From a virus: 42,865 nucleotides of DNA. Both the position numbers and the translations under genes were made by a program. Location: positions 1 to 42,865 of the IMG/VR virus record IMGVR_UViG_3300047319_000951; one strand, written 5' to 3'. The notes under the pieces were generated by a model. It saw only the letters and a list, made by a program, of their open reading frames with translations, was not told the origin of the DNA and did no database searches. Below, piece by piece: positions 1 through 42,865 of this stretch (position 1 is the first letter of the stretch; every line of letters begins with the position of its first letter).

Positions 1-50
1 TCTAATACTACAGCGACAAAGCTGATAACGGATATGCCGAGGAACAGATC
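1..50. repeat. near-identical terminal repeat (pair of 42816-42865)
   Basis: Bases 1-50 match 42816-42865 with four mismatches (positions 3, 16, 25 and 36 of the repeat), all transversions. This shows that the sequence is circularly permuted or terminally redundant. The left copy introduces a TAA in the CmoA-like frame, so the right copy is more likely the true sequence. Confidence 0.9.
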
Positions 51-194
51 GAGCGAAAGCGACTCTCGCTCGAAGGCGTTTTAGTTCCTTTAACCGCGTC
101 GTGGAATGAGTCGCTTTTGCATAACGCAGGATTTACCGAGATCGATTGCTTTTGGCGTTGGATGAACTTTGCAGGATGGATAGCAATAAAATGA
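6..194 (+). CDS. CmoA-like carboxy-SAM synthase, C-terminal part (rest at 42266-42865)
   Basis: This is the C-terminal quarter of a class I SAM-binding enzyme whose first 200 codons lie at the right edge of the window. In frame 3 it reads on from codons shared with the right edge (NGYxEEQI) through ERKRLSLEGV to the end ...NFAGWIAIK. In E. coli CmoA the equivalent segment is NGYSELEISQKR, and the Arg of QKR (Arg199) is known to bind the extra carboxylate of carboxy-SAM. Here the matching Arg is codon 60-62 (residue 204 of the joined protein). The joined protein is 247 aa, the length of E. coli CmoA. An in-frame TAA at 3-5, where the right-edge copy has GAA, closes the frame on this side and is probably a contig-end error or variant. 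The stop TGA overlaps the next start (ATGA). Confidence 0.85.
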   Translation, partial: YYSDKADNGYAEEQIERKRLSLEGVLVPLTASWNESLLHNAGFTEIDCFWRWMNFAGWIAIK

Positions 195-400
195 AATTAC
201 CAGACGGCGAATATCGAACGAAAGCAGGCTCGGAAATGACGATCGAGAAAAACGGCGGTCGATCTCGCGTCGCTTTCGATTGGTTTGAAGAGGAAAACGC
301 CTGCTGCGATTGTCAGCCTTCGGCCTATGAAGAGGATGGGCGGCTCGTTTGGAGCTGCGACGAGTGCGGCGGCGGCTCGGCTGAATTGATAAAAATATGA
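191..400 (+). CDS. small zinc-ribbon-like protein
   Basis: The product is 69 aa of unknown function. I chose the ATG at 191 because it overlaps the stop of the CmoA-like gene in an ATGA arrangement, the coupling used throughout this operon; longer in-frame starts at 146 and 176 would lie deep inside that gene. The product has Cys38, Cys39, Cys41 and a CDEC pair at 56-59, the spacing of a small zinc ribbon. Its stop overlaps the next start. It lies between the DNA-modification genes and terminase, so it is expressed with the late operon. No specific function is supportable. Confidence 0.7.
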   Translation: MKLPDGEYRTKAGSEMTIEKNGGRSRVAFDWFEEENACCDCQPSAYEEDGRLVWSCDECGGGSAELIKI

Positions 401-606
401 GTAATAATATCTTTAGAATTGATGATGAAACCTTAGAGGCAGTTTTCGAGCTTATCGATCAATACGGGCCTGCCGGAGTCGATATCTCAGAACTACCGAC
501 GCAGAGCGACATTTTAGCAGCGGGCTATTTAGTCGGCTATCGTCGCGTTTTTGTTATCGGCGGCGGCGGCTATGACACTTACATAGTCAGTACGAGCAAA
601 GAATGA
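397..606 (+). CDS. hypothetical small protein
   Basis: This 69-aa acidic protein (MSNNIFRIDDETLEAVFELI...) has a helical N-terminal half and a more beta-like, glycine-rich C-terminal half (VIGGGGYDTYIVS). No family is recognised. It starts in an ATGA overlap with the preceding gene and ends in another ATGA overlap with the next, so it belongs to the tightly coupled chain running into terminase. Confidence 0.7.
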   Translation: MSNNIFRIDDETLEAVFELIDQYGPAGVDISELPTQSDILAAGYLVGYRRVFVIGGGGYDTYIVSTSKE

Positions 607-800
607 GCGACAAAATAACAGGCTATCTCGAAATAGGGCTCGACGAGAAAACTCTCGAAGTCGTGATCAGTTTTCCGGCAACTGACGACGACACAGCCCA
701 CCACGTAATTTTTTCAGCAGATCAGGCCCGCACGCTCGCTCGAAAGTTAATACACCACGCAGACGATAGCGATCTACTGCGAGGGAGATCGAGGAATTAA
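603..800 (+). CDS. hypothetical small protein
   Basis: The product is 65 aa. The N-terminal part looks like a short beta sheet (KITGYLEIGLDEKTLEVVISF), followed by a helix (SADQARTLARKLIHHA) and a basic tail. It overlaps the upstream stop by ATGA and is separated by 3 nt from the next gene. It is not recognised. Position and codon use match its neighbours, so it is very likely a real gene. Confidence 0.7.
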   Translation: MSDKITGYLEIGLDEKTLEVVISFPATDDDTAHHVIFSADQARTLARKLIHHADDSDLLRGRSRN

Positions 801-803
801 AAA

Positions 804-1034
804 ATGTCTGTAAATATTACGCTCGAACAGGACGCAGAGCTTAAAGTAAAATTTGGCCTTTTTGTTACGGGCAAGCTAAGTCGCGACGAATTGATCTCTC
901 TTATCGATACGCTCTCAGGCGTCGCTCAAGTTATGAAAGATTGGGAATTCGCCGCGCAGCTTTGCCGAGTCTTTGACGGCGATCTTATAGACGCTCAAGC
1001 AACAGAAATACAGCACGATAACAGCACAAAATGA
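804..1034 (+). CDS. hypothetical small protein upstream of terminase
   Basis: The 76-aa product is predicted to be beta-rich at the N-terminus (VNITLEQDAELKVKFGLFV) and helical in the middle. No family is recognised. It ends AAATGA, overlapping the ATG of the terminase small subunit at 1031, so translation of terS is probably coupled to it. Confidence 0.7.
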   Translation: MSVNITLEQDAELKVKFGLFVTGKLSRDELISLIDTLSGVAQVMKDWEFAAQLCRVFDGDLIDAQATEIQHDNSTK

Positions 1035-1438
1035 GCTCCGAGGATATAAGAGATCATCAATTCAAAAAGGGCAAGTCTGGCAATCCTCAAGGCAGGCCCA
1101 AGGGCTCGAAAAATATCACAACTCAAATGCTCGCCTTACTCAAGCGACAAGCGCCAGAAGAGGTTTTCGAGCTTAAAGGAATTCGTATTTTTTGCAGGCA
1201 TATTAAACGCCCGACGATCGCTGACGCGGGCGCAGCTCGCCTCGTCTATGAAGGCGTTATCAAGGGAAATATTCAAGCGATAAAAGAGATCAATGATCGC
1301 ACGCAAGGGAAGGCGCGACAGGAGATCGAATTGCAAGGCAAAGACGGCGGCGATCTAATTCCTCGACGATATACCGTCAGGATAGTTAAGAATGACGACG
1401 ACAGCACCAAAACCGATCGAGATCGAGATCGAGAGTAA
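1031..1438 (+). CDS. terS: terminase small subunit (DUF5681-like)
   Basis: This 135-aa basic protein begins with a segment typical of many phage small terminase proteins: KKGKSGNPQGRPKGSKN, the GNPxGRPKGSKN signature of the DUF5681 type. A helical region and a DRTQGK segment follow, also common in that family. It recognises phage DNA and recruits the large subunit for packaging. It starts in an ATGA overlap with the upstream gene and overlaps terL by 47 bases in another frame, which supports a functional pair. The C-terminus, which lies in the overlap, is highly charged. Confidence 0.85.
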   Translation: MSSEDIRDHQFKKGKSGNPQGRPKGSKNITTQMLALLKRQAPEEVFELKGIRIFCRHIKRPTIADAGAARLVYEGVIKGNIQAIKEINDRTQGKARQEIELQGKDGGDLIPRRYTVRIVKNDDDSTKTDRDRDRE

Positions 1439-2588
1439 TGTCGTTTTCGATATTCTCTCGAAAGCTAAAAAGCGCATTACATCGCTTCGAGGCGGTACGC
1501 GCTCAGGCAAAACCTACAATGTTCTGCTTTGGTTTGTATTTCGTTATCTCGAAGAGACAGGAAAGACGCTGACGATCGCTCGCCAGACGATGCCCGCTCT
1601 CAAGGCCTCGGCAATGCGTGACTTTTTCGAGATCCTCGATACGCTCGGCCTCTATGAGGAAAAACATCATAATCGCACGAGTAACGAATATACGCTAAAC
1701 GGCAATCTTATTGAGTTTATAGGCCTCTCAGAATCTGCTCGAATTCGAGGGCGAAAGCGCGACGACGTTTTTATCAATGAGGTAAACGAGACGACGCTCG
1801 ACGCCTTTCGACAGCTCGCCTTTAGAACAAAGCGATGGATTGTAATGGACTATAACCCAAGCGAGCCTTATTCGTGGGTGTATGACGACGTAGAGACTCG
1901 CGAGGATTGCGAAATGCACGTCACGACGTATAAAGACAATCCTTTCCTCGATCCTGAGCTAATTCGCGAGATCGAGCTCTTAGAGGATAGCGACGACGAA
2001 TATTGGACTGTTTACGGGCTCGGTCAAATCGGCTTCGGCGGTACTCGAATTTGGTCGCATTGGCGAGAGCAAACGGGTGCAAATTGGCCTTACAACAAAG
2101 GGCAAACGGTGTACGGGCTCGACTTCGGTTTTAACAATCCTTCGGCTCTCGTCGAGGTTACTTTCTACGACAACACGCTTTACTGGCGAGAATTGCTCTA
2201 TCAGTCGAAACTTACGAACGCCGATCTTATCGACGCTCTTAAAGGAATTCCTGAGCTGCGAGGCCAAAAGATCATTGCAGACGCCGCAGAGCCGCAGCGT
2301 ATCGAGGAAATCTCGCGAGCGGGCTTTAAGATACAGCCCGCCTTTAAGATCGTAAAAGACACGATCGATTTCGTTAAATCAAAGCCTTTACGCATACATA
2401 GCGAGAGCTCGAACCTCTTACGCGAGATCAAGCGTTATTCGTGGAAAACCGACAAGACAGGCAAGATAACGGGGAAGGTCGGCTCTTTACTTGACGAAGT
2501 TATCAAATTTGATGACCATTGCCTTGATGCAGGGCGCTATGCTTCCTTTTTCTTTAATCAAACAAAGGGCCGCTTTTACAGCTTTTAA
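1392..2588 (+). CDS. terL: terminase large subunit
   Basis: The 398-aa product is the ATP-driven packaging motor and nuclease of the PBSX/Terminase_3 type. The Walker A motif is GGTRSGKT at residues 34-41. The Walker B-like stretch DDVFINEVNE lies near residue 127. The coupling region WIVMDYNPSEP follows. The RNase H-like nuclease domain begins at VYGLDFGFNNPSAL, with a first catalytic Asp, and includes IIADAAEPQRIEE and a late Asp in DHCLDAGRYA. Length is normal for the family. The start at 1392 follows an AGGATAG sequence and lies inside terS. The ADP-coupled order terS-terL-portal is standard. Confidence 0.95.
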   Translation: MTTTAPKPIEIEIESNVVFDILSKAKKRITSLRGGTRSGKTYNVLLWFVFRYLEETGKTLTIARQTMPALKASAMRDFFEILDTLGLYEEKHHNRTSNEYTLNGNLIEFIGLSESARIRGRKRDDVFINEVNETTLDAFRQLAFRTKRWIVMDYNPSEPYSWVYDDVETREDCEMHVTTYKDNPFLDPELIREIELLEDSDDEYWTVYGLGQIGFGGTRIWSHWREQTGANWPYNKGQTVYGLDFGFNNPSALVEVTFYDNTLYWRELLYQSKLTNADLIDALKGIPELRGQKIIADAAEPQRIEEISRAGFKIQPAFKIVKDTIDFVKSKPLRIHSESSNLLREIKRYSWKTDKTGKITGKVGSLLDEVIKFDDHCLDAGRYASFFFNQTKGRFYSF

Positions 2589-2596
2589 AAACTGCT

Positions 2597-3943
2597 ATGC
2601 CAAATCAAGATATACAAACCGCGTTACTAGAAATTTGTAAAGATCAAGACGATCGCAGACGCTACTCGAATTACTACGACGGCAAACACGCCTTGATGTT
2701 CGCGACTGAAAAATTTAGAAACACTTTCGGGCAGATCTTTCAAACAATGCGAGACAACCTCTGTCCTGTCGTCGTCGATTCGCCTGCTGATCGAATGGAA
2801 ATAATTAACTTTTCCTCTGATAACAATCAGGCTGACGGCTCGACAGGGACAGACGATAACGCGTGGAAACTCTGGCAACATTCGCAAATGGAGCTCGTTT
2901 CTGTTAATACGCATATCGAGGCCTTGAAAACGGGCTCGGCTTTTTTGATCGTCTGGCCCGACGCCTCAGGCGTAGCAAAATTCTATCTGCAAAACTCGCT
3001 AAATTGTGGCCTCGTCGAGGATGAGGAAACCGAAGAGCCTCTCTTCGGTTGCAAGCTCTGGCGCACGCCGGATCTCGTCTATCGCCTTAACCTCTATTAC
3101 GCCGATCGAATCGAGAAATACCAATCGCCTAAAAAGACAGGTAATATCGGCGAGCTCAAGGCCGCGCAGTTTACGCCTCTAATAAGCGAGACAGAAGAGG
3201 CTCTTACGGTAAATCCTTACGGTGTAGTTCCGATGTTCAAATTCGAGGCCGAGCCCGTTTTACGCGACGCGATACCTTTGCAGGATGCTCTCAATAAAAC
3301 GATTTGTGACAAGCTCGTAGCGATGGAATTCTCGGCTTTTCGTCAGCGATGGGCGACAGGCCTTGAGATCATAACAGACGAGGTAACAGGACAATCGAGC
3401 GCGCCGTTTAAGGCCGGAACTGATCGACTGTGGGCAACTGATAACGAGAAAACGAAATTCGGAGATTTCGACGCTACGGATCTTGAGCAATTTCTAAAAG
3501 TCGCTGATTCGTATCGCCTCGAAATGGCTCGCGTATCAGGTACGCCTTTACATTTCTTTTCGATCGATACGGGAAATAATGTATCAGGCGAGGCCTTAAA
3601 AACGCTCGAAGCGAGATTTACAAAAAAGGTAACTCGACTCTCGCTTTCGTTCGGGCCGACGTGGGCTCGTATAATGCAGCTCGCTCTCAAGATCGAGAAC
3701 CAATCAGCAGCGGACAACCTAACAACTCAATGGCAATCGCCTGAGCAACGCTCAGAGAATGAGTTTCTAACGACGCTAGGCCTCAAGCGAGCTAATCTCG
3801 ATGTTCCTGTCGATACTCTTCGCGAGGAATACGGTTACACGCCTGAGGATATTACGAAATTTAACGCCGAGGCAGAAACAGAGATCGTACCGCCGCCGCC
3901 AGAAGCACCGCCGAGCGTCTCGATCAAGGCAGCAGCAGCCTAA
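2597..3943 (+). CDS. portal protein (SPP1 gp6-like)
   Basis: The 448-aa product forms the dodecameric portal at the capsid vertex through which DNA enters and leaves. Supporting features are its place directly after terL, its length, the N-terminal motif RRYSNYYDGKH (typical YYxGxH of SPP1-type portals), the central NPYGVVPMFKFE segment, and the late SGEALKTLEARFTKKV helix seen in many portals of this class. The C-terminus is proline-rich and ends AAAA. A hairpin lies just downstream. Confidence 0.92.
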   Translation: MPNQDIQTALLEICKDQDDRRRYSNYYDGKHALMFATEKFRNTFGQIFQTMRDNLCPVVVDSPADRMEIINFSSDNNQADGSTGTDDNAWKLWQHSQMELVSVNTHIEALKTGSAFLIVWPDASGVAKFYLQNSLNCGLVEDEETEEPLFGCKLWRTPDLVYRLNLYYADRIEKYQSPKKTGNIGELKAAQFTPLISETEEALTVNPYGVVPMFKFEAEPVLRDAIPLQDALNKTICDKLVAMEFSAFRQRWATGLEIITDEVTGQSSAPFKAGTDRLWATDNEKTKFGDFDATDLEQFLKVADSYRLEMARVSGTPLHFFSIDTGNNVSGEALKTLEARFTKKVTRLSLSFGPTWARIMQLALKIENQSAADNLTTQWQSPEQRSENEFLTTLGLKRANLDVPVDTLREEYGYTPEDITKFNAEAETEIVPPPPEAPPSVSIKAAAA

Positions 3944-3953
3944 TCGTAAAACG

Positions 3954-3986
3954 GAAATATACGCCTAGCGTTAAGACGTATATTTC
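3954..3986 (+). terminator. hairpin after portal gene, possible weak terminator
   Basis: The perfect 10-bp inverted repeat GAAATATACG / CGTATATTTC has a 13-nt loop and lies 11 bases after the portal stop. Only a short T run (CTTTTC) follows, so termination may be partial; it could instead be an RNA processing or stability hairpin. Confidence 0.5.
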
Positions 3987-4008
3987 GACTTTTCAGAGAG
4001 GTTTTATT

Positions 4009-4164
4009 ATGAGCGAATTATTTTCACATTTAGCGTTTATCCTTTGTCTTTTGGGCCTTATTGTTTTCGCAGTTTGCTCGGCGGTTGGGAAATATCCTGA
4101 CTTGAAAGAGATCGCGAGGCTAACGTTTGTCGCGAGCCTACTCGCTGCGCTCTTAGCAAAATAA
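4009..4164 (+). CDS. small membrane protein, 51 aa (holin candidate)
   Basis: The product is a 51-residue ORF starting MSELFSHLAFILCLLG. It is preceded by GAGAGG seven bases upstream of the ATG, a good ribosome binding site. A hydrophobic segment covers roughly residues 8-26. A short polar, charged linker (GKYPDLKEIAR) follows, and a second hydrophobic stretch (residues 39-50) ends LLAK. Two short membrane segments separated by a charged turn fit small holin-like proteins, but the position between portal and scaffold does not by itself argue for lysis. Function is open. Confidence 0.65.
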   Translation: MSELFSHLAFILCLLGLIVFAVCSAVGKYPDLKEIARLTFVASLLAALLAK

Positions 4165-4167
4165 ACG

Positions 4168-4389
4168 ATGCGCGATAATTCGACAATTTCGACGCCTTAT
4201 AGCAGAGCGTGGCGAGCCTTTCGCGAGTCCGACGACTTCAAGCATATAGTTTTCGCGAATAGCGAAACAGAGTCGAAATATCTCGTTAATCGCTTACGCG
4301 TCGCGTTTGACGCGGGTTGGAATGCAAAGACTTCCTCGATCCTTGAGGCGCTCGATCAGAGAGCAGAAAGGGGAGCACCTACGAAATGA
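4168..4389 (+). CDS. hypothetical protein
   Basis: This 73-aa mostly helical protein (SRAWRAFRESDDFKHI... AFDAGWNAKTSSILEAL) is not recognised. It lies 3 bases after the membrane protein and overlaps the next gene by ATGA. It is part of the same polycistronic unit. Confidence 0.7.
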   Translation: MRDNSTISTPYSRAWRAFRESDDFKHIVFANSETESKYLVNRLRVAFDAGWNAKTSSILEALDQRAERGAPTK

Positions 4390-4646
4390 GCGAGCATACA
4401 AAACAGGAGGCGACATTTTCAGCCTACGGCGAGCCGCCTAAGATCAACAAAAAGAGCTTAGAGGCAGGCGATCGCGTATCTCTCGACGCTGCAACAATTG
4501 CAGAGCGAGCAAAACTCTTTCCGAGCGCGACGCCTCGAATAGCAGGGACGCTAATTTCGCTCTCGGCAGGCGGGAATTATTTCATTAAATGGGACAACAT
4601 CAAAACTCGCGAATATTGGGCAAAGAGCGTCGTCGTTAAAATATGA
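4386..4646 (+). CDS. hypothetical protein, SH3-like small domain
   Basis: The 86-aa product's second half reads like a small beta barrel: LEAGDRVSLDAATI, then RIAGTLISLSAGGNYFIKWD, ending YWAKSVVVKI. This resembles KOW/SH3-like modules, although I cannot assign a family. It starts and ends in ATGA overlaps with its neighbours. Confidence 0.65.
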   Translation: MSEHTKQEATFSAYGEPPKINKKSLEAGDRVSLDAATIAERAKLFPSATPRIAGTLISLSAGGNYFIKWDNIKTREYWAKSVVVKI

Positions 4647-5035
4647 ATTGGCCTAAGCCTAAACCTTTACGCATTGCGATTATAGGCCCACCGGGATCGG
4701 GCAAATCGACGCTCGGCGAGCGCTTGAGTAAAGAGCTCTCGATCCCTTTGCTCTCGACAGATAGCGTGATCCATTTAGGATGGTCAAACGCGAGCCTCGA
4801 AGTTTCAAACTGGCTTAATAGGCCTTCGTTTATAATCGAGGGCGTCGCTCTGCCTCGTGCTCTTCGCAAGTGGCAATGGTTACACCCGAAAATGCCGCCG
4901 CCTGTCGATAAGGTAATCAAGCTCTCGACAAATTATCGAGCTCTAAAACGAGGCGAAATCGCAATGGCAAAGGGTATCGAGACAGTATTTAATGAGATCC
5001 GATGGTGGCTTAGAGGCCTGATCGAAACAGTATGA
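4643..5035 (+). CDS. P-loop kinase-like NTPase (FlaR/adenylate-kinase-like)
   Basis: The 130-aa product has a perfect Walker A motif, GPPGSGKST, at residues 15-23. LSKELSIPLLSTDSV follows, and then a segment FIIEGVALPRALRKW. This layout matches short P-loop kinases such as the FlaR/topology-modulation and AAA_33 families, in which the Asp after the first helix binds substrate. The protein ends shortly after the region that would form the lid, so it is short for a nucleotide kinase. The substrate is unknown. It is coupled by overlap to both neighbours. Confidence 0.8.
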   Translation: MNWPKPKPLRIAIIGPPGSGKSTLGERLSKELSIPLLSTDSVIHLGWSNASLEVSNWLNRPSFIIEGVALPRALRKWQWLHPKMPPPVDKVIKLSTNYRALKRGEIAMAKGIETVFNEIRWWLRGLIETV

Positions 5036-5220
5036 AAGACGATATAAACCCTCGCAAAATTCAAAACCTAAAGCCTCGATCGATCGTAAAGAAGAGCAAG
5101 GAAGCGCCAAAATCGATCGACTTTTATATCGAGTCGCATTTGAGATCGCTCTTTCATTTGCTCGCGAAAAAATATCCTGATCTCAAGGCGAAAATAATCG
5201 AGGCAGAAAAACTCGCTTGA
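5032..5220 (+). CDS. hypothetical basic small protein
   Basis: The 62-aa product is lysine- and arginine-rich in the first half, with a helix FYIESHLRSLFHLLAKKYPDL in the second. No family is recognised. It is the last gene of the unit that starts with the methyltransferases and terminase, and a strong terminator follows at 5294. Confidence 0.65.
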   Translation: MKDDINPRKIQNLKPRSIVKKSKEAPKSIDFYIESHLRSLFHLLAKKYPDLKAKIIEAEKLA

Positions 5221-5293
5221 TATACAGCTCGTCTTATGATTTAATTTGCTTGAAAAATTTAAGTTTCTAAAGGTCACAACTCGAAAGAGTCAC

Positions 5294-5338
5294 AACCGCT
5301 AAAACGCTCAAAGCGTCTTGGCGGTTTTTTTGTTTTTT
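5294..5338 (+). terminator. rho-independent terminator before the scaffold gene
   Basis: The outer stem pairs AACCGC with GCGGTT and an inner stem pairs ACGCT with AGCGT (loop CAA). It is followed by TTTTTTTG and another T6 run. This is the clearest terminator in the structural region and separates the packaging unit from the capsid genes. Confidence 0.85.
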
Positions 5339-5351
5339 CACGACAAAATTT

Positions 5352-5978
5352 ATGCCGCTCGAAGGTACAGAAAACACGACAGGCGCTGCTGCTGCTCAAG
5401 GTACGCCGCCTGCAACAAATACGACAGATCAGAACGCACAAAATACGCCGGACGCGGCGGGAAACAATACGGGTGCTTCTGCGACGCCGAACGCGGGAAC
5501 TGATAACGCTCAAAACAATCAGGCGCAAACTGACAAGACTTTCTCACAGGCCGATCTCGATCGCATCGTCGCGAATCGCGTTAAGTCAGGCGTAAAGGCC
5601 GAGCTCAAGCGCTTGACAGGCGACACGGAAGGCGTAATCACGGTCGAAAGTCTCCAACAGCAATTGAACGAAGAGCGCACCGCACGGCAACGCGTCGAGG
5701 CAAGGCAAGAAATCAGAACTGTTATTTCAGATGCAAAGTTAAACGTTCCGGCAACGAATCACGCCGCGATCGAAGAGCTCGTGCATTCTCGCCTCGAATA
5801 CGGTACAGACGGCAAACCTACGAACCTCGCAGATGCTATCGCCTCGGTAAAATCTCTCGCTCCAACGCTGTTTACTAACGCACCGACAAACATTAACGCC
5901 GGAGACGGTCGAAAGACTCAAAACGGGCCAGTTGATATGAATTCGTGGGTGCGCGAGCTACACGCAAAAAGAGCTTAA
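5352..5978 (+). CDS. capsid scaffolding / assembly protein
   Basis: The 208-aa product has a low-complexity Asn/Thr/Ala/Gln-rich N-terminal region (about residues 1-60). After this come FSQADLDRIVANRV and a heptad-like coiled coil (about 80-120), and it ends in a short basic C-terminus (WVRELHAKRA). This is the typical composition of tailed-phage scaffold proteins. Its place directly before the major capsid gene supports the call. Scaffolds of this type shape the procapsid and leave before or during packaging. No protease motif is seen. Confidence 0.8.
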   Translation: MPLEGTENTTGAAAAQGTPPATNTTDQNAQNTPDAAGNNTGASATPNAGTDNAQNNQAQTDKTFSQADLDRIVANRVKSGVKAELKRLTGDTEGVITVESLQQQLNEERTARQRVEARQEIRTVISDAKLNVPATNHAAIEELVHSRLEYGTDGKPTNLADAIASVKSLAPTLFTNAPTNINAGDGRKTQNGPVDMNSWVRELHAKRA

Positions 5979-6006
5979 CACCTAGCTCTTCGAGGGAGAA
6001 AAAAAG

Positions 6007-6960
6007 ATGCCAAGTTATAACAATATTGTTTCGCGTACCGATGCGCAGGCCTTAATGCCTGAGGAAGTCTCTAACGATCTAATTCGTCGAATGACCGACG
6101 AGTCTGCCGCTCTTAATCTATTTCGTCGAATTCCTGTCGGGCGTGCTCAAGTAAGAATGCCCGTTATTTCGGCTTTGCCGACCGCGTATTGGGTCAATGG
6201 CGATACGGGTATCAAGCAAACGACCGAAGTTAATTGGGCTAATAAGTATCTCAATATTGAAGAGATCGCAGTTATTATCCCCGTTCCCGATAACGTTATC
6301 GCTGACGCCGAGGTCAATATTTGGGACGAAGCAATGCCCTATATGACAGAGGCCGCAGGCCGGACGCTCGATCAAGCGATCTTTTTCGGTGTTAACGCGC
6401 CCGCCTCTTTCCCGCCAGATATAACGACAGCTCTTACAGCAGCCGGAAACGATACGACAGAAGGCTCGGCAGCCGCAGCAGGCGGCTATATGGGTGATAT
6501 CGATATCGCTCTCGGCAAGCTCGAAGCTGACGGCTACGAGGCCGATGGTGTCGTCGCTGCTACCTCGTTTAAGGGCAAACTTCGAGCGGCGAGAAACACG
6601 CTCGGCGATCGACTCGACGCGGGCCGCGTCTCAGGCGATCTTAAAATGCTCGACGGAATGCCGATTATTTACGCGATGCGAGGCCTCTTTCCTACAGCGA
6701 TCGGCGGCGTCTCGCCTCGTGCGTTTTTCTTGCAGCGTGATCAGTTTGTCGTCGGCGTTCGACAGGATATCAGCTTTAAGCTCTTTACCGAGGGCGTTAT
6801 TCAAGATCAGACAGGCTCGATCATTTACAACCTTATGCAGCAGGATATGAGCGCTATGCGCTTGACTTTCCGCGTAGGTTGGCAAGTCGCAAACATCATC
6901 AATCACGATCAGGTTGTCGAGGCGAATCGATATCCGGCCTCTGATCTCGAACTACCTTAA
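6007..6960 (+). CDS. major capsid protein (HK97 fold)
   Basis: The 317-aa product is preceded by a strong ribosome binding site (GAGGGAG, 10 bases before ATG), fitting high expression. Features of HK97-fold capsid proteins are visible. The N-terminal arm has SRTDAQALMPEEVSNDLI. A RMPVISALPTAYWVNGDTG strand region and the VIIPVPDNVIADAEVNIWDEAMPYM spine-helix region follow. The GYEADGVVAA.. P-domain and a C-terminal QVVEANRYPASDLELP segment complete it. It assembles the icosahedral head. Confidence 0.93.
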   Translation: MPSYNNIVSRTDAQALMPEEVSNDLIRRMTDESAALNLFRRIPVGRAQVRMPVISALPTAYWVNGDTGIKQTTEVNWANKYLNIEEIAVIIPVPDNVIADAEVNIWDEAMPYMTEAAGRTLDQAIFFGVNAPASFPPDITTALTAAGNDTTEGSAAAAGGYMGDIDIALGKLEADGYEADGVVAATSFKGKLRAARNTLGDRLDAGRVSGDLKMLDGMPIIYAMRGLFPTAIGGVSPRAFFLQRDQFVVGVRQDISFKLFTEGVIQDQTGSIIYNLMQQDMSAMRLTFRVGWQVANIINHDQVVEANRYPASDLELP

Positions 6961-7298
6961 TGTCCTACACCGACGAGGAAAAACGAGCGTTAGCTTATAA
7001 CTTGTCACTTAAAAGCAGGCGGCAAGCTGCTAACGCTCGCGCGATCCAACTCAAGGGCAACGACGGCGCTCTCTTAGGCCTTATTAAACGCACGCAAGCG
7101 ATATCGAGCGAGGAAAACAATGAACAAAAATCGAGAATCAGATACGACGAAAGAGACGACTTCGCAAACATCATCGACGAAAGCGGAAGCATTAGCGGAG
7201 ACGCCGGAAACGAAAGCGAAGAGCAAATTTCACGACGCCAACGCCTCGGAGCTCGCTCAGGGCTTTCAGGGCTCGCAAGTCGATACGACGCCGAATGA
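6960..7298 (+). CDS. hypothetical protein overlapping the next gene
   Basis: The 112-aa ORF starts with an ATG that overlaps the capsid stop (TTAATG). The first half (MSYTDEEKRALAYNLSLKSR...) looks like an ordinary helical protein. From 7120 on it overlaps a second ORF in another frame by 179 bases. That second frame has its own ribosome binding site and recognisable repeats, so the C-terminal half here may be incidental or this may be a true overlapping gene. Confidence 0.5.
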   Translation: MSYTDEEKRALAYNLSLKSRRQAANARAIQLKGNDGALLGLIKRTQAISSEENNEQKSRIRYDERDDFANIIDESGSISGDAGNESEEQISRRQRLGARSGLSGLASRYDAE

Positions 7299-7587
7299 AA
7301 ATTATTCATTCTTAGGCGTTATAAAAGGCGCAGCGACGCCTGAGACGGATCTCGCGCACGGTCGAGATCTACGCAGAGCGAACCTCGCGAAGGCAATGAA
7401 AAAATTGCCGAGGCGTCTCGATTTGCCCTCAGACGACGAAAACGAGCAAGGATTTTACGGCGTCGCTGTAGATCCTACGCCAAATCGTAATTACACCTTC
7501 GCAGGCGTGACGCATAAATTACCGACGCCGGAAACAGACGAAGAGGCAGCAGCCGAGGCGTATCAAGCAACGCACGTCGAAGAGTAA
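7120..7587 (+). CDS. hypothetical virion-associated protein with internal repeat
   Basis: The 155-aa product starts after GAGGAAAAC, a good ribosome binding site. The N-terminus is rich in Lys, Glu and Thr and probably disordered. Two copies of a motif then occur: VDTTPNENYSFLGVIKG..TPETD and VDPTPNRNYTFAGVTHK..TPETD. The position between the capsid and the next structural gene suggests a capsid-associated or maturation role. No family is recognised. Confidence 0.75.
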   Translation: MNKNRESDTTKETTSQTSSTKAEALAETPETKAKSKFHDANASELAQGFQGSQVDTTPNENYSFLGVIKGAATPETDLAHGRDLRRANLAKAMKKLPRRLDLPSDDENEQGFYGVAVDPTPNRNYTFAGVTHKLPTPETDEEAAAEAYQATHVEE

Positions 7588-7601
7588 AAGGGAGAAAAAA
7601 T

Positions 7602-7997
7602 ATGTCAGATCAAATGCCGTACATACAGCAGCTCAAGGGGTACGATCCGGGCGTCGCAATTGCCGTCGATGATAATTTTTCTCTCGGCGCGTCGCTCTAC
7701 GACGGCACAGTGACGCGTGTAACGTTTACGCCGGAGGGAGCAGCAATCGGCGACGCGGTAAATAGACGAACATTTCGCGTTATAAATAAGGGACAAACAG
7801 GCGGCGGCGGCGCTGTGATAGCAACGCTTGACCTTATCGCGGGTGTCAATCTCGTCGCGTTTGATGAAACAGCGGCGACGCTTTCCGGCTCTGTAGATGT
7901 AAAAGCGGGCGATGAATTAGCGTGGACTTCAATACACAACGGAGCAGGCCTCGTAGATCCGGGCGGTACGGTGCTCGTCGAGATTACGCGAGCCTAA
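7602..7997 (+). CDS. putative capsid decoration / structural beta protein
   Basis: The 131-aa product has GGGAG upstream. It is beta-rich, with segments RTFRVINKGQTGGGG, ATLDLIAGVNLVAFDE, SVDVKAGDELAWTSI and GLVDPGGTVLVEI. Proteins with this pattern occur next to capsid genes in other siphoviruses and are thought to be capsid accessory proteins. That role is inferred from composition and position only. Confidence 0.7.
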   Translation: MSDQMPYIQQLKGYDPGVAIAVDDNFSLGASLYDGTVTRVTFTPEGAAIGDAVNRRTFRVINKGQTGGGGAVIATLDLIAGVNLVAFDETAATLSGSVDVKAGDELAWTSIHNGAGLVDPGGTVLVEITRA

Positions 7998-8000
7998 CGA

Positions 8001-8183
8001 ATGGCTGAAAAAATAAAAGTAAGGCGTCTAAGCGACGGCAAAACGTTACTTATGACGCGCGAATTTTTTAAGACGACGCGAGGCTTTGAAATCGTTACGG
8101 ATAACGAGCCTCGCGTCGAAAAGGCGAAAGATAAGAAGCAAAAAAAAGATGCCGAGGCCACCGGAAGCAGCACCAGACTTTAG
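8001..8183 (+). CDS. hypothetical small basic protein
   Basis: The 60-aa product is MAEKIKVRRLSDGKTLLMTREFF followed by a very lysine-rich tail (KAKDKKQKKD). It starts 4 bases after the preceding stop and overlaps the next gene by 35 bases in another frame. Short basic proteins of this sort are common between head genes. No function is assigned. Confidence 0.6.
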   Translation: MAEKIKVRRLSDGKTLLMTREFFKTTRGFEIVTDNEPRVEKAKDKKQKKDAEATGSSTRL

Positions 8184-9432
8184 ATACGCAGACGCAGACG
8201 ACGGCGATCTACACCTTATCGAAGGCGCTCGCGTCTTTGCCGGAGCTGTCGAGATCGCGCCTGTCGGCGGCGGCGGCGGCGGCGGCGGGACGGTTGCCTC
8301 GATCGTCGAGGGCGTCGGCGTCAATATTGATAGCTCAGATCCTGTAAATCCGATTATCTCGATCGGGCAGGACGTAAGCAAAACAGTACAGCCCGACTTT
8401 AACGGAATAAATGTTCAAGCTCCGAGCGGTGCGGGCCTACTCGTCGATTATAGAGGCAATGATCCTGACGGCGATGGCGGCGTTTATATCGACGCAGGCG
8501 ACGGCGCGATCATTGCATTTCGCGCGAGGCCGGGAGGCGTCCTAACTAATCGAATCGTTATAAACGCAGACGGCTCAGTCTCGATCTATGGAAACGTAGA
8601 TGTTAACGGATATTTGAATCTCGTCTCAGGCCTTCGATCTACGAGCGATCTCTATATCGATACGGAAACGACAGGTGACATTTGGTTTCGCGTAGGCTTC
8701 CTGCCTGCAATCCACGTCAAAAACGGTACGGGCGAAGTAACCTTTCCGAACGGTGGTTTAGTAATCCCTAATTCTAAAGCTCAATCTCGCGGCTTTTTCG
8801 CCTACGACGGCAACCTTACAGGGCCGGGCTCGTCGCAACGAAAAAACTTTAGTATGTGCTATGACGAGTCATATAACTACGAAAGTTTTATCGACTCGGT
8901 TTTTAGCGCAGGAGATCCGGCTGCGAATATAACTGCCTTTTTCGTTTGTAACTCGATCATCGGCGGGCATACACGCGTTTTAGATCTACGCGGCGATGGT
9001 CAGGCAGAGATCGTCTCTGGCGATCTCGTGCTCAAGGCCGCAGGCAAAACGATACGCGACGGCGCAGGAAAGAATTTGCTTCCTGCTTATAAGGCTTATC
9101 GAGCAATTATCTCGCAATCAGAGTTTGGAATGGTGACAGTTCACGAAGGCGAAAACCATACGGGCGCGGCGATAACTTGGGGTAGCGACGTAGCACCGGG
9201 CGTCATTATAGGAACAGCAGACGCGCCTATTTTTGATGTTACTAAAACATTCGTCAATATAGGCCCGATTCCTCAAGATCCGCAGCTCGGCAATAATTAC
9301 GATGTCGGATATTTCATAGTCTCGCCAACTCAAATCAAGGTTAGCAGTTGGTGGAAACAGGCCGGAATGCTCGATCAATTGATCGACGGCGTTCTGACTA
9401 ATACGCCAATCGAGATCTTAAATTATCCGTAA
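8149..9432 (+). CDS. head or tail fibre-like protein
   Basis: The 427-aa product (start at the ATG at 8149, MPRPPEAAPDF; upstream in-frame starts lie inside the previous gene) has an N-terminal anchor region of about 35 residues and then a run of eight Gly encoded by a GGC repeat. The segment VASIVEGVGVNIDSSDPVNPIISIG, a repeat type typical of phage fibre shafts, follows. Next come beta-helical or shaft-like repeats (SIYGNVDVNGYLNLVSGLRS). The C-terminal domain is aromatic-rich. Its place directly after the capsid genes suggests a head fibre, although a tail fibre cannot be excluded. Confidence 0.75.
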   Translation: MPRPPEAAPDFRYADADDGDLHLIEGARVFAGAVEIAPVGGGGGGGGTVASIVEGVGVNIDSSDPVNPIISIGQDVSKTVQPDFNGINVQAPSGAGLLVDYRGNDPDGDGGVYIDAGDGAIIAFRARPGGVLTNRIVINADGSVSIYGNVDVNGYLNLVSGLRSTSDLYIDTETTGDIWFRVGFLPAIHVKNGTGEVTFPNGGLVIPNSKAQSRGFFAYDGNLTGPGSSQRKNFSMCYDESYNYESFIDSVFSAGDPAANITAFFVCNSIIGGHTRVLDLRGDGQAEIVSGDLVLKAAGKTIRDGAGKNLLPAYKAYRAIISQSEFGMVTVHEGENHTGAAITWGSDVAPGVIIGTADAPIFDVTKTFVNIGPIPQDPQLGNNYDVGYFIVSPTQIKVSSWWKQAGMLDQLIDGVLTNTPIEILNYP

Positions 9433-9441
9433 AAATACCTA

Positions 9442-9762
9442 ATGTTTACGACTGATCAAAAATTAGACATTGTTGAGATCGTCGCGATTACGCCGCCTTT
9501 GCTAGAGGCCTGCCTCGATAACCTCGGCTCTGATCTTACGCCTGAGATCGAGTCGAAAGTGATCGCAGAAATAGCGACGTGGAACGCAGGAGCAAAAGAG
9601 GCAGACGCTGCCTTTACGCCGACGAATAGCAACGAGGGTTTTAATTTGAAATCTCAGGCAGCGACGCGACGAATCGCTCGATACATTCGCTTAATGCTCG
9701 ATATACCGCCTGAGTATTGCGCGAACCTTTCAGGGACAGGAACGATCGAAATAGGCCTCTAA
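9442..9762 (+). CDS. putative head-tail connector
   Basis: The 106-aa protein is mostly helical (DQKLDIVEIVAITPPLLEACLDNL..., then QAATRRIARYIRLMLDIP). Size, helical content and position between head and tail completion genes fit a connector/adaptor protein of the gp6/gp15 type. This is positional inference; I see no diagnostic motif. Confidence 0.6.
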   Translation: MFTTDQKLDIVEIVAITPPLLEACLDNLGSDLTPEIESKVIAEIATWNAGAKEADAAFTPTNSNEGFNLKSQAATRRIARYIRLMLDIPPEYCANLSGTGTIEIGL

Positions 9763-9763
9763 A

Positions 9764-10171
9764 ATGTCAGACGCGAATTACATTGCTCGATCAGGTGGAA
9801 TGGCGACGAAAAACGACGCCTTGCGCGACGCTTTCGCTCTCGACGGTGTTCGCTGTTTCCTACTCAAGCGCGAAGGCCAAACAAAGCGATATAGAGCTCT
9901 CGTCGAGCTCAAGAAAGGCTATCGCATCAAGTTTGATGATAATCGAGCTAATAGCGGCCTCTTTCGCTACGCAAACGTAGATATAGACGCGGTGCGCGAC
10001 ATTTGGGCTCAAACATCGCACGTCGCTTTTGGCTTGCCCGACGCTCAAGGCGTCGTCGAGGTTTTTAGCTTTGCTGATAACGAGAAAGACGCGATAGATC
10101 CTGACGGCTCTTCCGTCTATTGGGCGGGGCGAATCGTCAAGGTGCAAAACGAACGATTTACAGTTGTATGA
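9764..10171 (+). CDS. putative head closure / connector protein
   Basis: The 135-aa product is beta-rich in the middle and at the C-terminus (SSVYWAGRIVKVQNERFTVV), a pattern common in head-closure (stopper) proteins. It starts 1 base after the previous stop and overlaps the next start by ATGA. The call is from gene order. Confidence 0.55.
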   Translation: MSDANYIARSGGMATKNDALRDAFALDGVRCFLLKREGQTKRYRALVELKKGYRIKFDDNRANSGLFRYANVDIDAVRDIWAQTSHVAFGLPDAQGVVEVFSFADNEKDAIDPDGSSVYWAGRIVKVQNERFTVV

Positions 10172-10611
10172 CTCAAGTTAGCTTACGCTCTCCGATTTTC
10201 TTTCCGGCTCTTCGTCGGCAGATCTTTAGTAATTACGCCTCGAAGCAGGCGAAAGATTTTAAGCAATTGACAAAAGAGCGAATGATCGCAGGGCCGCATA
10301 CGGGCAGGATCTACGAGAAAAAGCGAGGCGTCGGCTTTACTCGATCGCATCGCGCCTCTGCGAAAGGCGAGAGGCCGAGCCCAGATACTATGACGCTCGT
10401 AAATGCGATTGAGGATAAACGGACGAGCGACTTCTCGGCTGTCGTCTATGTCGCTGAGATCTCAAATCCCGAAAATGGCGAAGTCGCGAGCGTTTACGCC
10501 GAGCGATTACAAGTAATGATGCAGCGTCCGATTATGAGCGAGCTCGATCGAGAGCAGGCTCTTTATAAAGCGACGATCGAAGGCGAGCAGCTCGTTAAAC
10601 GATTGGTATAG
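10168..10611 (+). CDS. tail completion protein (HK97 gp10-like)
   Basis: The 147-aa product starts at the ATG in an ATGA overlap (MTQVSLRSPIFFPALRR). It carries TGRIYEKKRGVGFTRSHRAS with PSPDTMTLVNAI shortly after, a signature of the HK97 gp10 / minor tail protein family: TGxxY..., HxAS, Gx(2-3)PaxdTG(x)L. Such proteins complete the neck or tail top. Confidence 0.75.
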   Translation: MTQVSLRSPIFFPALRRQIFSNYASKQAKDFKQLTKERMIAGPHTGRIYEKKRGVGFTRSHRASAKGERPSPDTMTLVNAIEDKRTSDFSAVVYVAEISNPENGEVASVYAERLQVMMQRPIMSELDREQALYKATIEGEQLVKRLV

Positions 10612-10623
10612 CAGATATGCGAT

Positions 10624-11196
10624 ATGGGACTCGAAGCAGATCAGGAATTGATTTTGAGGCAGGCCTTAGCGTCGCAGCTCGCGCTAATTCCAGAATGCGG
10701 CTTTATCATTCCCGCGCCTCTCTATTGCAATGGTATCGCCGAGTTTTTCGCGACGCTTGATAATTCGCAGGACACGAAAGAAGAGATCGAGCTTACGCCG
10801 ATCGCTGCTGCGTGGCTCTATCCTTTGACATTTCTCGATGATTTTACCTCAGGCGGGCTCGACTCGCCCTTGATAAATTTTACATACGAGATCTACCTCT
10901 TTCGACAGTACGGGCTCGAAAGAGAGGATGAGACGCAACCGCCCGAAGTTTTTGAAAGTATGGTTTTGAAGCAGCATAACCTTTTCGTTAAGGCGTGGCT
11001 CGATATAAAGGCGAGCTTTCAAGGTAATCGCAATATCGCGGGCCTCGATCCGAGCATTTTTGCGACGGCTCGCACGACGAGCCTTACGCAGCTCGGCTTT
11101 ATAGAAAACTTGTCGCGCTGCCAGTTCGTGCCGGGCGTCGTCGGCTTTACTGTCCAATTGCAGGAAACGATTCAGATCAAATTAGTCGCGTGTTGA
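10624..11196 (+). CDS. putative tail terminator / minor tail protein
   Basis: The 190-aa product comes after the gp10-like gene and before the tube gene, the usual place of the tail terminator. It has helical and beta elements (NFTYEIYLFRQYGLERE, ...VGFTVQLQETIQIKLVAC), and the C-terminal beta strand motif is typical of neck/tail completion proteins. No sequence family is recognised. Confidence 0.6.
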   Translation: MGLEADQELILRQALASQLALIPECGFIIPAPLYCNGIAEFFATLDNSQDTKEEIELTPIAAAWLYPLTFLDDFTSGGLDSPLINFTYEIYLFRQYGLEREDETQPPEVFESMVLKQHNLFVKAWLDIKASFQGNRNIAGLDPSIFATARTTSLTQLGFIENLSRCQFVPGVVGFTVQLQETIQIKLVAC

Positions 11197-11206
11197 GGTA
11201 AAAATT

Positions 11207-11467
11207 ATGACTCAAATTATTCTCGATGAAGCAACGAAAGATGCTCCGAAAACGCCTGAGGCGAACATTATATTTATCGGCAAGCGCGAATTCAAAGGCG
11301 ATCTAAGGCCTGCTGTCGCGCCTTCCTCAATTATCGACGGTCAAGATCGAATTAAATTGCCGAGCTCGGCTGATCAGGTCAAGGGCTTTTATCACGAAAA
11401 CGCGGCGCAGATAATTCGGGCGTTTCCGAAACTCTACAAGCAAATTAAGAGAAAGGGAGTTAAATAA
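11207..11467 (+). CDS. hypothetical tail-associated protein
   Basis: The 86-aa product is MTQIILDEATKDAPKTPEANIIFIGKREFKG... with a basic end (YKQIKRKGVK). GAGG lies upstream. It overlaps nothing and directly precedes the tube gene, sharing its last base region. Function unknown. Confidence 0.65.
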   Translation: MTQIILDEATKDAPKTPEANIIFIGKREFKGDLRPAVAPSSIIDGQDRIKLPSSADQVKGFYHENAAQIIRAFPKLYKQIKRKGVK

Positions 11468-12768
11468 TGTCAAACGTGCGCGAGGATTTAGTCGAAAGAT
11501 ATATCGTTTTCCCGAAAGAGGGAATGGTTCAAGCGGCGTGGGATATTCCTGTCGATAACGCCGATATTACTTGGCGCGATAAAGTCGCAATAACGCGCAC
11601 GCTCGACGTAGAGCGTAAGGAAGTGCGCGACTGTCGAAACGAGGATCTCGTCGATCGCTTTATCAAAAAGCGATTTAGGCGTTACACGCTAACCTATACG
11701 GAAATATCAGACGAGATCCTCGCACGTTGGACTGCGCTCTTTCTAGGAACAGCAGCAGCACCTACGGGCGTTCCTGCTGACGAGGTTCAAACTATGACCG
11801 TCGCGGCAGATGGTACGGTAGCAATGACGCTCGAAGGCCGGACGGTCGAGACGCAGCTTATCCCTATGGGGGCAACCGCCGCCGAGGTTCAAAGCTATTT
11901 GACAGCGGCGAGAATGCTCTTTATACAGCCGGGCGATATCGTCGTTACTGGCGCAGGCCCGTTTACTTTGACCTTTCCCGATACAGGACGTTTAGGCTCT
12001 GCGAATTTGCCTCTAATGGTCGGTTCGGGCGGTATTACCGTAGCGCCTTCTGCTGACGGCGATCAACATTTGCACGTCTTTTCTCGATCGACTTCGCGAG
12101 TCAAGCAGCTCGTTTCGTTTATTTTAGGTTGGGAAGATGATCCGACGCGTGCGGAAAAATACACTAATTACGCAGTCGAGACGTTAAACCCGACGCTCTC
12201 TCTCGACGGCGATCTTGGCCTCGTCGTCGGTTTGATCGGGCCTTGGGATTACGACTCTATCGAGACTGATTTCGATATCCCGCCGTGTACGAATGTTCAC
12301 CCGATGCCGACGAGCGATTGTCGAATCGAGATCGATAATACGTGGCAGAGCGAGGATATTAACGCTCTCAATGTAACCGTCAATGATAATATTCCCGTCG
12401 ATCGAATCAGCGCCTTTCCTTTCGACGGTATCGAAATTCAAACGCTCAAACGAGGCACGCAGCCTGCGTACACGTACACGCTCGGAGTCTTTGGCAGCGA
12501 GGTAGATTCGATCTATCAGCTCGCGCACGACGAGCGAACACAAACGCCAGTACCGACTGTTATCCATTTCGGTATGCCCGGACACCGCTGCACTTGGTTT
12601 TTCGATCATACGGAGATCGTTTTCCAAAGCGATCCTCTATCAGCAGCAGGAGCAGCCTCGACGAGCCTCGTGCAAATCGATGGAACTGCTTTTGCAGGCC
12701 CGATCGGAGAGCCGCCTTTCGACGCCGATGCGCACGTCAAGCAATCGAAGCAATTTTTATTGAGCTAA
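11467..12768 (+). CDS. major tail tube protein
   Basis: The 433-aa product is preceded by GGGAG. It is beta-rich throughout, with an inserted domain (about residues 105-200, rich in TMTVAADGTVAMTLEG-type strands). A WRDKVAITRTLDVERKEVRD segment lies near the N-terminus. It is long for a siphovirus tube protein, which suggests an added surface domain. Placement before the tail chaperone frameshift gene and the tape measure makes the tube assignment likely. Confidence 0.75.
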   Translation: MSNVREDLVERYIVFPKEGMVQAAWDIPVDNADITWRDKVAITRTLDVERKEVRDCRNEDLVDRFIKKRFRRYTLTYTEISDEILARWTALFLGTAAAPTGVPADEVQTMTVAADGTVAMTLEGRTVETQLIPMGATAAEVQSYLTAARMLFIQPGDIVVTGAGPFTLTFPDTGRLGSANLPLMVGSGGITVAPSADGDQHLHVFSRSTSRVKQLVSFILGWEDDPTRAEKYTNYAVETLNPTLSLDGDLGLVVGLIGPWDYDSIETDFDIPPCTNVHPMPTSDCRIEIDNTWQSEDINALNVTVNDNIPVDRISAFPFDGIEIQTLKRGTQPAYTYTLGVFGSEVDSIYQLAHDERTQTPVPTVIHFGMPGHRCTWFFDHTEIVFQSDPLSAAGAASTSLVQIDGTAFAGPIGEPPFDADAHVKQSKQFLLS

Positions 12769-12852
12769 ATTTCCCGAATCGAACGAAACTTTACAGGCCG
12801 AAAATCGGGGACGGTTTGAGGCCTATTTTTCACAAACAAAAACAGGAGACAA

Positions 12853-13242
12853 ATGCAAAACAGAATAGTTACGCCGAAAGTAGGTTTTAAGAATGGTGAC
12901 GGCAAGATCTCAGAGCGAGTCTGCTTTCCTATGCGCGAGATCAGCGCGAGCGAGGAAAGCGAATTTTGGGCCTCTCTCGCGGCGATCGCGGATAAGCCTA
13001 AAAACGAAAAGGCCGCGCTGACATTCGATCTAATGATCGATTTTATCGCAAATTGTACTGAGGAAATGCCCTTCGTTCGTACCTCGAAAGACGGCAAAGA
13101 TATTGATAAACCTCTCAAGGGTATCGATCCGGCCTCGGCGGTTCGCGACTATTTCAAAGAGCGAACGGCTCGACAAGATCGAATGGTTAACTCTTTGATA
13201 AACGCCTATAGCAACGAGCTCGCTGCTAACGTGGTTTTTTAA
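12853..13242 (+). CDS. tail assembly chaperone, G-type (0-frame product)
   Basis: The 129-aa product starts after a clear ribosome binding site (CAGGAGAC). It is helical and acidic in the middle, as usual for lambda gpG analogues. The stop TAA comes directly after GTG GTT TTT. The -1 frame stays open past the stop for 131 codons up to the tape measure gene, so this product is also the N-terminal part of a frameshifted G-T fusion (see the next entry). Confidence 0.85.
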   Translation: MQNRIVTPKVGFKNGDGKISERVCFPMREISASEESEFWASLAAIADKPKNEKAALTFDLMIDFIANCTEEMPFVRTSKDGKDIDKPLKGIDPASAVRDYFKERTARQDRMVNSLINAYSNELAANVVF

Positions 13243-13637
13243 CAGCCTTCAAGCTACTTTGTCGGCGATGGTTTCATTACATCAAATCGCTTGAAGGCCA
13301 CGGCGTACAGTACGACGACTGCCCTCAATATTGCTCGCGAGAGCGAGAGGCAGATAAGAAATATGATATTTACCGACGAGATCTCTGCAAAGACTGCCCT
13401 CGACGGCGAAAGCGCCTCGAATTCGAGCGCTCGACAATTCGCGAGTGGGAGCGTTGGCTAAGGCCTCGCGATCTCGCGACGATCGAATTTAGCAAGATTA
13501 TGAGCGTCTTTAATACGATCATATCTCTTAGAGACGAAAAGGCAGAGAGAGGCTCTCTAAGCGTCAAAATCGCCGTCTTTATTAACGTCTTTGAAACTGA
13601 ACGCGAGCGATATTTAAGAGATCCTTTAGCTCGATAA
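13239..13637 (+). CDS. tail assembly chaperone T-domain, made by -1 frameshift
   Basis: This reading frame has no start codon of its own. It is reached by a -1 slip at the run GGTTTTTTAA (13233-13242), most simply when tRNA-Phe slips from TTT 13237-13239 to TTT 13236-13238, turning the stop TAA into TTA. The frame reads LTAFKLLCRRWFHYIK..., has two Cys-rich pairs (CPQYC, CKDCP) and ends at TAA just before the tape measure start. The fusion would be 261 aa. In lambda and most siphoviruses the matching gpGT fusion recruits tape measure and tube proteins; gene position and slippery site agree. Confidence 0.85.
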   Translation, partial: LTAFKLLCRRWFHYIKSLEGHGVQYDDCPQYCSREREADKKYDIYRRDLCKDCPRRRKRLEFERSTIREWERWLRPRDLATIEFSKIMSVFNTIISLRDEKAERGSLSVKIAVFINVFETERERYLRDPLAR

Positions 13638-13638
13638 T

Positions 13639-16032
13639 ATGCCAAGCAATATCGTACAAGTCGATTTTGTAGGAAACCCGACGCAGCTCTTTGCGACGGC
13701 TGACGAGGTAAACGCTCGCCTTAATAAGCTCGCGGGCGTCAATCCGAGCGCTGCGATCGATAAGCTGACGAATTCGATCAAGATCGCATCGCCTCAAGTA
13801 ACGAATTTTACCAACGCGACAGAAACAGGCCTCAAGAAAGCGACGAGCGCGACAGACGCCTTAACCGTATCGACAGACAAGCTAACGAAGAGCGAGCAAA
13901 GAGCAGCAGCCGCCGCCGCGCAGCACGCGGAAAATCTCAAGGCCTCAGGAAATGCGACGATCGGCTCAAGTCGAGGCGATATCGGGCCGGATGATATTTT
14001 CGGCAAATCGCCGACGCCTGAGCCAATGAGCGATGCTCAATTTCGTCGAGGCCAACAACTCGCAGCGGCAAACGCCGAGGCCGAGATCGACAAGAAACAA
14101 AGAGCGACGGCTCTCGAAAACTCAAAAGCAAAGCTCGAAATCTATCGAGCTGAAAAGGCCTCGGAAGTCGCTCTCGAAGAGCAAACGGCGGGCAAAATCA
14201 AAATGGTGCGTGGCTTCGGTGCTCTCTTTCGAGCGACAGGCCTTACTGCCTTAGGAATTAACGAGGCCGAGATAAACGCGGGCATCGCTCTGTATAACAA
14301 GTTTGGCGCTCAGGTCAAAGTAGCAGCAGCAGCGAGTGAGGCCTCGACAGCAGCAGGCGAGGCTCTCGCCGCCGCTCAAGCGCACGCAACAGCGACAGCA
14401 GAGACGCTCGCTGTCGCTCAAGGAAACGCGGCGATATCAGCGACAGCTCTCGCCGGAGCCGAGGAAGGCGCAGCGATCGCAGCCGGAGAGGTTGTCGTCG
14501 CAGAAGAGGCCGCAGCGGTAGCAGCGACGGAAGCAGCCGCAGCGACAGGATTATTTACCTCGGCGCTAACAGCCGTCGCTGCTGTCGGCGTCGGGCCGAT
14601 CGTCGCAGGCCTCGCGCTCGTCGCTGCTGCTGCCTATGTCGTTTATCACATAACGAGCGATATAGCCGAGACGGAAGCGAAAAAGCTCAAGATGATCGAG
14701 GCTCAGGCTATCGCCTACGGTAAGGCCTCGTCAGAGCTCGCAAAGCAGCGACAATTAACCTTTGACGCTTTAGCTGATCAGCAAAAGCAATTCGCACACG
14801 CCGAGGAAAAAGCAAAGCTCGATAAAAACACAAATCTTGAGCTCTTACAGGCCCAACTCGAACGAATCAAAAACGAGGATAAATTATTGCAAGGAACGGG
14901 CGACGCCGAAGGGCGTAGGCAGCGTATGCTCGATCTAGGCTCTCGTATTAACACGCTTCAAAATGAGCGCTCGCCTGAGGCGGTAGCCGCTCAGCGTAGT
15001 AAATTCGAGTCTGAGGCCTTTGAACGCTCAGAGGCCGAGCGCAAGGCTAACGAAGAGGAAAGGCAAAAGCGCGAAGAGGAAGCGGCGAAAAAACGAATCG
15101 AGCTCGCAAAAAATGCGGTTGAGGCGATTCGATCGCTAACAGTTCAGGCAAACGCCGATAATCCTTTCGTCAAGATCTTTACAGACGCCGACAAAGCTCT
15201 CGAAACTCTGCGAAAAAATCTGCAAGGCCTAAAGCCTGAGCTCGAATTAGTCGCAGAAAATCTACAAAAAACGATCGTCGCAAATCAGCTCTACGCTGCT
15301 CGCCTCGACGCGAAACTTGAGGCCTTTAATTTACGCCAGAAGGCCGAGGAATTTAGAAACCCGCCGCCAACAGACGAGCAGGCAAAAGAGAGGCTCGCTC
15401 GATCCGAGCGCAATTTCCTTGCTGATAATCCTAATTTTACTTATTTGAAAGCTCAGGAATATAACGCGAGGCAGCAAGATTCGCGAGATCCTCTCTCTTA
15501 TAACGGTCAATCGTTCCAAGATTTCTTGAAAAAGGAAATTGATAAAACGATACCTGAGTTTATTCGAGATCCGGCAACCTTCGCGCAACGAACACGCCTC
15601 GACGCTCAAATCGGAATTATTAACGCATCGAAGGCCTCGAACCCGCAGCAGCAGGCGGTAAACGATCAGCGCCTGATCTCGCTCGCGTCGGGCATAGATC
15701 CTAATAAATTAGATCTTAACGAGAGAAATCAAGTCGCGTCAGCGCTTGAGCGTCGAGCAGAGGCGGCAGAGACGCGAGAGATCGACGCCTTAAAGATCCA
15801 AAACGAGAGCGCGGGCTATTTGAAAGCTATCGCCTCGACTCTAGGCGTCTCGCAGGAAACGTTAAATGCGATCGCTCAAAACGCTCAGAATCAGAAAACA
15901 GATATCACGCTCAAAGACGACACGAGCGACAAAAAGGCGACGGCAGTTACCGCGACGCCTAACGACGTAGGCTCGATGTATCAGGCGAATAATCCTAATT
16001 ACGTGCCGAGCTATATTGGCAGCGCGTACTAA
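13639..16032 (+). CDS. tape measure protein
   Basis: The 797-aa product sets tail length and is the largest gene. The N-terminal half is helical with many Ala/Thr/Ser residues. An Ala-rich region around 225-300 is followed by a hydrophobic segment (GPIVAGLALVAAAAYVVY) that could cross a membrane during DNA delivery. Next is a long charged coiled coil (about 340-480) with many EAEERxR-type repeats. The start lies 1 base after the T-domain stop. Confidence 0.93.
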   Translation: MPSNIVQVDFVGNPTQLFATADEVNARLNKLAGVNPSAAIDKLTNSIKIASPQVTNFTNATETGLKKATSATDALTVSTDKLTKSEQRAAAAAAQHAENLKASGNATIGSSRGDIGPDDIFGKSPTPEPMSDAQFRRGQQLAAANAEAEIDKKQRATALENSKAKLEIYRAEKASEVALEEQTAGKIKMVRGFGALFRATGLTALGINEAEINAGIALYNKFGAQVKVAAAASEASTAAGEALAAAQAHATATAETLAVAQGNAAISATALAGAEEGAAIAAGEVVVAEEAAAVAATEAAAATGLFTSALTAVAAVGVGPIVAGLALVAAAAYVVYHITSDIAETEAKKLKMIEAQAIAYGKASSELAKQRQLTFDALADQQKQFAHAEEKAKLDKNTNLELLQAQLERIKNEDKLLQGTGDAEGRRQRMLDLGSRINTLQNERSPEAVAAQRSKFESEAFERSEAERKANEEERQKREEEAAKKRIELAKNAVEAIRSLTVQANADNPFVKIFTDADKALETLRKNLQGLKPELELVAENLQKTIVANQLYAARLDAKLEAFNLRQKAEEFRNPPPTDEQAKERLARSERNFLADNPNFTYLKAQEYNARQQDSRDPLSYNGQSFQDFLKKEIDKTIPEFIRDPATFAQRTRLDAQIGIINASKASNPQQQAVNDQRLISLASGIDPNKLDLNERNQVASALERRAEAAETREIDALKIQNESAGYLKAIASTLGVSQETLNAIAQNAQNQKTDITLKDDTSDKKATAVTATPNDVGSMYQANNPNYVPSYIGSAY

Positions 16033-16037
16033 ACGAA

Positions 16038-16478
16038 ATGGCTGAGGAAACTTATCTCGTAACGATCGGAAGCGTCGTCTTAAGCACGGACGGAACGCCT
16101 CTCGGTGTTCCTTGCTCGGCGAATGTTCAAGGCTTAACGAGCCTCTTTCTCGGTCATACAGGAGCGACGCGAATTGCTCTAAATGGAGCACCATACAATT
16201 TTGTTCGCGAGAATTTAGGGCAAGGCGTCCGAATCTTGACAAAGCCTTTCGTCGTTACCGAGGACACGCTCGATCTACTCAAAAGCGAGATCGACGCGGC
16301 AAACGCGAGCGCGAGCGCAATTCCTGTCAAGATCGAAAACGGGCCTATGAGCGCGCTCGTCGATTGTGACCCGCTCTTCGAGGGCGACACGCCGCCGATT
16401 ACGTGGACTGGCGAATTTTTTAACGATCAGCTCTATAACGTCGAGATCAGGCTTATAACGCGAGGCTTTACAGCGTAA
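16038..16478 (+). CDS. putative distal tail or baseplate protein
   Basis: The 146-aa beta-rich protein (VTIGSVVLSTDGTPLGVPC..., ENGPMSALVDCDPLFEGD...) directly follows the tape measure gene, where distal tail (Dit-like) or hub-adaptor proteins are normally coded. No motif confirms the family. Confidence 0.55.
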   Translation: MAEETYLVTIGSVVLSTDGTPLGVPCSANVQGLTSLFLGHTGATRIALNGAPYNFVRENLGQGVRILTKPFVVTEDTLDLLKSEIDAANASASAIPVKIENGPMSALVDCDPLFEGDTPPITWTGEFFNDQLYNVEIRLITRGFTA

Positions 16479-16493
16479 AAAAAGAGGCGATTT

Positions 16494-17390
16494 ATGATAG
16501 TTCCTCACTCATTTATTTATCGAAATAGCCTGCAAGCGATCGGCGATTTTCACTCTCAATGCTACGTCGATTGTTTAGCAGCAGGGACGATCTCTGCTGT
16601 TTATTTCGTCGCGGCAGGAGTAACGGATTTTGCCGACGACTGGTTTTTTGGCCTAAAAGTCAATGGCGCTAATGTCCTGCTCGGTGCTGATCGCCCTCAT
16701 ATAACAGCGACGAATCTTGCGCCCTTTATTGAAGGCCTCGCGATTCCTGTTAACTTCCTCGATCGCTTTAGCCCGACGATCGACGCGAGAGCAACAGGAA
16801 CAATTAACGGGCCTATTACGATCGTTATCGATGTTGACGACGGCGTACCGAGCGGCATCGGTGACGCCATAAGCGACGCGCCTTACGACGAGGCTCTCTG
16901 GCAAGGCGATGCGACGCACGCGGCGTCAAAAAATGCGACTCGCGACGAGATCGAGGTTTTACGAGCAGCGATAGTTAGTGGCTCTCTCTCAGACGGTGAT
17001 TATACGGATATCGTAGTTTCTGGCGGCGGCGCGATCTTTACGATTAAGAGCCCGATCGTAGGCAAAGCTATTGCCTCTCGCGTCGGCACGATCGCTTCGA
17101 GCCCGACGCCTACGCCTAACGCAGACGCGCACGACGAGTTTATCGTTACCGCTCTTTCAGAAGCAGCGGCCTTCGGAGCACCTACTGGCGCGCCGAGCGA
17201 AGGGCAACCGATGATCATACGCGTTAGAGATAATGGCTCGCCTCAAGCGCTCGGTTGGCACGCCTCGTATCGAGCTATTGGCGTTACTTTGCCCGTCGAG
17301 ACGATACCCGACAAGACGCTTTATATCGGACAAATCTATAACGCGGCTGAGGCAGTTTGGGACGTTCTCGGCGTTAATCAGCAGGCGTAA
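16494..17390 (+). CDS. putative tail or baseplate protein
   Basis: The 298-aa product has GAGGCG upstream. The N-terminal part looks globular (IYRNSLQAIGDFHSQCYVD...). The C-terminal part contains strands such as DYTDIVVSGGGAIFTIKSPIVGKAI and a carbohydrate-module-like end (GWHASYRAIGVTLPV...). A structural role is inferred from position in the tail cluster. Confidence 0.6.
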   Translation: MIVPHSFIYRNSLQAIGDFHSQCYVDCLAAGTISAVYFVAAGVTDFADDWFFGLKVNGANVLLGADRPHITATNLAPFIEGLAIPVNFLDRFSPTIDARATGTINGPITIVIDVDDGVPSGIGDAISDAPYDEALWQGDATHAASKNATRDEIEVLRAAIVSGSLSDGDYTDIVVSGGGAIFTIKSPIVGKAIASRVGTIASSPTPTPNADAHDEFIVTALSEAAAFGAPTGAPSEGQPMIIRVRDNGSPQALGWHASYRAIGVTLPVETIPDKTLYIGQIYNAAEAVWDVLGVNQQA

Positions 17391-17391
17391 A

Positions 17392-18066
17392 ATGTATCGC
17401 TCGTTAATTTCAATGATGCAAAAAGCGACGCCGCCGCCTGTGGGTGGCTCGATCGCTTTCGTGCAGCAATCGACGGCCTTAGCGAATTTCGCAGATACAG
17501 GAGCTGTAACGTGGCCCGCGCCTTTGACCGCAGGAAATTCGGTAATCGCTTGCATTTCTTTCGAGCCTAGCGTCGGCTCGATCTATCTCTTACAGGTCGG
17601 CGACGAGCCTCTCGCTCAAGGCGTAACGGTCAATAGCGACGCGATATACGCCGAGATTTGGTTTTTACATAACGTTACTGGCGGCGAGACTTTCTTTCAG
17701 CTTTTGGGCAACGATTACGGGCGTATGAATATGAATATTCAAGAATGGAGCGGGCTCGCTAACGTAGCGCCTGAGGCGCTCAACTCGAATATTGGCGCAG
17801 CGAGTAACGCAGTAAATACCAATGTCGCTATTCCTTTGTCAGATATCAATTTGGGAATTGCTGTCGGCGCGTGGCCTACAGACAATTATTACGCGGGCGG
17901 GCCGACGAATGGTTTTACTCGTTTAACGCCCGCACACGAAGGCTCGAAGGCCTCGCAGGAGGCCGCATATCGCCTTCAAGATCTCGCGACGCCTCTTTCA
18001 ACTGGTTGGGCTCTCGGCGTTCCTGTCGATTGGGCTGCGGCAATTGGAGTTTTTACAGCGGCTTAA
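17392..18066 (+). CDS. putative tail protein, beta-sandwich
   Basis: The 224-aa product starts at the ATG at 17392, just after the previous stop, since longer in-frame starts lie inside that gene. Segments such as VTWPAPLTAGNSVIACISFE and NMNIQEWSGLANVAPEALN are typical of beta-sandwich domains found in phage tail and surface proteins (a type often described as QASTALANF-like). It may contribute to adsorption. Confidence 0.6.
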   Translation: MYRSLISMMQKATPPPVGGSIAFVQQSTALANFADTGAVTWPAPLTAGNSVIACISFEPSVGSIYLLQVGDEPLAQGVTVNSDAIYAEIWFLHNVTGGETFFQLLGNDYGRMNMNIQEWSGLANVAPEALNSNIGAASNAVNTNVAIPLSDINLGIAVGAWPTDNYYAGGPTNGFTRLTPAHEGSKASQEAAYRLQDLATPLSTGWALGVPVDWAAAIGVFTAA

Positions 18067-18067
18067 T

Positions 18068-20257
18068 ATGCCTTTTATCGATTCATTCCCGCCGATTACA
18101 GCAGGCCCGACGACGGCCTCTTCATTGACGTTTATTCTCGATCTAATCCCTGTCGAGAGCGAGATCACGCATAGCCTCTGGCTTCCTCGGATCTTAGTTG
18201 ACGGCGTAGAGGTACAGATTCGCGGTGCGGTTCGCTATAACGAGGATGCAAACACGCTCGGCTCGTCGCTATCGATCACGCTCTTAAAAGATGACGATCG
18301 AGCTCTCTTTACGGGCCTCGCCTCGATCGACTTCGGCATCGGTCGAACGATCGCAGGCCTTTGGGACGAGTTGACATTTCAAACCTTGCTAAAGGGCGGG
18401 AGCGTCGATTCTGTCAATTACAATATTCAAGGCGATGCGAATCACCTTGCAGACGCCGTAAGCGTGACGATCGTTTCAAATGATACTAATCGCCTCAATA
18501 GAACCTCAGAGACAGGCCTCGTGATCTACGATTCCGATCGAGTTACGATCAGCGACGCGGATATGACGCCGATCAAAGACGCAGGAGACAACCTATACGC
18601 GCCCGCTATAACCGCGATCGCAGGAATGACCTTAGGTGATCTCTTTCAAAAAATATTTATAAACGAGTGCGACTTCGAGCAAGTCTTTACGAATCTGCCC
18701 GCCGACGATTACCCTTTGCAACGATATCAAGTGCAAATGGGCCAACGCTTTTACGACGGCCTTAAAGGTTTTATTGGTATGTACTCGCCCGCGATCTCGC
18801 TCGTCGATAACGCGATTTGGATCTTAGATACTACTTTGCCGCAGCCTGTAGGTTTTCCTGAGCCAAAGGAAATTACGATCGATCGGCCTCTCGCGACGAG
18901 CTCGCAAAAAGCGCAGCAATCGCTCGATGGCCTTTTAGTCCAATATGTAGGCCTCGAAAATAACTACGATTACACAACCTTTCGTTTTGACTATCCGAAA
19001 AATACGAGCGGCAATGTTCGTATCGAATCCGAAGTGATAACGATCGAGTTTCGCAAGAAAACAGCTACGGGCTCGATCGTGGTTCGCGAGGCGGTAAACA
19101 TCGAAAATCGACGCTCGTTTTTGCTCGACTCTTTCGATTATGAAGTCGATAATACGTCGGAAACTGTAGAATTTACCTCGAACGGCTATCCTGCTCATAT
19201 TCGTAAAGTTACGCAGAAGAGACTGCCTCCGATTACGAACCCGACATTACCGCCGACGCTGCAAAACGTCTTAACAGAAACCGAGGAATATGCTTATGCG
19301 GCGCACCCGTTTAAGCGTTTAACGCAGTACGTCGCTCGACGCTCTTATCACAGCGAGGGAATTATTTCTTATGACGACGAGGACACTCTGCCAGACGGCT
19401 CGACGTACAAACGCGACTTAATGACCTCGCAGCGCTCAGGCAATGTCAAACCGATCAGCTCTAAATATACCTTCGTTACGGGGAATATTAAGACGCGAGA
19501 GGAAACGACGCAGCCTTTAAGAAACGGCAATGTTCGGATTCGAGAGTATGAAGTCGATGAAATGAGCGGGCTCGTCGTCGTCGATAAAATGAGCGAGCGA
19601 ACAGGTGACGTTGGGATCTCAGGCGTCTCATCGACTCAGGAGCAATTGCTCGCGCTCGCGCCCGGTGCTGTTGCTCGATCGTCGAATCGGATCGAGGATT
19701 TTCCTGTCGGCGAGTTGCCTCTCGCTTACGCTTTGCCATTAGCCGAGCGCGTGATCGCTCAAAGGCAGGCAGGCGCGGGAACAGTCTCAATTCCTGTTAT
19801 AGGCTTTGACGCCTCGTTAAAGAGAGGCGTCGCAATCAAGGTCGGTGATCGAGACGGTAACTCGCTCGGTAATTTTATTATTACGGGCCGGACGCTCGAT
19901 ATCGACGCGTCAGGCCTGATAATGACGCTCTCAGGGCGTGCGATCGTAGGATCTAACGCACCTTTGCAACAGATTCCCTCGTTTACTCGAACGATAGCGC
20001 CCTTAGAGGTTATGCTTTGCACGATTCCTGTAGTTTGCACGAATGGTTATTCGATGCGCGTAAAGCAAGGCTCGATCTCGGATGTAACTGTCGAGGCTCG
20101 ACACGTCGGCGATGCTTTCGTCAATATCGAAACGACTGAGCTCTTTCTCGCACCGTGGGCAGGCTCGACGCAAAACTTTGAGCTTAGAATCACCGCAGGA
20201 GCCGTGCTCGAACCAACTCGCGTGCAATTCGATGTCGTCGTCGATCTCGCAATGTAA
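18068..20257 (+). CDS. tail hub / baseplate protein
   Basis: The 729-aa product starts at the ATG at 18068. The N-terminal region contains the pattern of a tail hub (Tal/gp27-like) protein: LILVDGVEVQIRGAVRYNED, a SLSITLL segment, then RFYDGLKGFIGMYSPAISLVDNAIWILD. The middle is rich in Tyr and Arg, and the C-terminus carries a beta-sandwich (FELRITAGAVLEPTRVQFDVVVDL). It would close the tube and hold the fibres. Family identity is inferred from size and order. Confidence 0.7.
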   Translation: MPFIDSFPPITAGPTTASSLTFILDLIPVESEITHSLWLPRILVDGVEVQIRGAVRYNEDANTLGSSLSITLLKDDDRALFTGLASIDFGIGRTIAGLWDELTFQTLLKGGSVDSVNYNIQGDANHLADAVSVTIVSNDTNRLNRTSETGLVIYDSDRVTISDADMTPIKDAGDNLYAPAITAIAGMTLGDLFQKIFINECDFEQVFTNLPADDYPLQRYQVQMGQRFYDGLKGFIGMYSPAISLVDNAIWILDTTLPQPVGFPEPKEITIDRPLATSSQKAQQSLDGLLVQYVGLENNYDYTTFRFDYPKNTSGNVRIESEVITIEFRKKTATGSIVVREAVNIENRRSFLLDSFDYEVDNTSETVEFTSNGYPAHIRKVTQKRLPPITNPTLPPTLQNVLTETEEYAYAAHPFKRLTQYVARRSYHSEGIISYDDEDTLPDGSTYKRDLMTSQRSGNVKPISSKYTFVTGNIKTREETTQPLRNGNVRIREYEVDEMSGLVVVDKMSERTGDVGISGVSSTQEQLLALAPGAVARSSNRIEDFPVGELPLAYALPLAERVIAQRQAGAGTVSIPVIGFDASLKRGVAIKVGDRDGNSLGNFIITGRTLDIDASGLIMTLSGRAIVGSNAPLQQIPSFTRTIAPLEVMLCTIPVVCTNGYSMRVKQGSISDVTVEARHVGDAFVNIETTELFLAPWAGSTQNFELRITAGAVLEPTRVQFDVVVDLAM

Positions 20258-21367
20258 ATGTCTAAAGTCGAAATCTCAATTAGACGAAAACGCCCTGTTA
20301 TCCACGCGACGCCAAAGCATAAAGGCCCGCTCGATATCAAGACAGAGCCCGACTACCTCAAGCGACGATTAAAAGGCGGCGTCATTAAGTTTTACGATCT
20401 AGCACAAAAATCAGATGGTCACGGCGGTTGGATTCAAAATAATTTTACATACGATCCGGGCCTCGTCGTACATCCTTCGCCCGATCCTGATCACGCGAGC
20501 GATCACGTTTATCAGGTAGCGCCTTTGACCTTAGCAAAATTACACGAATTCGAGGCGAGTATATTAACGGGCGTCGAGGCTAAAGATTTCCCGACGACAT
20601 TTAGGCAGATCAAGAAATCTGTTGGCAATTCCTTTCCGATACAGGTTTCGACTTTAGCAGGCCAATTCGATTTTAGCTCGCCTGAGTGGGTTGAGGAAGG
20701 CCTCAAGGTAAAAGCGATCGATTTTTCCTCGACGGACGCGACGCTTATTAGAGTTTTGCGATTTAATCAGCAAGGCGGTTACGCCGAGACTCTTAGCGTC
20801 TTTTATGATTCTTATCCTGATATTACAAAATATACAAATGAGCCTTCATTCGATAGCCCGACAGTAGCTTTTACAGGCGGCGTAAACGATCAATATTTCC
20901 TTATGCCTTTCTTTTGCGGCTCGTTTTGCTCAAGTTTCGGGCCACCCGCAGGCGGTATTCAAGTACAGCTAAATAATTTTTATCATATACAACCTCGAAA
21001 CTTTGAGAACCCGAATTATATCGCCAATTGGAGCTTTGTCGATGCGTGGGAGCACGGCGCGCCGCCGCCAGAATGGAACGAGGCCTTAAGCTATCATACG
21101 GGCTTAACAGGCTCGAAAACCTATACGATCACCTATACGGAAAGAGCGACGCCGCCGAACTTTGGAGCTTTTGCGATAACGATCGCAGCAGGCGGCTCGT
21201 TTCCGATCTATCCTCTTAACCCGACTCAAACGCCGCCGAATGTTCAATTCGGCAACGCTCTACTTGGCGAGAATGGCGAAGAGTCTTTAATGGCGGGTAT
21301 GCTCTTAGGAATAGTAAAGCAAGGCGAGAAACTTTACTATTTATGGGCGACGAGTCATCCGGCCTAA
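20258..21367 (+). CDS. tail tip / receptor-binding protein candidate
   Basis: The 369-aa product starts at the base after the hub gene. It contains segments with many aromatic residues (GGYAETLSVFYDSYPDI, YFLMPFFCGSFCSSFGP, NLYHI.. type strands) and ends with a hydrophobic helix-like GMLLGIVKQGEKLYYLW. As the last plus-strand tail gene it is the best receptor-binding or tail-tip candidate, but no known domain is visible. Confidence 0.6.
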   Translation: MSKVEISIRRKRPVIHATPKHKGPLDIKTEPDYLKRRLKGGVIKFYDLAQKSDGHGGWIQNNFTYDPGLVVHPSPDPDHASDHVYQVAPLTLAKLHEFEASILTGVEAKDFPTTFRQIKKSVGNSFPIQVSTLAGQFDFSSPEWVEEGLKVKAIDFSSTDATLIRVLRFNQQGGYAETLSVFYDSYPDITKYTNEPSFDSPTVAFTGGVNDQYFLMPFFCGSFCSSFGPPAGGIQVQLNNFYHIQPRNFENPNYIANWSFVDAWEHGAPPPEWNEALSYHTGLTGSKTYTITYTERATPPNFGAFAITIAAGGSFPIYPLNPTQTPPNVQFGNALLGENGEESLMAGMLLGIVKQGEKLYYLWATSHPA

Positions 21368-21396
21368 AAAAAGGCTCGACGCTTTCGCGACGAGCC
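21366..21396 (-). terminator. terminator of the minus-strand Ig-like gene
   Basis: Read on the minus strand the hairpin GGCTCGTCGCG...CGTCGAGCC is followed by TTTTTTT. It lies between the convergent tail genes and the minus-strand gene at 21431 and should terminate the latter. On the plus strand no T run follows. Confidence 0.8.
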
Positions 21397-21430
21397 CAAA
21401 CACAAGCAATAAACACAACAGAAAAACGAA

Positions 21431-22117
21431 TTATTTTCGACGCTTCGGAGCACCGTGTTCCGGCAGCGTATTATCGACTCTACCGCCACCGCTCGGCAAC
21501 GAGTTATCGATCTCAGGCTGATTATCCGGCAACGCGTTATCAGGACGATCGGGCCGACCGCTCGGCAGCGAGTTATCGATCTCAGGCTGATTGCCGGGCA
21601 ATGAGTTATCAGGGCGAGCTCCACCGCTCGGCAGCGAGTTATCGATTTCCGAGCCGTCGTCGTCTGTAGGCTCTCCGGCCTCGATCTCAACAGTAACCGC
21701 ATCGCCTTGCGTACAGGTAACAGCGAGCGTACCGACGATCTCATTTACATCGTTCGGGCCTGCGTCCTGATCGCCGTCTGCTCGAAACTCGATATTAGCC
21801 GAGGCATTATTCGAGCCGTCCACGCCTCGCGCCCACGCCTCAAACGGGTTAGCCGCGTCAGCCTCAACCGATACGATAGCGCTATCCGAGCTTGTCCACT
21901 CGGCAGAGCCTTCCTCAATTCCGGCAGGATTGCCGTTCGCCGTTTTTGGCGCGACCGTTAATTTGACTTTTTGACCTTCTCTTAATTCCATTGCTGTTAA
22001 ATCTCCCTTAATTTTTAATCCTTGCGATTCTGCGCACGTAAATTTAACATTTGCGACGCACGGCTGCTCGTCTGTCGTCTCGATCGTTCCGACGAGCTTT
22101 ACTGTAAAGCTACTCAT
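21431..22117 (-). CDS. Ig-like (Big_2-type) protein with DNSLP tandem repeats
   Basis: The 228-aa product starts at MSSFTVKLVG; an upstream in-frame Met at 22177 lies inside a terminator hairpin. The middle carries a bacterial Ig-like motif (AEWTSSDSAIVSVEADAANPFEAW). The C-terminal 70 residues consist of a tandem motif, I/P-DNSLP or close variants (DNSLP, DNALP, DNTLP), present six times with Gly/Arg/Pro linkers. Similar IDN-LP and PDQGLP repeats occur in other phage virion proteins. It may be a surface-exposed virion decoration or adhesion protein. It is transcribed opposite to the tail genes. Confidence 0.75.
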   Translation of the reverse strand: MSSFTVKLVGTIETTDEQPCVANVKFTCAESQGLKIKGDLTAMELREGQKVKLTVAPKTANGNPAGIEEGSAEWTSSDSAIVSVEADAANPFEAWARGVDGSNNASANIEFRADGDQDAGPNDVNEIVGTLAVTCTQGDAVTVEIEAGEPTDDDGSEIDNSLPSGGARPDNSLPGNQPEIDNSLPSGRPDRPDNALPDNQPEIDNSLPSGGGRVDNTLPEHGAPKRRK

Positions 22118-22159
22118 ATTCTTAACCTTTGAAGGCCTACAGTATATCGGATAAAACCC

Positions 22160-22200
22160 AAAAAGACACGAGCTCACCCCGAATGAGCTCGTGTCTTTTT
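22160..22200. terminator. bidirectional terminator
   Basis: A 17-bp perfect inverted repeat (AAAAAGACACGAGCTCA with TGAGCTCGTGTCTTTTT, loop CCCCGAA) has A and T runs on both sides, so it can act on either strand. It separates the minus-strand accessory genes upstream (22289-25298) from the Ig-like gene. Confidence 0.9.
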
Positions 22201-22288
22201 CTTGTAGAGGCTTTCTCCGTTTCGACAGGTTGCAGCCAGACGCCGAACAGATGGGCAGAGTTAATTTAGCTTAGGCCTCGATCGACTG

Positions 22289-22618
22289 TCAATGACGCTT
22301 AATAGGATCTTGGATGAGCTGCTCTTTCATACCGAATTTGACTCGCGACGCATTCCACGCCTCGTCGCTCGCCTCGTCTATTACGCCTAGCGAAAAGAAG
22401 AGATCGAGCTGAACGTCGCGAGCGCCTCGGCAAAGATGCTCTCGCAGGCCTGTACGACGGTTAATCGCATTGTTCGAGCCTGTCGAGTGACAAATACGGC
22501 TCGCCTCTCTTTGCGCGCTCAATTCGAGATCGGGCCTTAGATCCGCGTATTTCGAGTTAGGCCTAAAAGGGCAAGTCGCGCACATCGTTTTTCTTAAAGG
22601 TAGATCTCGCTTTCTCAT
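22289..22618 (-). CDS. conserved phage cysteine-rich protein
   Basis: The 109-aa product has the order CATCPFR (12-19), CHST (43-46) and CRGARDVQ (about 63-70), a four-Cys pattern seen in a family of small phage proteins of unknown role that may bind a metal. Its start overlaps the stop of the broken gene upstream (ATGA). It was probably transcribed with integrase, as part of the minus-strand cluster. Confidence 0.75.
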   Translation of the reverse strand: MRKRDLPLRKTMCATCPFRPNSKYADLRPDLELSAQREASRICHSTGSNNAINRRTGLREHLCRGARDVQLDLFFSLGVIDEASDEAWNASRVKFGMKEQLIQDPIKRH

Positions 22619-22854
22619 TCGTAAATATATTCTTTCGAGCTATCGCCGTCAGGCCTTCGCCGACCATCGAAGGGCGAGCGATACCAACCGTTGGGCTCTT
22701 TTAGATCAGGATTACTTTCAATTTCGAGCAAGGCCTCACGGGCCTTGAAAAAATCGTCGTATCAGTAAGCTCGATCGATAAACGTTCCGTCAGTATAGAC
22801 GAGGCGAAACTTTCCGAACGTCATAGGCAGGATTTCCCAATAGTAATTTCTCAT
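22615..22854 (-). pseudogene. small gene interrupted by an in-frame TGA
   Basis: Read on the minus strand the frame runs from ATG at 22854 (MRNYYWEILPMTFGKFRLVY...DRAY), meets TGA at 22764-22762 after 30 codons, then continues in the same frame for 48 codons (YDDFFKAREALLEIESNPDL...GDSSKEYIYE) to a second TGA. The final TGA overlaps the ATG of the next gene in the ATGA manner used by this genome. Codon use and amino acid composition are gene-like on both sides of the first TGA, so an intact 79-aa gene probably lost one codon (for example TGG to TGA). It could be a sequencing error, a real mutation, or readthrough. Confidence 0.65.
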
Positions 22855-22858
22855 AATT

Positions 22859-23098
22859 TTAATGCGAGAGTCCGTCTCGCTCGTTAAACGCCTCGAAAGC
22901 CTCGATCGCAGCTTGTCGTTTGCTTATCGTGTATTCGTATTCGTGACATAGCCAATTGCAAGGCAAACCGTCGCGCTGTCGTCTAATATGAGCCGCCGAG
23001 CCAGTAACGCAGCGTAATAAGCATTCACGATGCCAATTCGCTTGCTCGATAATTTCGTGCGCCTCGATAATCTCGTCGCAATGTTGGCAGACTCTCAT
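22859..23098 (-). CDS. small zinc-finger-like protein
   Basis: The 79-aa product starts at 23098 in an ATGA overlap with the upstream gene (MRVCQHCDEIIE...). It has CQHC near the start, then HRECLLRC and CNWLC, a spacing that suggests a metal-bound fold. Unrecognised. Confidence 0.7.
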   Translation of the reverse strand: MRVCQHCDEIIEAHEIIEQANWHRECLLRCVTGSAAHIRRQRDGLPCNWLCHEYEYTISKRQAAIEAFEAFNERDGLSH

Positions 23099-23472
23099 AA
23101 TTCGCTCTCTTTGAGAAATTTCAAATGCGCCCACCCCTGCTTAGATATCACCGCGAGAAATTCGTCGATCCCGCCGCGTACAGGGTAATATTTAAGATCG
23201 TGATATTTTAGCTTGATAATGCTTAGCCAGATTTCGAGTTTATCTAAAACAATCGCCTCAGATGGATAATCCTTTGCTGAGAGCGTAGAGCGATAAAAAC
23301 TCTTTGCATCCTTAGAATCGAAGGGCTGTCCGTCAACGTGATAGCGAAAACGCCACTCTAAAAACCATTTATTTTTGCGTCGCAAAAGAGTAATAAGGCA
23401 ATCGCTCGACGGCGCGCCTTTCGCGCCGCCGAACCATAAACCGACAATATAATCGCCGTCGTGAATGTCCAT
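23095..23472 (-). CDS. hypothetical protein next to integrase
   Basis: The 125-aa product (MDIHDGDYIVGLWFGG..., then IVLDKLEIWLSIIKLKYHDLKYY) has a mixed alpha/beta composition. It begins at the base after the integrase stop, so it is co-transcribed with int. Not recognised. Confidence 0.7.
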   Translation of the reverse strand: MDIHDGDYIVGLWFGGAKGAPSSDCLITLLRRKNKWFLEWRFRYHVDGQPFDSKDAKSFYRSTLSAKDYPSEAIVLDKLEIWLSIIKLKYHDLKYYPVRGGIDEFLAVISKQGWAHLKFLKESEL

Positions 23473-24735
23473 TTAATTTATCGCCTCACTCGTTTGTTGA
23501 ACATCGATAATTTGCTGTTGTCGCGTCGCGTTATAAACCTTGAGGCTCTCGCGAGCGTCGTCGATCGTCGCGTCGGTCGAGTTGACGTAGCGCTTAAAGG
23601 TTGATGTTTGAGTATGGCCTGTAATATTCATCGCGATTGTTTGAGGGACGCCTGCCTCGACGAATCGCGTAGTGCTTGTATGCCTAAGATCGTGAAAGCG
23701 AAGGCCTGTAATTTTCGCTCGTTTGCAAGCTGTCGCAAATGCTCGCTTATAGCCGCCGCGAAAAACGAGGCCTGTGCGAAGCGGCATTTTTTCGAGCTCG
23801 TCTTTTAATCTATCCGAGATCGGCACGGCTCGCTCTTTTTGAGTTTTCGCATTGAAAAATCTTATGTTGATAATTCGCCTTTCGAGGTTAACGTCCGACC
23901 ATTCTAAAGTTTTGATCTCGTTTGCTCTCAAGGCGGTATCGATCGCGATAATAAGACGAGGCAATAGTCGAGCTCTCTTAGCTTGAATCGTCTGCTGATA
24001 CTCTTTGCCTTTACGCGTGATCGTTATCGTCTCAGAATCGACGCATTGAGCGAGCAAGGCCTGCTCTTCGCCTGCGGTCAAGATCCTTTCGCGTTTGATC
24101 TCGCCTGCTGCCTGAATCGGAAATTTCGGGAGCACTAGCAGTTGATGTTTGCTTTTGCCTGCAATAAACATCGCTCGCATTAAGGCGAGATCTCGATTTG
24201 TCGTCGCAGTTTTTACCTTATCCTCTTCGATTCTATATTGCACAAATAATTCGAGCGTTAGATCGTCGATCTTTGAGATCAAGCGCCCGCCGCTAAAACG
24301 CGTCGAGAAATTCTTTTGCTCTTCGATCAATTCGTCGGCGTCGCTCGTCGCGAGAGGCAGAGCTCCAAAATATCTGCAAATCATATCGAGCTTAGCTCGC
24401 TGCCCTTTCCAACCTTTGACGCCTCGCACCTTGACGTTATCGCGATCGATAACAGGAGCAATAAGAAAATTCTTTTTATACCAGTTCGCGAGATCCGCGA
24501 TTGTCGTCTTAGGGTCGATCTTGAGCACGCCGCCGTTATTTGCGATCTTGCCGAGCTGCTCAGAAATCCATTGATTCGCCTCTGTCTGATTCTCGACTTT
24601 TTTATAGAGTCGCTTTCGCTTGCCATTCGCGTCTTTGACATACATCGAGGCGTATAACTTACCTTTGATCGTCGTCGTATTTGAGCCGTATCGAGCGCGC
24701 TCTTTCGTCTTTGTTTTTGTTTTATCTGCGGTCAT
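23473..24735 (-). CDS. int: tyrosine recombinase / phage integrase
   Basis: The 420-aa product has an N-terminal arm-binding region (KGKLYASMYVKDANGKRKRLYKK), a core-binding helical domain and a C-terminal catalytic domain. Catalytic residues are visible: Arg270 in TALRANEI, HDLR (His348, Arg351), His374 in NITGHTQ and the nucleophile Tyr383 in FKRYVNS. It would recombine the attP at 24903-24960 with a host tRNA-Lys gene. The start lies 90 bases downstream of its own promoter, with arm-type sites between. Length and order are normal for temperate phages. Confidence 0.96.
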   Translation of the reverse strand: MTADKTKTKTKERARYGSNTTTIKGKLYASMYVKDANGKRKRLYKKVENQTEANQWISEQLGKIANNGGVLKIDPKTTIADLANWYKKNFLIAPVIDRDNVKVRGVKGWKGQRAKLDMICRYFGALPLATSDADELIEEQKNFSTRFSGGRLISKIDDLTLELFVQYRIEEDKVKTATTNRDLALMRAMFIAGKSKHQLLVLPKFPIQAAGEIKRERILTAGEEQALLAQCVDSETITITRKGKEYQQTIQAKRARLLPRLIIAIDTALRANEIKTLEWSDVNLERRIINIRFFNAKTQKERAVPISDRLKDELEKMPLRTGLVFRGGYKRAFATACKRAKITGLRFHDLRHTSTTRFVEAGVPQTIAMNITGHTQTSTFKRYVNSTDATIDDARESLKVYNATRQQQIIDVQQTSEAIN

Positions 24736-24771
24736 ATTGTTTATACTCCGTTGCTCTACTGTTGAGGATTT

Positions 24772-24814
24772 ACTATCTATCTACTATCTATTCACTATCT
24801 ATTTAATAGATAGT
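24772..24814. repeat. integrase arm-type sites, left cluster (ACTATCTAT)
   Basis: Three direct copies of ACTATCTAT begin at 24772, 24783 and 24794, exactly 11 bases apart, and one inverted copy (ATAGATAGT) lies at 24806-24814. Short, helically phased direct repeats beside attP are the hallmark of lambda-type integrase arm sites. They lie between the int promoter and the int start, so bound integrase could also repress its own gene. Confidence 0.85.
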
Positions 24815-24824
24815 AGATACGATT

Positions 24825-24852
24825 ATTATACTATTTAAGAAAAAATAGTCAA
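24825..24852 (-). promoter_or_regulatory. integrase promoter
   Basis: On the minus strand the -35 box is TTGACT (24852-24847) and the -10 box TATAAT (24830-24825), with a 16-base spacer. The -35 overlaps the T tract of the terminator at 24842-24875, so transcripts coming from the excisionase side would stop where int transcription starts. Confidence 0.8.
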
Positions 24853-24875
24853 ACGGCTCGCATCGTTGCGAGCCG
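24842..24875 (-). terminator. terminator between excisionase side and int
   Basis: Minus strand: the perfect 8-bp stem CGGCTCGC/GCGAGCCG with loop AACGAT is followed by TTTGACTATTTTTTC. It separates the excisionase/attP transcript from int. Confidence 0.7.
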
Positions 24876-24902
24876 CGTATTCACTAGGTTTTATAGGGGT
24901 TT

Positions 24903-24960
24903 TGGAGTTGGGTCGAGACAGGTTTGAACTGTCGTCCCACGGATTAAGAGTCCAAGCAGC
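24903..24960 (-). other. attP core: 3' half of a tRNA-Lys(CTT) gene
   Basis: Read on the minus strand the sequence has an anticodon loop CTCTTAA (anticodon CTT, Lys), a variable region, and a perfect T arm: GACAG TTCAAAC CTGTC. An acceptor strand TCGACCCA follows. The 5' half does not pair with the acceptor (no GGGTCGA upstream), so this is a tRNA fragment rather than a complete tRNA. Integrases often use such tRNA 3' ends as attB, and the phage copy restores the host tRNA after integration. It lies between int and the arm-type sites. Confidence 0.85.
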
Positions 24961-25013
24961 GCACGTAGTTAAATTGTTGAGTTATAGGGGGTTACGGGAA
25001 TTAGAGAGCGGCT

Positions 25014-25034
25014 ACTATCTATTTAACTATCTAT
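25014..25034. repeat. integrase arm-type sites, right cluster
   Basis: Two further ACTATCTAT copies start at 25014 and 25026, 12 bases apart, on the other side of the attP core. Together with the left cluster they give P and P' arms. Confidence 0.8.
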
Positions 25035-25043
25035 TTATCTCTT

Positions 25044-25298
25044 TTATCGCTTCGATTTTCGCTTTCGCTGAGGAATGACGGCCACTTCACCAATTTCGAC
25101 ATAGGTTCGTTTATGCCCGATCTCTTCGAGTTTGCTTATCTTATTATTACCATCGATCGTCGCAGCAGACACGCCTCGATCAACCGCTGTCCGACGCCTA
25201 ATCAAGATTCGCCCTAAGGCATTGACCGTCGTTTCCATTTGCAGGATGCGATCGAGCTTTGCATTAAGCAAATCGAATTCCTCTCTTTCTATTTCCAT
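25044..25298 (-). CDS. probable excisionase / recombination directionality factor
   Basis: The 84-aa basic protein has a winged-helix-like segment (RTAVDRGVSAATI..., KLEEIGHKRTYVEIGEVAVI) and a basic tail (PQRKRKSKR). Its stop lies 10 bases from the nearest arm site, and it is transcribed away from the regulator toward attP. Size, basic tail and placement next to attP match Xis-type proteins, though no close family is recognised. It has its own promoter at 25402-25431. Confidence 0.55.
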   Translation of the reverse strand: MEIEREEFDLLNAKLDRILQMETTVNALGRILIRRRTAVDRGVSAATIDGNNKISKLEEIGHKRTYVEIGEVAVIPQRKRKSKR

Positions 25299-25401
25299 AA
25301 CTGCTTGTGAATCAGGTTAGACGAGCGCGGGCCTTTTGCCGGAAAGCTACGAGAGTTTCTCAGGAGTGGCGAGCCTTGCGATCAATTGAAATGAGAATCG
25401 A

Positions 25402-25431
25402 ATTCTAACCTGTCCGAGCGGCCTGCGTCAA
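25402..25431 (-). promoter_or_regulatory. promoter of the excisionase-like gene
   Basis: On the minus strand TTGACG (25431-25426), an 18-base spacer and TAGAAT (25407-25402). The sequence CGTCAAGGA here is repeated in inverted form as TCCTTGACG at 25460-25468, flanking the divergent control region. Confidence 0.7.
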
Positions 25432-25470
25432 GGAAATTTCGCGAGGCCTCGGATAACTATCCTTGACGTA

Positions 25471-25499
25471 TTGTTTTTATATGATACCCTGAGTATAAT
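25471..25499 (+). promoter_or_regulatory. promoter and operator of the small regulator
   Basis: TTGTTT (25471-25476), a 17-base spacer and TATAAT (25494-25499). The imperfect dyad ATACCCTGAGTAT (25484-25496) overlaps the -10 box and resembles the TACCTNAGGTA dyads of the four early promoters. The regulator may therefore control both itself and those promoters. Confidence 0.7.
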
Positions 25500-25508
25500 T
25501 ATTAGAGT

Positions 25509-25697
25509 ATGAATGGACAACAATTAAGAGAATTTAGAAAACAAACTTTACAAATGTCTGCTGAGAAACTAGCAGAAGCGCTCGGCGTTCGTGGAAATAG
25601 TGTCGTGCGTTGGGAGCGCGGCGATCTCAAAATGCCGCCATATTTAGAATTAGCTGTAAGATATCTTGAGGTCAAAAATGGTCGGCGTAAGAAATGA
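25509..25697 (+). CDS. small HTH_3 / XRE regulator
   Basis: The 62-aa product is almost entirely one Cro/CI-type helix-turn-helix (LREFRKQTLQMSAEKLAEALGV, then RGNSVVRWERGD, the classic recognition-helix region). It lies at the lysogeny switch, divergent from the excisionase-like gene. An operator-like dyad covers its own promoter. No larger CI-like repressor is visible in the window. It could be a Cro-like or repressor protein. It overlaps the next gene by ATGA. Confidence 0.85.
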   Translation: MNGQQLREFRKQTLQMSAEKLAEALGVRGNSVVRWERGDLKMPPYLELAVRYLEVKNGRRKK

Positions 25698-25966
25698 GCG
25701 ACGAGATTTTCATTATTTGTATCGAGACGAAAAAGACGAGCGAGCCTGTCGCGAGATCGATCGTCGGTTATTGCTCGCGATGTAAGGCGAGCGTTTGGGT
25801 AGCACCCTCGACGCGAAATATGATGCGACGCAAAAAATCTGCGATCTTACTTTGTAGGCGATGCGGCTCGATCGAATATCAAAAGGGCGATCATAAGATC
25901 GAGATAGTGCCGGGACAGATCGCAGAAATAATGCTCGATCGCTTTTTGAGAAGTCATAAGAATTAG
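25694..25966 (+). CDS. zinc-ribbon protein downstream of the regulator
   Basis: The 90-aa product has CSRC (about 28-31) and CRRC (about 54-57), typical zinc-ribbon knuckles, with a helical C-terminus. It is translationally coupled to the regulator (ATGA overlap). Function unknown. Confidence 0.7.
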   Translation: MSDEIFIICIETKKTSEPVARSIVGYCSRCKASVWVAPSTRNMMRRKKSAILLCRRCGSIEYQKGDHKIEIVPGQIAEIMLDRFLRSHKN

Positions 25967-25970
25967 GCCC

Positions 25971-26029
25971 GCCGACTTGTAGCTTTGCCGCGTAGTGGGA
26001 GACACGGCAGACAACTATGCAAGCTCGGC
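25971..26029 (+). ncRNA. structured leader RNA candidate
   Basis: The stretch folds into nested stems: GCCGA/TCGGC and GCTT/AAGC outside, TTGT/ACAA, and GCCG/CGGC inside. GCGTAG/CTATGC gives a competing pairing. It lies right before a rho-independent terminator and then a gene. The arrangement is that of an attenuator, riboswitch or small RNA. I do not recognise a known riboswitch class. Confidence 0.4.
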
Positions 26030-26032
26030 GTT

Positions 26033-26071
26033 AAAGCGGCGGTATCGCTTCACGAGCCGCCGCTTTTCTAT
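26033..26071 (+). terminator. terminator upstream of the early cluster
   Basis: AAAGCGGCGG pairs with CCGCCGCTTT; TTCTATTTT follows. It lies 27 bases before the next start codon, which is preceded by AAAGGGAG. Transcription into 26098 must read through or be regulated here. Confidence 0.8.
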
Positions 26072-26097
26072 TTTGATAAAAGGGAGAAAAAACAAAA

Positions 26098-26373
26098 ATG
26101 AAAGCAGATGAATTTATTAAGGCCTTGCCGGATCTTGAGCAGGCGAAGGCTGACGGCGATAAATGGGCGATCGTCTTTTTTTCAAAAGTCGATGATGGTT
26201 ATCGAGTCAGCGTCGAGCTTGACTCAGGCGACGCTCTGATCGTAATTGAAGAGCTGATCAATCGCTGCGGCGTTAGTCCTAAGGTTTTGGCCTCGATGCA
26301 CGAGCCGGACAAAGATTTCGATATGACGGTTAACGGCTTTCGAGCGATCTTGCCGAGCCTCAAAAAGAAATGA
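26098..26373 (+). CDS. hypothetical protein
   Basis: The 91-aa product begins KADEFIKALPDLEQAKADGDKW, with a good ribosome binding site (AAGGGAGAAAA). The fold looks alpha/beta. It has no recognised family. Its stop overlaps the next start (ATGA). Confidence 0.75.
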   Translation: MKADEFIKALPDLEQAKADGDKWAIVFFSKVDDGYRVSVELDSGDALIVIEELINRCGVSPKVLASMHEPDKDFDMTVNGFRAILPSLKKK

Positions 26374-26678
26374 ATAAAATAATAGCAGCACAGATCGGCC
26401 TCGTCGCAGACGAGGGCGGCGTCTATCAGCGCGAGCTCAAAGCTAATTACTCGATCGAGAGCGAGAGCGACGAGGCTCTTACAATTCGAGATCAAGGGCC
26501 GTGGCATTTATTCGCGACGATTACAAACGCAGCCGAGAGCGTCGTCGTAGAGCTTGCGCCCTTGCTAGCAGGGCGGCGGCTCTTTTATTTCGACTCAGAA
26601 GGCGAGCTCGGCGAGCTGCTCGTAAGCGACGCGGGAACATTCGCGGGCTTTGTCGCTATCTTTCCTCAAAATGAATAA
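26370..26678 (+). CDS. hypothetical protein
   Basis: The 102-aa beta-rich product (GPWHLFATITNAAESVVVELAPL..., AGRRLFYFDSEGELGELL) is coupled by ATGA overlap to the upstream gene, and its stop overlaps the next ATG by 8 bases. Not recognised. Confidence 0.7.
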   Translation: MNKIIAAQIGLVADEGGVYQRELKANYSIESESDEALTIRDQGPWHLFATITNAAESVVVELAPLLAGRRLFYFDSEGELGELLVSDAGTFAGFVAIFPQNE

Positions 26679-27285
26679 AGTACAGATCATTCGACGAGCT
26701 CTCGACGTTTCCGATCGTTTCTGGCGCTCGTGGCATCGCACCGACGTTTGTATCGCGGCGTGTAGATCCTTGCAGCTCGCTCTGCGCGAGGTCAATATTC
26801 GCCTTGATCCGATCGTCGCTCGCGCTCAATTTGTAAATAAGCAAATGAAAGAAGCGATCGACGACTGCTCTCTCGACGATCTCAAGGCAGACGAGCGAAA
26901 GGCCTTTCTCAACAGCTCCGGCGCGTGGGGCGTCGGGCTCGGCTATCTTAACGCAAAAGTGAGACTAGGCCTTGAGCCTATGCCTTATAACAAGTGGGGA
27001 GCGCATTTGGCTCTCGTCGAGCTTAGCGACTCGCTTCTTATCGATCCAACTCTAGGGCAGGCCTCGCGGCCTCTCAAAGGAATAGAGCTGCCTCAATCGA
27101 TCGTCGAGATCGTTCCTCGATCGTTTATCGAGCAAGGCGGCGAGCTGCCTTTACAAATTAACGCAGTTGACGGCGTTTATATGCTCTATCCTCGCGAGCC
27201 TCGATCGTTTACCGCCTCGGCTGATTGGGTTGTCAAGCGACGCCACAAGCAGCTAGTGAAGGAAATCCTGCGAGCGATCAGGTAA
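26671..27285 (+). CDS. conserved protein, possible papain/transglutaminase-like fold
   Basis: The 204-aa product starts at the ATG at 26671, overlapping the previous stop. The order Cys in CIAACRSLQLALREV (near residue 30), GAHLAL with a His, and LLIDPTLGQASRP with an Asp is the Cys-His-Asp order of transglutaminase/papain-like proteins. The DPTLGQ-RP motif is common in unannotated phage proteins. Whether the residues form an active site is not known. Confidence 0.6.
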   Translation: MNKVQIIRRALDVSDRFWRSWHRTDVCIAACRSLQLALREVNIRLDPIVARAQFVNKQMKEAIDDCSLDDLKADERKAFLNSSGAWGVGLGYLNAKVRLGLEPMPYNKWGAHLALVELSDSLLIDPTLGQASRPLKGIELPQSIVEIVPRSFIEQGGELPLQINAVDGVYMLYPREPRSFTASADWVVKRRHKQLVKEILRAIR

Positions 27286-27318
27286 GGCCTCGAAATTATT
27301 TTTATAAATCTGCTAAAT

Positions 27319-27361
27319 CTATACCTCTAGTATTGACTTCATATAATACTAGAGGTATAGT
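27319..27361 (+). promoter_or_regulatory. promoter-operator cassette P1
   Basis: TTGACT (27333-27338), a 17-base spacer and TATAGT (27356-27361). A perfect 14-bp inverted repeat CTATACCTCTAGTA / TACTAGAGGTATAG (27319-27332 and 27347-27360) embraces the promoter, so a bound repressor would cover both boxes. Confidence 0.9.
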
Positions 27362-27401
27362 TTTATTCATAGGGCGGGACGCCCTCAAGGGAGAAACAAA
27401 A

Positions 27402-27617
27402 ATGATCGACAGAATGAGTTTTAGCGGAATGGACAAGCGAGTAGCATTTGATGCCGTAATGGAGCATCGAAAGACGGGCCTCTCAAAATCTACGGTGACA
27501 GTTGTTTGCTTGTCTCGACTTGGTAGAGACAAAAAGGTAGTAAAGGCGAGCTTTACGGTCACGGAGCGAATCAATAGTGCGAAAGGAATTCGGACGTATA
27601 TTATTGAGCACGTATAA
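27402..27617 (+). CDS. hypothetical protein, first gene of early operon 1
   Basis: The 71-aa product starts at the ATG after AAGGGAGAAAC. It is basic with beta strands (STVTVVCLSRLGRDKKVVKASFTV). The leader contains GGGCGGGACGCCC, a short hairpin shared by the other early operons. Not recognised. Confidence 0.75.
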   Translation: MIDRMSFSGMDKRVAFDAVMEHRKTGLSKSTVTVVCLSRLGRDKKVVKASFTVTERINSAKGIRTYIIEHV

Positions 27618-27630
27618 ACGATCGAGGCTC

Positions 27631-27671
27631 TTAGACGTTTGCCGAGATCGTATAACTCGGCTCTTTACAAA
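27631..27671 (+). repeat. intercistronic TAGGACGTTT hairpin, copy 1
   Basis: The conserved TTAGACGTTT is followed by the stem GCCGAG (27641-27646) / CTCGGC (27656-27661) with a 9-base loop, then CTCTTTACAAA immediately before the start codon. No Shine-Dalgarno is seen. See copies 2-6. Confidence 0.85.
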
Positions 27672-27914
27672 ATGGCAGATACAACAATTTATACAATGTG
27701 CGTTAGAGGTTACGAGGGTGCAGAGCCCGATCCTCGTTTTACGTTCTCGGCAAAAGACAAAGCCGACGCCGAGAGCAAAGGCCTCGGTTGGGCTCGATAC
27801 CACGGCTTTACTTTCTATACAGATTCGGTCAATAGCGATCGCTCGGACGTAGTAGTTAGAGAAGCAACCGCCTACGAGCTTAAATGGCAGTTGCATAACG
27901 AATACGTTTCTTAG
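27672..27914 (+). CDS. hypothetical protein
   Basis: The 80-aa product begins MADTTIYTMCVRGYEG. The true start is at 27672, immediately after hairpin copy 1; the longer in-frame start would lie in the hairpin. It resembles small phage proteins with alternating strands and a helix (DKADAESKGLGWARYHG). Its stop TAG is part of the next TTAGGACG element. Confidence 0.7.
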   Translation: MADTTIYTMCVRGYEGAEPDPRFTFSAKDKADAESKGLGWARYHGFTFYTDSVNSDRSDVVVREATAYELKWQLHNEYVS

Positions 27915-27959
27915 GACGTTTGCCGCGAGCGATTAAATCGCGGCCTTAAAAAAACAAAA
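27911..27959 (+). repeat. intercistronic TAGGACGTTT hairpin, copy 2
   Basis: TTAGGACGTTT precedes the stem GCCGCGA (27922-27928) / TCGCGGC (27938-27944). The stem differs from copy 1 but pairing is kept (compensatory changes). The upstream gene's stop TAG is inside the conserved sequence. Confidence 0.85.
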
Positions 27960-28295
27960 ATGAGCAAATTAACAGTTTACGAGTGGGTTTTCGAGGATTG
28001 CGACGAATTCGACGATATACACGATGTTAACCATTTCGATACGCTTGAGGGCTCGCGTCGCGGGCCTCAGGATCTACGTGAGGCCTTAGGCGTCGGAGGC
28101 CTCGATCTTGCCTTGCAAAAAAACGTTTATGACGAGCTCGGCGAGCTGCTTGTGAAGGCATACGCATACGTCGATCTTACGACGCACGAGATCGACGGCG
28201 TTTTCGACGAGGGCGGCGGTATGACGTGCGGCAAAGTGCCGAATCGATATCGACGAGAGCTCGCCGCGTGGTTCGCTTCTGAGGTATCGAAATGA
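27960..28295 (+). CDS. hypothetical acidic protein
   Basis: The 111-aa acidic product (EWVFEDCDEFDDIHDVNHFDTL...) has a mid-section DLALQKNVYDELGELLVKAYAYVDL. It follows the hairpin copy 2 and is coupled by ATGA to the next gene. A DNA-mimic or inhibitor role is possible for such an acidic protein but is speculation. Confidence 0.7.
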   Translation: MSKLTVYEWVFEDCDEFDDIHDVNHFDTLEGSRRGPQDLREALGVGGLDLALQKNVYDELGELLVKAYAYVDLTTHEIDGVFDEGGGMTCGKVPNRYRRELAAWFASEVSK

Positions 28296-28492
28296 GAACG
28301 GCGAAAACAACTGTCGCAGCTCTTTACGTCGATTGTCCGAACTGCGGCGAGCCGATCGAGGAAACAGGAACGGGCTCGCATTTATGGAACGCTAACGACT
28401 CGACACGCGAAAAGACTTTGACCTGTAACGCCTGCGGCGAGGTCTGTAAGACGCCTAAGCGACTTTATAACGATCAAGGCCAAACGCGTTAG
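28292..28492 (+). CDS. small zinc-ribbon protein
   Basis: The 66-aa product has CPNCG (about 15-19) and CNACG (about 45-49), a typical zinc ribbon. It is the last gene of early operon 1, with a terminator 20 bases downstream. Confidence 0.75.
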   Translation: MRTAKTTVAALYVDCPNCGEPIEETGTGSHLWNANDSTREKTLTCNACGEVCKTPKRLYNDQGQTR

Positions 28493-28514
28493 GCTCTCGA
28501 CGATCAAAATAGAA

Positions 28515-28549
28515 AAAGGCCTGAGCTAGCAGCTTAGGCCTTTCTTTTT
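28515..28549 (+). terminator. terminator of early operon 1
   Basis: AAAGGCCTGAGCT pairs with AGCTTAGGCCTTT (one G-U pair) around a three-base loop, followed by CTTTTT. Confidence 0.9.
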
Positions 28550-28802
28550 GTCTATATGAAGGGAAACGGCCTGCCTCGGTAAATCGAAAGCCTCAAGATC
28601 GAACAGAGGGAACAAAAACGAAAACCCGCTGATCAGTTGTAAGGCCTCGATTTAACGTCGTTCGATAGTGCTTAAGCAGGCCGTCTCTTTGTGTGGGGTG
28701 TGCGATGGCTATCTCTCAACAGCGGCACGGATTCAAATAATACGCGAGCGAGCGCCTCAATGCAAATCGAGGCCTCGATCGAGATCTCGATCTCTCATAA
28801 AA
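28550..28802 (+). other. 250-base noncoding stretch, possible structured RNA
   Basis: No ORF is supported here. The ends of 28567-28683 are complementary (CGGCCTGC at 28567-28574 with GCAGGCCG at 28676-28683), so a long-range stem could close a structured domain. Further short complementary parts occur inside. There is no clear terminator or promoter before P2. It could be an RNA, a remnant or a regulatory region. Confidence 0.4.
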
Positions 28803-28845
28803 CTATACCTCAGGTATTGACTTCAATTGATACCTGAGGTATAGT
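28803..28845 (+). promoter_or_regulatory. promoter-operator cassette P2
   Basis: TTGACT (28817-28822), a 17-base spacer and TATAGT (28840-28845). A perfect 14-bp inverted repeat CTATACCTCAGGTA / TACCTGAGGTATAG lies at 28803-28816 and 28831-28844; each arm contains the small palindrome TACCTNAGGTA. Confidence 0.92.
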
Positions 28846-28877
28846 TTTATCTATCGGCGGGACGCCCGACAACAATT

Positions 28878-29192
28878 ATGGCAAACAAAAACGAAACAGC
28901 TAAACAAAAATTCGAGAGGCTTAAAGCTAATCCTTCACCACGCAAATTTTACGCTCGCGATCTCAATCGAGCTCGTCGAGTATATCTACAGGAATGTCAG
29001 GACAAATACGAGGCAATGCTCGCGAGCCTCTCGATGCAGCAGCTAAAAGAGACTTGGCTCGCAACCGACAAGATGATGCACAACGAGCAAATGCCAAAGA
29101 TTCGCGGGTGGATCTTAGACGAATTCGAGCGACGAGATCTCGCAGGCTTTGAAAAGTTTCTCGAAAGCGACAACCTCGACGACATTAAATAA
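28878..29192 (+). CDS. hypothetical helical protein, first gene of early operon 2
   Basis: The 104-aa helical basic product (ARDLNRARRVYLQECQDKYEAMLASLSM...) follows the GGCGGGACGCC leader. The C-terminus is more acidic (EKFLESDNLDDIK). No family is recognised. Confidence 0.7.
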   Translation: MANKNETAKQKFERLKANPSPRKFYARDLNRARRVYLQECQDKYEAMLASLSMQQLKETWLATDKMMHNEQMPKIRGWILDEFERRDLAGFEKFLESDNLDDIK

Positions 29193-29199
29193 TTAGGCC

Positions 29200-29247
29200 T
29201 TAGGACGTTTGCCGAGATCGTTACAACTCGGCTCAAACAAAAACGAA
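29200..29247 (+). repeat. intercistronic TAGGACGTTT hairpin, copy 3
   Basis: TTAGGACGTTT precedes GCCGAG (29211-29216) / CTCGGC (29227-29232). It comes a few bases after one stop codon and 15 bases before the next ATG. Confidence 0.85.
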
Positions 29248-29601
29248 ATGACGAAAACAAAAACACTAGCAGTTATTGAACAGGCGAGGCTTAGAGCTCT
29301 CGCAGCAATGCCCGAAAGGTTGCAGCGCCTCGATCGAGAGCTCGCGATCGAGCGTCTTAAAGATTTCGATACTCTTTACGCGACGCGAGGCGAGCATCGA
29401 TTTAAGATCAATATCTTTCGCCACGGCTCGGCAGGCTTTGTCGCGACGACGAAAGTAGCCGGACACGTTATGAGGTATCACGGCAAGACTCCGAGCGATT
29501 CGTTTGCTAAATTGACGATCTCGCTGCGTTGGGTAACGTCTCGCCTCGACTTTGAAAAAAACGTCGCTATCGCGGAGGCCAAAAAATATGAGGCGGCGTA
29601 A
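29248..29601 (+). CDS. hypothetical basic protein
   Basis: The 117-aa product starts at the ATG at 29248, after the hairpin. It is helical and basic at the N-terminus (ARLRALAAMPERLQRLDREL), then has strands. It overlaps a small downstream ORF. Unrecognised. Confidence 0.7.
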   Translation: MTKTKTLAVIEQARLRALAAMPERLQRLDRELAIERLKDFDTLYATRGEHRFKINIFRHGSAGFVATTKVAGHVMRYHGKTPSDSFAKLTISLRWVTSRLDFEKNVAIAEAKKYEAA

Positions 29602-29758
29602 CCACCGTTGGCACGACGAGCGCTGCTGTTGCGGCGCTCGTCGCTTTCTTATCGCGTGGACGCCTCGCGGTTTTGTTCTAAGAATGATCGAGACGATCGA
29701 CGGCATTAAACATACAGGGTACGCACCGAGTTGCACGAGGGAACGAAAAACGAAATGA
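29588..29758 (+). CDS. very small Arg/Cys-rich protein
   Basis: The 56-aa product (MRRRNHRWHDERCCCGARR...) starts at an ATG inside the end of the upstream gene and its stop overlaps the next start in an ATGA arrangement. The overlaps fit the genome's pattern. The Cys/His-rich N-terminus could bind metal. It has no other support. Confidence 0.5.
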   Translation: MRRRNHRWHDERCCCGARRFLIAWTPRGFVLRMIETIDGIKHTGYAPSCTRERKTK

Positions 29759-30063
29759 CTAACAAAACAATTACCTTTACAGACGGCTCGCCGATCGAGG
29801 TTGACCGCGACGGCATTATCAAAGTTTACTCAGTTTTTAACATCGCGACGATTGAGCTCGACGAGGCCTGCGAGCTGCTAGAAAGGCACGTCGTCTGTTT
29901 CCTTTGCGCTCGGACGCGACTCGCCTTAGAAAGCGATCTTAGGCGTCTCGGTTGGCATCTTGATCGCTTCGAGCTTTGCCCAGATCACGCGAGCGATCGA
30001 GATACTTTCTCGCAGGCGTGGGCTCGCTTTGATAGCGAGATCAGCGAGGCCTTTAAGCTCTAA
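29755..30063 (+). CDS. hypothetical protein
   Basis: The 102-aa product starts at an ATG overlapping the previous TGA; GAGGGAAC lies 11-16 bases upstream. It has CFLC in the middle and then DHASDRDTFSQAWARFDSEI. It is the last gene of early operon 2. No terminator is seen before P3. Confidence 0.7.
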   Translation: MTNKTITFTDGSPIEVDRDGIIKVYSVFNIATIELDEACELLERHVVCFLCARTRLALESDLRRLGWHLDRFELCPDHASDRDTFSQAWARFDSEISEAFKL

Positions 30064-30089
30064 AAATAATTTGAAAAAAAGGCCAAAAA

Positions 30090-30132
30090 CTATACCTCAG
30101 GTATTGACTCTTAATAATACCTGAGGTATAGT
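30090..30132 (+). promoter_or_regulatory. promoter-operator cassette P3
   Basis: TTGACT (30104-30109), a 17-base spacer and TATAGT (30127-30132). The same 14-bp inverted repeat as P2 lies at 30090-30103 and 30118-30131. Confidence 0.92.
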
Positions 30133-30162
30133 TTTATTCATAGGGCGAGGCCCGAAACTACT

Positions 30163-30678
30163 ATGACAAACAATAACGAAAACTTGATCGCAATTTTAAC
30201 CGAGCAGACGCAGGATCTACTCGTCGCATTTATCGAACGAACCCGCGAGTATGCGGTCGAAATGTTCGCGAGATACGAACAGGCAGCAGCAAAGCCTTAC
30301 CCGCGTTACGCGGATTTTGCAACGCCCGGCTTTGTTAAGGGCAAAGGTTTTGCCAGTATCGATTACGCTCAAGGCAAGGCCTTTCACAAAGCAGAGCAGG
30401 CTCGATCAAACGCCTGCCGTATCGTCGAGGCGGGTATCGAGGATTTCGTCGGACGCGAGGTAATTCTCGCAGAAAGGCACTACGCGGGCTCGATCGCTAA
30501 GCTCGCAGCTCGTATCGAAAAGAAAGGCCTCGATCAGAGCTCGCTCGTCGTCGCTACAGGTTGGGTCGGCGTCAATATCGAGACGACGCTTACAGACGGC
30601 GTAAAAAGCGTTAAGGCGTGGACGATCATTGCCAGTGGGCCTTGCGTCAGGCCGCATTATCGCTACCTCATTAAATAA
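30163..30678 (+). CDS. hypothetical protein, first gene of early operon 3
   Basis: The 171-aa product follows a GGGCGAGGCCC leader. The N-terminal half is helical (LIAILTEQTQDLLVAFIERTREYAVEMF), and the C-terminal half has beta strands (VVATGWVGVNIETTLTDGVKSVKAW). Not recognised. Confidence 0.75.
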   Translation: MTNNNENLIAILTEQTQDLLVAFIERTREYAVEMFARYEQAAAKPYPRYADFATPGFVKGKGFASIDYAQGKAFHKAEQARSNACRIVEAGIEDFVGREVILAERHYAGSIAKLAARIEKKGLDQSSLVVATGWVGVNIETTLTDGVKSVKAWTIIASGPCVRPHYRYLIK

Positions 30679-30682
30679 GGTT

Positions 30683-30735
30683 TTTAGGACGTTTGCCGAG
30701 ATCGTATAACTCGGCTTTTCAAAAAACAAAAACAG
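30683..30735 (+). repeat. intercistronic TAGGACGTTT hairpin, copy 4
   Basis: TTTAGGACGTTT precedes GCCGAG (30695-30700) / CTCGGC (30710-30715). Here, unlike copies 1 and 5, an extra CAGGAG ribosome binding site follows before the next ATG. Confidence 0.85.
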
Positions 30736-30748
30736 GAGACTTAAAAAA

Positions 30749-31099
30749 ATGTTAGATTCAAAAGAAAATACTCAAGGTGAGGCGAAAGAGGCCTCGACAA
30801 CAGCAACGAAAGCAAAGCGCGTCAAGCCCGTAAAGGAAGTTAAGATAATTACCTCGCAGCCAGTCGATCGAGCAGCGAGACAGGCCGAGAAAGCTAAGAA
30901 GCAGGCAGCAGCAGAGGCTGCGACAGACGGCTATTCTAAGCTCGGCGATTATTTAGGCTTTGACATTAAGGCCTACGGCGATCGCTGCTACGAGAATGGC
31001 GTCGCGATCGGGCGAGCTCAAATGCTAAACGAGATTTGCGCTCAGGACATTGAAAAAACAAAGGCCTCGCTCGCTCGTATCTCTACTTTGAAATTTTAA
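30749..31099 (+). CDS. hypothetical Lys/Ala-rich protein
   Basis: The 116-aa product has a disordered basic N-terminus (KEASTTATKAKRVKPVKEVK) and a helical Ala-rich middle (QAEKAKKQAAAEAATDG). It ends in a helical domain. It has a CAGGAG ribosome binding site. It could be a nucleic-acid-binding protein, but there is no family. Confidence 0.7.
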   Translation: MLDSKENTQGEAKEASTTATKAKRVKPVKEVKIITSQPVDRAARQAEKAKKQAAAEAATDGYSKLGDYLGFDIKAYGDRCYENGVAIGRAQMLNEICAQDIEKTKASLARISTLKF

Positions 31100-31125
31100 C
31101 GAGATCCTAGCAGCTAGGTAAAAGG

Positions 31126-31152
31126 CGAGCTCTTTCGAGAGCTCGTTTTTTT
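31126..31152 (+). terminator. terminator of early operon 3
   Basis: CGAGCTCT pairs with AGAGCTCG around a TTCG tetraloop and is followed by T7. Confidence 0.9.
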
Positions 31153-31172
31153 GTGCAAAAAATCTGCTAAAT

Positions 31173-31215
31173 CTATACCTCTAGTATTGACTTTGAATAA
31201 TACGACGAGTATAGT
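31173..31215 (+). promoter_or_regulatory. promoter-operator cassette P4
   Basis: TTGACT (31187-31192), a 17-base spacer and TATAGT (31210-31215). The left arm is CTATACCTCTAGTA as in P1. The right arm has drifted to TACGACGAGTATAG, so repression of this promoter may be weaker. Confidence 0.88.
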
Positions 31216-31247
31216 TTTATCTATGGGCGGGACGCCCGACAACAATT

Positions 31248-31490
31248 ATGGCAAACGAAACAATTACGGCAACAATCGAGGTAGGGCAGACTTTAACTGC
31301 TCGTAGCATTGGCGATCACAACTGCATTTTCTCGATCGAGATTCTCGCTCGATCAAAGAGCTTTGTCACGATCAAAGATAATATGTTCGGCACGATCAAG
31401 CGATGCAAGATCAAGGTATGGAACGGGCGCGAGAGCGTCAGGCCTGAGAATTACTCAATGGCTCCGATCTTTTACGCGCCAGAGGCTTAA
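31248..31490 (+). CDS. hypothetical protein, first gene of early operon 4
   Basis: The 80-aa product begins MANETITATIEVGQTLTARSIG after a GGGCGGGACGCCCG leader. It is beta-rich with basic patches (SFVTIKDNMFGTIKRCKIKV). Not recognised. Confidence 0.7.
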   Translation: MANETITATIEVGQTLTARSIGDHNCIFSIEILARSKSFVTIKDNMFGTIKRCKIKVWNGRESVRPENYSMAPIFYAPEA

Positions 31491-31495
31491 TTTTC

Positions 31496-31537
31496 TTAGG
31501 ACGTTTGCCGAGATCGTATAACTCGGCTCTTTACAAA
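31496..31537 (+). repeat. intercistronic TAGGACGTTT hairpin, copy 5
   Basis: TTAGGACGTTT precedes GCCGAG (31507-31512) / CTCGGC (31522-31527) and ends CTCTTTACAAA before the ATG, nearly identical to copy 1. Confidence 0.85.
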
Positions 31538-31732
31538 ATGAAGCGATATTACGCAACTGCTTACGATGCTCTTCGAGCGTTACACGACTACGAAAGAAAG
31601 ACGCTCGACAGGCCTTCAAAAGAAGAGCTCCGCGTCCGAAAAGTCGGCAAAGGCAAAAGAGCCTATTTAGTAGCAACCGATCAGGAATTATTTTACAAAC
31701 GAATGCACGGCCTCTCGTTAAAATCTCTTTAG
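31538..31732 (+). CDS. hypothetical small basic protein
   Basis: The 64-aa product starts right after hairpin copy 5 (MKRYYATAYDALRALHDYER). It is strongly basic. The stop TAG lies in the next TTTAGGACG element. No family is recognised. Confidence 0.65.
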   Translation: MKRYYATAYDALRALHDYERKTLDRPSKEELRVRKVGKGKRAYLVATDQELFYKRMHGLSLKSL

Positions 31733-31785
31733 GACGTTTGCCGCGAGCGGTTAAGTCGCGGCGTATAATTAAACGAGGTTACTTT
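31729..31785 (+). repeat. intercistronic TAGGACGTTT hairpin, copy 6
   Basis: TTTAGGACGTTT precedes GCCGCGA (31740-31746) / TCGCGGC (31756-31762), the same stem type as copy 2. An ACGAGG ribosome binding site follows before the annealing-protein start. Confidence 0.85.
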
Positions 31786-32460
31786 ATGACAAATTCAACA
31801 GCAGCAAAAAAACAGGCGATCGAGATCGACGAATTTTCGTTTGGTGCGATTCGAGCTCGCCTCGCGATGCCGATCGAGGCCTCTCGTATAATGACGAAAA
31901 ATATCGGCGGGCGTAATATCGCCTTCGTTAACATAACCGATATGAAGGATATTCTCGACGAGCGAGTGCCAGTTTGGGAGTCGCACGTCACCGAGACGAA
32001 GCAGATCGGCGATAATCTTTGCGTCGTGGTTCGCTTAACGATTCACTCGACAGACGGCATTTTCTCGCAGGACGGAACGGGCCTCGAATCGCTCGCCATT
32101 AACGGTTACGGCGATCCTTTCTCTAACGCCTACGCTCAGGCCTTTCGTCGAGCTTGCGAGAGTTTCGCTCTAGGCCGCGAGCTCTGGCGTAAAGATCACT
32201 CGTCGAGCTCGTCGAGCTCGTCAAGCAACAGGCAATCGTCGCAGCCTCGACGCCCGCAAGCGACAAAGCCTGCGCAAGGGCGAGCAGACGACGCTCGCGA
32301 CGCGGCGACAAACGCGCAGCTCGTTTTGCTCGATCGCAAGCTCGCAGAGAACAACCTCAATGCGATCGACGTACTCGCCGACGAATTTCCTGAGATCGGC
32401 GATATCTCGCAGCTCTCGAAAGCAGCAGCGAGTTATTTGATAACTCAACTCGCGACTTAA
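31786..32460 (+). CDS. Rad52/Rad22-family single-strand annealing protein
   Basis: The 224-aa product starts at ATG 31786 behind GAGG. The N-terminal two-thirds has the Rad52-like order IDEFSFGAIRARLAMPIEAS (start), a central beta sheet with VVVRLTIHSTDG, and then NGYGDPFSNAYAQAFRRACESFALGRELW. This last segment is typical of Rad52-type annealing proteins (single-strand annealing, recombination). A Ser-rich linker (nine Ser) and a Gln/Arg/Pro stretch connect it to a small helical C-terminal domain. It closes early operon 4 and likely acts in replication or recombination of phage DNA. Confidence 0.85.
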   Translation: MTNSTAAKKQAIEIDEFSFGAIRARLAMPIEASRIMTKNIGGRNIAFVNITDMKDILDERVPVWESHVTETKQIGDNLCVVVRLTIHSTDGIFSQDGTGLESLAINGYGDPFSNAYAQAFRRACESFALGRELWRKDHSSSSSSSSSNRQSSQPRRPQATKPAQGRADDARDAATNAQLVLLDRKLAENNLNAIDVLADEFPEIGDISQLSKAAASYLITQLAT

Positions 32461-32483
32461 TCGACGCGAGATCGACGAATAGA

Positions 32484-32515
32484 GGCCCGCTAGAGCGAAT
32501 CTAGCGGGCCTTTTT
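32484..32515 (+). terminator. terminator of early operon 4
   Basis: GGCCCGCTAGA pairs perfectly with TCTAGCGGGCC around GCGAA, followed by TTTTTGTCTTTT. Confidence 0.93.
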
Positions 32516-32537
32516 GTCTTTTAGAGGTAATCGATCG

Positions 32538-32918
32538 CTAGGCGAGCTTTTTTCGCATAGAGAGCAACCACGTATCGTTTTTGATCTCGAAAGTAAAACA
32601 TTCGAGGCGCTCGCGAATATTGAACTGCGAGCAAAAGCCTCGCGCCTCGATCGTAAACGTTTCGCTCGTATGATTATGATTCTCGATACGTCGAACCTTA
32701 AAGCCGCGCTCGGAAGGCGCGAGGCCGATAATCATTTCGTCGGCATCCCAAAGAAACATATAGAGCTGATCAGGATTAAAGCCCGCGTCTCGAATATACG
32801 CGCCGATCGTAAGCGTCGCGTGACGATTATCGCCTGAGAGCGTCGCGAACATTCGAGAGCCGCCGCCGCGATAAGGTTTTCGAGTATTTTCAAATTTTTG
32901 GAATTTAGGCATTTTCAT
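32538..32918 (-). CDS. hypothetical protein
   Basis: The 126-aa minus-strand product has a basic N-terminus (MKMPKFQKFENTRKPYRGG) and then a beta-rich region (ATLTIGAYIRDAGFNPDQLYMFLWD). Its start overlaps the end of the upstream zinc-finger gene. No family is recognised. Confidence 0.7.
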   Translation of the reverse strand: MKMPKFQKFENTRKPYRGGGSRMFATLSGDNRHATLTIGAYIRDAGFNPDQLYMFLWDADEMIIGLAPSERGFKVRRIENHNHTSETFTIEARGFCSQFNIRERLECFTFEIKNDTWLLSMRKKLA

Positions 32919-33240
32919 TCGAGGCCTCGTCGTCTCGTCGCTTTTTGATATACGCTGCTGCTGCCTTGCGACAATCCTTGCAGCGAGATCTATCGGGCTC
33001 GGCCTTTTGCGGGCAACGCGTGCAAATTCCTTTCTCGCGTCGCTTTTTGTAATAGGCTCGACTCGCCTCGAATTTTTCGCCTTTCTTAGGGCAAAGCCGA
33101 TGAAGTTTGTCGAAAGCTCGCCAGATAGCGACGACGATATCGACAGGAGCAGGCAGATTTACGATATACGACGCGCCGCAGTTGAGGCAGCGAGGATGCC
33201 CGTTTTGTAATACGACGTGAGGCTCTTTCCTTTTACGCAT
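32905..33240 (-). CDS. zinc-finger-like basic protein
   Basis: The 111-aa product has CLNC (near 18-21), CTRC and CKDC pairs and a Lys/Arg-rich middle. This suggests nucleic-acid binding. It is coupled to its neighbours by overlapping ends. Confidence 0.7.
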   Translation of the reverse strand: MRKRKEPHVVLQNGHPRCLNCGASYIVNLPAPVDIVVAIWRAFDKLHRLCPKKGEKFEASRAYYKKRREKGICTRCPQKAEPDRSRCKDCRKAAAAYIKKRRDDEASNENA

Positions 33241-33625
33241 CGCCTTTTTCGATCGCAGCTCGATCTAGTTTTAAGGCCAAATCCCACTCGTTAAGAGTTT
33301 CGTCGAGCGGGCCTCTGCCGTCGTGATTTAATCGCAAGGGAAGGTCTGCAAATTCCGCGACTGATTCAAGGCCGATCGAGATTAGAGCTGCTGTCGTATG
33401 TCGAGTATAAGATCGCTGACTCGGCGTCGCGTCGATCGCTTTCGCGTAAGAGCCTAAGAAGAGCATCGCGAGCTCGATCGCTTTTTCCTCATCCTCAGTC
33501 GCGAGGCTAAAGATCTTCATTTGCTCGACTCTAAAACTCTCAGGCAATTTCGCAAAGGTAACAGGAGCGCCCGCCTCAAGCGTCGTAAAAAAACGCACGA
33601 GATCCTCGATAATATCTTTACTCAT
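33233..33625 (-). CDS. hypothetical helical protein
   Basis: The 130-aa acidic product (IIEDLVRFFTTLEAG..., then ELAMLFLGSYAKAIDATPSQRSYTRH) is mostly helical. It overlaps genes on both sides by a few bases. Function unknown. Confidence 0.7.
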   Translation of the reverse strand: MSKDIIEDLVRFFTTLEAGAPVTFAKLPESFRVEQMKIFSLATEDEEKAIELAMLFLGSYAKAIDATPSQRSYTRHTTAALISIGLESVAEFADLPLRLNHDGRGPLDETLNEWDLALKLDRAAIEKGDA

Positions 33626-34014
33626 ATTGTGATAAATTCGCTCGCGAGAACGTCGGCGATATCGACGCGACGACAGGCCTCGACGTGTCCGACGAGAGCC
33701 TCGTCGTATGTCGCGTATCTGCCCATTATTTGCAAGTCAAATTCGCCGCCAAAGATCATCGTTTCAAAGAGGATCGGAGGCCCGATACCCGCGAAATTAT
33801 AATCGAGGCCTAGAAAGACAGTCGATACCTCGACGCCTTCGCGAGAGTCGAGAGCGACGCGTCGCGCGTCGAGATTCTCTTCAAACCATTCAGCCCAAGT
33901 CATTAGATCGACTTTCTCGATCTCTCGCCCTTTGATAATGTAATGATCGCCGATGCCCATTTTTAAGAAAATCCGAAATTCGACAATCCAACGATGCCGG
34001 ATAGATTCACGCAT
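33622..34014 (-). CDS. conserved phage protein (VSTVFLGLDYNF family)
   Basis: The 130-aa product contains HYIIKGREIEKVDLMTWAEWFE, then VEVSTVFLGLDYNFAGIGPPILFETMIFGG and EALVGHVEACRR. This arrangement recurs in many small phage and prophage proteins of unknown function. The start is the ATG at 34014 overlapping the previous TGA; an alternative ATG at 33960 (MGIGDHYIIKG) would match homologues better. Confidence 0.8.
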   Translation of the reverse strand: MRESIRHRWIVEFRIFLKMGIGDHYIIKGREIEKVDLMTWAEWFEENLDARRVALDSREGVEVSTVFLGLDYNFAGIGPPILFETMIFGGEFDLQIMGRYATYDEALVGHVEACRRVDIADVLASEFITI

Positions 34015-34310
34015 CAATTTTTTCTCGCCTGTTTCCTGATCTCTTCGATCGCAGCTCGACTCGCGAGATTTTCTGCCTGAATCCTCGCGAGCTCAGGCTC
34101 GGCCTCTCGCATTGTCTTAAACTTCGTCGAGGCGTGCTCGAAGTGTAGATCAGGCGAACCACAGACGCCGCAAAATTGATTCATTTGCAAAGACGCTCCG
34201 GCAGCTCGCAGCATTTGCTCGACTGCCTTTTCGCTATACGCGCCCTGCTCGTATGCCATTCCAATAAGGCAATGACGAGCAGGGCAGAGGTATTGAGCGA
34301 TCAAGATCAT
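34014..34310 (-). CDS. small Cys-containing protein
   Basis: The 98-aa product (MILIAQYLCPARHCLIG..., FCGVCGSPDLHFEHAST) has CxxC and CPARHC-type pairs and a helical C-terminus. It overlaps the ParB-like gene by ATGA and is in the same operon. Confidence 0.7.
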   Translation of the reverse strand: MILIAQYLCPARHCLIGMAYEQGAYSEKAVEQMLRAAGASLQMNQFCGVCGSPDLHFEHASTKFKTMREAEPELARIQAENLASRAAIEEIRKQARKN

Positions 34311-35368
34311 TTTTGAGGTTTTGCTTTCTTTTTATAAATGCCTTGCTCGACACGAACGAGCTCGCCTTTCATCCTAAGATAAGAGCAAGTTTTCGCGACA
34401 GATTCTTTCGCGTCGTTAGGCAGGCCAATTGCCTCGCAGATTTGAAAGATATTTCGAGGCTCGCCGTCAGCCATAGCGTCGAGTATTTTCTGCGATCGAT
34501 CCGGCTCTCTTACTTGTCGAGTTTGGCCCATACTCTTTCGTTTGGCGTCGCTCATAGCAGCGTGTTTTTTATTGTCAGGACTCAAGTTAGTGTAGGCAGT
34601 TTGCCCGTATCGAATAGCAACCTTTTTCCGGCCTGCCACGCTATTATAAATATCCTCGATCATCAAAAGAAATTGATCGACAGAGCGATAGATTTGTAGT
34701 AAATGCCGCTGCGCGGGCAAGGCAGAAATAAAGCGATCCATTTCAAAGCCTATACGAGAATTTGCGATATACAGAGCGCGAACAAAATACGAGTCTTTCC
34801 AACCTAAAGGCCAAACTGCTCTAACGTGCGTTTGTAAGAGCGAGCCCATTGTCCGCGCGCCTTCGAGATCGTGAATCCGAAACTCGCCTCGAATAAAATC
34901 GCGACGCGTAGCTCGCGAGCCTCTTCCCGCGAGTAATAAAATCGATACCTCGTGAGGCAGGCCGTAGGTGGTGCGAAAATCTTGATAGGTTCTATAGTGC
35001 TCATTGCCTTGCTCGATAAAAGAGCGGGTGTAATCGTCAGAATTCCAGAGCTTGCTCGTCGAGTTGATCTTTTGAACGTCCGAGAGCGTCATTCCTGTCG
35101 CAATAATATACGGTACGGGCAAGGTCAAAATCCGACGAGCCTCTAGTCGATTTTGCCCGTCGATTATCTGCATTTTCTCGTTAACGATAATCGGAATTTG
35201 TAGATCGTGCTCTCGCATTGAGTTGACGAGCTGCAAGACGTGCGAGTCTGTTATCGGGCGATTTCCGGGCAATCGCTTAAAGAGATCGTAGTCTGACGTA
35301 GTAAAAACCTGTGTCGAAGGATCTACAGGCCTATAGATTTTAGGCGTCTTTTCAATTGTTTGGTTCAT
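34307..35368 (-). CDS. ParB-like nuclease-domain protein
   Basis: The 353-aa product has a ParB/sulfiredoxin-type N-terminal domain (LPGNRPITDSHVLQLVNSMREHDLQIPIIVN, then IIDGQNRLEARRIL) from about residue 30. A longer helical domain follows, with a winged-helix-like C-terminal segment (IFQICEAIGLPNDAKESVAKTCSYLRMKGELVRVE). ParB-domain proteins of phages act in DNA processing, regulation or partition. The gene is divergent from the RHH regulator and heads a minus-strand operon. Confidence 0.82.
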   Translation of the reverse strand: MNQTIEKTPKIYRPVDPSTQVFTTSDYDLFKRLPGNRPITDSHVLQLVNSMREHDLQIPIIVNEKMQIIDGQNRLEARRILTLPVPYIIATGMTLSDVQKINSTSKLWNSDDYTRSFIEQGNEHYRTYQDFRTTYGLPHEVSILLLAGRGSRATRRDFIRGEFRIHDLEGARTMGSLLQTHVRAVWPLGWKDSYFVRALYIANSRIGFEMDRFISALPAQRHLLQIYRSVDQFLLMIEDIYNSVAGRKKVAIRYGQTAYTNLSPDNKKHAAMSDAKRKSMGQTRQVREPDRSQKILDAMADGEPRNIFQICEAIGLPNDAKESVAKTCSYLRMKGELVRVEQGIYKKKAKPQK

Positions 35369-35410
35369 AGTTTTTGTTTTTTGTTTGTTAGGAAATCGAA
35401 CGATAAGACT

Positions 35411-35444
35411 TTAGCGCAAAGAATAGCATTAAGTATAGCGCTAA
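35411..35444. promoter_or_regulatory. operator-like inverted repeat between ParB-like and RHH genes
   Basis: TTAGCGC (35411-35417) and GCGCTAA (35438-35444) are inverted copies about 27 bases apart in the divergent intergenic region. A RHH protein encoded at 35596 is the likely binder. Confidence 0.5.
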
Positions 35445-35457
35445 GAAAAAAAACTTC

Positions 35458-35486
35458 TTGACAAGCCTAAAAAGCGTCGATAGAAT
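35458..35486 (+). promoter_or_regulatory. promoter of the RHH regulator
   Basis: TTGACA (35458-35463), a 17-base spacer and TAGAAT (35481-35486), very close to consensus. It is followed by a 110-base leader before the start at 35596. Confidence 0.85.
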
Positions 35487-35595
35487 GCCAATTCTAAAGA
35501 TTATTATAAATTTCGTCGAGCTTGTCTGAAAATCCTCGCAGACAATCCCGAGCTCGACGAGCTGACAAGGGTAGTAACCCTCAAGGGGAAAAAGG

Positions 35596-35847
35596 GTGAG
35601 TAGTATTAGCAGTACAAATTCTGAGCCTATCGAGCAGGCCCGCCGAACGATCCATTTATCGCTATACCTCGAAGAGGATCTATATGATCGCTTAAGCGTC
35701 GTCGCTAACGCTATCAATAGAGCGTCTCGCCAAGATATTATTCGCTCAGCTCTCAATAAAGAATTAAACCAATTAGAAAATAGGCTCGGCGCAGGCGAGA
35801 GGATTATTATCCGTCGCTCTGCTGTCGAGTTTGTTCCGGCAGATTAA
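35596..35847 (+). CDS. ribbon-helix-helix (CopG/Arc-type) regulator
   Basis: The 83-aa product has RRTIHLSLYLEEDLYDRLSVVANAINRASRQDIIRSALNKEL, the strand-helix-helix pattern of RHH repressors (residues about 16-56). It is encoded just ahead of the probable replication initiator. It may repress its own promoter and the divergent ParB-like gene. Confidence 0.82.
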   Translation: MSSISSTNSEPIEQARRTIHLSLYLEEDLYDRLSVVANAINRASRQDIIRSALNKELNQLENRLGAGERIIIRRSAVEFVPAD

Positions 35848-36020
35848 CAATATAGGGGGTGATCAGGTTAGAGGCTCGCCGAGCAATTATCGGCAGGCAT
35901 TATGCGCGAGTTTCAAAAAAAGAGCGGCGGGCCTTCGATCCTTTGAATGAGAAACGAGGCCTGATAACAAAAAAAGGGGTTGCCAGTGTCTCGCTTTAGA
36001 TCGTTCGTCGCTTTTTTCTC

Positions 36021-36075
36021 GTGATCTTATAAGAGGCTTTCTTAATCAATTATTTTATTCCTAAAAACAAATGAC
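36021..36075 (+). other. AT-rich segment, possible DNA-unwinding element
   Basis: This segment, ending at the start of the iteron-bearing gene, is mostly A/T (CTTAATCAATTATTTTATTC). An AT-rich tract beside iterons is the normal layout of a theta-type origin. It could also hold the promoter of the gene. Confidence 0.4.
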
Positions 36076-36808
36076 AGATTCGGCTATACAAAATTCAGCG
36101 ATCGCGATTCGGGATAATGCGATCGCTGATTGTGCGCACAGCCGAAAAGATTTGTGCGCACGGGGGCCAGTCGCAACGGAACTTGAGCGCACAGATCGTG
36201 CGCACAATTTTAAGACGAAAACGGCAAACGTGCGCACGGAAATTTCGACGTGTGCGCACAGCCTTTCAGAAAATAAGATCAAACGCGTCGTTTTTCGCAC
36301 GACAGAAAAATTCCTTTCCGAGGTTAAGCTATACGCCTCGAAACGAGGTTTTACTTTGACAGAGTTTTTCGAGTTGTGCGCACAAGATTTCATCGCTCGA
36401 CGCCCTTTGAGCGCACAAAGAATTTTACCGTGTGCGCCCTTTGATGATTTGATGATTGATATTGAAGGTTTTAAAACAGCTTCATCAATTATCAAACGAT
36501 ACTTAAGCGTTAATTTTTTTTTCAATGAACGCACGAAATGGCGTCCGGCAGATGATCGAATCGCAGAGCGATATAATACAACGGATATAAGGAAAATCGA
36601 GGTCGGGCTTATTATTACAGCGATCAATAAAAAGCAGTCAGGAGATCCTACGAGCAAGATCAACAGCTTTCGCTATTATACGGAAGAGATCAATAGAGAA
36701 TGTTTGGTAGATCTCGACGAAGAGGCTCTCGTCGCTCGCGTCTATAGTGCTCGGCGAGCCTTCCTGCGAACCTTCGGCGAGGCCTTCCCGATCGAGGGCA
36801 TAACTTGA
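36071..36808 (+). CDS. probable replication initiator / DNA-binding protein with internal iterons
   Basis: The 245-aa product has a central RHH-like or helix-turn-helix-like segment (KRVVFRTTEKFLSEVKLYASKRGFTLTEFFELC) and a C-terminal helical region. It contains no polymerase, helicase or primase motif. Nine copies or near copies of TGTGCGCACA lie inside its coding sequence in all three frames, which explains the odd CAH/CAR/CAQ repeats of the protein. Like lambda O, an initiator whose own gene carries the origin is the simplest model. This is inferred; the protein itself is not recognised. Confidence 0.6.
   Translation: MTDSAIQNSAIAIRDNAIADCAHSRKDLCARGPVATELERTDRAHNFKTKTANVRTEISTCAHSLSENKIKRVVFRTTEKFLSEVKLYASKRGFTLTEFFELCAQDFIARRPLSAQRILPCAPFDDLMIDIEGFKTASSIIKRYLSVNFFFNERTKWRPADDRIAERYNTTDIRKIEVGLIITAINKKQSGDPTSKINSFRYYTEEINRECLVDLDEEALVARVYSARRAFLRTFGEAFPIEGIT
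36131..36440. repeat. nine TGTGCGCACA-type iterons (candidate origin)
   Basis: Palindromic 10-mers lie at 36131, 36153 (TGTGCGCACG), 36184 (TGAGCGCACA), 36197 (CGTGCGCACA), 36229 (CGTGCGCACG), 36251, 36375, 36408 (TGAGCGCACA) and 36431 (TGTGCGCCCT, degenerate). They occupy all reading frames of the host gene, so selection acts on the DNA. I saw no copies elsewhere in the window. Confidence 0.75.
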
Positions 36809-36811
36809 AAA

Positions 36812-37051
36812 ATGAACGTTCACAAGCTCGCCGGAATTCGCAGCGCTGCTCGTCGCTTAGGAATTAGCACAGGCGAGTATGCGACGAAGCGAGCAAACGG
36901 GTTTCTTTGGTGCGGTTTCGGTCGGCATTGGTCGGACGCGAAAACGTTTAATAAAAATATCGCAGCAGGCTCAGGCAAAAGCGACTCGTGCAAGGCCTGC
37001 TCGAATACGAGAGATAAGGAACGGAGGGACAAGAAAAAATGCCGAAAATAA
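36812..37051 (+). CDS. small basic protein with a Cys/His cluster
   Basis: The 79-aa product contains LWCGFGRHWSDAKTFNKN and then CKACSNTRDKERRDKKK, a likely zinc-bound fold (Cys, His, two Cys). It overlaps the endolysin start by 13 bases. Unrecognised. Confidence 0.65.
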   Translation: MNVHKLAGIRSAARRLGISTGEYATKRANGFLWCGFGRHWSDAKTFNKNIAAGSGKSDSCKACSNTRDKERRDKKKCRK

Positions 37052-37788
37052 AAGTGATCGATCTTTCGCACTATAACGTTATTCCTGAGAGCCTAGAGCC
37101 CGCCTACGGCGATGGTGTTCGCGGCGTAATCCATAAATGCACCGAAGGAACGAGCTATTTCGATTCTAAAGTCGAGGCTCGTTTCGCGCTCGCGAGGCAA
37201 TGCCGTGGTATGTCGTGGGGTTTATATCATTTCTTGAGGCCCGGAGATATGCAGGCTCAGGCAGAGTTTTTTTGGGCAATGGCTCAAACGGTTAGCGACG
37301 ATCGATCTTTGCTCGCTGCTGATTATGAAGTCGCAGAAGTTTCTCTCGACGATCTCGCCGACTTCCTCGAAGCGATCGAGACGCTATCGGGCCGCTCGCC
37401 CGTTATCTACTCAGGCCACGTCTTAAAGGATAAGCTCGGCGGCAAAGCAAACGCTCGCCTCGAAGGTTATCGACTCTGGCTTGCTCAATACAGCTCGACG
37501 CCTACGCTCCCTGTCGGCTTTGACTCGTATTACCTCTGGCAGTATAGCGACGGCGACGCAGGCCCGACGCCTCATAGCGTCGCGGGCGTAAATGATCCTG
37601 TTGACTGTAACGATTATCAAGGCAGCGACGAAGAGCTTAGAGCGACTTGGGCGGGCTCGCAGGCCTCGACGATCGAGCCGCCTCGATACCCGATCGAGCG
37701 CCCGCCGTCAACTGATAAGCCTAACGTCGAGCTAACAGGGATTATAATTGTAAAAACGCCGAGCGATGTAATCGTTAAACATTTCTAA
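37039..37788 (+). CDS. GH25 endolysin (lysozyme)
   Basis: The 249-aa product hydrolyses peptidoglycan. It starts with the GH25 motif VIDLSHYN (Asp8). ADYEV (Asp95, Glu97) carries the catalytic acidic pair. GLYHFLRP and the late LWQYSDG segment are standard. The last 45 residues are a Pro-rich linker and short tail that may bind the cell wall. No signal peptide is seen, so a holin is needed. It is the first gene of the strongly coupled late operon that runs into terminase. Confidence 0.93.
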   Translation: MPKIKVIDLSHYNVIPESLEPAYGDGVRGVIHKCTEGTSYFDSKVEARFALARQCRGMSWGLYHFLRPGDMQAQAEFFWAMAQTVSDDRSLLAADYEVAEVSLDDLADFLEAIETLSGRSPVIYSGHVLKDKLGGKANARLEGYRLWLAQYSSTPTLPVGFDSYYLWQYSDGDAGPTPHSVAGVNDPVDCNDYQGSDEELRATWAGSQASTIEPPRYPIERPPSTDKPNVELTGIIIVKTPSDVIVKHF

Positions 37789-37793
37789 AACCG

Positions 37794-38135
37794 ATGGGCG
37801 ATATACGAATCGAATTAAAAAAGGATACGACGATCAGCGGCGAAGGCGGGCGCGTGACTCTATACGTTACGTTTCCGCATTTCGTCGGTATCGTCGAGGC
37901 GACACGGTTTTCTAAGGCGATGGCAGAGGCGATCTCTCTCGCCTCGCGTTGGCAAGACGGCTCTTTCGTTGCGCCGTCTGAGAAAAGCGTCGAGAGCTCG
38001 CCAGTAGGCGATTATCACAGCAAAGGCGGCAAGGCACGAGCAGAATCGTTAACGCCTGAAAGACGATCCGAAATTGCTCAAAACGCAGCAGGCATACGTT
38101 GGCAATGTAAAAACGAAGAGGAAAAAACAAAATGA
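37794..38135 (+). CDS. hypothetical protein with GGKARAESLTPERR tail
   Basis: The 113-aa product has a beta N-terminal half and a C-terminal motif GGKARAESLTPERRSEIAQNAA, of the type (S)KGGKARAxxLTxExRxxIA common in phage and bacterial proteins and often tied to small DNA-binding domains. Its stop overlaps the next start by ATGA. Confidence 0.7.
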   Translation: MGDIRIELKKDTTISGEGGRVTLYVTFPHFVGIVEATRFSKAMAEAISLASRWQDGSFVAPSEKSVESSPVGDYHSKGGKARAESLTPERRSEIAQNAAGIRWQCKNEEEKTK

Positions 38136-38863
38136 CTGAAAACAAACAAAAACGATACCGCGAAGGGTTGCCGAATGTTCCGGCTCGAATTCGCGCCTTA
38201 CCTGTCGATGATCGAGGCTATCCTGTGCCGTGGTTCGTCGCTCAGATAGACGGTAAATACGATTTTCGCGTAATGGACGGCGCGAAACTCTACGAGGCGA
38301 TCGTAGGAAAAATCTGTTGGGTATGCGGTCAAAAGCTCGGCGTGTCCTTAGCCTTTACGATCGGGCCTATGTGCGCTCTTAATCGAACGATCGCAGAGCC
38401 GCCTTCGCATAGAGAATGCGCAGAATTTGCGATCAAGGCCTGCCCTTTCCTCAATCAGACAGAAGTAAAGCGAAACGAGAAAGGCATCGCGGAAATGGTC
38501 AAAGAGAAAGACGTGCGCTTGAGCGAGAATGGCCTTAAGCGACAGCCGGGCGCTATCTGTTTGTGGCTGACTCGACATTATCGCCCGTTTTACGCAATCC
38601 CGAATGATACAGAGAGCGAGCTACTCTTTTCCTTAGGAAAGCCCGATCAGGTTTTTTGGTATTGCGAGGGAAGAGAAGCGACACGAGCCGAGGTTTTGTC
38701 GTCGATAGAATCGGGCTTGCCGATTCTACGCGAAATGGCAGAGAGCGAAGGCTTTCGAGCGATTAGCGATCTCGAAAGGCGAATGAAAGAAGTAATGAAA
38801 TTATTACCTCTCGACGAAGGGGCGAAGAGGCCTAATTTATTAGCGTCGGCGTCGCGTCGCTAG
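38132..38863 (+). CDS. conserved phage protein with CWVCG / PSHRECAEF motifs
   Basis: The 243-aa product has CWVCGQKLG (about 52-60) and IGPMCALNRTIAEPPSHRECAEFAIKACPFL. These are hallmarks of a widespread unnamed phage family, probably metal-binding. It overlaps the upstream gene. Function unknown. Confidence 0.8.
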   Translation: MTENKQKRYREGLPNVPARIRALPVDDRGYPVPWFVAQIDGKYDFRVMDGAKLYEAIVGKICWVCGQKLGVSLAFTIGPMCALNRTIAEPPSHRECAEFAIKACPFLNQTEVKRNEKGIAEMVKEKDVRLSENGLKRQPGAICLWLTRHYRPFYAIPNDTESELLFSLGKPDQVFWYCEGREATRAEVLSSIESGLPILREMAESEGFRAISDLERRMKEVMKLLPLDEGAKRPNLLASASRR

Positions 38864-38891
38864 GATCTAAAAACTTGTAGAGGTTAAAACT

Positions 38892-39449
38892 ATGAAAGAA
38901 AAGCAATCAGGACTATCAGAACATATCGAGCGATTATGGGGCGGGCTACCTGTAGTCGATGGTGATCACGATTTAAGAGTATTTATCGCGCAGGAGGATT
39001 TAGACAAAGCGGTCAGGAAAGATCCGGGCGCGTGCGTTTTCGCCGCTGCCTGTAAGCGCGTTTTCGGATCAAGCAAAGTTTTATTTTTCAAAAGCGTGGC
39101 GTATGTCGATCTGCCAGACGAAAACGGAAATCGCCGCGTCGAGCGCTTTTCTATGCCGGATAATATGCGGGCGCTAGTCGAGGCCTTCGATCGCGGCGAA
39201 ATGACAATCCCTGAGGCGGGCTTTTTGCTTAAAAAACCTTTGCCCTCGAATTCGCTCGATTACATACGCAGCGGCGAAAAGCAAAAAGATCGAAAGAAGC
39301 GACGAGACGCTCTTCTTAAAGGTTACTCGACGCCGAATAGCGGAAGGTTAGCTCGCCCGATAACGATCGATATGTCAGTCAGGAGCGGGCAAGGTATGGC
39401 CCAATTTAGTCGAAAGAGGAAAACTAAAGAGCAAGTCGAAAATGTTTAG
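38892..39449 (+). CDS. hypothetical protein
   Basis: The 185-aa product (EHIERLWGGLPVVDGDHDLRVFIAQEDLDKAVRKDPGAC...) has a globular first half and a very basic, probably disordered C-terminal third (SGEKQKDRKKRRDALLKGY). It is the only gene in this stretch preceded by a 28-base gap (with AGAGG). It overlaps the adenine methyltransferase start by 8 bases. Confidence 0.7.
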   Translation: MKEKQSGLSEHIERLWGGLPVVDGDHDLRVFIAQEDLDKAVRKDPGACVFAAACKRVFGSSKVLFFKSVAYVDLPDENGNRRVERFSMPDNMRALVEAFDRGEMTIPEAGFLLKKPLPSNSLDYIRSGEKQKDRKKRRDALLKGYSTPNSGRLARPITIDMSVRSGQGMAQFSRKRKTKEQVENV

Positions 39450-40149
39450 TTATTACGGTAGTAAATCGAAAATAGCTCATTTATACCCGCCGCCTCAGTT
39501 CGGGCGTATCGTCGAGCCTTTCGCAGGCTCGGCGCGCTATTCGCTTTTACATTTTGAGAATGCTGTTCAGCTCTACGATCTCTCGCCTGTCGTCGTCGAG
39601 GTCTGGCAGTATTTGATCGAGGCCTCGGAGAAAGATATACGATCGCTTCCAGACGTTCCGAGTAAGGTATCTCTCGACGATTACAAGCAGCTTATAGACG
39701 CCGAGCGCTCGCTTATAGGCTTTCACCTATGTAGAGGCAAAGCAAAGCCTCGAAAGGTTGGTCACGGCCTCAATTCGTGGAATTCTGATCGAGAGCGTAT
39801 CGCCTCGAATTTGCACAAGATCCGACATTGGCATATCGCTCTCGATTCCTACGATTTTAACGGCGCGTCTTTAATGAATCCTCAAGCGACGTGGTTTATA
39901 GATCCACCTTACAAGATCAATCAAACGCGTCGCGAGAATAATGATCGATATCCTCACGGCGGTATCGACTACGCAAAACTCGCTGATTTTATTCGCTCGC
40001 GACGAGGCCTCGTTATAGCTTGCGAAGGCGAAGGCGCGGACTATTTGCCCTTCGATTTTCTAACCTCGGTAAACGCGAACACGAACAATAAAGCGGTAAA
40101 AAAACAGGCAGAATATATTTACGTTAGAAACGGCGGCGGCGATGCCTAA
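39442..40149 (+). CDS. D12-class adenine-N6 DNA methyltransferase (Dam-like)
   Basis: The 235-aa product transfers methyl from SAM to N6 of adenine. It has the N-terminal YYGSKSKIA loop of D12 enzymes. SAM-binding motif I is IVEPFAGSARYSL (about 23-35) and catalytic motif IV is DPPY (154-157). The specificity domain lies between them. Dam-like enzymes usually recognise GATC, a frequent word here, but the site cannot be read from sequence. It overlaps its neighbours on both sides. Confidence 0.9.
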   Translation: MFSYYGSKSKIAHLYPPPQFGRIVEPFAGSARYSLLHFENAVQLYDLSPVVVEVWQYLIEASEKDIRSLPDVPSKVSLDDYKQLIDAERSLIGFHLCRGKAKPRKVGHGLNSWNSDRERIASNLHKIRHWHIALDSYDFNGASLMNPQATWFIDPPYKINQTRRENNDRYPHGGIDYAKLADFIRSRRGLVIACEGEGADYLPFDFLTSVNANTNNKAVKKQAEYIYVRNGGGDA

Positions 40150-40327
40150 ACGAGAAAGCCTTGAGAAAATGCAGGAACGCGCTCGAAAGCTAAAGAAGAG
40201 CCTCGCGAGCCTCTTTCGATCGAGACAGCCGAGCGCTCAAAAGCTCGACAACCTCGGCAAGCAATTAAGCGATCTTAACGTCGAGATCGCAGCCGCGAAA
40301 ATGCAAAGAGAGCGAGCAACGAAGTAA
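40142..40327 (+). CDS. small coiled-coil protein
   Basis: The 61-aa product is one long charged helix (ESLEKMQERARKLKKSLASLF..., LDNLGKQLSDLNVEIAAAK) with heptad spacing. It overlaps the upstream stop by 8 bases and shares the base at the next start. Function unknown. Confidence 0.65.
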   Translation: MPKRESLEKMQERARKLKKSLASLFRSRQPSAQKLDNLGKQLSDLNVEIAAAKMQRERATK

Positions 40328-40533
40328 TGCCGAAATTTATCAACATTCGCGACGCAGAATGCCCAACTTGTGGCCTGCCTCTTATCGGCGGCGAGTCGGT
40401 TTGTTTTCATTGCAAGATCTCGCCGTATCGAGAGAGCGAGATCGAAAGCGATAAATCATTGATCTTGATCCTCGCGGCGGTTCTCTCATTCGTCGTCGCG
40501 TCTATTTTTTTCGGATTGTATTTTTTGAAATGA
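40327..40533 (+). CDS. zinc-ribbon membrane protein
   Basis: The 68-aa product has a zinc ribbon (CPTCG, CFHCK) at residues 12-30 and a strong transmembrane helix at about 45-66 (LILILAAVLSFVVASIFFGLYF). It starts on the stop of the previous gene. A lysis-related role is possible but unsupported. Confidence 0.7.
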   Translation: MPKFINIRDAECPTCGLPLIGGESVCFHCKISPYRESEIESDKSLILILAAVLSFVVASIFFGLYFLK

Positions 40534-40997
40534 TCGCACTCGATACTCTAAAAACTAACGAGCGAAACCCTCGCAAGATCTCGCCGTCGCGCCTTGAGTT
40601 GCTTAGAACCTCAATCCGCGAATTTGAAAAGATGCTCGAATTACGCCCGATCATCATAGACGAGGCGAATATCTGCCTCGGCGGTAATATGCGACTCGCC
40701 GCTCTTCGAGGCCTCGGCTATCTTGAAATTCCCGAATCGTGGGTGCGTCGAGCAGAGGATCTAACAGCCGAGCAAAAACGCGAGTTTATCATCAAGGATA
40801 ATGTTCCTTTTGGCGAGTGGAATCTCGATATTTTAGAGGATGATTGGGATATCGACGAGCTCGAATCGTGGGGAGTCGAGGCCGACTGGCCTAGCGCGAT
40901 CGAGCCGCCTAACGATTTTAACGAGTACGACGAGGCGATCGATACAGAGCACGAATGCCCAAAATGTGGCTATCAATGGAGTGGCAAGAAAGCCTAA
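40530..40997 (+). CDS. ParB-like domain protein with C-terminal zinc ribbon
   Basis: The 155-aa product has LKTNERNPRKISPSRLELLRTSI and GGNMRLAALRGLGYLEIPESWV, the ParB-like nuclease signature (GGNxRLAAxxxLG). A C-terminal CPKCGYQW metal knuckle follows. ParB-domain proteins are often encoded directly upstream of phage DNA methyltransferases and may direct or regulate modification. Here the stop TAA (40995-40997) is immediately followed by the ATG of the C5-methyltransferase at 40998, with no gap. Confidence 0.85.
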   Translation: MIALDTLKTNERNPRKISPSRLELLRTSIREFEKMLELRPIIIDEANICLGGNMRLAALRGLGYLEIPESWVRRAEDLTAEQKREFIIKDNVPFGEWNLDILEDDWDIDELESWGVEADWPSAIEPPNDFNEYDEAIDTEHECPKCGYQWSGKKA

Positions 40998-42278
40998 ATG
41001 AAACGCAGCTCAATCCTAAAACCTGAATATCGAGTACCGTCGATGCGCGAAATTACCGAATTACCGCATAACGGTAAGTCGGTAGTCTCGACGTTCTCAG
41101 GAGCAGGCGGCTCGTGCTTGGGCTATCGAATGGCGGGATTTAAGGTCATTTGGGCTAATGAGTTTGTTCCTGCTGCCTGCGATACCTACAGGCTGAATCA
41201 TCCGAATTCGATCTTAGATACGCGAGACATTCGCACGATCGAGCCAAGCGAGATCCTCGACGCTGTAGGCCTCAAGAAAGGCGAGATCGATATCTTAGAC
41301 GGCTCGCCACCGTGCGCGTCTTTCTCGACTGCCGGAAAGCGAGAAAAGACGTGGGGAAAGGTCAAAAAATATTCAGATACGAGTCAGCGAGTCGATGATC
41401 TATTTTTTGAATTTACTCGCTTGCTTAACGGATTGCAGCCTAAAGTCTTTGTCGCTGAAAACGTTTCGGGCCTCGTCAAAGGAACAGCAAAGGGCTTTTT
41501 TTTAGAGATCCTCAAAGCTCTAAAAGCCTGCGGCTATAACGTCAAAGCGAAACTTTTAGATGCTCAATGGCTCGGCGTTCCTCAATCGAGGCAAAGGATA
41601 ATTTTTATCGGTGTTCGCAACGATCTAAAGCTCGAACCTACGCACCCGACGCCGTTAAAGTATCGCTATTCAGTTGACGACGCCTTACCGTGGATTCGAT
41701 CAGTCTCGACGCTCTTATCAGGCAAAACGCCGGGAATGCGTGACGCCTCGCTGCCGTGTCCTACGGTAACGACAGGCGATACTGGCGGCAATGGTCGGCA
41801 CGTCGTAGAGGCCGTAACGATTCGGCAAGGCAATAAAAACGGGCATTCGTCGATGCGAGGCGAGATCGTCGATCGCGGCGCGCCTTCGCCTACGATCATC
41901 GCAGGCGGTGGAGCAGGCCAATTCGTCGTCGAAAGTGAGTCGGATATCTCGAAATTTGCGATCGGCAAAGAATGGGACACCTTAACAGAAGGCGAGCAAA
42001 GCGACAAATATTTTAGCCTCGTCAAAGTCGATCGTCGCGACAGTTGCCCGACGATCACAGCCGAAGGCGGTAACGCGAGCCTCGCGAGCGTAACGCACCC
42101 GATCGAAAGGCGAAAATTCTCAATCGCCGAGCTCAAACGAATCTGCGCCTTTCCTGACGACTTTCAACTCACTGGCAGCTATGCTCAACAATGGGAGCGC
42201 CTCGGTCGATCAGTACCGCCAGTAATGATGTTTCATATAGCTAAGACGATCGAGCAGGAGATTTTATGCAAGATCTAA
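40998..42278 (+). CDS. C5-cytosine DNA methyltransferase, candidate carboxymethyltransferase
   Basis: The 426-aa product has all C5-MTase motifs: I (TFSGAGGS, 32-39), IV with catalytic Cys106 (DGSPPCASFS), VI (ENV 154-156), VIII (QSRQR 196-200), a target domain with three PxPT(I/V)-type repeats (about 250-370), and IX/X (CAFPDDF; LGRSVPP). Motif X is normally GNxVPP. Here Asn is replaced by Arg404 (codon 42207-42209). As I recall, changing the motif X Asn of M.MpeI to Lys or Arg lets it use carboxy-SAM. The next gene, overlapping by 13 bases, is a CmoA-like carboxy-SAM synthase. Hence the enzyme may make 5-carboxymethylcytosine. The target site is unknown. Confidence 0.9.
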   Translation: MKRSSILKPEYRVPSMREITELPHNGKSVVSTFSGAGGSCLGYRMAGFKVIWANEFVPAACDTYRLNHPNSILDTRDIRTIEPSEILDAVGLKKGEIDILDGSPPCASFSTAGKREKTWGKVKKYSDTSQRVDDLFFEFTRLLNGLQPKVFVAENVSGLVKGTAKGFFLEILKALKACGYNVKAKLLDAQWLGVPQSRQRIIFIGVRNDLKLEPTHPTPLKYRYSVDDALPWIRSVSTLLSGKTPGMRDASLPCPTVTTGDTGGNGRHVVEAVTIRQGNKNGHSSMRGEIVDRGAPSPTIIAGGGAGQFVVESESDISKFAIGKEWDTLTEGEQSDKYFSLVKVDRRDSCPTITAEGGNASLASVTHPIERRKFSIAELKRICAFPDDFQLTGSYAQQWERLGRSVPPVMMFHIAKTIEQEILCKI

Positions 42279-42865
42279 GTTTAATTTGCGGTGCGGGCGT
42301 TAAAGATCAAATTACGCCAACAGAGCCGTGGAAGTTTGACGAGCAAGTGACAGACGCTTTCGACGATATGCTTAAGCGCTCGATTCCGCAGTATGACGTA
42401 ATGCGTAATTCGTGCGTTTCGTTAGCTACTCGATACGCTCAAGACGAGATCTTGATCGTCGATCTAGGAACATCACGCGGCGAGGCCTTAGCTCAAATCG
42501 CCGCGCGACGATCGAAAACAAATCGCTATCTAGGCTTAGAAATTAGCGAGCCTATGATCGAGGCCGCTCGGAAACGTTTTCGACATTATAACGAGGCGGG
42601 CTTCGATATCGTTATCGATAAGCACGATCTAAGAAACGGCTTACCTGATATCGAGGCCTGCATTATTTTTTCGATCTTGACGCTCCAATTTACGCCGATC
42701 GAGTATCGATTAAAGATCGTGCAAGACATTTACAAAAAATTGACGATCGGCGGCGCTTTTATTTTCGTCGAAAAGGTTCTCGGAGCGAGCGCGGATCTTG
42801 ATAAAAAGATGATTCTCGAATACTACAGCGTCAAAGCTGCTAACGGATATTCCGAGGAACAGATC
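42266..42865 (+). CDS. CmoA-like carboxy-SAM synthase, N-terminal 200 codons
   Basis: It starts inside the last codons of the methyltransferase and runs to the window edge, continuing in frame at 51-194. Motifs match CmoA: WKFDEQVTDAFDDMLKRSIPQY (E. coli [22 protein letters not shown]), SAM-binding IVDLGTSRGEA, LTLQFTPIEYR, and VKAANGYSEEQI before the junction. CmoA converts prephenate and SAM to carboxy-SAM plus phenylpyruvate. In bacteria it feeds CmoB, the tRNA cmo5U enzyme. No CmoB is seen in this window, so the adjacent DNA methyltransferase is the obvious user. Assigned as a CmoA relative rather than proven. Confidence 0.85.
   Translation, partial: MQDLSLICGAGVKDQITPTEPWKFDEQVTDAFDDMLKRSIPQYDVMRNSCVSLATRYAQDEILIVDLGTSRGEALAQIAARRSKTNRYLGLEISEPMIEAARKRFRHYNEAGFDIVIDKHDLRNGLPDIEACIIFSILTLQFTPIEYRLKIVQDIYKKLTIGGAFIFVEKVLGASADLDKKMILEYYSVKAANGYSEEQI

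Follow-up and report, generated by a model that had tools for sequence, protein, structure and literature searches.

Genes, operons and the repeated intergenic element

The window, i.e., the whole stretch of 42,865 nucleotides that was analysed, constitutes a temperate viral genome of siphophage-like character and soil type, whose genes include those for a terminase, an SPP1-type portal, an integrase, a ParB-like protein, a GH25 lysin and methyltransferases. Since contigs from other metagenomes bridge both window ends with an overlap of ~50 bp, the genome looks complete. Four transcription units (TU1–TU4), predicted from consensus promoters and terminators, each begin with the same palindromic promoter, TTGACT-N17-TATAGT, placed between operators (ATACCTCAGGTAT and partner). 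The order of genes and elements (EL1–EL6) is g1-EL1-g2-EL2-g3/g4 in TU1, g5-EL3-g6/g7/g8 in TU2, g9-EL4-g10 in TU3 and g11-EL5-g12-EL6-g13 in TU4, a slash denoting an overlap (Table 1).

The element, present in six intergenic copies on the same strand between 27631 and 31762, consists of a tag, TTAG(G)ACGTTT, followed by a stem of 6–7 bp closing a loop of 9–10 nt. The exact tag TTAGGACGTTT occurs five times on the plus strand, as the beginning of EL2 to EL6; the sixth tag, TTAGACGTTT, differs from it by the deletion of one G. A search of the whole window on both strands for the 11-mer with at most one mismatch yields six matches against 0.74 expected, a number reached in none of 100 shuffles; the six include a minus-strand site unrelated to the element, at 19264, but not the tag of EL1, which differs by a deletion. 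Further convincing copies were not found elsewhere in the window. The six tag-plus-hairpin copies between genes reported in the initial annotation are thereby confirmed, with a tag count far above chance; five of its six positions are also correct, the fourth copy starting at 30684 instead of 30683.

The placement of the element follows that of the junctions. Indeed, every internal junction of TU1–TU4 at which the genes do not overlap, six in number, has a copy on the coding strand, whereas the three with overlapping genes have none; the hairpin type follows operon position, type I always coming after the first gene and type II always after the second. Furthermore, each of the four promoter-proximal genes has a short GC hairpin of its own which lies, without a tag, a few nucleotides from the predicted 5′ end of the transcript, as placed from the −10 sequence.

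Table 1. Promoters, genes, elements and hairpins of the four transcription units
Feature	Position	Strand	Description
P1	27319–27361	+	TTGACT-N17-TATAGT within palindrome; operators ATACCTCTAGTAT / ATACTAGAGGTAT
TU1 leader hairpin	27371–27385	+	GGGCGGGACGCCC; 5′ leader, no tag
g1	27402–27617	+	71 aa
EL1	27631–27661	+	type I; tag TTAGACGTTT; stem GCCGAG/CTCGGC; loop ATCGTATAA
g2	27672–27914	+	80 aa
EL2	27911–27944	+	type II; stem GCCGCGA/TCGCGGC; loop GCGATTAAA; g2 stop TAG inside tag
g3	27960–28295	+	111 aa; overlaps g4 (28292–28492)
TU1 terminator	28515–28543	+	intrinsic terminator-like hairpin closing TU1
P2	28803–28845	+	same promoter as P1; operators ATACCTCAGGTAT / ATACCTGAGGTAT
TU2 leader hairpin	about 28857–28869		no tag
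g5	28878–29192	+	104 aa
EL3	29200–29232	+	type I; loop ATCGTTACAA, 10 nt
g6	29248–29601	+	117 aa; followed by overlapping g7 (29588–29758) and g8 (29755–30063)
P3	30090–30132	+	same promoter as P1
TU3 leader hairpin	about 30142–30154		no tag
g9	30163–30678	+	171 aa; homologues end at same C terminus (HYRYLxK)
EL4	30684–30715	+	type I; g10 also with Shine-Dalgarno AGGAG
g10	30749–31099	+	116 aa
P4	31173–31215	+	same promoter as P1; right operator degenerate
TU4 leader hairpin	about 31224–31237		no tag
g11	31248–31490	+	80 aa
EL5	31496–31527	+	type I
g12	31538–31732	+	64 aa
EL6	31729–31762	+	type II; loop GCGGTTAAG; g12 stop TAG inside tag; g13 with GAGG
g13	31786–32460	+	224 aa; by eye reads like a Rad52-type annealing protein
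TU4 terminator	32481–32513	+	terminator-like hairpin closing TU4

Pairing, divergence and level of action

In all six copies a perfect stem lies directly 3′ of the tag and the minimum-energy fold of each core is that very hairpin (−9.4 to −14.1 kcal/mol), with single-copy z-scores that are modest (−1.5 to −2.1 versus shuffles). The fold of EL6 has one extra pair inside the loop. The assignment of GCCGAG/CTCGGC to four copies (EL1, EL3, EL4 and EL5, with loops of 9, 10, 9 and 9 nt) and of GCCGCGA/TCGCGGC to two (EL2 and EL6, both with loops of 9 nt) is correct. That the two strands of the stem change together, as had also been proposed, holds for a double-sided A-U → C-G change seen when the two types are aligned in register, but the evidence is thin, amounting to this change and the addition of a single A-U pair. 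The covariation, genuine yet minimal, may represent one evolutionary event, the change being common to two copies. Between the two types the 15 nt formed by the tag and the base of the stem are unchanged, whereas the rest of the stem-loop has undergone five substitutions and acquired two inserted bases; such a contrast, which has a probability of ~0.03 under a uniform model, is suggestive only.

The stem-loops of EL1, EL4 and EL5 are identical, so that several copies may be recent duplicates and their conservation may overstate the constraint. This identity, together with the modest z-scores, would also be expected if intergenic DNA had been duplicated recently and without function, the hairpin being incidental. 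Such an origin is nevertheless very unlikely, given that pairing was kept in type II after changes on both sides, that the placement at junctions is exact and that the tag stayed unchanged while the loop diverged.

A DNA-level element, either an operator with dyad symmetry or a recombination boundary permitting gene cassettes to be shuffled, would account for the sharp edges of the repeats, for the order rule of types I and II and for the near-identity that EL1 and EL5 maintain as far as the ATG, all of which suggest that an operon skeleton was duplicated with different genes. Matched changes in the two arms are likewise expected of a dyad operator. However, the inner distance between GCCG and CGGC is 13, 14 or 15 among the copies, with pairing kept, a variation in half-site spacing not normally tolerated by a dimeric DNA-binding protein, of which a fixed spacing is expected; moreover, conservation is one-sided, the copies always lie on the coding strand and their sequence is unlike that of the operators of these operons. 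A DNA-level role is therefore regarded as quite unlikely and, from the variable arm spacing, the one-sided conserved flank and the orientation always along transcription, which favor an RNA hairpin over a DNA dyad operator, we infer that the element acts as RNA. A similar comparison can be made with the stoperators of Cluster A mycobacteriophages, which are DNA sites for the repressor, related to the operator. Like these, the element is a short, oriented site that a temperate phage has repeated close to the boundaries of its genes, but neither its tag nor its stem resembles the operators ATACCTCAGGTAT.

Translation at the junctions and described relatives of the element

The initial annotation placed the upstream stop codon within the tag in several copies; this is so in two of the six (EL2 and EL6), the other tags starting 5–13 nt past the stop. 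It also noted the lack of a Shine-Dalgarno sequence, which is indeed absent before four of the six element genes but present before g10 and g13; by the same measure it is absent before 26 of the 43 other plus-strand genes, so that its absence is no commoner here than elsewhere in the genome. As to the function then proposed, RNA-level action at the junctions remains the best reading, while the case for translation initiation in particular is weaker than it had seemed, since genes without a Shine-Dalgarno are the norm in this phage, two element genes possess one, the tag of EL1 has a broken AGGA and, even if the hairpin is left out, a long distance separates tag and start. With EL1 keeping GACGTTTGCCG in spite of the broken AGGA, the constant core would seem to be a hairpin joined to a recognition tag and not a means of supplying a Shine-Dalgarno. 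Complementarity of the tag to E. coli 16S rRNA is no better than that of shuffles.

The main rival of the favored explanation given below, though doubtful, is a ribosome-centered one: AGGA could hold the terminating or the next ribosome at the upstream stop, with the hairpin shortening the path to the AUG (a split ribosome-binding site) or guiding reinitiation. The tag starts at most 13 nt after the upstream stop, which it overlaps in two copies, and the absence of the element at overlapping and promoter-proximal genes fits coupling. In addition, L044, the one relative found for the early region, has a stop-overlapping TAGGAG or TAGGGAG, which the TTAGGA of the tag resembles, at the matching place of its non-overlapping junctions, that following the g9 homologue among them. 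A precedent is offered by T4 genes 38 and 25, whose intercistronic junctions likewise have a hairpin that parts a Shine-Dalgarno-like sequence from the start codon, giving split ribosome-binding sites with an effective spacing of 5 and 11 nt (PMC3014915). Unlike these single sites, the present element is repeated six times, it has AGGA in five of six copies, EL1 reading UUAGAC, and the distance from tag to AUG without the hairpin is at least 15 nt (15–20 nt in the copies lacking a Shine-Dalgarno and longer in the two that already have an ordinary one), which sets it apart from a T4-type site of short effective spacing. Furthermore, the pairing of AGGA with the anti-Shine-Dalgarno is weak (−3.9) and ribosome holding leaves the conservation of CGUUU unexplained.

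Other readings of these junctions were considered and rejected. The TTG of the tag is in frame as a start codon in four copies, faces a stop or a wrong frame in two and is only 3 nt from AGGA. Programmed translational bypass of the T4 gene 60 kind, considered for EL4 only, is at variance with the g9 homologues, which share the C terminus of g9 and end there at a normal stop.

The nearest described kind of element is the SAS/ESAS of Cluster K mycobacteriophages. SAS is a 13-bp sequence, GGGATAGGAGCCC, whose Shine-Dalgarno-like core lies near the start, and to which the extended SAS adds, upstream, imperfect inverted repeats of 17 bp separated by mostly 4–13 bp; no role has been assigned to either (PMC3203893). 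The present element resembles them as a short conserved repeat of one orientation found by the translation starts of some non-structural phage genes (PMC3203893). It has, however, neither the 13-bp GGGATAGGAGCCC nor the 17-bp imperfect inverted repeats: its sequence is unrelated to SAS, a whole hairpin separates the tag from the start and the copies follow stops inside operons, while, unlike those of ESAS, its arms are perfect, measure 6–7 bp around a loop of 9–10 nt and have the tag upstream of the stem.

The element was found in no second genome and in no Rfam family. With Rfam the whole window gave no match above the gathering score, and permissive settings on 27300–31800 gave sub-threshold matches only, none on the element. 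When IMG/VR was scanned with exact and with gapped patterns, 33 and 4 contigs, respectively, were returned, with one copy each and none with the stem of the element, a chance-compatible outcome; in phage and plasmid collections the element was unmatched at the level of DNA similarity, two plasmid matches falling outside it. Terminase relatives comprise four contigs 97–100% identical outside the element region, two of which bridge the window ends, and G001, which has only the terminase in common with the window phage. Among relatives identified through g9 and the gene at 26671 only L044 has two early genes in common, without the element, and a genome-contig search gave two partial g9 matches. 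The literature that was covered, many subscription papers falling outside its scope, holds no described match. The case for the element comes from this one genome, whereas its conservation among phages would be the strongest test.

Proposed RNA processing at non-overlapping junctions

The favored explanation of the element, adopted tentatively and with less than even confidence, is a cis-acting intercistronic device for mRNA processing that provides a 5′ hairpin. In this mechanism a single-stranded tag, UUAGGACGUUU, with a short hairpin rich in GC would stand before each non-overlapping internal cistron of the early operons; the tag would direct a putative cut within itself or immediately 5′ of it, located shortly after the upstream stop and made by an endonuclease of the host or the phage, and what remains of the mRNA downstream would start with a hairpin located 10–33 nt before an A-rich start region, like the primary transcripts of these operons. 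The result would be separately tunable, 5′-protected messages in which the upstream coding sequence is kept from pairing with the start site.

One argument comes from the promoter-proximal genes: these have a hairpin without a tag, which suggests that the tag answers a need of internal cistrons only and favors it as the site through which cleavage would give these cistrons the same 5′ hairpin that primary transcripts possess. The placement at all six non-overlapping junctions on the coding strand and nowhere else, and the constancy of the tag and stem base between types whose stem top and loop differ, also count for a junction device, and the presence of the element with or without a Shine-Dalgarno distinguishes it from simple ribosome recruitment. 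Against processing count the lack of any match to known nuclease motifs in the element, the shortness of the stems with regard to RNase III, the single double change, the possible recent duplication of copies and the absence of the element from L044. The RNase III processing sites of phage T7 are also repeated intergenic hairpins, which divide the polycistronic RNA, but they are long and double-stranded; at 6–7 bp the present stems are too short for this enzyme and an RNase III site was rejected.

The conserved tag beside a stem that varies yet remains paired, and the confinement of the element to four operons with a common operator-promoter, would equally suit a recognition site of an RNA-binding protein, from the phage or the host, that co-regulates these operons through translational repression or through anti-polarity/antitermination. 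Such a site is considered fairly unlikely, for no candidate RNA-binding family was seen among the gene products scanned and a conserved boxA is lacking, GCTCTTTA following EL1 and EL5 only; moreover, antitermination makes little sense in operons that either close with a terminator-like hairpin or extend into the following promoter. BoxA/nut-like, CsrA-like and attC-like readings were set aside because the relevant features, judged by eye, are not common to all copies. None of the six elements is among the terminator-like sites of a scan restricted to loops of 3–8 nt, and visual inspection shows no consistent run of U after the stems, so that an intrinsic terminator was likewise rejected.

That a tag and hairpin at each non-overlapping boundary of the regulon, of a type set by operon position, might be read by a dedicated factor for RNA cutting or ribosome handover, and would constitute an undescribed class of phage RNA junction elements, is judged unlikely. 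A single small regulon offers six natural copies of two stem types, together with internal contrasts in the form of promoter-proximal genes having a hairpin without a tag and of matched overlapping junctions devoid of the element, which makes the processing, reinitiation and protein-binding models separable by small reporter constructs.

Early-operon promoters in the window and in a relative

The palindromic promoters P1–P4 of the four early operons are near-identical (n = 4) and carry paired operators that overlap the −35 and abut the −10 element, the right operator of P4 being degenerate; it is likely that a single repressor serves all four. The early-region relative L044 possesses its own repeated promoter family (n = 6, TTGACA-N17-TAGTAT type), unrelated in sequence, and displays Shine-Dalgarnos at nearly all junctions. 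Also in L044 a common 28-mer, TGGAGATGATCTTTGAATG.TTAGACGG, opens each of two tandem stretches, the first of which is tRNA-like in appearance, though ARAGORN called no tRNA.

Coordinates of the features
Feature	Location	Strand
tRNA-Lys-like stretch	window 24911-24958	minus
Hairpin and terminator	window 25966-26072	
P1	window 27319-27361	
P2	window 28803-28845	
P3	window 30090-30132	
P4	window 31173-31215	
g13	window 31786-32460	+
Promoter family	L044:380-8000	
Tandem stretches	L044:3130-3470	

Other features of the window

The product of g13, the last gene of the fourth operon, found no match in Pfam and contains a stretch, DPFSNAYAQAFRRACESFALGRELW, similar to Rad52-type annealing proteins. 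The predicted fold of one non-coding segment, a candidate small RNA with no credible Rfam match, combines a long hairpin and a terminator at −49 kcal/mol (z −4.0). Adjoining the integrase gene, a stretch in which ARAGORN found no whole tRNA resembles, by eye, the 3′ half of tRNA-Lys (CTT); it is probably the attP core and, if so, could name the phage host. Throughout positions 1-42865 GATC is enriched 1.4 times, while the absence of CATG (0 vs ~40 expected) amounts to complete avoidance of one restriction-type site.
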